Below, piece after piece: positions 1 to 33,386 of a stretch of 33,386 nt of DNA. Where the stretch lies: contig JACQEG010000017.1 of assembly GCA_016200665.1 (NCBI GenBank), positions 1-33,386 of the forward strand. The letters run 5' to 3'. The notes below the pieces were generated by a model, which saw only the letters and a program-made list of their open reading frames with translations, did not search any database and was not told the DNA's origin. The first letter of the stretch is position 1. The number at the start of each line of letters is the position of its first letter. A program made the translations under genes and the position numbers. Source of the stretch: Chloroflexota bacterium (GTDB lineage Bacteria > Chloroflexota > Limnocylindria > Limnocylindrales > CSP1-4).

Positions 1-22
1 GGCGCGAGCATTCGGCGGTCAA

Positions 23-28
23 TAGACT
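23..28 (+). promoter_or_regulatory. -10 element of leaderless promoter for the left rarA fragment
   Basis: TAGACT lies exactly 6 nt before the GTG at 35. The same hexamer-N6-start arrangement precedes the second rarA copy and three other genes in the window, so transcription probably begins at or next to the GTG. No convincing -35 can be seen because the window starts here. Confidence 0.5.
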
Positions 29-34
29 GGCCTC

Positions 35-488
35 GTGCCCGCCCAACGCCCGTCCCGCCGTCTCGCCGGCGCCCGGCCCGAGGCGCTGTTCCAGCCGCCA
101 CCCGAGCGCCAGCCGCTCGCGGCCAGGATGCGACCGCGCAATGGCGGGGTCGCTCCGCCGGGTCTCGCCCGCGGCCACCTCGCGAGCCTGCTCCTGTGGG
201 GCCCGCCGGGAACCGGCAAGACGAGCCTCGCCCGGATCCTCGCCGAGTCGGTCGAGGCCGACTTCGAGACCCTCTCCGCGGTCATGTCGGGCGTGGCCGA
301 GGTCCGCGCCCGCGCTGGCAGCCGCCCAGGAGCGCCTCTCGCTCAACGGCAGGCGGACGGTCCTCTTCACCGACGAGATCCACGGCTTCAACAAGACCCA
401 GCAGGACGCCCTCCTGCCGCACGTCGAGGACGGCACCGTCACGCTGATCGGTGCGACGACCGAGAACCCTCCTTCGACCTTTTCTTAG
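35..488 (+). pseudogene. rarA: rarA (mgsA) 5' fragment, frameshifted and truncated
   Basis: Remnant of the AAA+ replication-associated recombination protein RarA/MgsA, which acts at stalled replication forks. From the GTG at 35 it encodes the N-terminal start ([14 protein letters not shown]) and the Walker A region ([14 protein letters not shown]). It has lost about 13 residues of the conserved LDEFVGQ segment. A single extra base around 297-320 (58 nt here against 57 in the second copy) shifts the frame. The new frame continues as [20 protein letters not shown] through to GATTENP and stops at 488. The 3' two thirds of the gene are absent; the sequence leaves rarA similarity just after CGACCGAGAACCC (457-469). 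Its third codon positions are almost all G or C, like the host genes. This is best read as the original 5' half, displaced by the island to its right. Confidence 0.85.
457..469 (+). repeat. Left copy of 13-bp rarA junction repeat
   Basis: CGACCGAGAACCC is present here and again at 4578-4590 inside the second rarA copy. The left copy stops resembling rarA just after it. The repeat could be an integration or crossover point, or simply a conserved stretch of the duplicated gene. Confidence 0.45.
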
Positions 489-545
489 CTCCGCGCCAGC
501 GCCGACGAGCCTCTTTGCACCAGTGTGCCCGCGGAGGGTCGATGC

Positions 546-1229
546 GTGATTGAGTGGTGTCCCCGCTGTGGACAGAAGCGAGCCGCGGGCTACGGGTACT
601 GTTCCCGGTGCGGCCTCGATCTGGCGGCACAAGAGGCGGGTGAGGTCCACATGGAGCCCGCCACGCTGGCCGCGGTCCCTACGGTCGCCTCTCCGACTCC
701 AAGTTCACATCCAGAATTCCCCGATGCGGCCGCCGATCTAGACGACCTCGCTCCGTTTAAGGGTTTGGTCGACTGTCCCCGGGGACCGCATCCGAACCTC
801 GTGCGCAAGGTATCGGCGCTCGCGGCAATGGGTCAGCAGAAATTCGTTCTCCCCGCCGAACCTCGCCAGCCGGGGACGACGTGGGGCATAGTCTCTGGCG
901 GTTCCGTACTCGTCTGGGGGCTCATCGGTCTTGCCGCCATCGGCCAGAGCTCCGGTCGGATCATTGCCCAAGGCACCGGCCCCTCGGGGTTGCTAGTCGG
1001 CTTCCTCGGGGTTGCAATCGGCTTCCTTGTGGCGATCGTCGCTCCCATCGCGCTGGTTGTGGTTTGGAAGATCGTCAGTCATGGTCGGAGACAGCGCGCA
1101 TGGGAAGGCGAGCACTTGGAATGGACGGAGGCGCGAAAGCGCTGGGAGCGCGCCTACTTCTGCACCAAGGACGACATCATGTTCGTACCCACCGAGGACG
1201 GGTGGGCGATCCTCGACGCTGTAGGGTAA
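546..1229 (+). CDS. Zinc-ribbon protein with two membrane segments, unknown function
   Basis: 227 residues. The GTG at 546 is chosen because GGAGGG at 533-538 is 7 nt upstream; a GTG at 525 in the same frame lacks this. The N-terminus has a double CxxC zinc ribbon (CPRCG at 5-9, CSRCG at 19-23). A Pro/Ser-rich linker follows, then two hydrophobic segments at about 113-135 and 147-176. The tail is charged and aromatic and includes YFCTKDD and FVPTEDGW. The layout suggests a membrane-anchored cytoplasmic zinc ribbon. It is the first gene of the rarA-nested island and has more A/T at third positions than the genes right of 5 kb. No specific function can be assigned. The reading frame is convincing because the domain order is coherent. 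Confidence 0.75.
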
Positions 1230-1632
1230 TTGGGTGATTCGAGCTTCAACGCATCCAGCATTGAGGTTGCACTCGATGGCGGCCTGTCGCACAAGAGCCG
1301 TCCTTCGCCGGACCGTCAACCCGGTTAGCACGTCAACTCGAGAGGTCACACACGGCACGGGCGATCGTGCGCATGTCTCTGCAGGGAGCGCCACGCGGCG
1401 CGGCCCCTTGAACATATGCTCGTGTTCGGAAAGCGCTCGAATTGAGGGGATTCGAGGTCATAGGTACCGGCTCGTGGAAATGCCGCAGCGGCACGACCGA
1501 CGACATGCTGGCTGCACTCGGAGAGTCTCAGAACTCCTAGCGCTACCCGACGCGGCCGTGATCGACCATGTCTGGACGTACCTGGACGAATCTAGCTGAC
1601 CACGACTCGGCGGTCCCGGCTACCCCGAGCGG
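1230..1632. other. Intergenic stretch with no convincing gene
   Basis: About 400 bases of lower GC than the host background. An open frame at 1234-1599 (+) reads as an Arg/Ser/Thr-rich peptide with no motif or Shine-Dalgarno site. Another frame, open from 1412 to 1540, contains GFEVIGTGSWKC and DDMLAALGE, which look protein-like but have no good start. This may be a decayed gene remnant; no RNA gene or clear terminator was seen. Confidence 0.4.
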
Positions 1633-1974
1633 TCAGAGACTGGGCGGAATGACGTTCGCGACAGCTTCGTGGTCATTCTTGGGCGCAGCGAGGTCCTTGA
1701 TGACGGGCCGTAGGACATCGTTCCAGCGAACCATCGTCTGAACGACCCACGCCTTGAGTTCGGGATCGTCGTTAGCGCCTTCGATGGGGGCGTCTCGGGC
1801 GACGTAGATGCGCGAAGCACGCTTAGCGTCTGGCCCGAGTGCCCCAACATCGTGACCTGGGTTTCCTCCACTGGATCGCACGAGGGCTCCCAGTACATTT
1901 GGGGAGTCGTTGGGGATTCCACCTAACCCCACGCTGATCGCCACCCGCTGAAAGGGATCACTCGACATGGGCAT
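1633..1974 (-). CDS. Hypothetical protein
   Basis: 113 residues, beginning MPMSSDPFQ. The ATG at 1974 has AGGA 5 nt upstream; a second in-frame ATG lies at 1968. The C-terminal half (RIYVARDAP, DPELKAWVVQTMVRWNDVL, VIKDLAAPK) has a natural amino-acid composition and likely helices, which supports a real gene. No known domain, signal peptide or membrane segment is recognised. Its start codon overlaps the divergent start of the next gene (1967), so one of the two starts, or genes, may be wrong. It lies in the island between the two rarA copies. Confidence 0.5.
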   Translation of the reverse strand: MPMSSDPFQRVAISVGLGGIPNDSPNVLGALVRSSGGNPGHDVGALGPDAKRASRIYVARDAPIEGANDDPELKAWVVQTMVRWNDVLRPVIKDLAAPKNDHEAVANVIPPSL

Positions 1975-2389
1975 TCCGATCCTGACGGCCCTCCGCGCGG
2001 CGCGGCTTGGTCGCCAGGCTCTAGGTGAACTCGCCCGGCGCAACGGCCCATCCACGGACGCCGAGTTGGCAGCCACCTCCATCCTCGTTCACCAGCGAGT
2101 GATGGCGGACATCGACGAGGTCCTTGCCCAGCACGGCGTCCACGCGTTCGTCATGCGCGACATGGAGAAGGCGAAGGCTCAAGGTCTATCGGTCATCGAT
2201 GGTCGGGAGCACGACCTCCGCCGCTGCGACTTGTGCGGCATGTGGCAGGGCGGCGCGATGCACCAAGACGCCCGCTACGGTGCGGTCCTTGCCGAGCATG
2301 GTGTGCACGCGTTCGTCGGGGAAGTTGACTACCGGGCATGCGCTGTTTGCGGCCTTTGGCGGGATAGCCGGGTCCACAAGGCCAGATGA
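1967..2389 (+). CDS. Small protein with duplicated Cys/His (putative zinc-binding) module
   Basis: 140 residues. The ATG at 1967 is preceded by AAAGGGA 9 nt upstream. An N-terminal helical part (1-50) is followed by two imperfect copies of one module. Copy 1 (about 51-99) has HGVHAFV, then C87-x2-C90-G-M-W and H99. Copy 2 (about 106-137) has HGVHAFV, then C125-x2-C128-G-L-W and H137. The C-x2-C-x8-H spacing is identical in both, and each is preceded by the HGVH pair, so each copy could hold one metal ion. Copy 1 has a 19-residue insertion between the His and Cys parts. I do not recognise the family. The island location suggests an accessory role; DNA or RNA binding is possible but not shown. 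Confidence 0.65.
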   Translation: MGIPILTALRAARLGRQALGELARRNGPSTDAELAATSILVHQRVMADIDEVLAQHGVHAFVMRDMEKAKAQGLSVIDGREHDLRRCDLCGMWQGGAMHQDARYGAVLAEHGVHAFVGEVDYRACAVCGLWRDSRVHKAR

Positions 2390-2434
2390 TCGGGGCAATC
2401 CGGTACTGCGACAACTGCGCAAGTACACGGATTC

Positions 2435-3286
2435 CTACGCGATGAGGTGGGCGGCGAGCTTCTTCTCGACGTACTCGATCCCGAGTGGCGTGATGTGTAC
2501 ACGGCGCTGATCGCCGTCGTACTCGATGAGCCTGTCCTTGTGAGCCTTGACGAGCACGTCCCGTCGATAGATCGACGGATTGGAGTGCTCGACCGCCGTC
2601 ACTAGGCTCGCTTCGCTAACCCACCCAGCAGGCCCATAGAGCAGAAGTAGGGTCTGCTCCTTCATCGACATGCCCGGGACGAGCACGCGGCGCGTCGTCC
2701 CAATCGCCCAGACGGCAGGCACCACCCGCTCGACGAGCGCATCGACGACCGCGGTGGCCTCCGTCGTGGTGACGTTGTGGAAGATGCGGACGAGTTCGGC
2801 AACCACCCACTTCGCCCCGGCGAGGACGAGCGTCGCGTCCATGTGGTTCGGATCAACGTCGTCTCCGGCGTGTCCCACACCTCGGTTGTTCCTGATCTCG
2901 TATAGCGCCATCATCACCCGTGGCGTGGTGATCCGGACGCTCTGCGGGAATACCTTCTTGTCCGTCTTCTCGAAGTCAAAGCACGCGGTCTTGAAGTCGC
3001 CCGGCTTGCTCGGCTTCGTCGCCCACTTCCCGTCAACATGGCTGCGCAGGATCGTGTAGGCCGTCTCACAGAGCTTCCCGCCGTTCAGTTCCGACGGCTC
3101 CCACTTGTGCGCCGCAAAGTTCGTGGCGATTTCGTTCAGCGCCGCAAGCAGCGGATCGCGCAGCCCAGACGGGACCGTTCCAAGGATCGTCGCGGGCGTG
3201 ACCGAAGGCTCTGCCGCCGCGATCACAGTCGCGACGCGGCGACGAGGGCTAGGCCTTGGCCTTCTTCGCCGGGAGGTCGTGGTCAA
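2435..3286 (-). CDS. HEPN-motif protein with C-terminal winged-helix-like region
   Basis: 283 residues from a TTG at 3286, which has GGGGAG about 7 nt upstream and overlaps the preceding gene. A GTG at 3226 is an alternative that would remove the Arg-rich N-terminal 20 residues. The central region has RNNRGVGHAGDDVDP (R132 to H139), matching the R-N-x4-6-H signature of HEPN proteins, which in many families cut RNA in toxin or abortive-infection systems. The surrounding helices (ITTPRVMMALYEI; MDATLVLAGAKWVVAELVRI) fit the HEPN helical core. Residues about 205-275 (MSMKEQTLLLL, RRDVLVKAHKDRLIEYDGDQ, VHITPLGIEYV) read like a winged helix. It is co-transcribed with the gene upstream. RNase activity is inferred only from the motif; a non-catalytic HEPN scaffold is possible. 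Confidence 0.7.
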   Translation of the reverse strand: MTTTSRRRRPRPSPRRRVATVIAAAEPSVTPATILGTVPSGLRDPLLAALNEIATNFAAHKWEPSELNGGKLCETAYTILRSHVDGKWATKPSKPGDFKTACFDFEKTDKKVFPQSVRITTPRVMMALYEIRNNRGVGHAGDDVDPNHMDATLVLAGAKWVVAELVRIFHNVTTTEATAVVDALVERVVPAVWAIGTTRRVLVPGMSMKEQTLLLLYGPAGWVSEASLVTAVEHSNPSIYRRDVLVKAHKDRLIEYDGDQRRVHITPLGIEYVEKKLAAHLIA

Positions 3287-3872
3287 CGTGGTTCTCCCCA
3301 GACGGGGTGACGGTGATGTCGTCCATGTCTGACGTGTTGATCCAGCCCTTGGTCGAAGCAGTGACCTGGAGCGAGTTGCGCGGGTACGAGGGCAAGCGCC
3401 ACCCGGCCTCCTTGTAGGCCGTGTACACCTGGTTGACGTTGACCTTCCCGACCGCCACCTCCTTCTCGAGGTAGTAGACGGCGACGAGGTTCCGCTCGTT
3501 TGCGTTCTCGGGACTCTTCTCGCTCGCGAAGTCCTTGAACGCCTTCTTGCCCTTCGGGCGGAGGTTCAGCGTCTTGTCGAGGGTCGGCGCAGCGGCCTTG
3601 AGTCGAGTCGTGCCCTTTGTGGTGTCGCCGTTGTCCTTGGCAGCAGGGCGGCGCCGTCGCCGGGTTGTCCGTCGCGTCGTCGATGTCCCGCTGTCGTCTG
3701 CCGCTTCTTCGGCTGCGTCGCCGTCGTCCTCGTCGGGTGCCTCGGCAGGCGCAATGCCGAGCGCCTTGATCATCGCCCGGAATGCTTGAGCTTGCACCTG
3801 CTCCGACTTGAACTCATTGACCGCTTTCGCGATGTTGGGAATCTCGGACTTCAACCGATCGTACGGGTCCAT
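3249..3872 (-). CDS. Unknown protein, first gene of HEPN operon
   Basis: 207 residues. The ATG at 3872 has a clear AAGGAG 6 nt upstream. Three parts can be seen: an N-terminal helical segment (1-42); a linker that is strongly acidic (46-60) and then Arg/Lys-rich (67-90); and a C-terminal compact domain (about 120-200) with NLVAVYYLEKEV, VNVNQVYTAYKEAGWRLP and KGWINTSDMDDITVTPSG, which looks like a winged-helix fold. Its 3' end overlaps the candidate TTG start of the HEPN-motif gene, so the two are probably made together. A DNA- or partner-binding subunit or antidote for the HEPN protein is plausible. No family name is recognised. Confidence 0.75.
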   Translation of the reverse strand: MDPYDRLKSEIPNIAKAVNEFKSEQVQAQAFRAMIKALGIAPAEAPDEDDGDAAEEAADDSGTSTTRRTTRRRRRPAAKDNGDTTKGTTRLKAAAPTLDKTLNLRPKGKKAFKDFASEKSPENANERNLVAVYYLEKEVAVGKVNVNQVYTAYKEAGWRLPSYPRNSLQVTASTKGWINTSDMDDITVTPSGENHVDHDLPAKKAKA

Positions 3873-4120
3873 TGCGCGCTCCTTCTCCGCTGGGCATTAG
3901 CGGGGGCACGCTAAGCCGACTAAGCGGATGCTACTCGATGCGCAGCGAATGCGCTAGGGCTGGTCGAAGGTCGAGACGCCCCTGACAGGACCGGTCGGGC
4001 GTGCCCGAGATCGACCGTGAGGGCGCGAGCGCGGCGGGCGCCCACGGTACCGGACGGAAAGCATTCCAGACTGACCACGGAGCCACCCGGCCGGATGGAA
4101 TAGCCCCGGGCCAGTCCGCG

Positions 4121-4126
4121 TACGAT
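4121..4126 (+). promoter_or_regulatory. -10 element of leaderless promoter for second rarA
   Basis: TACGAT lies exactly 6 nt before the GTG at 4133, matching the spacing of TAGACT before the GTG at 35. The shared geometry supports GTG 4133 as the start and a leaderless transcript. Confidence 0.55.
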
Positions 4127-4132
4127 CCGAGG

Positions 4133-5543
4133 GTGCCGCCGCGCCGACGCCTACCGACTGGACCCGGCCTGTTCCAACCGCCGCTCGGCTCGCAACCGCT
4201 CGCGAACCGGATGCGCCCTCGAACGCTCGACGAGTTTGTCGGGCAGGAACACTTGGTCGGGCCAGAGGGCCCGCTCCGCAGGGGAATCGAGCGCGGGCAC
4301 CTGTCCTCCATGTACCTGTGGGGACCGCCCGGGGTTGGCAAGACGACCCTCGCTCGTATCCTCGCCGAGGGGGTTGGCGCCGACGTGACCGCTCTGTCCG
4401 CGGTCGAGACGGGCGTTGGCGAGATGCGCGAGGCCATCGCGCAGGCTCGCGAGCGGCTGACCCTCAACGGCCAGCGCACGGTCCTGTTCATCGACGAGCT
4501 GCATCGGCTGAACAAGGCCCAGCAGGACGCCCTCCTCCCGCATGTCGAGGACGGGACGGTCATTCTGATTGGCAGTTCGACCGAGAACCCGTACTTCGAG
4601 GTCAACTCGGCGCTCCTGTCGCGGCTGCGCGTCTGGCGGCTCGAGCCGCTCGCGGACGAGGGCATCGGGATCGTCCTCCGGCGGGCGCTGGAGGACCCCG
4701 ATCGCGGGCTCGCCGGAGGGCTGGGTCCGGATGGCGGTGTGGCGCTAGGCGACGAGCCCTTCGCTCACCTCGTCTCGATCTCGGGTGGCGACGCGCGCGT
4801 CGCCCTGAACGTGCTCGAGGGCGCGGTCGCCCTTGCCGAGGCCGAGGCCGCGCGCGATGCCGAGGGCCGCGTCTCGCCGCGGCTGTCGGACGTCGAGGAG
4901 GCCGCCCAGCAGCGGATCCTCGCCTACGACCGGGCCGGCGACGGCCACTACGACACCGTCTCGGCGTTCATCAAGAGCCTCCGCGGCAACGACCCGGACG
5001 GCTCGCTCTACTGGCTCGCCGCGATGATCGCCGCCGGCGAGGACCCCAAGTTCATCGCCCGGCGCCTGATCATCAGCGCCTCCGAGGACGTCGGCAATGC
5101 CGATCCCCGGGCGCTGCAGGTCGCCGTCGCGGCCGCCGGGGCGCTGGAGTGGGTCGGGCTGCCCGAGGCCCAGTACGCCCTCGCCCAGGCGTGTGTCTTT
5201 ATTACGTCATCGCCGAAGTCGGACTCGGTCGGTCGCGCGTACATGGCGGCGATGGCCGACGTGATCAAGCACGGCTCCCTACCCGTCCCGACAGTACCTG
5301 CCGGACGAGCTGCGCGAGCGGCGCTACTACCTGCCGACCGACCAGGGCTACGAGTCCACGATCTCGGAGCGGATGGCTCGCCGCACGACGGCCCGGGAGG
5401 CCGCTCGCGCCGCCGGCCACACCCCGAGGAGCCCCTTCCCCACGCCCACCGCTGCCAGGGGCGCGGGCGACCGGATCCTCAAGACCCGCGAGGAGAGCCG
5501 GAAGAAGCTCGCCGAGACGGAGAAGCGCGACGCGCGCGACTAG
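4133..5543 (+). pseudogene. rarA: rarA (mgsA), chimeric copy with C-terminal deletion and frameshift
   Basis: AAA+ ATPase RarA/MgsA, a homologue of clamp-loader subunits that acts in replication-fork maintenance. The GTG at 4133 matches the start of the left fragment; the frame is open further upstream to 4001. Walker A is GPPGVGKTTLARIL, Walker B is VLFIDELH, then IGSSTENPYFEVNSALLSR and the helical region with GHYDTVSAFIKSLRGNDPD and RLIISASEDVGNADP. After KHGSLPVP the frame is lost near 5285, and the family C-terminus resumes in another frame as QYLPDELRERRYYLPTDQGYE to the stop at 5543. Roughly 30-40 residues normally between these blocks are missing. The 5' half has more A/T third positions than the 3' half, suggesting a recombinant join near 4578-4590. 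Either a pseudogene or an assembly error; the ATPase core itself looks sound. Confidence 0.8.
4578..4590 (+). repeat. Right copy of 13-bp rarA junction repeat
   Basis: CGACCGAGAACCC, identical to 457-469. Codon usage in rarA changes towards the host pattern downstream of this point, so it is the best candidate for the right junction of the island. Confidence 0.45.
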
Positions 5544-5552
5544 GCCGCGCGG

Positions 5553-6821
5553 CTAGCGCACCGACCACGCCTGCGGGATCGCTCGGCCTGCGGCAGCGTC
5601 GAAGCCCATCGTGAACAGGACGAGATCGTCCCCGGCCTGGATGCCCCTCGCCATGTCGGCGCGGAAGTCGTCCGGGGTCTCGAGCTCGGTCCACGCGACG
5701 CCATCGGCCGACTGCCAGACGATCCGCCTGGGCAGGTTGCCCTCGATGGATCCGACGACGAGGAAGCCGCGGCTGCCGGCGATGATTCCCCAGATGCTCG
5801 CCCCGGTATCCCCGATCGGCGCGCTCGGCTCGCGCGTCCAGGTCAGGCCGTCGACGGACCGCCACAAGGCGGCGGCGGCGGCGAGGTCGGTGCCGACCGC
5901 CACGATCGACGAGCCGGAGACGGCGATCATGCTCATCGTCGCGTTCGAGGACCATGGCCCCGGGGTCGCTCGCGTCCAGTGCACGCCGTCCGTGGATCGC
6001 CATGCGACGGCGACGTTCGTCGACTGGCTGCCCGGCGAGCCCGAGCCAACCGCCACGATGCCGGCCGGCGTCATCGACATCGCCCGGATGCTGCCCTGCC
6101 CGAGCGTTGACGACGTCGCGGCGATCGACCAATGCAGCCCGTCCGGCGAGGCCCACATCTCGGGCCCGTCGGATCCATCGGCGGCCGCGACGAACCCGTC
6201 GGTCGCGGCCACGACCGCCGTGAAGAACGGCACGGCGGGGCCACGCTGCCAGGCCTGACCGTCGTCGGACACCCAGACCGCGCCGTGATCGACGGTCTGA
6301 CCATCGGCGTCCGTGATCGTGACCCCGATCGCCACGAGCCGGTGCCCATCGCTCGCGAGACCCATCGGGCGCGCGAGGTCGAACACGGCCGCGCGCGGCT
6401 CCAGCGTCCAGGCGAGGCCGTCCGCCGATCGCCACACCACCCCATGGGTGTCGGTCGAGAACGACCCGTCGCAACAGCCGCCATTGACCTCGCCGACCGC
6501 GACATAGCCGTCGCCGAACTGGACCGCCCCCCGGACGTCGCTCCCGCCGTAGACGTGCGGCAGGGGCTCCGGGAAGGCCAGCCGCTCGAGGCGCGTGAAC
6601 CCCACGGCCGCGGGCGGAGTGGCCGTCGGCGTCGGCGTGGCAGCGGGGGTCGGTGCGGCCGACGGACCGGCGCTCGGCGACGACGGCGACGCGGTCGGGC
6701 CGGCCGAGCCGGTCGGGCCGGACGAGCTCGTGGGGCTCGGGCCACAGCCCGAGACCGAGAGACAGGTGGCAACCGCCAGGGCGAGGGATGGGACGCACCG
6801 AGACCGGCTCAGGTGCAGCAT
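5553..6821 (-). CDS. Secreted lipoprotein with six Asp-box-like repeats
   Basis: 422 residues. The ATG at 6821 is chosen because it is followed directly by a lipoprotein signal peptide (MLHLSRSR, hydrophobic core, lipobox VSGC). A Ser/Thr/Pro/Ala-rich, probably unstructured tether of about 50 residues follows. The rest contains six S-x-D-G-x-x-W motifs: RSADGLAW, VSDDGQAW, ASPDGLHW, RSTDGVHW, RSVDGLTW and QSADGVAW. These are typical of Asp-box/BNR-type beta-propellers. It should be anchored outside the cell and may bind a ligand or carbohydrate; no catalytic residues can be named. The gene converges on rarA with a 9-nt gap. The very high Pro/Ser/Thr content of the tether is normal for such proteins. 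Confidence 0.85.
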   Translation of the reverse strand: MLHLSRSRCVPSLALAVATCLSVSGCGPSPTSSSGPTGSAGPTASPSSPSAGPSAAPTPAATPTPTATPPAAVGFTRLERLAFPEPLPHVYGGSDVRGAVQFGDGYVAVGEVNGGCCDGSFSTDTHGVVWRSADGLAWTLEPRAAVFDLARPMGLASDGHRLVAIGVTITDADGQTVDHGAVWVSDDGQAWQRGPAVPFFTAVVAATDGFVAAADGSDGPEMWASPDGLHWSIAATSSTLGQGSIRAMSMTPAGIVAVGSGSPGSQSTNVAVAWRSTDGVHWTRATPGPWSSNATMSMIAVSGSSIVAVGTDLAAAAALWRSVDGLTWTREPSAPIGDTGASIWGIIAGSRGFLVVGSIEGNLPRRIVWQSADGVAWTELETPDDFRADMARGIQAGDDLVLFTMGFDAAAGRAIPQAWSVR

Positions 6822-6977
6822 CGCGATACCAGCGTGGCGGGCCGGACGACGGGCGAAAGAGCCGTCGTACCCGACTCCGCCGGACATGACGCCTGGCGGG
6901 GCCCGCCTGTGCTCCCTCGGACGGCATCTCCTGCCGCGACATGCGACCATCTCGCCGACCCCACCGTCCCGGTCGAC

Positions 6978-6983
6978 AGGAGG
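6978..6983 (+). promoter_or_regulatory. Shine-Dalgarno site fixing the aminotransferase start
   Basis: AGGAGG ends 5 nt before the TTG at 6989 and decides for that start over in-frame codons upstream. Confidence 0.7.
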
Positions 6984-6988
6984 CCGCG

Positions 6989-8182
6989 TTGACCCGCTTC
7001 GAGCCGAACCTGCGCATCCCCGGCCCGACCCCGCTCCCGCCGAGCGTCCGCGAGGCCGGGGCGCGCCAGATGATCAACCACCGCGGGCCGGACTTCGCGG
7101 GACTGCTGGGCCGGATCCAGGCCGGGATGCGGCCGTTCTTCGGCACGACGGGTGACATCGCCATCCTGTCCTGTGCCGGCACCGGCGGGCTCGAGGCCGC
7201 GATCGTCAACACCCTGTCGCCCGGTGACGCAGTCCTCGGTGTCTCGATCGGGGCCTTCGGCGACCGGTTCGCGAGCATCGCCGAGGCGTACGGGGCGCGG
7301 GTCGATCGGATGGCCGCCGAGTGGGGCTGGGCGGCCGCGCCGGACGAGGTCCGCGAGCGGCTCGGTCGGGGCGACTACCGGGCGGTGCTCCTGACCCACA
7401 ACGAGACGTCGACCGGGGTCATGAATCCGATCCCGGCCCTCGCCGCCGCCGTCCGCGACGCAGCGCCGGACGCCCTGATCCTCGTCGACAGCGTGTCGGC
7501 CCTCGGCGCCGTGCCGTTCGAGCTCGACGCCTGGGGCATCGACCTCGTCGTCACCGGATCGCAGAAGGCCTGGATGGCCGCGCCGGGCATGGCGATGGTT
7601 GCCGCCTCGGACCGCGGCTGGGCGGCCATGGAGACGGCCCGAATGCCGCGCTACTACCTCGACCTGCGGCGCCATCGGGCGAGCCTGGCCAACGGCGAGA
7701 CGCCGTGGACTCCCGCGATCGCGGTCGCGTACCAGGTCGAGGAGGGCGTCCGGCTCATGACCGAGGAGGGCCCCGCGGCCGTGTTCGGGCGGCACGCGGC
7801 CTGCGCGGCGGCGACGCGGGCCGGCCTCGAGGGCCTCGGCTTCGAGCTGTTCGCCGATGCGGCCAACCGATCGCTCACCGTGACCGCGGCGTCCATCCCC
7901 GAGAGCCTCGATTGGAAGGCGTTCAACGCCGAGCTCCGGGCTCGCGGGCTCATCGTCGCCGGTGGCCAGGGCCGGCTCACCGGCAAGGTGTTCCGGGTCG
8001 GGCACCTCGGCGCGGTGGCGGTCGACGACATCCTCGGCGCCATGGCGACCCTCGAGGAGGTCTCGATCCAGTTCGGGCGGGACGTCATGCCGGGTCACGC
8101 CGTCGAGGCTGCCGAGCGGGCGGCCGTCGCCGCCCACGGCGCAACGGCCGCTGCCCATGGCGCGGGTGCCGCCGTCGGATGA
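6989..8182 (+). CDS. Class V aminotransferase (serine-pyruvate / phosphoserine type)
   Basis: 397 residues, TTG start. PLP-dependent fold type I enzyme of the alanine-glyoxylate/serine-pyruvate aminotransferase family. The N-terminus RIPGPTPLPPSVREA is the family signature, followed by the GTGGLEAA cofactor loop, VDSVSALGAVPFELD (PLP-binding Asp and neighbours) and TGSQKAW, whose K193 should form the Schiff base. Length is normal. The stop overlaps the start of serA (ATGA), which overlaps the next gene the same way, so the three are translated together. In that setting a role as phosphoserine aminotransferase, converting 3-phosphohydroxypyruvate with glutamate to phosphoserine, is attractive. 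Serine-glyoxylate or alanine-glyoxylate transamination remain alternatives. Confidence 0.88.
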   Translation: MTRFEPNLRIPGPTPLPPSVREAGARQMINHRGPDFAGLLGRIQAGMRPFFGTTGDIAILSCAGTGGLEAAIVNTLSPGDAVLGVSIGAFGDRFASIAEAYGARVDRMAAEWGWAAAPDEVRERLGRGDYRAVLLTHNETSTGVMNPIPALAAAVRDAAPDALILVDSVSALGAVPFELDAWGIDLVVTGSQKAWMAAPGMAMVAASDRGWAAMETARMPRYYLDLRRHRASLANGETPWTPAIAVAYQVEEGVRLMTEEGPAAVFGRHAACAAATRAGLEGLGFELFADAANRSLTVTAASIPESLDWKAFNAELRARGLIVAGGQGRLTGKVFRVGHLGAVAVDDILGAMATLEEVSIQFGRDVMPGHAVEAAERAAVAAHGATAAAHGAGAAVG

Positions 8183-9114
8183 GGGTCCTCGTCGCGGAGC
8201 GAATCGCGCGGGAGGGCCTCGAGCTCCTGGCCGCGCGCCACGAGGTCGACGAACGGCTGGGCCTCGACCCCGCGGGCCTGCGCGCGGCGATCCCGCCGTA
8301 CCACGCGCTCGTCGTCCGCAGCCAGGTCCAGGTCGACGCCGCGGTCATCGCGGCCGGGACCAGCCTCCGCCTCGTGGCCAGGGCCGGCGTCGGGCTGGAC
8401 AACATCGACGTCGAGGCCGCGCGGGCCGCCGGGCTCACGGTCCTGAACGCCCCGGACGGCAACACGATCGCCGCGGCCGAGCACACCCTGGCCCTGCTCC
8501 TGGCCGTGGCACGCCGGATTCCCGCGGCCGATGCCTCGGTGCGGGCCGGCGAGTGGCAGCGCGCCCCCTTCGGGGGCACCGAGCTTCGCGGCAAGACCCT
8601 CGGGGTCGTCGGCCTCGGACGAATCGGGCTGGCGGTCGCGGAGCGGGCCCGGGCATTCGGGATGCGGATCGCCGGCCACGACCCGTACGTCTCGCCGGTG
8701 GTCTGCGCCGAGCGAGGGATCGAGGCGATGGACCTCGGCTCGCTGCTGGAGCGGGCGGACGTCGTGACCGTCCACGTGCCGTTGACCGACGAGACGGCGA
8801 GCCTCCTCGACGAGGCCGCGATCCGCCGCCTCAAGCCCGGCGCGATCGTCCTGAACGTGGCCCGGGGCGGGGTCGTCGACGAGGCCGCGCTCGCCGCCGC
8901 GCTGCACGACGGCCGGCTGGCGGGCGCCGGGATCGACGTCTACGAGCACGAGCCACCGATCGGCTCGCCGCTCCTTGCGGCCCCGAACACCGTCCTGACG
9001 CCACATATCGCGGCCTCGACTGCCGAGGCCCAGGTCGCGGTCGGCGTCGAGATCGCGGAGCGCGTCCTCCGGGCGCTCGCGGCCCAAGCCCCGGATCCCG
9101 TGCCCAGCCGATGA
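8179..9114 (+). CDS. serA: D-3-phosphoglycerate dehydrogenase, short form
   Basis: 311 residues. NAD-dependent D-2-hydroxyacid dehydrogenase, likely oxidising 3-phosphoglycerate to 3-phosphohydroxypyruvate as the first step of serine synthesis. Seen: RAGVGLDNID in the substrate domain, the Rossmann motif GLGRIG (145-150), and catalytic R229 (NVARGG), E258 (EHEP) and H276 (TPHIAAS). The protein ends right after the catalytic domain. The C-terminal intervening and ACT domains that mediate serine feedback in longer SerA proteins are absent, so that control should be missing. ATG 8179 overlaps the upstream stop by 4 nt and the stop overlaps the next ATG by 4 nt. Another 2-hydroxyacid substrate is possible, but the aminotransferase neighbour favours SerA. 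Confidence 0.87.
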   Translation: MRVLVAERIAREGLELLAARHEVDERLGLDPAGLRAAIPPYHALVVRSQVQVDAAVIAAGTSLRLVARAGVGLDNIDVEAARAAGLTVLNAPDGNTIAAAEHTLALLLAVARRIPAADASVRAGEWQRAPFGGTELRGKTLGVVGLGRIGLAVAERARAFGMRIAGHDPYVSPVVCAERGIEAMDLGSLLERADVVTVHVPLTDETASLLDEAAIRRLKPGAIVLNVARGGVVDEAALAAALHDGRLAGAGIDVYEHEPPIGSPLLAAPNTVLTPHIAASTAEAQVAVGVEIAERVLRALAAQAPDPVPSR

Positions 9115-9989
9115 CCGTCCAGCCGGAGCGCCCGGCGGGGGCGCCCGGCTCGCTCGAGCCGGCGCCGGGCGAGCCGGCGGCACCCCTTCTCCCGCCCGAC
9201 CTCGACGCGTCGATCGTGCTGCTGCGCCACGGCGAGTCGGAGTGGATCACCGAGGGCCGCTTCCAGGGCCAGGGCGACTCGCCGCTGTCCGAGCTCGGGC
9301 GCCGCCAGGCCGGCCTCGCCGCCGCGCGGCTCGCACGCCCCCATGCGAGCCCGATCCTGCCGATCCCGGGCGGCCCACCTGTCGAGATCCGGCACTCGCC
9401 GCTGTCGCGCACCGCCGAGACGGCCCGGCTGATCGCGGCCGCGATGGCCGACGACCGGTCGTTCGGGCAGGTGCCGCCGTTGCAGCCCGACGCCGGCCTC
9501 CTCGAGATCGGTCAGGGTGAGTGGGAGGGCATCCTCGGCGCGACGATCGCCGAGCGCTGGGGCGACGTCCTCGAGGGCTGGCGCAACGACCCGCTCTCTG
9601 CCTGGGCGCCCGGCGGCGAGTCGCTCCTCCAGGTCGACGCCCGTGTCCGAGCCTCGCTCTCGACCGCCCTCGACCGGCTCCGCGCCGCGCCGGGCGCCGC
9701 GGTCGCGCGTTCACACGTCCTCGGCTACCACGAGGGTCCCGGCGATGAGCCATGGAGCCTCCTCGTCGGCCACGACGGCGTGTTCAAGGTCACGCTGCTG
9801 GCGCTGCTCGACCTGCCGCTCAGCCGGTTCTGGTCGTTCCCGTTCGCGCTGTGCGGCATCAGCGTCGTCGAGCTGCGGCAGGGTCGCTCCCGGTTGCGGC
9901 TGCTCAATGCCGCGGACCACCTCGCGCCGCTGGAGGACGCGGTGGCGCGCGCCCGCGACGCCGAGCGCCGGAGGGCCGGCGCGCTCTAG
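9111..9989 (+). CDS. Histidine phosphatase (phosphoglycerate-mutase-like), possible phosphoserine phosphatase
   Basis: 292 residues, ATG overlapping the serA stop. Histidine phosphatase superfamily: LLRHGESEW with R39, H40 and G41 (phosphohistidine), R100 (HSPLSRTAETA), E137 in GQGEWEG and the second His H221 in VGHDGVFK. The N-terminal 30 residues are Pro/Ala-rich and probably disordered. A loop of about 20 residues (around 194-215) sits before the second His and is longer than usual. Metal-independent phosphoserine phosphatases of this superfamily are known, for example from Hydrogenobacter. Coupling to serA and an aminotransferase suggests this enzyme releases serine from phosphoserine. 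Other phosphomonoesters, such as alpha-ribazole phosphate, cannot be excluded. Its stop shares CTAG with the convergent gene. Confidence 0.82.
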   Translation: MTVQPERPAGAPGSLEPAPGEPAAPLLPPDLDASIVLLRHGESEWITEGRFQGQGDSPLSELGRRQAGLAAARLARPHASPILPIPGGPPVEIRHSPLSRTAETARLIAAAMADDRSFGQVPPLQPDAGLLEIGQGEWEGILGATIAERWGDVLEGWRNDPLSAWAPGGESLLQVDARVRASLSTALDRLRAAPGAAVARSHVLGYHEGPGDEPWSLLVGHDGVFKVTLLALLDLPLSRFWSFPFALCGISVVELRQGRSRLRLLNAADHLAPLEDAVARARDAERRRAGAL

Positions 9990-12361
9990 CGGCGCTTCCT
10001 CCGGAACGGTCGCGGCAGGCGCCGCCCGATGCCGGCCCGCAGCACCGCCAGGCGGAGGCGCCGGTAGGCGTCGCCGATGATTCGAAGGCGGTCCTCTCCG
10101 AGCTCCCGCCGGCCGTAGGCGACCTCGACCTTGGCCCGCGCCACGGTCGTCAGCTCCACCCGCGCGGCGGGCACGACGTCGCCGAGGGCGCCGGCGTACT
10201 CGTAGACCGTCTGCTGGGGCCGGGGCCCGAATCCGAACCGCCCGGCGAGGCGCCCGAGGCCGCCCCACGCCTGGTCCGGATGCATCGGCTTGTGCGGGTT
10301 GCGCCGCCTGGCCGCGTACGCCACGAGGACGATCGCGACGAGGAGGATCCCGCCGACGAGGATGAACGGCCCGCTCCCGGTGGCGCGCGTCACGCCCCCG
10401 CCGCCGCCCGCGGACCCGGACCCGCGCGGAATGACGTCCGTCTCGCGATCGTCCGGGCGGCTGGTGAAGAGTCCGGAGGGCGGCGGGGTCACCGGCGCGC
10501 CCGACTCGAGGACCTCGATCTGTCCCTGGCCGCCGCCGGTCGGGTCGAACTCGACCCAGCCATTGCGTGGGAAGTAGACCTCGACCCACCAGTGCGCCGC
10601 GGATGCCGCCACGAGCTCGGTCCCGCTGGCGTCCCGGGCGCCCGGCAGGAAGCCGTACGCGACCCGCGCCGGGATCCCGGCGGCGCGCAGCAGGATCGTC
10701 ATCGCGCTGGCGTAGTACTCGCAATAGCCCCGCCGGATCCGGGCGAAGCACTCGACGGTCGAGATGCCGCCGGCGCATTGCGCCCGGACCTCCGACCGGA
10801 CGTCGGTCGCGTAGGTGAAGTTGGCCGGGTCCCGGAAGTAGGCCTCGAGGGCCCGAGCGAGGTCGTACGGCCGCGTCTCGGCCGCGTCCTTGCCACCGAG
10901 GCTGGCCTCGACCTGGTCGAGGATGCCCTGGGCCTCGGGACCGATGGCGTTGTCGGGCACCTGGAGGTAGGTCGCCGTGACGTCGGTCGGATAGTTCCGG
11001 CCGGCGGCTCGGAGGCGATTCTCGGTGAGGCCGCTCGTCGCGTCACCAAGGTTCTGGACGAGGGCCTCGATCGTGTACGGCCCCGTGCCCGGGATCTCGA
11101 CCGTCGCGAAGCGGTTCTGCTCGCCGACCCCGAGGACCGTCGACGGCCGGTCCACCCAGGCAATCGTCTGCGGGCTTAGGACCGACGAATCGACATAGCC
11201 CTGCGGCTCGATGAGGATCCGGACCGCCGACCGGGCGATGTCGGTGACCGGGTCGTCGCCGGTGCCGGTCAGGAGCGGGGCTCGCTCGGCCCGCTGGATG
11301 TCGTGGGTCGTGCCCCACTCCCAGCCGTAGAGCGTGTAGACCGCATACGTGCCCGCACGCCACTTGTAGCCCCGCTTGTCGTTCGCCGGCAGGTGGGCCG
11401 TGAAGGCGATCTGGTTCTGGTCCGGCGACCACAGCCCGTTCGTCACCGCGCTCGGCCCGAACCCGACGATCCCGCCGCCGCGCGTCTGGCCGCCACCGGG
11501 GGCGATCCGCTGGAGGAAGCGGCTGATCTCGGCCACCTTCTGCGGGAAGTCGCTCCAGATGCCCTGCAGCGGCGCCGACGACGCGGTCCCGGTCAGGAGC
11601 AGGGCGCCCAGGACGGCGACGCCGATGAACATCGTGCCGCCGCGGAGGTACAGCCCGCTGACAGTGGCGGGATCGCCGATCCGGCGCCGGACCCAGGTGA
11701 GCTGTTCCTCGAGGACGTGCGTCCGGATCAGGAGCGTCATCGCCGCGAGGCTGAAGACCACCAGGATCGGCAGCTGCTCGTGGGCGGTGAGCGCCTCGTT
11801 GGTGAGCAGGAGCAGCCCGGTGACGACCACCGCGTCGAGCGGCCGGTGGCGACCGACGACCGCATTGGCGGCCAGCAGGCCGGCGGCCCACACGAGCCCG
11901 GCGAAGATCATGTGGTAGTGGCCGAACTCGTTGGTGAACGGCTGGCCGTTCCAGGCGAGGTCCAGCCAGACCTGGACCGCGACGTCACCCGCGGCCCGGT
12001 AGCGAGCCAGGATGTCGTCGATCCCGAGCCCGGGGTTGCGCTCGGCAATGAGGACGCTGCCCGCGACGAAGGGCACGAACAGGCCGCCGATGATCGCGCC
12101 CACGAGGTCGGTCCGGAGCCGCCCGAGGCCGGCCTTGGCGAGGACGATGCCGACCGCCGTCGCCAGCAGGGCGAGCCACGGCAGGTAGGCGGTGGTGCCC
12201 TGCACGAGCGGGATCCAGCCGGCGTCGTCGAGCGACCAGGCGAACGTCATCGCGAGGACCGCGACGGCGGCGAGGGTCGCCCAGCCCTCGGCGGGCTGGA
12301 GACGGCGCGCGATCTCGCTGCCGTCGACGCTCCGCGGGATCGAGAGGCTCGGTGCCGTCAT
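9986..12361 (-). CDS. TgpA-type membrane transglutaminase (DUF3488-transglutaminase-DUF4129)
   Basis: 791 residues, ATG at 12361, 4 nt after the DUF58 stop. The N-terminal third has about seven hydrophobic membrane segments (DUF3488-like). An extracytoplasmic region follows with a transglutaminase-like core: C547 in GYCEYYASAM, H590 in HWWVEVYF and D606 in EFDPTGG form the expected Cys-His-Asp triad. One more membrane segment (ILVGGILLVAIVLVAY) precedes a cytoplasmic DUF4129-like tail rich in Arg. TgpA of Pseudomonas is an essential membrane protein with an extracytoplasmic transglutaminase domain. The MoxR-DUF58-TgpA order is widespread and is thought to act in envelope protein maturation. 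Substrate unknown. All catalytic residues are present. Confidence 0.92.
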   Translation of the reverse strand: MTAPSLSIPRSVDGSEIARRLQPAEGWATLAAVAVLAMTFAWSLDDAGWIPLVQGTTAYLPWLALLATAVGIVLAKAGLGRLRTDLVGAIIGGLFVPFVAGSVLIAERNPGLGIDDILARYRAAGDVAVQVWLDLAWNGQPFTNEFGHYHMIFAGLVWAAGLLAANAVVGRHRPLDAVVVTGLLLLTNEALTAHEQLPILVVFSLAAMTLLIRTHVLEEQLTWVRRRIGDPATVSGLYLRGGTMFIGVAVLGALLLTGTASSAPLQGIWSDFPQKVAEISRFLQRIAPGGGQTRGGGIVGFGPSAVTNGLWSPDQNQIAFTAHLPANDKRGYKWRAGTYAVYTLYGWEWGTTHDIQRAERAPLLTGTGDDPVTDIARSAVRILIEPQGYVDSSVLSPQTIAWVDRPSTVLGVGEQNRFATVEIPGTGPYTIEALVQNLGDATSGLTENRLRAAGRNYPTDVTATYLQVPDNAIGPEAQGILDQVEASLGGKDAAETRPYDLARALEAYFRDPANFTYATDVRSEVRAQCAGGISTVECFARIRRGYCEYYASAMTILLRAAGIPARVAYGFLPGARDASGTELVAASAAHWWVEVYFPRNGWVEFDPTGGGQGQIEVLESGAPVTPPPSGLFTSRPDDRETDVIPRGSGSAGGGGGVTRATGSGPFILVGGILLVAIVLVAYAARRRNPHKPMHPDQAWGGLGRLAGRFGFGPRPQQTVYEYAGALGDVVPAARVELTTVARAKVEVAYGRRELGEDRLRIIGDAYRRLRLAVLRAGIGRRLPRPFRRKRR

Positions 12362-12365
12362 CGTC

Positions 12366-13625
12366 TCAGCCTGCCAGGAGCTCGCCCAGCGGCCGGGCCG
12401 GGCTCACGAGGTGGGTCGTGATGTCGAACTCAGCCAGGGCGTGGCGCAGGGCGCGCATCCGCTGGCTCCGCGCGGCTGCCTCGTCCGGATCCTCCTCGAC
12501 CGAGGGCTTCGCATGCCGGCGCAGCTCGAGGTCCCGCGCGTGGCGGGCATACGCCCCGACGTCGAACGACACGACGACGCAGGCGACGCCGCGCGCCCGC
12601 AGCGTGGAGAGGGGCTTGACCCACGTCCGCTCGAGCGACGGCGTGATGACGACCGCGGTCATGCCCCGCCGGATCCGCGGCACGGCGTGGATGAGCGTCT
12701 CGGTGAGCGGCATCGTGCCGTCCCCGTCCACCGCGGCGAGCAGCTGCATGATCTTGAGGTGCTGCCGGCCACCGCGGTCGGGCTGGAGCTGGGCGATCCG
12801 GTGGCCGGCGATCGTGATCCCGACCGCGCGGTTCTCCTGGATCGCCTTGTCGGCCACCGAGGCGGCCACCCGGATCGCGGCCTCGACGGTGGACTCGTCG
12901 CCGGTCCCGGTCTGGATCGAGCGCTCGAGGTCGAGGACGATCCAGGCGTCGGCGGTCTGCTCGAGGTCGAACTCCTTGACCTGGATCTCGCCGTGGCGGG
13001 CGGTCGACTTCCAGTGGATGCGGTTGAACGCGTCACCGGGCGCCCACGGGCGGACCGTCGACACGAGCGGCGTCGTCTGGAGGGTCCGCTCGCGCATCGC
13101 GTGGCTGCCGTCCAGGTTGGCGGCCGGGAGGCGCCACTGCGGCAAGGCCTCCACCCGCGGATACACGACGACGGTCACGCCGTTGCCGACCGTCGCCGCC
13201 GACTCGAAGAAGCCGAACGGGTCGCCGGTGCGGATCTGGAGCGGCTCGACCCGGAAGTGACCGCGGCGCGTCAGCGGCGTCCGGACGAGCCACGACCGCT
13301 CCGTCCGGCTGCCGAGCGAGATCGCCCGGCCGGGCAGGCCCGACGGCAACGACGTCGGGTTATGGACCTCGAGCCAGGGCTTCGGGACGCGGCTCGTGTT
13401 CCGGAGGGTGTACGTCACCCGCAGCCGGTCGCCGACGTGGCCCGACAGCTGGCTGACCGCATAGCCGGCCTCGAGGTCGGACAACCCGAGGCGGGTCAGG
13501 ACGTACGAGCCGCCGACCACGAGCAGGCCGAGATAGACGAGGTAGAACAGGAACGCGAGCCCGGTCGAGAACGCCGCGACGACGACGACGGCGCCCAGGA
13601 GCAGGAGCTGCAACCGACGGATCAA
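12366..13625 (-). CDS. DUF58 protein (von Willebrand-like), MoxR partner
   Basis: 419 residues from a TTG at 13625; the start is not marked by a strong Shine-Dalgarno site. Two hydrophobic N-terminal segments (about 7-45: LLLLGAVVVVAAF, FYLVYLGLLVV) anchor it. A beta-rich region (GDRLRVTYTLRNTSRVPKPWLEV) is followed by the DUF58 core with RPWAPGDAFNRIHWKSTARHG and a VWA-like fold (DAWIVLDLERS, TAVVITPS). DUF58 proteins are the usual partners of MoxR ATPases and may present clients to them at the membrane. It lies between moxR (50 nt upstream) and tgpA (4 nt downstream). Family assignment is firm, molecular function inferred. Confidence 0.9.
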   Translation of the reverse strand: MIRRLQLLLLGAVVVVAAFSTGLAFLFYLVYLGLLVVGGSYVLTRLGLSDLEAGYAVSQLSGHVGDRLRVTYTLRNTSRVPKPWLEVHNPTSLPSGLPGRAISLGSRTERSWLVRTPLTRRGHFRVEPLQIRTGDPFGFFESAATVGNGVTVVVYPRVEALPQWRLPAANLDGSHAMRERTLQTTPLVSTVRPWAPGDAFNRIHWKSTARHGEIQVKEFDLEQTADAWIVLDLERSIQTGTGDESTVEAAIRVAASVADKAIQENRAVGITIAGHRIAQLQPDRGGRQHLKIMQLLAAVDGDGTMPLTETLIHAVPRIRRGMTAVVITPSLERTWVKPLSTLRARGVACVVVSFDVGAYARHARDLELRRHAKPSVEEDPDEAAARSQRMRALRHALAEFDITTHLVSPARPLGELLAG

Positions 13626-13675
13626 CGCTCGGGTCCCACGTAGTTCGAGGCCGGCTGATCAGCTGGACGCCGGCC

Positions 13676-14680
13676 CTACTCCTCCACTCGCGAGCGAGGC
13701 GTGACCTCGCGCAGCGTGCCGGCGTGCGCCGGCGCGGCGTATGCGCCCGGTCCGACCGGCACGCTCTCCAGCAGCTCGCGGACGATCTGCGCCGGCTGGA
13801 CGTCGTGGATCGACGAGCTGGTCTTCACGATGATCCGGTGGGCCAGCGCCGACTCGGCGAGGGCCTTCACGTCGTCCGGGATCACGTAGTCCCGGCCCAG
13901 GAGCCCGGCCAGCGCCTGGCCGGCGCGGTACAGAGCGATCGAGCCCCGCGGCGAGGCGCCGAGGTAGACATCGGGGTGGCTGCGCGTCGCGCCGACGAGC
14001 CGGACGATGTAGTCGGAGACGGTCGGGTCGACGTAGATCTCGCGGATGCTGTCCTGCATCTCGCGGAGCTCGTCCACGGAGCAGACCTCGGCCAGCTCGT
14101 CGATCGGGTGGTGGCGCTTCTGCTCGTCGAGGATGACGACCTCCTCGACCGGCTGGGGGTAGCCGAGGCGGATCCGGAGCATGAACCGGTCGAGCTGCGC
14201 CTCGGGCAGCGCGAACGTGCCCTCGTACTCGATCGGGTTCTGGGTCGCGATGACGAGGAACGGATCCGGCATCTGCCAGGTCGTGCCGTCGACCGTCGCC
14301 TGGCGCTCCTCCATGCACTCGAGAAGGGAGGACTGCGTCTTCGGGGTCGCCCGGTTGATCTCGTCCGCCAGGACGACCTGGCTCATGATCGGGCCCGGCC
14401 GGAACTCGAACTCCTGGGTCTTCTGGTTGTAGATCGAGAGGCCGGTCACGTCGGACGGCAGCAGGTCCGGCGTGAACTGGATCCGACGGAAGGAGCAGCC
14501 GAGGCTCTTCGCGATCGCCTTGGCGAGCACGGTCTTGCCGGTGCCGGGCACGTCCTCGATGAGGAGGTGGCCGCGACAGAGCAGCGCCACCAGGGCGAAC
14601 CGCACCTCGGCGTGCTTGCCGACGATGACGCGCTCGACGTTCGCGAGGACGCGATCCCCGGTCTCCTGGATCCTCGTCAT
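13676..14680 (-). CDS. MoxR family AAA+ ATPase
   Basis: 334 residues. ATG at 14680 with GGGAG 4 nt upstream. Walker [10 protein letters not shown] (42-50), Walker B VVLADEIN (102-109), sensor-1 stretch [12 protein letters not shown] with LPEAQLDRF behind it, and a C-terminal lid with GASPRGS. MoxR proteins are chaperone-like ATPases that usually work with VWA/DUF58 partners to assemble or activate protein complexes. This is the first gene of the minus-strand operon with DUF58 and TgpA and is divergent from the debranching-enzyme gene across 93 nt, where the promoters must lie; I see no clear -35/-10 pair there. Confidence 0.95.
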
Positions 14681-14773
14681 GGCGCTCCCTCAGGGGCTCC
14701 GGCACGCACGCCGGGCAGGTGGCTCGGTGGGGTCACGGGATGGTACGCCGGGGACGCCCGAAAGGTTCCCGCC

Positions 14774-16864
14774 GTGACGAGCAGCGAGGGCAAGCCATCG
14801 GCGATGATCGACCGCATTCCGATGCCTGACAACCCGTCTTCGACGGTCCCGTCGAGCGTCGCGCTGGATCGCGCGGCGCTGACCGCCGGCGCGGGCCCGC
14901 GGGAGCCGGAGTGGCTCGTGGCGAACGGGCTCGGCGGCTACGCCTTCGGCCCCGTCGTTGGCGGCCCGGCCCGGACCTACCACGGGCTGCTGGTGGCCAC
15001 GCTCCGCCCGCCGGTCGAGCGAACCGTCCTGATCTCTGGGCTGGACGAGGCGGCCGGGGAGGTGCCGCTCGACGGCGCGAGCCTGGAGTCGTTCCGGCTC
15101 GATGGGATGCTGCCGGTCTGGCGACACCGCGTCGGCGGGGCGGTGATCGAGCGGCGCCTGTGGATGACCGCCGATGCCAGCGCGACCTCGATCCGCTACG
15201 AGCTCGTCGAGGGCTCGAGCCCCGTCGCCCTCAGCGTCGTGCCGCTCGTGACGATCCGCGACCATCACAGCACAACGGCGTACCCGGACAATGCCCGCCC
15301 GGTTGTCACGCTCGCGCGCCCACGTGTGGCGCGCGTCGCGCTCGTGCGACCGCAGGGTCCGGTCGTCCTTGCCGTCGAGGTCGGGTCCGGCTCGATCGTC
15401 GTGGAGGGTCCAGGGCTGGGGCGGTGGCGACGCAACCTCCGGCTGGCCGAGGAGAGAGCCCGCGGGCAGGCCTATCGCACGTCAGCCTTCGCGGCGCTCC
15501 GGATCGAGGCCTCGCTTGCGCCGGGCCGGTCCGTCACCGTCTCGTTCTCGGTTGACTCGGAGGCAGGCTCGCTCGAGGCGACCCAGGCCCGCCAGGCCGA
15601 GCTCATCGAGCGCGCCGGAGCGGCCGATGCCGCGCGACTCGTCGGCCAGCTCGTTCTCGCCGCGGACCAGTTCCTCGTCCGCCGGTCGATCCCGGCGCCG
15701 ACCCCGGAGGACCCGAAGGTGACGATCGTCGGTCGTTCGGTCATCGCCGGCTACCCGTGGTTCAACGACTGGGGCCGCGACACGATGATCGCCCTGCCCG
15801 GGCTGACCCTCGCGACCGGGCGGTTCGACGAGGCCGCGACGATCCTCCGCTCGTTCGATCGGTTCCGGCGCGACGGGCTGCTGCCCAACAGCTTCCCGGA
15901 TCGGGCCGGCGACGAACCCGCCTATCACACGATCGATGCGACGCTGTGGTTCCCGCAGGCCCTCGCCGCGTACGAGGCTGCGAGCGGTGATCGGTCGCTC
16001 GTGGACGCCCTGCTCCCGGGGATCTTCGACAGCCTCGAGCGGCACGTTGGCGGGACCCGCTTCGGGATCGCCATGGACCCCGCCGACGGGCTGATCCGGG
16101 GCGGGGCGCCGGGCCATCAGCTCACCTGGATGGACGCCAAGGTCGACGACTGGGTCGTCACGCCGCGGGCCGGCAAGCCGGTCGAGATCCAGGGCCTGTG
16201 GTTCAACGCCCTGTCCCTGGCCTCGCGCTGGCTGCGCGAGCGTGGCCGCGGGCCCGAGGCCGACCGCTGGGACGCCCTGGCCGACCGGGCGCAGGCGTCG
16301 TTCGCCGCGCGGTTCGTCTCGCCCGAGCGCGGGCATCTCGCCGACGTCGTCGACGGACCCGACGGCGACGACTGGTCGCTTCGGCCGAACCAGCTCCTCG
16401 CGATGTCGCTGCCCCACCCGATCATCGGCGGCGAGGCGGCCCGGCGGGCCCTCGCGACGTGCCGCGCCGAGCTGCTCACCCCGCTCGGCCTCCGATCGCT
16501 GGCTCCGAGCGACCCGCGCTACCGCCCCGCGTTCCAGGGCACGCGCCGGGAGCGGGACGCGGCGTACCACAACGGGGCGGTGTGGTCGTGGCTGATCGGC
16601 CCGTACGTCGACGCGGTGCTGGCGCTCACCGGCGATCGGGCGCACGCCCGCGACGTGCTGGCCCCGTTCGAGCGGCATCTGTCGGAGGCGGGACTCGGCA
16701 CGATCTCCGAGAACGCGGACCCCGAGCCGCCGTTCACGCCGCGAGGCTGCGTCGCGCAGGCCTGGGGCGTCGCAGAGGTGCTCCGCTGCCTTCGGCTGCT
16801 GGAGCTCCCGGAGCCCTCGGACGCCGCCAGACGGCGGGCGGGCATTGCGGTCAGCCGCGCCTGA
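14774..16864 (+). CDS. Glycogen debranching enzyme-like amylo-alpha-1,6-glucosidase
   Basis: 696 residues. GTG at 14774 has AAAGG 8 nt upstream; an ATG at 14804 is a close alternative. The N-terminal beta-rich domain begins with EWLVANGLGGYAFGPV and RTYHGLLVATLRP, typical of bacterial and archaeal debranching enzymes of this type. The C-terminal (alpha/alpha)6-barrel has WFNDWGRDTMIALPGL, HTIDATLWF, QLTWMDAKVDDWVVTPR, EIQGLWFNAL, YHNGAVWSWLIGPY and AQAWGVAEVLR. The Asp and Glu residues in these blocks probably provide catalysis. It should remove alpha-1,6 branches from glycogen or related alpha-glucans in the cytoplasm. No signal peptide is seen. It has no visible operon partner; its 3' end overlaps the convergent small membrane protein gene by 14 nt. 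Confidence 0.93.
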   Translation: MTSSEGKPSAMIDRIPMPDNPSSTVPSSVALDRAALTAGAGPREPEWLVANGLGGYAFGPVVGGPARTYHGLLVATLRPPVERTVLISGLDEAAGEVPLDGASLESFRLDGMLPVWRHRVGGAVIERRLWMTADASATSIRYELVEGSSPVALSVVPLVTIRDHHSTTAYPDNARPVVTLARPRVARVALVRPQGPVVLAVEVGSGSIVVEGPGLGRWRRNLRLAEERARGQAYRTSAFAALRIEASLAPGRSVTVSFSVDSEAGSLEATQARQAELIERAGAADAARLVGQLVLAADQFLVRRSIPAPTPEDPKVTIVGRSVIAGYPWFNDWGRDTMIALPGLTLATGRFDEAATILRSFDRFRRDGLLPNSFPDRAGDEPAYHTIDATLWFPQALAAYEAASGDRSLVDALLPGIFDSLERHVGGTRFGIAMDPADGLIRGGAPGHQLTWMDAKVDDWVVTPRAGKPVEIQGLWFNALSLASRWLRERGRGPEADRWDALADRAQASFAARFVSPERGHLADVVDGPDGDDWSLRPNQLLAMSLPHPIIGGEAARRALATCRAELLTPLGLRSLAPSDPRYRPAFQGTRRERDAAYHNGAVWSWLIGPYVDAVLALTGDRAHARDVLAPFERHLSEAGLGTISENADPEPPFTPRGCVAQAWGVAEVLRCLRLLELPEPSDAARRRAGIAVSRA

Positions 16865-17087
16865 GGTTCGCGACCGCCGCCCAGATCGTCATGAGGGCGC
16901 CGATCCCGGCCATGGCCGCAAGGAACACCTCGCCGCCGATCCACGCCGCCGCGGCCATGCCGCCGAACACGACCGCCATCACGACGGCGACGAGCGCCAG
17001 CCCGATCCGCTCGACCCATGGCCGGGCGCCGTCCGGCGCCAGCTCGGCCGGCTCGGCCGGCCGGCTGGGGTCGGGGTCCTCGCTCAT
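16851..17087 (-). CDS. Small two-pass membrane protein coupled to the PBP gene
   Basis: 78 residues. ATG 17087 overlaps the stop of the upstream penicillin-binding protein gene by 4 nt (ATGA), so the two are almost certainly co-translated. The first 25 residues are Pro/Glu/Asp-rich (MSEDPDPSRPAEPAE). Two hydrophobic segments follow at about 28-50 and 53-73, joined by a tight GGE turn, and the protein ends NLRRG. The positive C-terminus predicts both ends in the cytoplasm. No family is recognised. Its place at the end of an FHA-FtsW-PBP operon suggests a role in wall synthesis or division. The 3' end overlaps the convergent debranching-enzyme gene. Confidence 0.75.
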   Translation of the reverse strand: MSEDPDPSRPAEPAELAPDGARPWVERIGLALVAVVMAVVFGGMAAAAWIGGEVFLAAMAGIGALMTIWAAVANLRRG

Positions 17088-18592
17088 CCGTTCGCCCACG
17101 CCCGCCAGGCCCGGAGCAGCGCGCCGGCGATCGGGGCCGCGCGCGTCGAGCCATGGCCGCCGTGCTCGACGATGACCGCGATCGCGACCTGCGGATCGTC
17201 GGCCGGCGCGAAGGCGATGAACCAGGAGTGTGGGTCGCTGCCCGGATCGAGCTCGGCGGTGCCGGACTTGCCGGCCACCTGCAGGCCGGAGACCTGCGCC
17301 CCGGCGGTGTACTGGCGACCGAGGCTGCCGCTCACCGCGCGAACCATCGCGTCCCGAATCTCGCCCGCGACCTGCGCCGAGATGACCCGCCGGAGGACCT
17401 GCGGCGAGAACCCCGTCGTGCCGGCCTTGTTCGTGGCCGACAGCACCAGCCGCGGGGTCATGAGCACGCCGCCGTTCGCCACGGTGGCCGCCACCAAGGC
17501 CATCTGGAGCGGCGTGACCAGCGTCTCGCCCTGACCGTACGCCGCGTTGGCGAGCTCGACCGCGTCCTGGAAGCCACCGCCGAACGAGCCGCCACCGCCC
17601 GTCACCTGCGAGGCCGCCGTCGGCAGGTCGAATCGCAGTGGCCCGCCGAATCCGAGCTCGCCGGCAGTCGAAGCGAGCTGGTCGCCGCCCGTCCGGAGGC
17701 CGGCCTCGGCGAACCAGATGTTGCAGGAGACCTCGACCGCGGACGTGTAGTTGAGGGCCTTCGAGCCGGTCGCGGGATGGTGGCCGTCGCGGATTCGGAA
17801 GCCGTCGACGAGCAGCCCGGTCTTCTCGGCCGCAGGCTGATCCGGGAACGTCGTCGAGACGCTCACCGCGCCGCTCCCGAGGGCGGCCATCGACGTCACG
17901 ATCTTGAAGACCGAGCCGGGAACGTACGTGCCCTGCGTCGCACGCGGCAGGAGCGGCAGCGCGGGATCGGCCTGGAGGGCCTTGAACGCGGCGTTGGAGG
18001 TGGCCGGGTTGGCGACCTTCGAGGCATCGAAGTCCGGCGATGAGACCATCGCCAGGACGTCGCCGCTGCGCGGATCGAGCATGACGACGGCGCCACGATC
18101 GCTGCCGAGGAGCGTCGCGGCCTGCTCCTGGAGGGCGAGGACGAGCGTCGTTCGGAGCGCCTCCGGATCGTTGCCGCCGATCCGGAACTTGCGGGTCAGG
18201 TCGAACAGCGGATCGGCCGAGACCGCCCCGGTGAGCTCGGCGTTCCATGCCCGCTCGAGGCCGGCCTGGCCCCACAGGATCGACGAGTAGCCGATGACGC
18301 CAGACAGCGCCGGCGAGGCATACAGACGGTACGGCTCGCCGTTCTTGTCCTTGGCGTTCCACGCGAGCTGCTTGCCGTCCCGGTCGGTGATGACCCCGCG
18401 GACCGCATGGCGGGCAGCGGCGATGACCGCCGCGTCGTCCGGGGACCGGGCGAGGTCCGGCGACCGCAGGACCTGCCAGTAGCCGGCTCCGACGGCCAGC
18501 CCGCCGAAGGCGATCGCCAGCGCGAGGCCCACCCGGCTGAGGGCGAGCCCGATTCCGACGGTCCGACCGGCGACCGGCCGGGCGGCCGTCAC
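17084..18592 (-). CDS. Class B penicillin-binding protein (PbpA/FtsI-type transpeptidase)
   Basis: 502 residues, GTG at 18592 with GGAGG 5 nt upstream. A single N-terminal membrane segment (about 17-40) precedes a short dimerisation-type domain (RGVITDRDGKQLA) and the transpeptidase. All three active-site motifs are present: S227-VF-K230 in PGSVFK, S289-C-N291, and K442-SGT. It forms D,D-crosslinks in peptidoglycan outside the membrane, normally with the FtsW/RodA glycosyltransferase encoded just upstream. At about 500 residues it matches the PbpA proteins that accompany rodA in actinobacterial clusters; no PASTA domains are present. The start lies at the end of a 20-bp tandem repeat carrying two extra GTG mini-ORFs. 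Confidence 0.95.
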   Translation of the reverse strand: MTAARPVAGRTVGIGLALSRVGLALAIAFGGLAVGAGYWQVLRSPDLARSPDDAAVIAAARHAVRGVITDRDGKQLAWNAKDKNGEPYRLYASPALSGVIGYSSILWGQAGLERAWNAELTGAVSADPLFDLTRKFRIGGNDPEALRTTLVLALQEQAATLLGSDRGAVVMLDPRSGDVLAMVSSPDFDASKVANPATSNAAFKALQADPALPLLPRATQGTYVPGSVFKIVTSMAALGSGAVSVSTTFPDQPAAEKTGLLVDGFRIRDGHHPATGSKALNYTSAVEVSCNIWFAEAGLRTGGDQLASTAGELGFGGPLRFDLPTAASQVTGGGGSFGGGFQDAVELANAAYGQGETLVTPLQMALVAATVANGGVLMTPRLVLSATNKAGTTGFSPQVLRRVISAQVAGEIRDAMVRAVSGSLGRQYTAGAQVSGLQVAGKSGTAELDPGSDPHSWFIAFAPADDPQVAIAVIVEHGGHGSTRAAPIAGALLRAWRAWANG

Positions 18593-18632
18593 GACACCTC
18601 CGCGGCGGTCACGACACCCCCGCGGCGATCAC
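18582..18632 (-). repeat. 20-bp tandem repeat forming a ladder of GTGA stop-start junctions
   Basis: Two 20-bp units (18582-18601 and 18602-18621, 18 of 20 identical) plus 11 bases of a third. Read on the minus strand, each contains GTGA. The first GTGA holds the ftsW stop and a GTG that opens a 7-codon frame (MIAAGVS). Its TGA overlaps the next GTG, which opens a second 7-codon frame (MTAAEVS). That TGA overlaps the GTG of the penicillin-binding protein (MTAA...). Confidence 0.85.
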
Positions 18633-20077
18633 GGTGCCCGCCCGAGGAGAGGGCCGGACCGGCCGAATCGCCGTCGTGCCGCTGGCGGCGGCTTGATCTC
18701 GCGGCCCCGGTCGGACAGGGCGATGAGCAGGCCGACGATGACCGAGTTCGCGAGCAGCGACGAGCCGCCGTAGCTGATGAACGGCAGTGTGATCCCTGTC
18801 AGGGGGATCAGCTTGAGGTTGCCCGCGGCGATGATGAAGGCCTGCACGCCGATGACCAGCGACAGCCCGGCGGCGAGGATCGCCCGGAACTCGTCCTCCG
18901 CCGCGGCCGCGATCCGCAGCCCCCGCTCGATGAGCACGAGGTACACGCCGAGGATGGCGAGCACGCCCACGAGGCCCAGCTCCTCGCCGAGGGCCGCCAG
19001 CGGGAAGTCGGTGTGAAGGGCGGGGATCGGCGGCCGGCCGCCGATCGTCGGCAGGCCGTTGCCGAGCCCGGTCCCGAGAATGCCGCCGCGGGCGAAGGCG
19101 TGGAGAGCCTGGATGACCTGGTACCCGGAGCCCGCGGCGTCCGCGAACGGGTCGAGCCAGATGTTGACCCGATCCCGGACGACGCCGAACAGCTCGTACA
19201 GGACGGCCCCACCGGCCAGGAACGCCGCGACCCCGATCGCGACGTAGCTGACCCGCGCCGTCACGACGTACAGCAGCAGCAGGAAGACCAGGAAGAACAG
19301 CATCGCCGCGCCGAGGTCGCGCTCGACGACGACGATCCCGAGGGCGATTGCGAGCATCGCGACCATCGGCGCGAGGTACGGCAGTGGCGGCAGGCGGAGC
19401 GGCCCGACGCGGGTCGATTCCTCCACGAGCAGCGGCCGGTTCTCCGACAGGTAGCCGGCGAGGAACACGACGAGGATGACCTTGAGCAGCTCCGACGGCT
19501 GGCCCGTGAGCGGTCCGATCTGGAGCGACAGCCGGGCGCCGTTCACGTCCCGCCCGAACACGAACGTCAGCAGCAGGAGCGTCACCCCCGCCGCGGCCCA
19601 GGTGTACTTGTAGCGCCGCAGCCAGGCGTCGTTCCGGACCGCGACCGCCAGGGCCGCCACGATGGCCACGCCGATGAGCAGCCACACGAGCTGTGTCCTG
19701 GCGAGGCCTCCGAGGTTGCCGGCGAGCGACTGCGGCAGGCGTTCCATGAGCAGGAGCCCGATCCCGCCCAGCAGCCCGACCGCGGGCAGCAGCACCTGGT
19801 CGGTCCGGCGCCCGGCGAGGACGAGCAGGAGGTGCGCGACCAGCAGCGCCCCGAGGTAGGTCGCGAGGATCGCGACGTCGGCCGGGGCGAACAGCGTCGC
19901 GGGCGACGGCGTTCCGTCGCCGGCCGCGGCCAACCGCTGGGTCGCCCCGAGCGCGACGCTGCCGACGGTGATCGCGGCGCCGACGATGGCGAGCAGGCCG
20001 AGCTCGCGACCGCGCAGGCGCGGCCTGATGCCCCACAACGGCGCGGGCCGGGGACCCGCGGCGGCGCCGGCGGTCAT
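18629..20077 (-). CDS. FtsW/RodA/SpoVE family peptidoglycan glycosyltransferase
   Basis: 482 residues, ATG 20077 overlapping the fhaB stop by 4 nt (ATGA). About twelve membrane segments. SEDS-family marks are clear: GRDVNGARLSLQIGPLTGQPSE with the ELLKV that follows, VVERDLGAAMLFF, DRVNIWLDPF, GYQVIQALHAFARGG, HTDFPLAALGEELG and, near the end, ITLPFISYGGSSLLAN. SEDS proteins polymerise lipid II into glycan strands at the membrane and pair with a class B PBP, here the next gene. Elongation (RodA) and division (FtsW) roles cannot be separated from sequence alone; the pairing with a PbpA-like protein leans towards the actinobacterial RodA type. The Arg-rich cytoplasmic tail is ordinary. Confidence 0.95.
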   Translation of the reverse strand: MTAGAAAGPRPAPLWGIRPRLRGRELGLLAIVGAAITVGSVALGATQRLAAAGDGTPSPATLFAPADVAILATYLGALLVAHLLLVLAGRRTDQVLLPAVGLLGGIGLLLMERLPQSLAGNLGGLARTQLVWLLIGVAIVAALAVAVRNDAWLRRYKYTWAAAGVTLLLLTFVFGRDVNGARLSLQIGPLTGQPSELLKVILVVFLAGYLSENRPLLVEESTRVGPLRLPPLPYLAPMVAMLAIALGIVVVERDLGAAMLFFLVFLLLLYVVTARVSYVAIGVAAFLAGGAVLYELFGVVRDRVNIWLDPFADAAGSGYQVIQALHAFARGGILGTGLGNGLPTIGGRPPIPALHTDFPLAALGEELGLVGVLAILGVYLVLIERGLRIAAAAEDEFRAILAAGLSLVIGVQAFIIAAGNLKLIPLTGITLPFISYGGSSLLANSVIVGLLIALSDRGREIKPPPAARRRFGRSGPLLGRAP

Positions 20078-20526
20078 CCGCGCGGCCGGTCGACCCGGGG
20101 CCGCTCGAGCCGCAGCCTGACCTGGCCGAGCTGGAGCTCGTCACCGAACGCGACGGGCGCGAGGCCGGCGACCTGGGTCCCGTTGACGAATGTGCCGTTG
20201 GTGGAGTCGAGGTCCTCGAGATACCAGGCCCGGCCACGGTACGTCAGGGCGGCGTGCTGGGCCGAGGCGAAGTCATCCTCGATGACGATGGCGTTGTTGA
20301 CGTCGCGCCCGAGCGTCGTGACCGCGTCGAGGCGGAACGCGCTGCCAACGGGCGGCTCGCCGCCCGGCGAGGCGAGGACCACCAGCCGACCGAGCTCCGT
20401 GGCGGGCTCACGAGCGGCGCTCCGAAGATCCCGCACCAGCACCCGGACGACCGACCACAGGAAGACGTACAGCAGGCCGAGGAAGAGCAGCCGCACGACC
20501 CAGATGGCGAGGACCGTCGGATCCAT
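20074..20526 (-). CDS. fhaB: FhaB-like FHA-domain membrane protein
   Basis: 150 residues, ATG at 20526, 8 nt after fhaA. One N-terminal membrane segment (about 7-29) and a C-terminal FHA domain (about 48-137) with G73-R74 (LGRDVNN), S88-x2-H91 (SAQH) and S108-T-N110-G-T followed by VNG. These residues form the phosphothreonine pocket. In actinobacteria FhaB (FipA) is a target of PknB and links phosphorylation to wall synthesis and division. The gene overlaps ftsW, so a structural link to the SEDS-PBP pair is likely. No kinase is encoded nearby. Confidence 0.9.
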   Translation of the reverse strand: MDPTVLAIWVVRLLFLGLLYVFLWSVVRVLVRDLRSAAREPATELGRLVVLASPGGEPPVGSAFRLDAVTTLGRDVNNAIVIEDDFASAQHAALTYRGRAWYLEDLDSTNGTFVNGTQVAGLAPVAFGDELQLGQVRLRLERPRVDRPRG

Positions 20527-20534
20527 GGCGCGCC

Positions 20535-21284
20535 TCAGGCACCGGCCGCCGGCGGCTCCGGCGCGACCACCCGGAGCACGGACTGGCCGAGCTCGATCCG
20601 ATCCCCCACCCCCAGGACGACCTCGCGGACCCGGTGGCCGTTGACCCGCAGGCCGTTCGTCGAGCCGAGGTCCGTCAGGACGATGACCCCACCGCGGACC
20701 TCGAGCCGGGCATGGCGACGGGACGCGTGGGCGTCGGCGAGGACGACGTCGCAGTCCGTCCCGCGGCCGATCGTCGTCGGCCGTGACCCGAGCGTGATCC
20801 GGCGCGCGGCCCGACCCGGCTCCAGGACCTCGAGGGCGGCCGCCGGGCCGTGAATGACCGGGGCCTCGAAGACGCGCGTGCCGGCGTCGGGCCGGTCGTC
20901 CGCCGCGTCGCCCGCGGTCGGGGGTGAGAAGCGGGCGGTGACCTCGACGTCGCCACGGGCCAGCGCCGGATCCGCCTCGAGACTCACGCTGGGTCGGCTT
21001 CGGAGCATGAGGCCGTGGGCGCGAGCAAACGCAAGCGCCCCGGACGCCAGCTGCTCGGCCACGGCGTCGGGCGACCCGAGACCGATCAGGTCGTGGGTCG
21101 GGACCCGCACGACGAACCGGTCGGGGCCGATCGAGTGGACGCCGCGACCCCGCCGGCCCGACTCCATCTCGCGCTCGATGCGGCGCAGCACCTGGATCGG
21201 TTGGAGCTGGGTCCCGAACACCCTGGCCGTCGGTCGCTCGACGAGACGCTCGAAGAAGCGCTCGACGCGGGCCATCGGTCGCAT
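20535..21284 (-). CDS. fhaA: FhaA-like protein (DUF3662 plus FHA domain)
   Basis: 249 residues. ATG 21284 is chosen because a -10-like TAGGCT lies exactly 6 nt upstream, implying a leaderless transcript; an in-frame ATG at 21275 is the alternative. The N-terminal DUF3662 domain (about 5-120; RVERFFERLVERPTARVF, QPIQVLRRIEREME) is followed by a linker and a C-terminal FHA domain (about 160-240) with G173-R174, S188-RR-H191 and S208-T-N210-G. In mycobacteria FhaA binds phosphorylated MviN and helps regulate peptidoglycan synthesis. It is the first gene of the five-gene wall operon. All phosphothreonine-binding residues appear conserved. Confidence 0.92.
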   Translation of the reverse strand: MRPMARVERFFERLVERPTARVFGTQLQPIQVLRRIEREMESGRRGRGVHSIGPDRFVVRVPTHDLIGLGSPDAVAEQLASGALAFARAHGLMLRSRPSVSLEADPALARGDVEVTARFSPPTAGDAADDRPDAGTRVFEAPVIHGPAAALEVLEPGRAARRITLGSRPTTIGRGTDCDVVLADAHASRRHARLEVRGGVIVLTDLGSTNGLRVNGHRVREVVLGVGDRIELGQSVLRVVAPEPPAAGA

Positions 21285-21290
21285 CGGGCG

Positions 21291-21296
21291 AGCCTA
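21291..21296 (-). promoter_or_regulatory. -10 element of leaderless promoter for fhaA operon
   Basis: TAGGCT on the minus strand lies 6 nt before the ATG at 21284. It has the same geometry as the promoters of both rarA copies, fmdB and the alpha/beta hydrolase. Confidence 0.55.
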
Positions 21297-21385
21297 CCAG
21301 AGGTGCCGCCGGGCACCACCCGGGGTACCCATGTCGGATCTCGAGCGGTACCTCGGGCGGGCGCGACCGCGAACGGCGCTCGGGC

Positions 21386-21391
21386 TATAGT
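21386..21391 (+). promoter_or_regulatory. Candidate -10 element for zinc-ribbon gene
   Basis: TATAGT is the best TATAAT match in the 163-nt divergent gap. It is 56 nt upstream of the ATG at 21448, so this transcript would have a leader. No good -35 is seen at 17 nt. Confidence 0.35.
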
Positions 21392-21447
21392 TCGGAACGG
21401 TCTCAGACGGCGCGCGTCCGGGGCGCACGTGCTGGTTGTGGGAGCCG

Positions 21448-22503
21448 ATGACCGAGATCCTGACCGAGTCGTTCTGCGAGCGCTGCGGAACGCGCTATAC
21501 GTTCGAGACGGCCCAGCGGCGATCGAGCTCGCTCGGGCGGCTGGGAACGATCGGCCGCGGGCTGAAGCACTTCGTCGTCATGTCCGATGCCTCGTTCGAC
21601 GAGGCGATGGCGGTCGCCCGCTCCGAGGACGAGACGAAGGTGACGACGGCCCAGCTCGAGGCCTTCCACCGGACCTTCAACTTCTGCCTGCAGTGCCGGC
21701 AGTACACCTGCTCGGAGTGCTGGAACGCCGTCGAGGGCCGTTGCCTGACCTGCGCCCCGATGCCGGTCGAGGAGCTGCCCCCGCCCGTCGAGTCGATCGC
21801 CCAGCAGGTCGCCGCCGCTCCGGCCGCACCGCCGCCGATCGTCGTCGAGCCTGCCCCGACGATCGAGATCCTGCCGACGCCGCCGCCGGTTGCGACCATC
21901 GAGCCCGAGGTGGAAGCCGAGCCGGAACCGGAGCCCGCAGCCGAGCCGGAGGTCGGGCCGCTGGCGATCGCCACCGAGGAGCTGCCCGTCGAGGCCGAGG
22001 CTGAGCCCGAGCCGGTCGCCGAGCCGGCCCTGGTCGCCGAGCCGGCCCTGGTCGCCGTGCCCGAGCCGGTCGCCGAGCCCGAGCCCGTCGCGGAGCCCGA
22101 GCCGCTGGCGGCAACGGCACCCGCGCCCGAGCCGCTGGCGGCAACGGCTGCCCCGCCGTCCGGCGCCGCGGGTGCCGCGCCGTTCCCGGGCTTCCAGTCC
22201 GGACGCAGCCTCGACGACGAGATCGCCGCCTACGAGCTCCGGATCGCGGCCCTCGCGGCGCCGCTCGCGCCGGAGCCACCGATCGAGGCTGCCGCCGTCC
22301 ATCGAACGCCGCCTCCGGCGGCGATGGCTGCTCCCGCGGCGATGGCGGCTCCAGCGACACTCCAGCCGCCCGAGCTGGTCGCGCCGGCGGTCGATGGAGA
22401 GCCCGGCCTCGCCCCGATGCCCGGCACCTGTGCCACGTGTGGCCTGTCGATCTCGGCGAGCGCCCGTTTCTGCCGGCGCTGCGGGGCACGCCAGGGAACC
22501 TAG
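21448..22503 (+). CDS. Zinc-ribbon protein with long Pro/Glu/Ala repeat linker
   Basis: 351 residues from ATG 21448; a TTG at 21436 is possible. The N-terminal part (1-105) has CERCGTRYTF and a Cys-rich block (FCLQCRQYTCSECW, then CLTC) that could bind two zinc ions. Residues about 110-310 are a low-complexity Pro/Glu/Ala/Val linker with DNA-level tandem repeats. The C-terminus is a second zinc ribbon (CATCGLSISASARFCRRCG). The shape is of two metal-binding ends joined by an extended arm. No membrane segment is present. Function unknown; binding of protein or nucleic acid is possible. It converges on the BrkB gene with overlapping stops in CTAG. Confidence 0.85.
   Translation: MTEILTESFCERCGTRYTFETAQRRSSSLGRLGTIGRGLKHFVVMSDASFDEAMAVARSEDETKVTTAQLEAFHRTFNFCLQCRQYTCSECWNAVEGRCLTCAPMPVEELPPPVESIAQQVAAAPAAPPPIVVEPAPTIEILPTPPPVATIEPEVEAEPEPEPAAEPEVGPLAIATEELPVEAEAEPEPVAEPALVAEPALVAVPEPVAEPEPVAEPEPLAATAPAPEPLAATAAPPSGAAGAAPFPGFQSGRSLDDEIAAYELRIAALAAPLAPEPPIEAAAVHRTPPPAAMAAPAAMAAPATLQPPELVAPAVDGEPGLAPMPGTCATCGLSISASARFCRRCGARQGT
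22018..22148 (+). repeat. Tandem repeats in the Pro/Glu linker
   Basis: An 18-bp unit is repeated perfectly at 22018-22035 and 22036-22053 (residues AEPALV). A 24-bp unit at 22095-22118 is repeated exactly at 22125-22148 (30-bp period; residues PEPLAATA). They look like recent slippage duplications inside a coding linker. Confidence 0.85.
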
Positions 22504-23357
22504 ACCTCCGGGCGAGCCTCGGGCTCGGGCCTGGCTTCGGGCTCGCGGTCGCGGACCCACGCGGCTCCGAGCAGCAGCGCCTGGAAGGACAGGCCCAGCC
22601 ACGCCAGGGCGGCGAACACGGCCGCGATCGTGCCGAGCAGCGCCGCGACGCCGATGAGCCGCGGAGCGAGGAACACGAACACCTGGGCCAGCACGGTCAC
22701 GACGACCCCGGCGACCAGGGCCGGCAGCCACACGGCCCGCCACGGCGCCGCCGGCACCGGCACCGCGCGGTAGACGAGGGCGAGCGCGCCAACGGTCAGG
22801 AGCGGCGGCGCGGCCCCGAGCGCCACGCGCAGCGCGTCGCCGACGACCGCGAGCGCGCCGCCCGCCTCGGCCGCGTCGAGGAACGACGCGATCCCGGCCA
22901 GCGTCGGCGCCGCGACGATCGCCAGGACCAGGAGGAGCACGGCGACGATCGCCGCCGCGTTCCGGACGAAGAAGCCCCGGTGGGCGGTGCGGCCCATGAC
23001 CCGGCTGATGGAATCGCTGAAGGCGAGCACGAACCGGCTGGCCCCCCATGCGAGCGTGGCGAGCCCGATGATCCCGAGCGCTCCGGGATCGGCGCTCGCC
23101 TGCGCGAGGATCGCGTCGACGACGTCACGCAGCGGCGGCAGCACGCTGCCGACGACGGCGACGGCATCGGCCCGCTGGGCGGGATCGTTGATGACGAGCC
23201 CGGCGATCGCTGCCGCGAGGAGCATCCCGGGAACGATCGCGAAGAGTGCCGAGTACGCGAGCCCGCTCGAGAGCAGGCCGCCGCCGGCCGCGCCGTATCG
23301 ATCGTTGACGCGACGGATCGCCGCGACGACGGGCTGGGACAGGACCCGCTCGACCAT
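22500..23357 (-). CDS. YihY/BrkB family inner-membrane protein
   Basis: 285 residues from ATG 23357, the first good start after the stop of the upstream gene at 23408. The frame stays open far upstream but overlaps other genes there. About six membrane segments. The N-terminal LLSSGLAYSALFAIVPGMLL is the family's typical first helix with its A-x-x-x-A-L-F core, followed by SDSISRVMG near the middle. BrkB/YihY proteins are widespread, of unsettled function (originally annotated as RNase BN or virulence factor; a transport or envelope role is likely). The Glu/Pro/Arg-rich tail is short. The gap before the ATG holds two hairpins and no good Shine-Dalgarno site. Confidence 0.85.
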   Translation of the reverse strand: MVERVLSQPVVAAIRRVNDRYGAAGGGLLSSGLAYSALFAIVPGMLLAAAIAGLVINDPAQRADAVAVVGSVLPPLRDVVDAILAQASADPGALGIIGLATLAWGASRFVLAFSDSISRVMGRTAHRGFFVRNAAAIVAVLLLVLAIVAAPTLAGIASFLDAAEAGGALAVVGDALRVALGAAPPLLTVGALALVYRAVPVPAAPWRAVWLPALVAGVVVTVLAQVFVFLAPRLIGVAALLGTIAAVFAALAWLGLSFQALLLGAAWVRDREPEARPEPEARPEV

Positions 23358-23358
23358 C

Positions 23359-23397
23359 CGCCCGAGCCTCGCTCGGGCGCCGGCTCCCCAGGAGCCG
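23359..23397. other. Two consecutive hairpins before the BrkB start
   Basis: CGCCCGAG (23359-23366) pairs with CTCGGGCG (23372-23379) across a 5-nt loop. CGGCTCC (23381-23387) pairs with GGAGCCG (23391-23397) across a 3-nt loop. Both lie between the HTH gene stop and the ATG at 23357. Confidence 0.7.
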
Positions 23398-23407
23398 ACC
23401 CCGTCGC

Positions 23408-23650
23408 TCAGCCGCCGAGCTCCTCGAACAGGCCGGGCTGGAGATCCGCGGCCCTGACGCGCCGCGGTCCGGCGACGAGCGCCCTGACCTCGCCTCGCCG
23501 CACGAAGCGCCGGCCGCCGAGCTTGATGCTCTGGAGCTTCCCGTCGCGCGCCCAGGCCCCGATCGTCGCCGGTCGGAAGCGGACGTTCGCGGCCGCCAGG
23601 ATGTCGGACGCCTCCGCGAGGCTGATCCAGTCGCCCGCCGACGGTGCCAT
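23408..23650 (-). CDS. Excisionase/MerR-like helix-turn-helix protein
   Basis: 80 residues, ATG 23650 overlapping the fmdB stop by 1 nt (TGATG). WISLAEASDILAAANVRFRP, ATIGAWARDGKLQSIKLGG and RRFVRRGEV match the winged HTH of the excisionase/MerR-like family (about residues 8-58). These small proteins bind DNA as regulators or recombination directionality factors. No phage or integrase gene is near, and the gene sits between fmdB and brkB in a housekeeping-like operon, so a regulator is more likely than an excisionase. The C-terminus (LQPGLFEELGG) is a short tail. Confidence 0.8.
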   Translation of the reverse strand: MAPSAGDWISLAEASDILAAANVRFRPATIGAWARDGKLQSIKLGGRRFVRRGEVRALVAGPRRVRAADLQPGLFEELGG

Positions 23651-23985
23651 CAGTCGCTCCCGGGACCGCCGGCCGCCGAGCCGCCGGCAGGTTCCTTCTT
23701 GGTGGAGGCATCGCCGGTCGCCGCGCCGTCACCGGCCTTCCCCGACGTCGAGCCCTCGGACGAGCGCGACTTGGAGCCGCCCGAGGACCGGCCGCCGCCG
23801 GAGGACCGGCGATCGACCTTGGCCCAGCCCGAGCCCTTGAACAGGACGGCCGGAGCGGACAGGGCCTTGCGCATCGTGCCTTCCGCGCCGCATTCCGGGC
23901 AGAACCGCGGGCCGGCATCGTTGATGCCGTGGATGACCTCGGTCACCTTGCCGCAGTTGCTGCAGCTGTAGTCGTAGATGGGCAC
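23650..23985 (-). CDS. FmdB family zinc-ribbon protein
   Basis: 111 residues from GTG 23985, which has TAGCCT exactly 6 nt upstream and is probably leaderless. The N-terminus MPIYDYSCSNCG with RFCPECG further on is the FmdB/YfgF-type putative regulatory zinc ribbon (Cys pairs at 8/11 and 29/32). LFKGSGWAKVD is also typical. The remaining half is Ser/Gly/Lys-rich low complexity and probably disordered. FmdB-type proteins are common in many bacteria; the name comes from a proposed regulator of a formamidase or acetamidase, and the true role is unclear. First gene of the fmdB-HTH-brkB operon. Confidence 0.9.
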   Translation of the reverse strand: MPIYDYSCSNCGKVTEVIHGINDAGPRFCPECGAEGTMRKALSAPAVLFKGSGWAKVDRRSSGGGRSSGGSKSRSSEGSTSGKAGDGAATGDASTKKEPAGGSAAGGPGSD

Positions 23986-23991
23986 GCCAGA

Positions 23992-23997
23992 AGGCTA
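23992..23997 (-). promoter_or_regulatory. -10 element of leaderless promoter for fmdB
   Basis: TAGCCT on the minus strand, 6 nt before the GTG at 23985, matches the window's recurring TAGNNT-N6-start pattern and decides for this GTG. Confidence 0.55.
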
Positions 23998-24019
23998 CCC
24001 GATCGGGCGGTGTCGAGAC

Positions 24020-24790
24020 TCAGCCCCGGACCATTCGCATCCCGCATTTCGGGCAGTACAGGGCCCGCTGGCCGGCCGACGAGAACCCGCAGTGCGGGCA
24101 GCTGACGACCGCCAGCCCGCCGCCGATCATTGGTCGCCCGGCATCGACGAGGCCCATCGCCCGGCCGCTCTCGAGGATGTTGCGGAAGAGCGCCGAGAGG
24201 ATCCGCGTGGCCTCGCGATCCGTATCCCCGCGTGTCCCTCGCCCGCCCCAGGCGACGATCGCGCGGACGATCAGGTCGCCGGTCGACTCGTCCCAGTGGG
24301 CGGCGACCCCGCCGACGACCGCCGAGAAGTCCGGATACCCCGCGGGATCCGTGCTGCCGTCGAGCAGCGCGCAGGCAAACGTCTCGTACGCCGGGTCGAT
24401 GGCATCGAGCATCTCGAGGACGAACAGCGCGTGCCGGGTGATCGGCGAGGCCGAGCCGTGGGCCGCGAGCCAGGCCTGCGCCTCGGCCGTCCGGATGATC
24501 GAGGGTGACGCCTGGCCGGTGTCCATCTCCCGCGGGTCCACGACCTCGACCGGCGTCTTCGCCAGGCTGCCGATCATCCCGGCCAGCTCGGCCTTCGCCT
24601 CCCGGCCAGAGCCAAGGCGGACGCCCTCGCTGGACTTCGCCGCGTAGGACAGCCGGACCTGGTGGTCCTCGGCGTTGACCTCCTCGGGGATGATCGGGCG
24701 CGATGCCGCCGGAGCGGCGCTCTTGGCGGGCTTCTCGGCGCCACCGGCGCTCCCGGATGCGCCCCCGCCCCGTCGACGCAGGAAATCCAT
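24020..24790 (-). CDS. Conserved-looking protein with C-terminal zinc ribbon
   Basis: 256 residues from ATG 24790 (MDFLRRRGGG). The N-terminal 40 residues are basic and low complexity. The middle (about 45-215) is helical and includes HQVRLSYAAKSSEGVRL, ALFVLEMLDAIDPAYETF, HWDESTGDLIVRAIVAWGGR and ATRILSALFRNILESGRAMG. The end is a two-CxxC zinc ribbon (SCPHCG ... YCPKCGMRM). No enzyme motif or membrane segment is seen. The fold of the middle region is not recognised. It is divergent from the hydrolase gene; the -10 candidates for the two genes sit back to back in the gap. Confidence 0.75.
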   Translation of the reverse strand: MDFLRRRGGGASGSAGGAEKPAKSAAPAASRPIIPEEVNAEDHQVRLSYAAKSSEGVRLGSGREAKAELAGMIGSLAKTPVEVVDPREMDTGQASPSIIRTAEAQAWLAAHGSASPITRHALFVLEMLDAIDPAYETFACALLDGSTDPAGYPDFSAVVGGVAAHWDESTGDLIVRAIVAWGGRGTRGDTDREATRILSALFRNILESGRAMGLVDAGRPMIGGGLAVVSCPHCGFSSAGQRALYCPKCGMRMVRG

Positions 24791-24843
24791 CGGCACGAAC
24801 CCACCCCCGCTGCGCCGATCCGAGGGGACCGACCCGGTTCCAA

Positions 24844-24849
24844 ATCCTA
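24844..24849 (-). promoter_or_regulatory. Candidate -10 element for the 24020-24790 gene
   Basis: TAGGAT on the minus strand, 53 nt upstream of the ATG at 24790. Only 5 bp separate it from the plus-strand TAGCAT at 24855. Confidence 0.35.
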
Positions 24850-24854
24850 GCCGG

Positions 24855-24860
24855 TAGCAT
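24855..24860 (+). promoter_or_regulatory. -10 element of leaderless promoter for the hydrolase gene
   Basis: TAGCAT lies exactly 6 nt before the ATG at 24867, as at four other genes in this window. Confidence 0.55.
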
Positions 24861-24866
24861 GCCGCC

Positions 24867-25577
24867 ATGAAGACTGCACCGATCGTCCTGGTTCCGGGCT
24901 TCTGGCTCGGGGCCTGGGCCTGGGACGAGGTCGCCGCCGACCTGCGGGCCGGCGGCCACGACGTCACCGCCCTAACCCTGCCGGGCCTCGAGCCGGCGGC
25001 CGCCGACCGCGCCGCCGTCCATCTGACCGACCACGTCGACACGATCGTCCACGCGATCGAAGCCGCCCCTGCCCCGGTCGTCCTCGCCCTGCACAGCGCG
25101 ACCGGCTTCTCCGGCTACGCGGCAACCGACCGCGTGCCGGATCGCGTCGCCGCCGTCGTCTACGTCGACACCGCGCCGGGGCTCCGCGCCATCGATCCCG
25201 AGTTCGAGGGTGCGGAGAAGCCGATGGTCTGGGCCGACATCGAAGCCGAGGAGAACCTCGACGGCCTCAGCGAGGCCCAGAAGGAGACGTTCCGCCGACG
25301 GGCCGTCCCCGAGCCGGGCGCGCTCCTGCGCGAGGCCGCGACCCTCACCAACGACGCCCGCCGGGACATCCCGAGCACGATCATCTGCACCGGCGCCTCC
25401 TCGGCGCAGATGCAGGCCTGGGCCAGCCAGCACGATTGGGCCTGGCTCGCCGGCATCGCCGAGCTGCGCGACGTCACGTGGGTCGACCTGCCCACGAGCC
25501 ACTGGCCGATGTGGTCCCGCCCGGCGGAGCTCGCCGCGATCATCGGCGAGGTCGCGCGGCGACACGGATCGAGCTAG
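24867..25577 (+). CDS. Alpha/beta-hydrolase with altered nucleophile elbow
   Basis: 236 residues. IVLVPGFWLGAWAWDEVAADLRAGGHDVTAL forms the start of an alpha/beta-hydrolase fold with the oxyanion loop, and DHVDTIVHAI precedes the elbow. The usual G-x-S-x-G is L75-H76-S77-A78-T79 here, followed by G80: Ser is kept but both Gly positions are changed. A C-terminal catalytic His is likely H217 in SHWPMW, and the acid residue is not obvious. Length is typical of small esterase or hydroxynitrile-lyase-like members. Substrate unknown. The leaderless promoter supports the start. It is a single gene, convergent with the GH13 gene across 45 nt. Confidence 0.88.
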   Translation: MKTAPIVLVPGFWLGAWAWDEVAADLRAGGHDVTALTLPGLEPAAADRAAVHLTDHVDTIVHAIEAAPAPVVLALHSATGFSGYAATDRVPDRVAAVVYVDTAPGLRAIDPEFEGAEKPMVWADIEAEENLDGLSEAQKETFRRRAVPEPGALLREAATLTNDARRDIPSTIICTGASSAQMQAWASQHDWAWLAGIAELRDVTWVDLPTSHWPMWSRPAELAAIIGEVARRHGSS

Positions 25578-25622
25578 GAGCGGCGGCCCCACGGACCCGC
25601 GGCGCGACGAGCCTCCGGCGGC

Positions 25623-27362
25623 TCAGCCCTCCAGGGCGATCAGCGCCTCGAGCGGCTCCAGCTGCGGCGCCCGGGGCGTGTCCCCGAGCGGGCTGCCCAC
25701 CGCCCGCGGACCGGTCGACAGCGCGACCTTCCACGATCCCGGCGGGGGCGCCCAGACGAACCGGCGCAGCCCGAAGTTGATCGCGACGACTGCCCGGCCG
25801 CCGTCGAGCTCGCGCTCGTAGGCGAGGACGTCCTCGCCGGGTGACGGGATGAGCCGGAGCCCGCCACCGTGGAGGGCCGGCGTGGCGGCGCGCAGCCGGA
25901 GCAACCGCCGATAGGTCGCCAGGACCGAATCCGAATCCTCGGCCTGTCGCGCCACGTTCCGGGTGACGTGGTCAGGACTGAACGGAAGCCACGGCCGACC
26001 GGTCGTGAAGCCCGCACCGGGGTCGCCCGTCCAGGGCATCGGCGATCGACAGCGGTCACGGTTCCACCACGGGAAGCGCCACGAGGCCCGACGCGCCGGT
26101 GGGTCGATCGCCAACGCGTTCGGGACCCGGATGTCGGGCAGGCCGATCTCCTCGCCGTAGTAGACGAACGGCGTGCCGCGGAGCGTCAGCAACAGCACGG
26201 CGGCGGCCTTCGCAACGGCATCGTGGGTCCGCTGATCCTGCCGTCCCAATGTCCTGAGGAACCTGCTCACGTGGCGAGACTGGTCGTGGTTCGAGAGGAC
26301 GACCGTCGGCCATGCCTCGCCGAATGCCCGCTCCCGCTCCGCGATCGTGCGTCGGAACGACGCGGCCGACCACGGCTGGCCCAGGAGCTCGAAGTCGAAG
26401 ACCAGGTGACCGGGGCGGGTCAAGGCCACGGCCTGGCCGATGTCGCCCGCGAAGAGCTCTCCAACGGTCATGCGGCCGGGCGCCTCGTCCACCATGGACC
26501 GGAACAGGGCGAGGAGCGGCAGGAGATCCGCCTGGTCCTTGTCGTGCAGGTGCCGCTGGCGCTGCCAGGGACTCCGGGCCAAGCGCCGGCCGGGAGGATT
26601 CGAGGCGAGGTCGGATGACTTGAGGAGGGCGTTGAAGACGTCCAGGCGGAAGCCGTCGACGCCGCGGCGGAGCCAGCCCCGGACCATCCCGAAGACCGCC
26701 TCCTGGACGAACGGCTCGCGCCAGTTGAGGTCGGGCTGCTGGGCCAGGAACGTGTGGAGGTAGAACTGCCGGCGGCCCTCGTCCCACTGCCAGGCAGAGC
26801 CGCCGAAGAACGACAGCCAGTTGTTCGGCGGGATCGGCCGCCCACTGCGGTGGGTGCCGGCCGGGTCGCGCCAGATGTACCAGTCGGCCTCCGGCCCGGT
26901 GCGCGACGCTCGCGACGCCTCGAACCACGGATGTCGGTCGCTGGTGTGGTTGAGCACGAGGTCGAGGAGAACCCGGAGGCCGCGCCGGTGGGCCTCCTTG
27001 ATGAGCCGATCGAAGTCGTCCATCGAGCCGAACAGCGGGTCGATCGCCGAGTAGTCGGCAACGTCGTAGCCGCCGTCGAGGCCCGGGGACGGGTAGATGG
27101 GCGAGAGCCAGATCGCCTCGACGCCGAGGCCATCAGGGCCGGCAAGGTGGTCGAGGTGCTCGATGATGCCCGGCAGGTCGCCCACCCCGTCGCCCGTCGA
27201 GTCGGCGAAGCTGCGGGGGTAGATCTGGTAGACGACGCCGGTTCGCCACCAGCCGGGATCGCCGGGGCGGGCAAGCGCCGCCGCTGGATCGGTCACGTCC
27301 GCCACGTTGCCACGGGCAGACTGCGATGAATCCGCAAGCACCGGTCCCTGGGCTGGACTCAC
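25623..27362 (-). CDS. GH13 alpha-glucosidase (oligo-1,6-glucosidase type)
   Basis: 579 residues from GTG 27362; AGGAG is 11 nt upstream, rather far, and in-frame GTGs at 27341 and 27305 are alternatives. The catalytic (beta/alpha)8 barrel starts at VVYQIYPRSFADSTGDGVGDL. The GH13 conserved regions are present: DLVLNHTSDRHPWF, GFRLDVFN with nucleophile D241, TVGELFAGD with acid/base E302, and LSNHDQSR with D360. QPDLNW and the overall pattern match exo-acting alpha-glucosidases and oligo-1,6-glucosidases. A C-terminal beta domain completes it. No signal peptide, so it cleaves imported oligosaccharides in the cytoplasm. It is divergent from lacI with the operator between them, and the ABC genes probably supply its substrate. 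Confidence 0.93.
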   Translation of the reverse strand: MSPAQGPVLADSSQSARGNVADVTDPAAALARPGDPGWWRTGVVYQIYPRSFADSTGDGVGDLPGIIEHLDHLAGPDGLGVEAIWLSPIYPSPGLDGGYDVADYSAIDPLFGSMDDFDRLIKEAHRRGLRVLLDLVLNHTSDRHPWFEASRASRTGPEADWYIWRDPAGTHRSGRPIPPNNWLSFFGGSAWQWDEGRRQFYLHTFLAQQPDLNWREPFVQEAVFGMVRGWLRRGVDGFRLDVFNALLKSSDLASNPPGRRLARSPWQRQRHLHDKDQADLLPLLALFRSMVDEAPGRMTVGELFAGDIGQAVALTRPGHLVFDFELLGQPWSAASFRRTIAERERAFGEAWPTVVLSNHDQSRHVSRFLRTLGRQDQRTHDAVAKAAAVLLLTLRGTPFVYYGEEIGLPDIRVPNALAIDPPARRASWRFPWWNRDRCRSPMPWTGDPGAGFTTGRPWLPFSPDHVTRNVARQAEDSDSVLATYRRLLRLRAATPALHGGGLRLIPSPGEDVLAYERELDGGRAVVAINFGLRRFVWAPPPGSWKVALSTGPRAVGSPLGDTPRAPQLEPLEALIALEG

Positions 27363-27444
27363 TGCGGCAGCGACTCCTGTCGATCTTGAGGGACGCCTGA
27401 TCGGCGGGCGCCAGAGCGCACATCTGCATTCTGGCTCGAACGGC

Positions 27445-27473
27445 TTGACGGGGCCTGTCCGGCTGGCTACTAA
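27445..27473 (+). promoter_or_regulatory. Candidate promoter of lacI
   Basis: TTGACG (27445-27450) and a weak TACTAA (27468-27473) are 17 nt apart. The predicted start of transcription falls next to the palindrome at 27482, so a bound repressor would block it. Confidence 0.45.
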
Positions 27474-27481
27474 TACGCGTT

Positions 27482-27497
27482 ACTAACGCGCGTTAGT
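27482..27497. promoter_or_regulatory. Palindromic LacI-family operator
   Basis: ACTAACGCGCGTTAGT is a perfect 16-bp palindrome with a central CG, the classic shape of a LacI/GalR-family operator. A related sequence (ACTAATACGCGTTACT, 27469-27484) overlaps its left edge. It lies between the divergent GH13 and lacI genes and could control both. Confidence 0.75.
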
Positions 27498-27578
27498 TTG
27501 TGGCCCCGGAGTGCCCCGAGCAAGCCCGCTCGGGGACCCTCCTCCACCAACGACCGGCCGGCCTCGGAGCGTCCCCCG

Positions 27579-28652
27579 ATGCAGGACAGGCGACCCAAGA
27601 GCGAAGACGTCGCAGCGCTGGCGGGAGTCTCCCGCACGACGGTTTCGTTCGTCCTCAACGATCGGCCCGGCGCCCAGATCAGCCCTACCACCCGTGAGCG
27701 CGTGCTGGCGGCGGCGGCGAGCCTCGGCTACCAGCCCCACGCCGCGGCGCGCGGCCTCGCGGCGGGTCGCACCCACACGATCGGCCTGGTCCTCCGCCAG
27801 TCGGCCGAGCAGGTCGCCGAGGATGCCCTCCTCGCCGAGACGCTCCGGGGCCTGTCGGAGGCGGCCCGGGTCGAGGGCTATCGCGTCCTCGTCGAGCCGA
27901 TCGCGCCGAGCGACGGGCCGTACAGCGGCCTCCTCCGATCGAAGCGCACCGACGGGCTCATCGTGTCCGGCCCGCGGACGGACGATCGCGAGATCCGGAG
28001 CCTCTCGAGCAGTCGCGCCGCCGTGGTCATCCAGGGCACCCTCGACGGGGTCGAGCTGCCGAGCGTCGACGTCGACAATGCCGCCGCGGCCCGCCAGGCG
28101 GTCGAGCATCTCATCGGCCTCGGCCATCGCGCCATCGGCGTGATCACGAATGCGCCCCTCGCCTACACCGCCGCCGCCGACCGCCTCGCCGGCTATCGAG
28201 CCGCGCTTGCGGGCGCCGGTATTCCAGCCTCCGACGCCGCGGTCGCCGAGGCCGCCTTCGATGCCGCGAGCGGTCGCCGGGCGATGGCCGCGCTCCTCGC
28301 TGCGAACCCGGGCCTGACGGCCGTCTTCGTCGCCAGCGACGTGGTGGCCCTCGGCGCGATGGCGGCGGTCCGCGAGGCCGGGCTGCGGGTCCCTGCCGAC
28401 ATCTCGATCGTCGGCTTCGACGACATCCCGCTCGCGGCCTATTTCGATCCGCCGCTCACGACGGTCCACGTCCCCGCCTACGACCTCGGCCGAGCCGCCG
28501 GGACTGCGCTCCTCGATCGGATCCAGGGCCGCGAGACGACCGGTCGAACGCTTCTCCCGACGGACCTCGTCATCCGCTCATCCACTGCCCCATGCAACCG
28601 GTTCCGAGGTCGCTCCCGGGATCGTCCTGCCGGAGAACCCGGCCTGGCGTGA
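27579..28652 (+). CDS. LacI family transcriptional regulator
   Basis: 357 residues from ATG 27579. The N-terminal HTH (EDVAALAGVSRTTVSFVLND, about 9-28) is followed by the hinge helix region (RERVLAAAASLGYQPHAAARGL) and a periplasmic-binding-protein-like effector domain (TIGLVL ... DGLIVSGP ... GHRAIGVI ... TAVFVASDVVALGAM ... VGFDDIPLAAYFDPPLTTV). It probably represses the divergent alpha-glucosidase and the downstream ABC genes until an oligosaccharide binds, through the palindrome at 27482-27497. The Arg-rich tail after residue 335 is longer than usual. An upstream start at 27498 would add a Pro/Ser-rich extension and seems unlikely. Confidence 0.93.
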   Translation: MQDRRPKSEDVAALAGVSRTTVSFVLNDRPGAQISPTTRERVLAAAASLGYQPHAAARGLAAGRTHTIGLVLRQSAEQVAEDALLAETLRGLSEAARVEGYRVLVEPIAPSDGPYSGLLRSKRTDGLIVSGPRTDDREIRSLSSSRAAVVIQGTLDGVELPSVDVDNAAAARQAVEHLIGLGHRAIGVITNAPLAYTAAADRLAGYRAALAGAGIPASDAAVAEAAFDAASGRRAMAALLAANPGLTAVFVASDVVALGAMAAVREAGLRVPADISIVGFDDIPLAAYFDPPLTTVHVPAYDLGRAAGTALLDRIQGRETTGRTLLPTDLVIRSSTAPCNRFRGRSRDRPAGEPGLA

Positions 28653-28664
28653 GGCGTGGACGAG

Positions 28665-28682
28665 CCGCCACGGACGTGGCGG
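28665..28682 (+). terminator. Hairpin between lacI and binding-protein gene
   Basis: CCGCCAC (28665-28671) pairs with GTGGCGG (28676-28682) around a 4-nt loop. No T-run follows, so it may be an attenuator or processing site rather than a full terminator. Confidence 0.4.
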
Positions 28683-28709
28683 TCACGGAGGAGCACCAAA
28701 GGAGTCGTG

Positions 28710-30077
28710 ATGAGTCAACTGAGCACCAGGTCCAAGCCGCTGGCGCTGCTGGCTGCAGCGGTCATCGGCATCGCGGCCTGCTCGAGCAGCTCGCCCGCGG
28801 CGTCGGGCGGCGGAGGGGCCTCCCAGGCGCCCGGCGGAACGCTCGCCGCACCGTCTTTCGGGCAGATCGGCGGATCGGTGTCGATCCTCGCCGTGTGGAG
28901 CGGCGGCGACGACCCGAAGTCCGAGGAGTACGCCTTCAAGCAGGTCCTCAAGCCCTTCACCGACATGACGGGCGTCACGATCAACTACACCTCGACGCGC
29001 GACATCAACGCGGCGATCACCGCCGGCATCCAGTCCGGCAACCTGCCGGACGTGGCCGGCCTGCCGGGTCCCGGGAAGATGATCGAGCTGGCGAATGCCG
29101 GCAATCTCAAGCCCCTCGATGGCCTCTTCGACGCGAACGCCTACCGGAGCGACACACCGGGCGCATCCGCGCTCCAGGTCAACGGCAAGCAGTACGCGGA
29201 GTTCTTCAAGGGCTCGATCAAGGGCCTGATCTGGTACGACCCGAAGGTCTACACCGGCGGCGACCCGACCAGCTGGGACGATCTCAACACGAAGGCCACG
29301 GCGGCCCTCGGGAGCCTGTCCGGGACCAAGGAGTGGTGCGTCGGGCTGCAGTCCGGCGCCGGCTCCGACGGCTGGCCCGGCACCGACTGGATCGAGGACA
29401 TCCTCATTCGCCAGTCAGGCGCGGACGTCTACGACAAGTGGGTGAACGGCACCCAGAAGTGGACCTCGACCGAGGTCAAGAACGCCTGGCTCGAGTTCGG
29501 CAAGGCGCTGACGGCCAGCCACGGCGACAGCAACCTCATCATCTCGACGAACTTCGGCGCGGCCGGTGATCCCCTGTTCACGACCCCGCCGGGCTGCCTG
29601 TTCCACCACCAGGCCAGCTTCATCACCAGCTTCTTCGCCAAGGACAACCCGACGACGGTGGCAGGGACGGACTACAAGTTCTTCCTGATGCCGGACATGA
29701 ACCCGGCCTTCTCCGGCGCCGTGACCGGCGGCGGCGACCTCCTCGGCATGTTCAACGACACGCCGCAGGCCAAGGCCCTCATGCAGTACCTCATCACCCC
29801 ACAGGCCCAGGCCATCTGGCCGAGCATCCCGGCGAGCGGCGCCCTCTCGGGCAGCAAGAGCGTGCCCCTGACCGCCTATCCCGACGACCTGACCAAGACC
29901 GCAGCCCAGGATCTGGCCAACGCCAAGATCTTCCGCTTCGATGGCTCAGACGCGATGCCGGCGGCGATGAGCGCCGCGTTCCTCAACGGCATCCTCGACT
30001 TCACCAAGGACCAGACGAAGCTCGATTCGATCCTCGCGAGCCTCGATACGGTCCAAGCGAGCGCGTACGGCGGCTGA
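28710..30077 (+). CDS. ABC transporter sugar-binding lipoprotein (family 1)
   Basis: 455 residues. ATG 28710 is set by AAAGGAG 5 nt upstream and starts a lipoprotein signal (MSQLSTRSKPLALLAAAVIG, lipobox IAAC). A Ser/Gly-rich tether follows, then a family 1 solute-binding fold: VSILAVWSGGD, FKQVLKPFTDMTGV, INAAITAGIQSGNLPDVAGL, IWYDPKVY, PTSWDDLNTKA, and C-terminal ALMQYLITPQAQAIW. It captures a sugar or oligosaccharide outside the membrane and passes it to the two permeases that follow. The neighbouring alpha-glucosidase suggests alpha-linked glucosides (AglE-like). The annotation as a sugar binder is firm; the ligand is inferred. Confidence 0.95.
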   Translation: MSQLSTRSKPLALLAAAVIGIAACSSSSPAASGGGGASQAPGGTLAAPSFGQIGGSVSILAVWSGGDDPKSEEYAFKQVLKPFTDMTGVTINYTSTRDINAAITAGIQSGNLPDVAGLPGPGKMIELANAGNLKPLDGLFDANAYRSDTPGASALQVNGKQYAEFFKGSIKGLIWYDPKVYTGGDPTSWDDLNTKATAALGSLSGTKEWCVGLQSGAGSDGWPGTDWIEDILIRQSGADVYDKWVNGTQKWTSTEVKNAWLEFGKALTASHGDSNLIISTNFGAAGDPLFTTPPGCLFHHQASFITSFFAKDNPTTVAGTDYKFFLMPDMNPAFSGAVTGGGDLLGMFNDTPQAKALMQYLITPQAQAIWPSIPASGALSGSKSVPLTAYPDDLTKTAAQDLANAKIFRFDGSDAMPAAMSAAFLNGILDFTKDQTKLDSILASLDTVQASAYGG

Positions 30078-30096
30078 CGCCCCGAAGCGCACAGGG

Positions 30097-30129
30097 GCGC
30101 CCGACCGGACCGCCGGTCCGGTCGGGCGC
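30097..30129. other. 15-bp-stem hairpin between binding protein and permeases
   Basis: GCGCCCGACCGGACC (30097-30111) and GGTCCGGTCGGGCGC (30115-30129) are perfect complements around a GCC loop. It lies 19 nt after the binding-protein stop and 32 nt before the permease start. No T-run follows. In binding-protein operons such hairpins commonly protect the upstream mRNA and lower expression of the permeases. Confidence 0.85.
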
Positions 30130-30161
30130 TCGCCAACCCGGTCGCAGCTGCGGAGGGCGCG

Positions 30162-31136
30162 ATGGATCCACGGATCGTGACCGCAGGGGTCGCCGTCATC
30201 GGCGTCCCGGCCGTCCTGATCGGCTACATCCTCGGGGTGGAGTGGCTCCTGCGCCTCGCGCCGGAGCGACGCCAGGCCCGGATCCGGCCGTGGCTGTGGA
30301 TTCTGCCGGCCATCCTCCTGCTGGGCTTCTTCCTCGTCTATCCGACGATCGCCACCGCCGTCCGGTCCCTCCAGGACAAGACGGCCGCCGCCAACTTCAT
30401 CGGCCTGGCGAACTACCAGTACTTCTTCTCGAGCGACGCGACGCTCGTGGCACTCCGGAACAGCTTCATCTGGCTCGTGCTCCTGACCGCGTTCGTGGTC
30501 GGCGGCGGGATCCTGACCGCCGTCCTCTTCGACCGGGTGCGCTACGAGCCCGTGGCCAAGTCGCTGCTGTTCCTGCCCCTCGCGATCAGCTTCGTCGGGG
30601 CGGGCGTGATCTGGAAGTTCATGTTCGACTATCAGCTCGCAGGCCACCCCCAGATCGGGACGCTCAACGGCATCCTCCAGGGCATCGGCCAGCCGCCGGC
30701 GGCGTTCCTGCTCAACCCACCGGGTAACACGGTCTGGCTGATCCTCGTCGGCGCCTGGATCTGGACGGGGTTCGCGATGGTCATCCTGTCGGCCGCGCTC
30801 AAGGGCATCAGTCCCGAGCTCCTGGAGGCCGCTCGCGTCGACGGCGCGAACGAGCTGCAGGTCTTCCGCGCCATCACGCTGCCGTTGCTGATGCCGACGA
30901 TCGCGGTCGTGGCGACGACGATGATCATCACCGCCCTGAAGGCATTCGACGTCGTCTACGTCATGGGCAACGGGGCGTTCGACACGGACGTCCTGGCGCT
31001 CGACATGTATCACCAGCTCTTCGACTTCGGGCAGCCCGGCCGGGCCGCGGCCGTGGCCACGGTGCTCGTCGTCCTGATCATCCCGGTGATGATCCTGAAC
31101 GTTCGCCGGTTCCAGGCACAGGAGGCGATCCGATGA
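30162..31136 (+). CDS. ABC transporter permease, MalF/UgpA type
   Basis: 324 residues, ATG 30162 with GGAGG 5 nt upstream. An N-terminal membrane segment (VIGVPAVLIGYILGVEWLL) precedes the six-helix permease core starting at LWILPAILLLGFFLVYP. The cytoplasmic EAA loop, which contacts the ATPase, is EAARVDGANE continuing to ITLPLLMP. Near the C-terminus LALDMYHQLFDFGQPG is also typical of sugar permeases. It forms the channel with the next protein, whose ATG overlaps this stop by 4 nt. Predicted AglF-like. Confidence 0.94.
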   Translation: MDPRIVTAGVAVIGVPAVLIGYILGVEWLLRLAPERRQARIRPWLWILPAILLLGFFLVYPTIATAVRSLQDKTAAANFIGLANYQYFFSSDATLVALRNSFIWLVLLTAFVVGGGILTAVLFDRVRYEPVAKSLLFLPLAISFVGAGVIWKFMFDYQLAGHPQIGTLNGILQGIGQPPAAFLLNPPGNTVWLILVGAWIWTGFAMVILSAALKGISPELLEAARVDGANELQVFRAITLPLLMPTIAVVATTMIITALKAFDVVYVMGNGAFDTDVLALDMYHQLFDFGQPGRAAAVATVLVVLIIPVMILNVRRFQAQEAIR

Positions 31137-32050
31137 CCGCGCAGGCCACCGCGTCCTCGGTCACGGTCCGGGCCGGCCGTCGCTTCGGCAGCCTGCGCCG
31201 AATCGGGCTGCACCTGTCGATCGTGCTCATCCTGGTCATCTGGCTGCTGCCGACGATGGGCATGCTCGTGAACTCGTTCCGGCCGGCTGCCGACGTGTCG
31301 CGCACCGGCTGGTGGACGGTGTTCTCGCCGCTGGCCTCGTTCACGCTCGACAACTACGTCCACGTCTTCAATCAGTCCGGGCTCGGCAACGCCTTCCTCA
31401 ACAGCCTCTTCATCACCATCCCGGCGACGATCATCCCGGTGACGATCGCGGCCTTCGCCGCCTACGCCTTCGCCTGGATGAAGTTCCCTGGCCGGAACCT
31501 GTTGTTCGTCGCCGTCGTGGGCCTGCTCGTCGTGCCCCTCCAGGCGACGATCGTGCCGATCCTCAACGTCTTCCGGACGGTCGGCATCACCGGCTCTGGG
31601 AGCGGGATCGCGCAGACGTTCCCGTTCCTGAGCGTGTGGCTCGCCCACACAGGGTACGGCCTGCCGTTCGCGATCTACCTGCTCCGGAACTACATGGGCG
31701 GCCTGCCGCGGGAGGTCTTCGAGTCGGCCTCGATCGACGGGGCCGGCGCGGCGACCGCCTTCTTCCGGCTCGCCCTGCCAATGAGCGTCCCGGCGCTCGC
31801 CGCCCTGACGATCTTCCAGTTCCTGTTCGTGTGGAACGACCTGTTCGTGGCGATCGTGTACATCGGTGCGGTCAACGGCCCGAAGCTGCCATTGACGGCG
31901 ACCCTCGCCAACCTGACGAACTCGCTCGGCGGCGACTGGCAATACCTGATGGCGGCCGCCTTCATCTCGATGGCCCTGCCGCTCGTCGTGTTCTTCGCCT
32001 TCCAGCGCTACTTCGTTCGCGGCATCACCGGCGGTGCCGTGAAGGGCTGA
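31133..32050 (+). CDS. ABC transporter permease, MalG/UgpE type
   Basis: 305 residues, ATG overlapping the previous stop (ATGA). Six membrane segments, with the first at IVLILVIWLLPTMGMLVNSF. The periplasmic loop NYVHVFNQSGLGNAFLNS is typical of MalG proteins, and the EAA loop is ESASIDGAGAATAFFRLALP. It ends FQRYFVRGITGGAVKG, a hallmark of this family. It partners the upstream permease. No ATP-binding subunit follows, so a shared MsiK/MsmK-like ATPase elsewhere is needed. A hairpin overlaps the stop. Confidence 0.95.
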   Translation: MTAQATASSVTVRAGRRFGSLRRIGLHLSIVLILVIWLLPTMGMLVNSFRPAADVSRTGWWTVFSPLASFTLDNYVHVFNQSGLGNAFLNSLFITIPATIIPVTIAAFAAYAFAWMKFPGRNLLFVAVVGLLVVPLQATIVPILNVFRTVGITGSGSGIAQTFPFLSVWLAHTGYGLPFAIYLLRNYMGGLPREVFESASIDGAGAATAFFRLALPMSVPALAALTIFQFLFVWNDLFVAIVYIGAVNGPKLPLTATLANLTNSLGGDWQYLMAAAFISMALPLVVFFAFQRYFVRGITGGAVKG

Positions 32051-32066
32051 GCCCCGCGTGGGGCTC
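32049..32066 (+). terminator. Hairpin overlapping the permease stop codon
   Basis: GAGCCCC (32049-32055) pairs with GGGGCTC (32060-32066) around a 4-nt loop, starting within the TGA. No T-run; it may still mark the 3' end of the ABC operon. Confidence 0.5.
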
Positions 32067-32134
32067 AATGGCCCTTGCCGGGCCGGACGGGTGGGCGGAT
32101 CGTGTTCGGGCGTCTCATGCAGCGGAGCCTGCCC

Positions 32135-32335
32135 ATGAGCGGTCCGACCAACCTCGATCCACTCCTCATCGCCATCTGGGCCAACGAGTCCCGGATCGCC
32201 GCGAAGGGCGGTGCCGAGGCGGAGCGGGCGCACATCGCCGAGGATCGCGATGCCGCGGTCGAGCGTGGCCGGCTGGCTCCGAGCCGCTCGCCCGCCGTGC
32301 TCGTCCGGATTCGGCGGCGGCTGGGCCGCCGCTAG
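32135..32335 (+). CDS. Small hypothetical protein
   Basis: 66 residues from ATG 32135, which has GGAG 8 nt upstream (a start at 32117 is possible). The sequence MSGPTNLDPLLIAIWANESR is followed by an acidic/Ala-rich helical part (KGGAEAERAHIAEDRD) and a basic tail (VLVRIRRRLGRR). No membrane segment, Cys or known motif. The Arg-rich C-terminus could bind nucleic acid or membrane. It is between the ABC operon and valS, converging on valS. Coding status rests on the Shine-Dalgarno site and the plausible composition. Confidence 0.45.
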   Translation: MSGPTNLDPLLIAIWANESRIAAKGGAEAERAHIAEDRDAAVERGRLAPSRSPAVLVRIRRRLGRR

Positions 32336-32354
32336 GGGCGGCGGGTCGACCGCC

Positions 32355-33386
32355 TCAGCCCGCGAGCTTTGCCTGCAGGCTCGCGACCTGCGCCGCCAGC
32401 TCGTCGGCGCTCGCCCGGGCGCCGGCGACGATGTCCGCCGGCGCACGTGCGGTGAAATGCTCATCGGCAAGGCGCGCGCGGGCGGCCGCGAGGCGCTCCT
32501 CGGCGACGGCCAGCTCCCGCGCGAGGCGGTCTCGGTCCCGACCGGCGCCGGCCGGGTCGTGGCCCTCGCGCTCGAGGGAGGCCTCGAGGCGGCCGGCAAC
32601 GATCGCGAGGCGGCCCCCGCCGCCCTCCAGCCCCAGGCTCGAGGTGGGGCTCAGCCGGAGCGGCCGGACGCGCGCCAGCCGCTCGACCTGCGTCCGCAGC
32701 GCCTCGACCGCGGCCATCGCCTCGGGCGGTCCCGAGATCGCTGCGGGCAGCCAGGCGCCGGGCTCGATGCCGGACTCGGCCCGGGCATTCCGGATCCCGC
32801 GGACGAGGTCCAGGATCTCGCCGACCCCGGAATCAGCCTCGGCGTCACCGCCGGACGCGCCCGGCCAGCGGGCCACGATGACCAGCTCCGGGTCATCGGC
32901 GGTATGCGGCAGGGCCGACCAGAGCGCCTCCGTGACGTATGGCATGACCGGGTGCAGGAGCCGGACGAAGGTGTCGAGCGACTCGACGAGCGTCCACCAC
33001 GTCGCTTCCCGCTCGGCGTCGGGCAGTGACGCGTCGCCGAGGCGGGCCTTGGCCATCTCGAGGCCCCAGTCGCAGAACTCGGACCAGATGCCGTCGTAGA
33101 GGGCCCTGGTCACCTCGGCCAGCTGGTACTCCGAGATCGCGCGGTCCACGGCCTCGACCGTCGCGGCGGTGCGTGACCGGATCCAGCGCTCGGCGAGGCC
33201 GAGCGACCCGGCCTCGGGTCCGCGCCGCAGGGCGTCCGCGGGGATCGACGGCGGACGGGCGCCCAGGACGAAGCGCGTGGCGTTCCAGAGCTTGTTGGCA
33301 AAGGTTCGGCCGGTCTCGAGCTTCTGCGGGCCGAACTTCTGGTCCTGGCCGGGCGTCGCGCCGTGGATGAGCGCGAAGCGGAGCGC
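32355..33386 (-). CDS. valS: Valine-tRNA ligase, C-terminal part (cut by window edge)
   Basis: The last 343 residues of ValRS; the gene continues beyond 33386. The visible part starts ALRFALIHGATPGQDQKFGP and continues KLETGRTFANKLWNATRFVL, which lies just behind the KMSKS loop in class Ia ValRS, so that loop should be right outside. The anticodon-binding helical domain follows (EYQLAEVTRALYDGIWSEFCDW, LLHPVMPYVTEALWSAL). The end is a coiled coil (EREGHDPAGAGRDRDRLARE ... ADELAAQVASLQAKLAG), the tRNA-binding tail typical of bacterial ValRS. Identification is firm. Confidence 0.96.
   Translation of the reverse strand, partial: ALRFALIHGATPGQDQKFGPQKLETGRTFANKLWNATRFVLGARPPSIPADALRRGPEAGSLGLAERWIRSRTAATVEAVDRAISEYQLAEVTRALYDGIWSEFCDWGLEMAKARLGDASLPDAEREATWWTLVESLDTFVRLLHPVMPYVTEALWSALPHTADDPELVIVARWPGASGGDAEADSGVGEILDLVRGIRNARAESGIEPGAWLPAAISGPPEAMAAVEALRTQVERLARVRPLRLSPTSSLGLEGGGGRLAIVAGRLEASLEREGHDPAGAGRDRDRLARELAVAEERLAAARARLADEHFTARAPADIVAGARASADELAAQVASLQAKLAG

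Follow-up and report, generated by a model that had tools for sequence, protein, structure and literature searches.

Neighbouring genes on one strand are most often joined in prokaryotes by a -4 nt overlap, in which the stop of one gene overlaps the start of the next and supports termination-reinitiation (PMC10666635). At the locus studied here, the junction between a SEDS gene and a PBP gene in an uncultured Chloroflexota bacterium, three such overlaps stand one behind the other, linked by two very short open reading frames (mini-ORFs). This raises the question of where such a ladder of stop-start overlaps comes from, and whether it is a device that sets the level of the PBP or a duplication that the operon tolerates. 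We analysed a stretch of 33,386 nt (hereafter the window) from assembly GCA_016200665.1, contig JACQEG010000017.1, and compared the junction with that of relatives, with similar arrays at other gene starts and with duplications of other lengths.

Results

The operon is on the minus strand and has the order fhaA-fhaB-SEDS-pbpA followed by a 78-aa ORF. Its first gene encodes an fhaA-like FHA protein (20535..21284; Pfam FhaA_N and FHA) and the second an fhaB-like FHA protein (20074..20526), whose stop overlaps the SEDS start as a plain ATGA (20074-20077). The 482-aa product of the third gene (18629..20077) had been labelled FtsW in the preliminary description. Its assignment to the SEDS proteins stands (Pfam FTSW_RODA_SPOVE, 2e-76; NCBIfam), but the narrower label does not, as the protein falls below the curated equivalog cut-offs of both FtsW (TIGR02614, 259 of 337.5 bits) and RodA (TIGR02210, 212 of 336.7 bits); we therefore write ftsW/rodA. 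The gene order fhaA-fhaB-SEDS-pbpA resembles that of the RodA-PbpA type. The PBP itself is of class B, a PbpA/PBP2-type transpeptidase of 502 aa (17084..18592; Pfam PBP_dimer_2 and, at 3e-59, Transpeptidase). Another plain ATGA (17084-17087) joins its stop to the start of the 78-aa ORF (16851..17087), for which no family matches were found.

The SEDS-PBP junction is built differently and reads, on the minus strand, ...ggcacc GTGA tcgccgcgggggtgtc GTGA ccgccgcggaggtgtc GTGA cggccgcc..., with GTGA at 18632, 18612 and 18592 and thus a period of 20. Three GTGA stop-start junctions within a 20-bp repeat had been described before, and both the sequence and TRF, run independently, confirm them. In TRF the array spans 18582-18633, with 2.6 copies of period 20 at 90% matches (score 83), so that the repeat is real and its span is one base longer than the 18582-18632 first given. 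Units 1 (18613-18632) and 2 (18593-18612) are identical at 18 of 20 bases and differ at two positions, and the partial third copy, which runs from 18592 down, matches at 10 of its first 12 bases. It is very unlikely that the array arose by chance, because three unit matches occurred in none of the shuffles of the window and the number of adjacent 20-mer pairs expected in the window by a binomial estimate is only 0.001 at period 20 and 0.06 over periods 8-60.

Read from the SEDS gene onwards, the ftsW/rodA stop (TGA 18631-18629, the ORF ending at 18629) lies in GTGA 1 (18629..18632) and overlaps the start of mini-ORF 1 (18609..18632), which has 7 codons (MIAAGVS*). The stop of mini-ORF 1 (18611-18609) lies in GTGA 2 (18609..18612) and overlaps the start of mini-ORF 2 (18589..18612), again of 7 codons (MTAAEVS*), which in turn stops (18591-18589) in GTGA 3 (18589..18592) on the PBP start. 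Both mini-ORFs were read from the sequence and returned by a chain-finding script. Each overlap has the RTGA form of -4 nt termination-reinitiation coupling, and the three stand in series. The PBP frame has no start between the SEDS stop and GTG 3 (18592), from which it reads MTAARPV..., and 36 nt separate that stop from GTG 3. The third copy corresponds to the PBP's own N-terminus (GTGACGGCCGCC, MTAA...), and the copied segment therefore probably derives from the PBP start itself. Two features had been missed in the preliminary description: the recurrence of such arrays at other gene starts, and a strong Shine-Dalgarno (SD) sequence in each unit, namely an SD-like GGGGGT before GTG 2 (18616..18621; anti-SD duplex -9.2 kcal/mol) and GGAGGT before GTG 3, inside mini-ORF 2 (18596..18601; -10.1 kcal/mol). 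The duplex at GTG 1 reaches only -6.3 kcal/mol. The RNA of the junction folds no more strongly than shuffled sequence (z -0.48).

For comparison, the same junction was extracted from three sources, namely 60 relatives, a set spanning the family and a public genome collection, and identical junctions were merged. A total of 87 junctions could be placed, and 83 of them keep a stop-start path. The PBP start directly overlaps the SEDS stop (RTGA or TGATG) in 76 of these 83. In the remaining seven, all inside the window's family, one or two mini-ORFs form the bridge (the window, L026, L027, L054, L073, L111 and L115); L026 and L054 share the 20-nt length of the first step. Of the four junctions without a path, L055 and L065 come from beyond the family and L091 and L117 are mis-anchored fragments, and no junction of an interpretable family member is left unbridged. 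The 14 genus-mates of the window showed no ladder, each of their readable junctions being a single direct overlap. The ladder of the window is therefore derived and recent, and mini-ORF bridges at the SEDS-PBP junction have arisen several times. The comparison of repeat number among relatives, suggested at the outset, thus sets a ladder in the window against one overlap in the readable genus-mates and supports the earlier proposal that an ancestral GTGA coupling was tandemly duplicated.

Similar ladders occur elsewhere. Three RTGA at a spacing of 20/20 are found in exactly two places in the source genome, the window and C76 (L124:6157-6200, plus strand), and the reversed RTGA pattern at this spacing is found nowhere in it. 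C76 carries a triple GTGA ladder of 20-bp units (MSHRQRP* then MSHGPRP*), unrelated in sequence to the window unit, that joins two membrane genes, the upstream one of which (582 aa, PMT_2 domain) ends in GTGA. A spacing of 17 adds two further ladders in the source genome, both of three 17-bp units on the minus strand: the first separates bioY from an MpaB-like oxygenase gene (C115; L276, about 3290-3350), and the second precedes a GreA-like gene upstream of which no gene of the same direction is clear (C93; L275, about 3180-3235). In another genus, an 11-bp ladder with 4-codon mini-ORFs lies between fhaB and rodA (L257:1501-1559; G034:C150), which in this type of operon is the junction next to the window's. 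Among 107 family genomes the pattern is present in 46 at period 20, 49 at period 17 and 39 at period 23, versus 26 at period 19. The ladder periods found (11, 14, 17, 20 and 23) are all of the form 3k+2, and the idea of a special role of period 20 was dropped, given that the four others occur too. Arrays of periods 17 and 23 were also seen outside clear coding junctions. A phylum-wide search returned no tandem 20-bp array at a clear coding junction among its first 30 loci, and the 383 genes called in 400 kb from five further Chloroflexota genomes included no start-spanning duplications, a sample too small for a claim of family specificity.

Some other arrays were noted alongside. At one gene start (L384, minus-strand reading, ~7219-7311; G018:C22), a 23-bp array with GCGA in place of the middle GTGA looks like a decaying ladder. 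Direct repeats of 11 bp and of the type RTGAGCGRCGG form arrays in several genomes (G007:C78, G007:C99, G008:C19, G010:C57, G014:C44 and G033:C95) that are possibly operator arrays and not ladders; the reverse complement of the repeat resembles PHO-box-like direct repeats. Five identical 22-bp units starting GTGAGGAGCC form a 3k+1 array at the end of a long ORF (L253; G070:C19:27353-27466).

The length of the duplicated segment should decide what becomes of a gene start. If a start region of 3k+2 bases is duplicated, the TGA of the next RTGA is in frame with the previous start and a ladder results; a length of 3k extends the gene in frame at its N-terminus; and a length of 3k+1 lets the copied start read out of frame beyond the real one. 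We counted tandem units with at least 65% identity at coding junctions in the first ~30 loci per period, which the tool chose identically for each period and not at random. Such units were present in 9/31 loci at period 20, 4/31 at period 17 and 1/30 at period 23, versus 0/30 at period 19, the cleaner control, and 0/32 at period 22, an imperfect control that also catches 11-bp arrays. Pooled, this is 14/92 for 3k+2 versus 0/62 for 3k+1 (roughly P = 0.001 by our own arithmetic). A scan that made no use of the RTGA pattern (0.97 Mb, with 715 genes called by a simple G+C-frame script) yielded nine strong start-spanning duplications, of which six have a period of 2 modulo 3, three of 0 and none of 1. 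All six 3k+2 cases are exact ladders, the window among them, and the in-gene control duplications of the same scan are all 0 modulo 3. The ladder rate outside the window, about 5 in 1,000 genes, is to be read as an order of magnitude only, because a second family sample (303 genes) contained no perfect ladder; its one strong case is a 46-bp (2x23) array in which the middle GTGA is GCGA. Both tests agree in suggesting that only 3k+2 and 3k start duplications are tolerated.

Discussion

We consider it reasonably probable that the ladder records a recent tandem duplication of the RTGA-bearing PBP start, that ribosomes pass it by stepwise reinitiation and that duplications of register-keeping length are the ones that persist. 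The PBP start region would have carried its RTGA stop-start overlap into each copy when it was duplicated. Because the 20-bp unit is of the form 3k+2, the TGA that begins one base into each copied GTG falls in frame with the previous GTG, so that every copied start opens a mini-ORF of 7 codons ending precisely on the start that follows. A ribosome finishing the SEDS gene would then terminate at GTGA 1, reinitiate and make MIAAGVS, terminate at GTGA 2 and make MTAAEVS, and terminate at GTGA 3 and start the PBP, with the SD in the unit aiding each reinitiation. In E. coli, reinitiation dropped by 80-90% or was lost altogether when the stop was shifted to 38 nt upstream of the start (PMC10666635). 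The ladder would keep the operon coupled over a 36-nt gap that would otherwise weaken coupling, as the mini-ORFs shrink each hop to an overlap. Across the family, slippage would duplicate start sites repeatedly, with 3k+2 lengths persisting as ladders and 3k lengths as extensions, and 3k+1 lengths only rarely. The fourth site of coding sequences is enriched in A (PMC5850271), and therefore many starts already hold the off-frame TGA that ladders need. Stepwise termination and reinitiation had been proposed in the preliminary description and is the reading that best fits the 3k+2 rule; we infer that ribosomes take the ladder steps and that the effect on the PBP level is small.

Alternatively, the PBP might be started independently at GTG 3 by the repeat-borne GGAGGT, with the mini-ORFs as bystanders and the duplication acting, if at all, through its SDs. 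The anti-SD duplexes at GTG 3 (-10.1 kcal/mol) and GTG 2 (-9.2 kcal/mol) are indeed stronger than that at GTG 1 (-6.3 kcal/mol) and than the median of direct PBP starts in relatives (-6.6 kcal/mol), and the SD of GTG 3 is strong enough for initiation of its own. However, an SD of -9 kcal/mol or better is present without a ladder at 19/61 direct junctions, and the SD in question sits inside mini-ORF 2. In many other ladders the last start lacks an SD (about 0 to -3 kcal/mol in L124, L125, L133, L135, L150 and L165); ladders thus do not depend on an SD, which was rejected as a defining ladder trait. An independent start also leaves the 3k+2 rule unexplained, and we regard it as unlikely.

A second alternative returns to the earlier suggestion of tuning, in that the number of units would be selected, or variable in the population, and would act as an adaptive rheostat of the PBP:FtsW ratio. 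Control of stoichiometry is plausible for a SEDS-bPBP pair, and several identical units, as expected of arrays still changing in copy number, are present in L133, L135 and L165, where they suggest that the duplication process is ongoing. On the other hand, the absence of ladders from the 14 genus-mates argues against a conserved tuning device, and other ladders do not extend past the nearest species and stand before unrelated genes. The L180/L181 ladder is common to two species with 96% identical downstream proteins and was not seen in five other genus members that have the gene (65-75% identity); likewise, none of six other genus members with a bioY-linked gene has the bioY-MpaB ladder, although two of these matches are partial. 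Ladder peptides are not conserved, and the ladders are lineage-specific and differ in sequence. We therefore judge the rheostat improbable for the window. About as doubtful is its generalization, in which ladders would be an evolvable class of expression control in the high-GC Chloroflexota of the family, slippage changing the number of 3k+2 units and each step shifting the reinitiation yield, to give a copy-number rheostat for operon stoichiometry. Ladders are short-lived, and recurrent start-site slippage with survival of register-keeping lengths fits better than a conserved regulator. Because the ladder is absent in the genus-mates, the others are lineage-specific and many have no Shine-Dalgarno, the comparison suggests a tolerated duplication, for which an effect of unit number on expression is possible.

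Although the assembly is fragmented and incomplete (175 contigs, 82% complete), an assembly or sequencing artefact is hardly credible, since the array is only 52 bp long, its units differ, its flanks are unique and similar ladders are present in many independent assemblies. Insertion of a dispersed MIRU-like element at the start codon would produce the same anatomy, a small ORF coupled by a -4 nt overlap (PMC12548453), but has next to no probability and was rejected: no homologous second copy of the tandem unit was found in the 423 loci or in the source genome (best other match E=0.002, not convincing), and each ladder read has its own sequence, which in the window is that of the downstream N-terminus (MTAA).

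The favoured reading, tandem duplication followed by stepwise reinitiation, would show how a genome absorbs tandem duplications at the start of a gene, its most sensitive place. A start codon followed by A already holds an off-frame TGA, so that a 3k+2 duplication would make each copied start a stepping stone, and this gives a simple testable rule by which 3k and 3k+2 are tolerated and 3k+1 is not. Ladders further suggest a natural source of ORFs of 4-7 codons that annotation misses, and they offer a natural series of junctions (0, 1, 2 and 3 steps) for measuring the efficiency of serial reinitiation. We found no description of short tandem start-site ladders in the literature searched, which most subscription journals lie outside.

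Comparison with known systems

Among natural systems the closest is the MIRU (mycobacterial interspersed repetitive unit; Supply et al. 1997, as described in PMC12548453), a start-codon repeat whose small ORF is coupled by -4 nt to the next gene and which sits between coupled genes with little harm; some MIRU-type loci form tandem arrays of variable unit number (PMC2734929). Mini-ORFs 1 and 2 of the window likewise close on the next start with a -4 nt overlap. In contrast, MIRUs are 40-100 bp long, mutually homologous, dispersed and apparently mobile, whereas ladders have units of 11-23 bp with sequences of their own and are undispersed; the 20-bp unit of the window is neither in the ~40-100 bp range nor accompanied by homologous dispersed copies. 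The MIRU lengths 77 and 53 bp are likewise of the form 3k+2. Another intergenic mini-ORF, mgtQ between mgtC and mgtB of Salmonella, controls the downstream gene by its translation and acts via mRNA structure and ribosome-destabilising acidic residues (PMC8092293), whereas the window's junction has neither a fold stronger than shuffled sequence (z -0.48) nor a conserved peptide. Each step of the ladder equals the commonest coupled junction of prokaryotes, RTGA (PMC10666635), and the difference is that the window has three overlaps in series via mini-ORFs and not one. The ladder also resembles the bicistronic design (BCD), in which a short leader cistron holds the next SD and its stop overlaps the next start, as mini-ORF 2 does with GGAGGT at 18596-18601; however, BCD is an engineered cassette with a single leader cistron, whereas the window stacks two at a natural operon junction.
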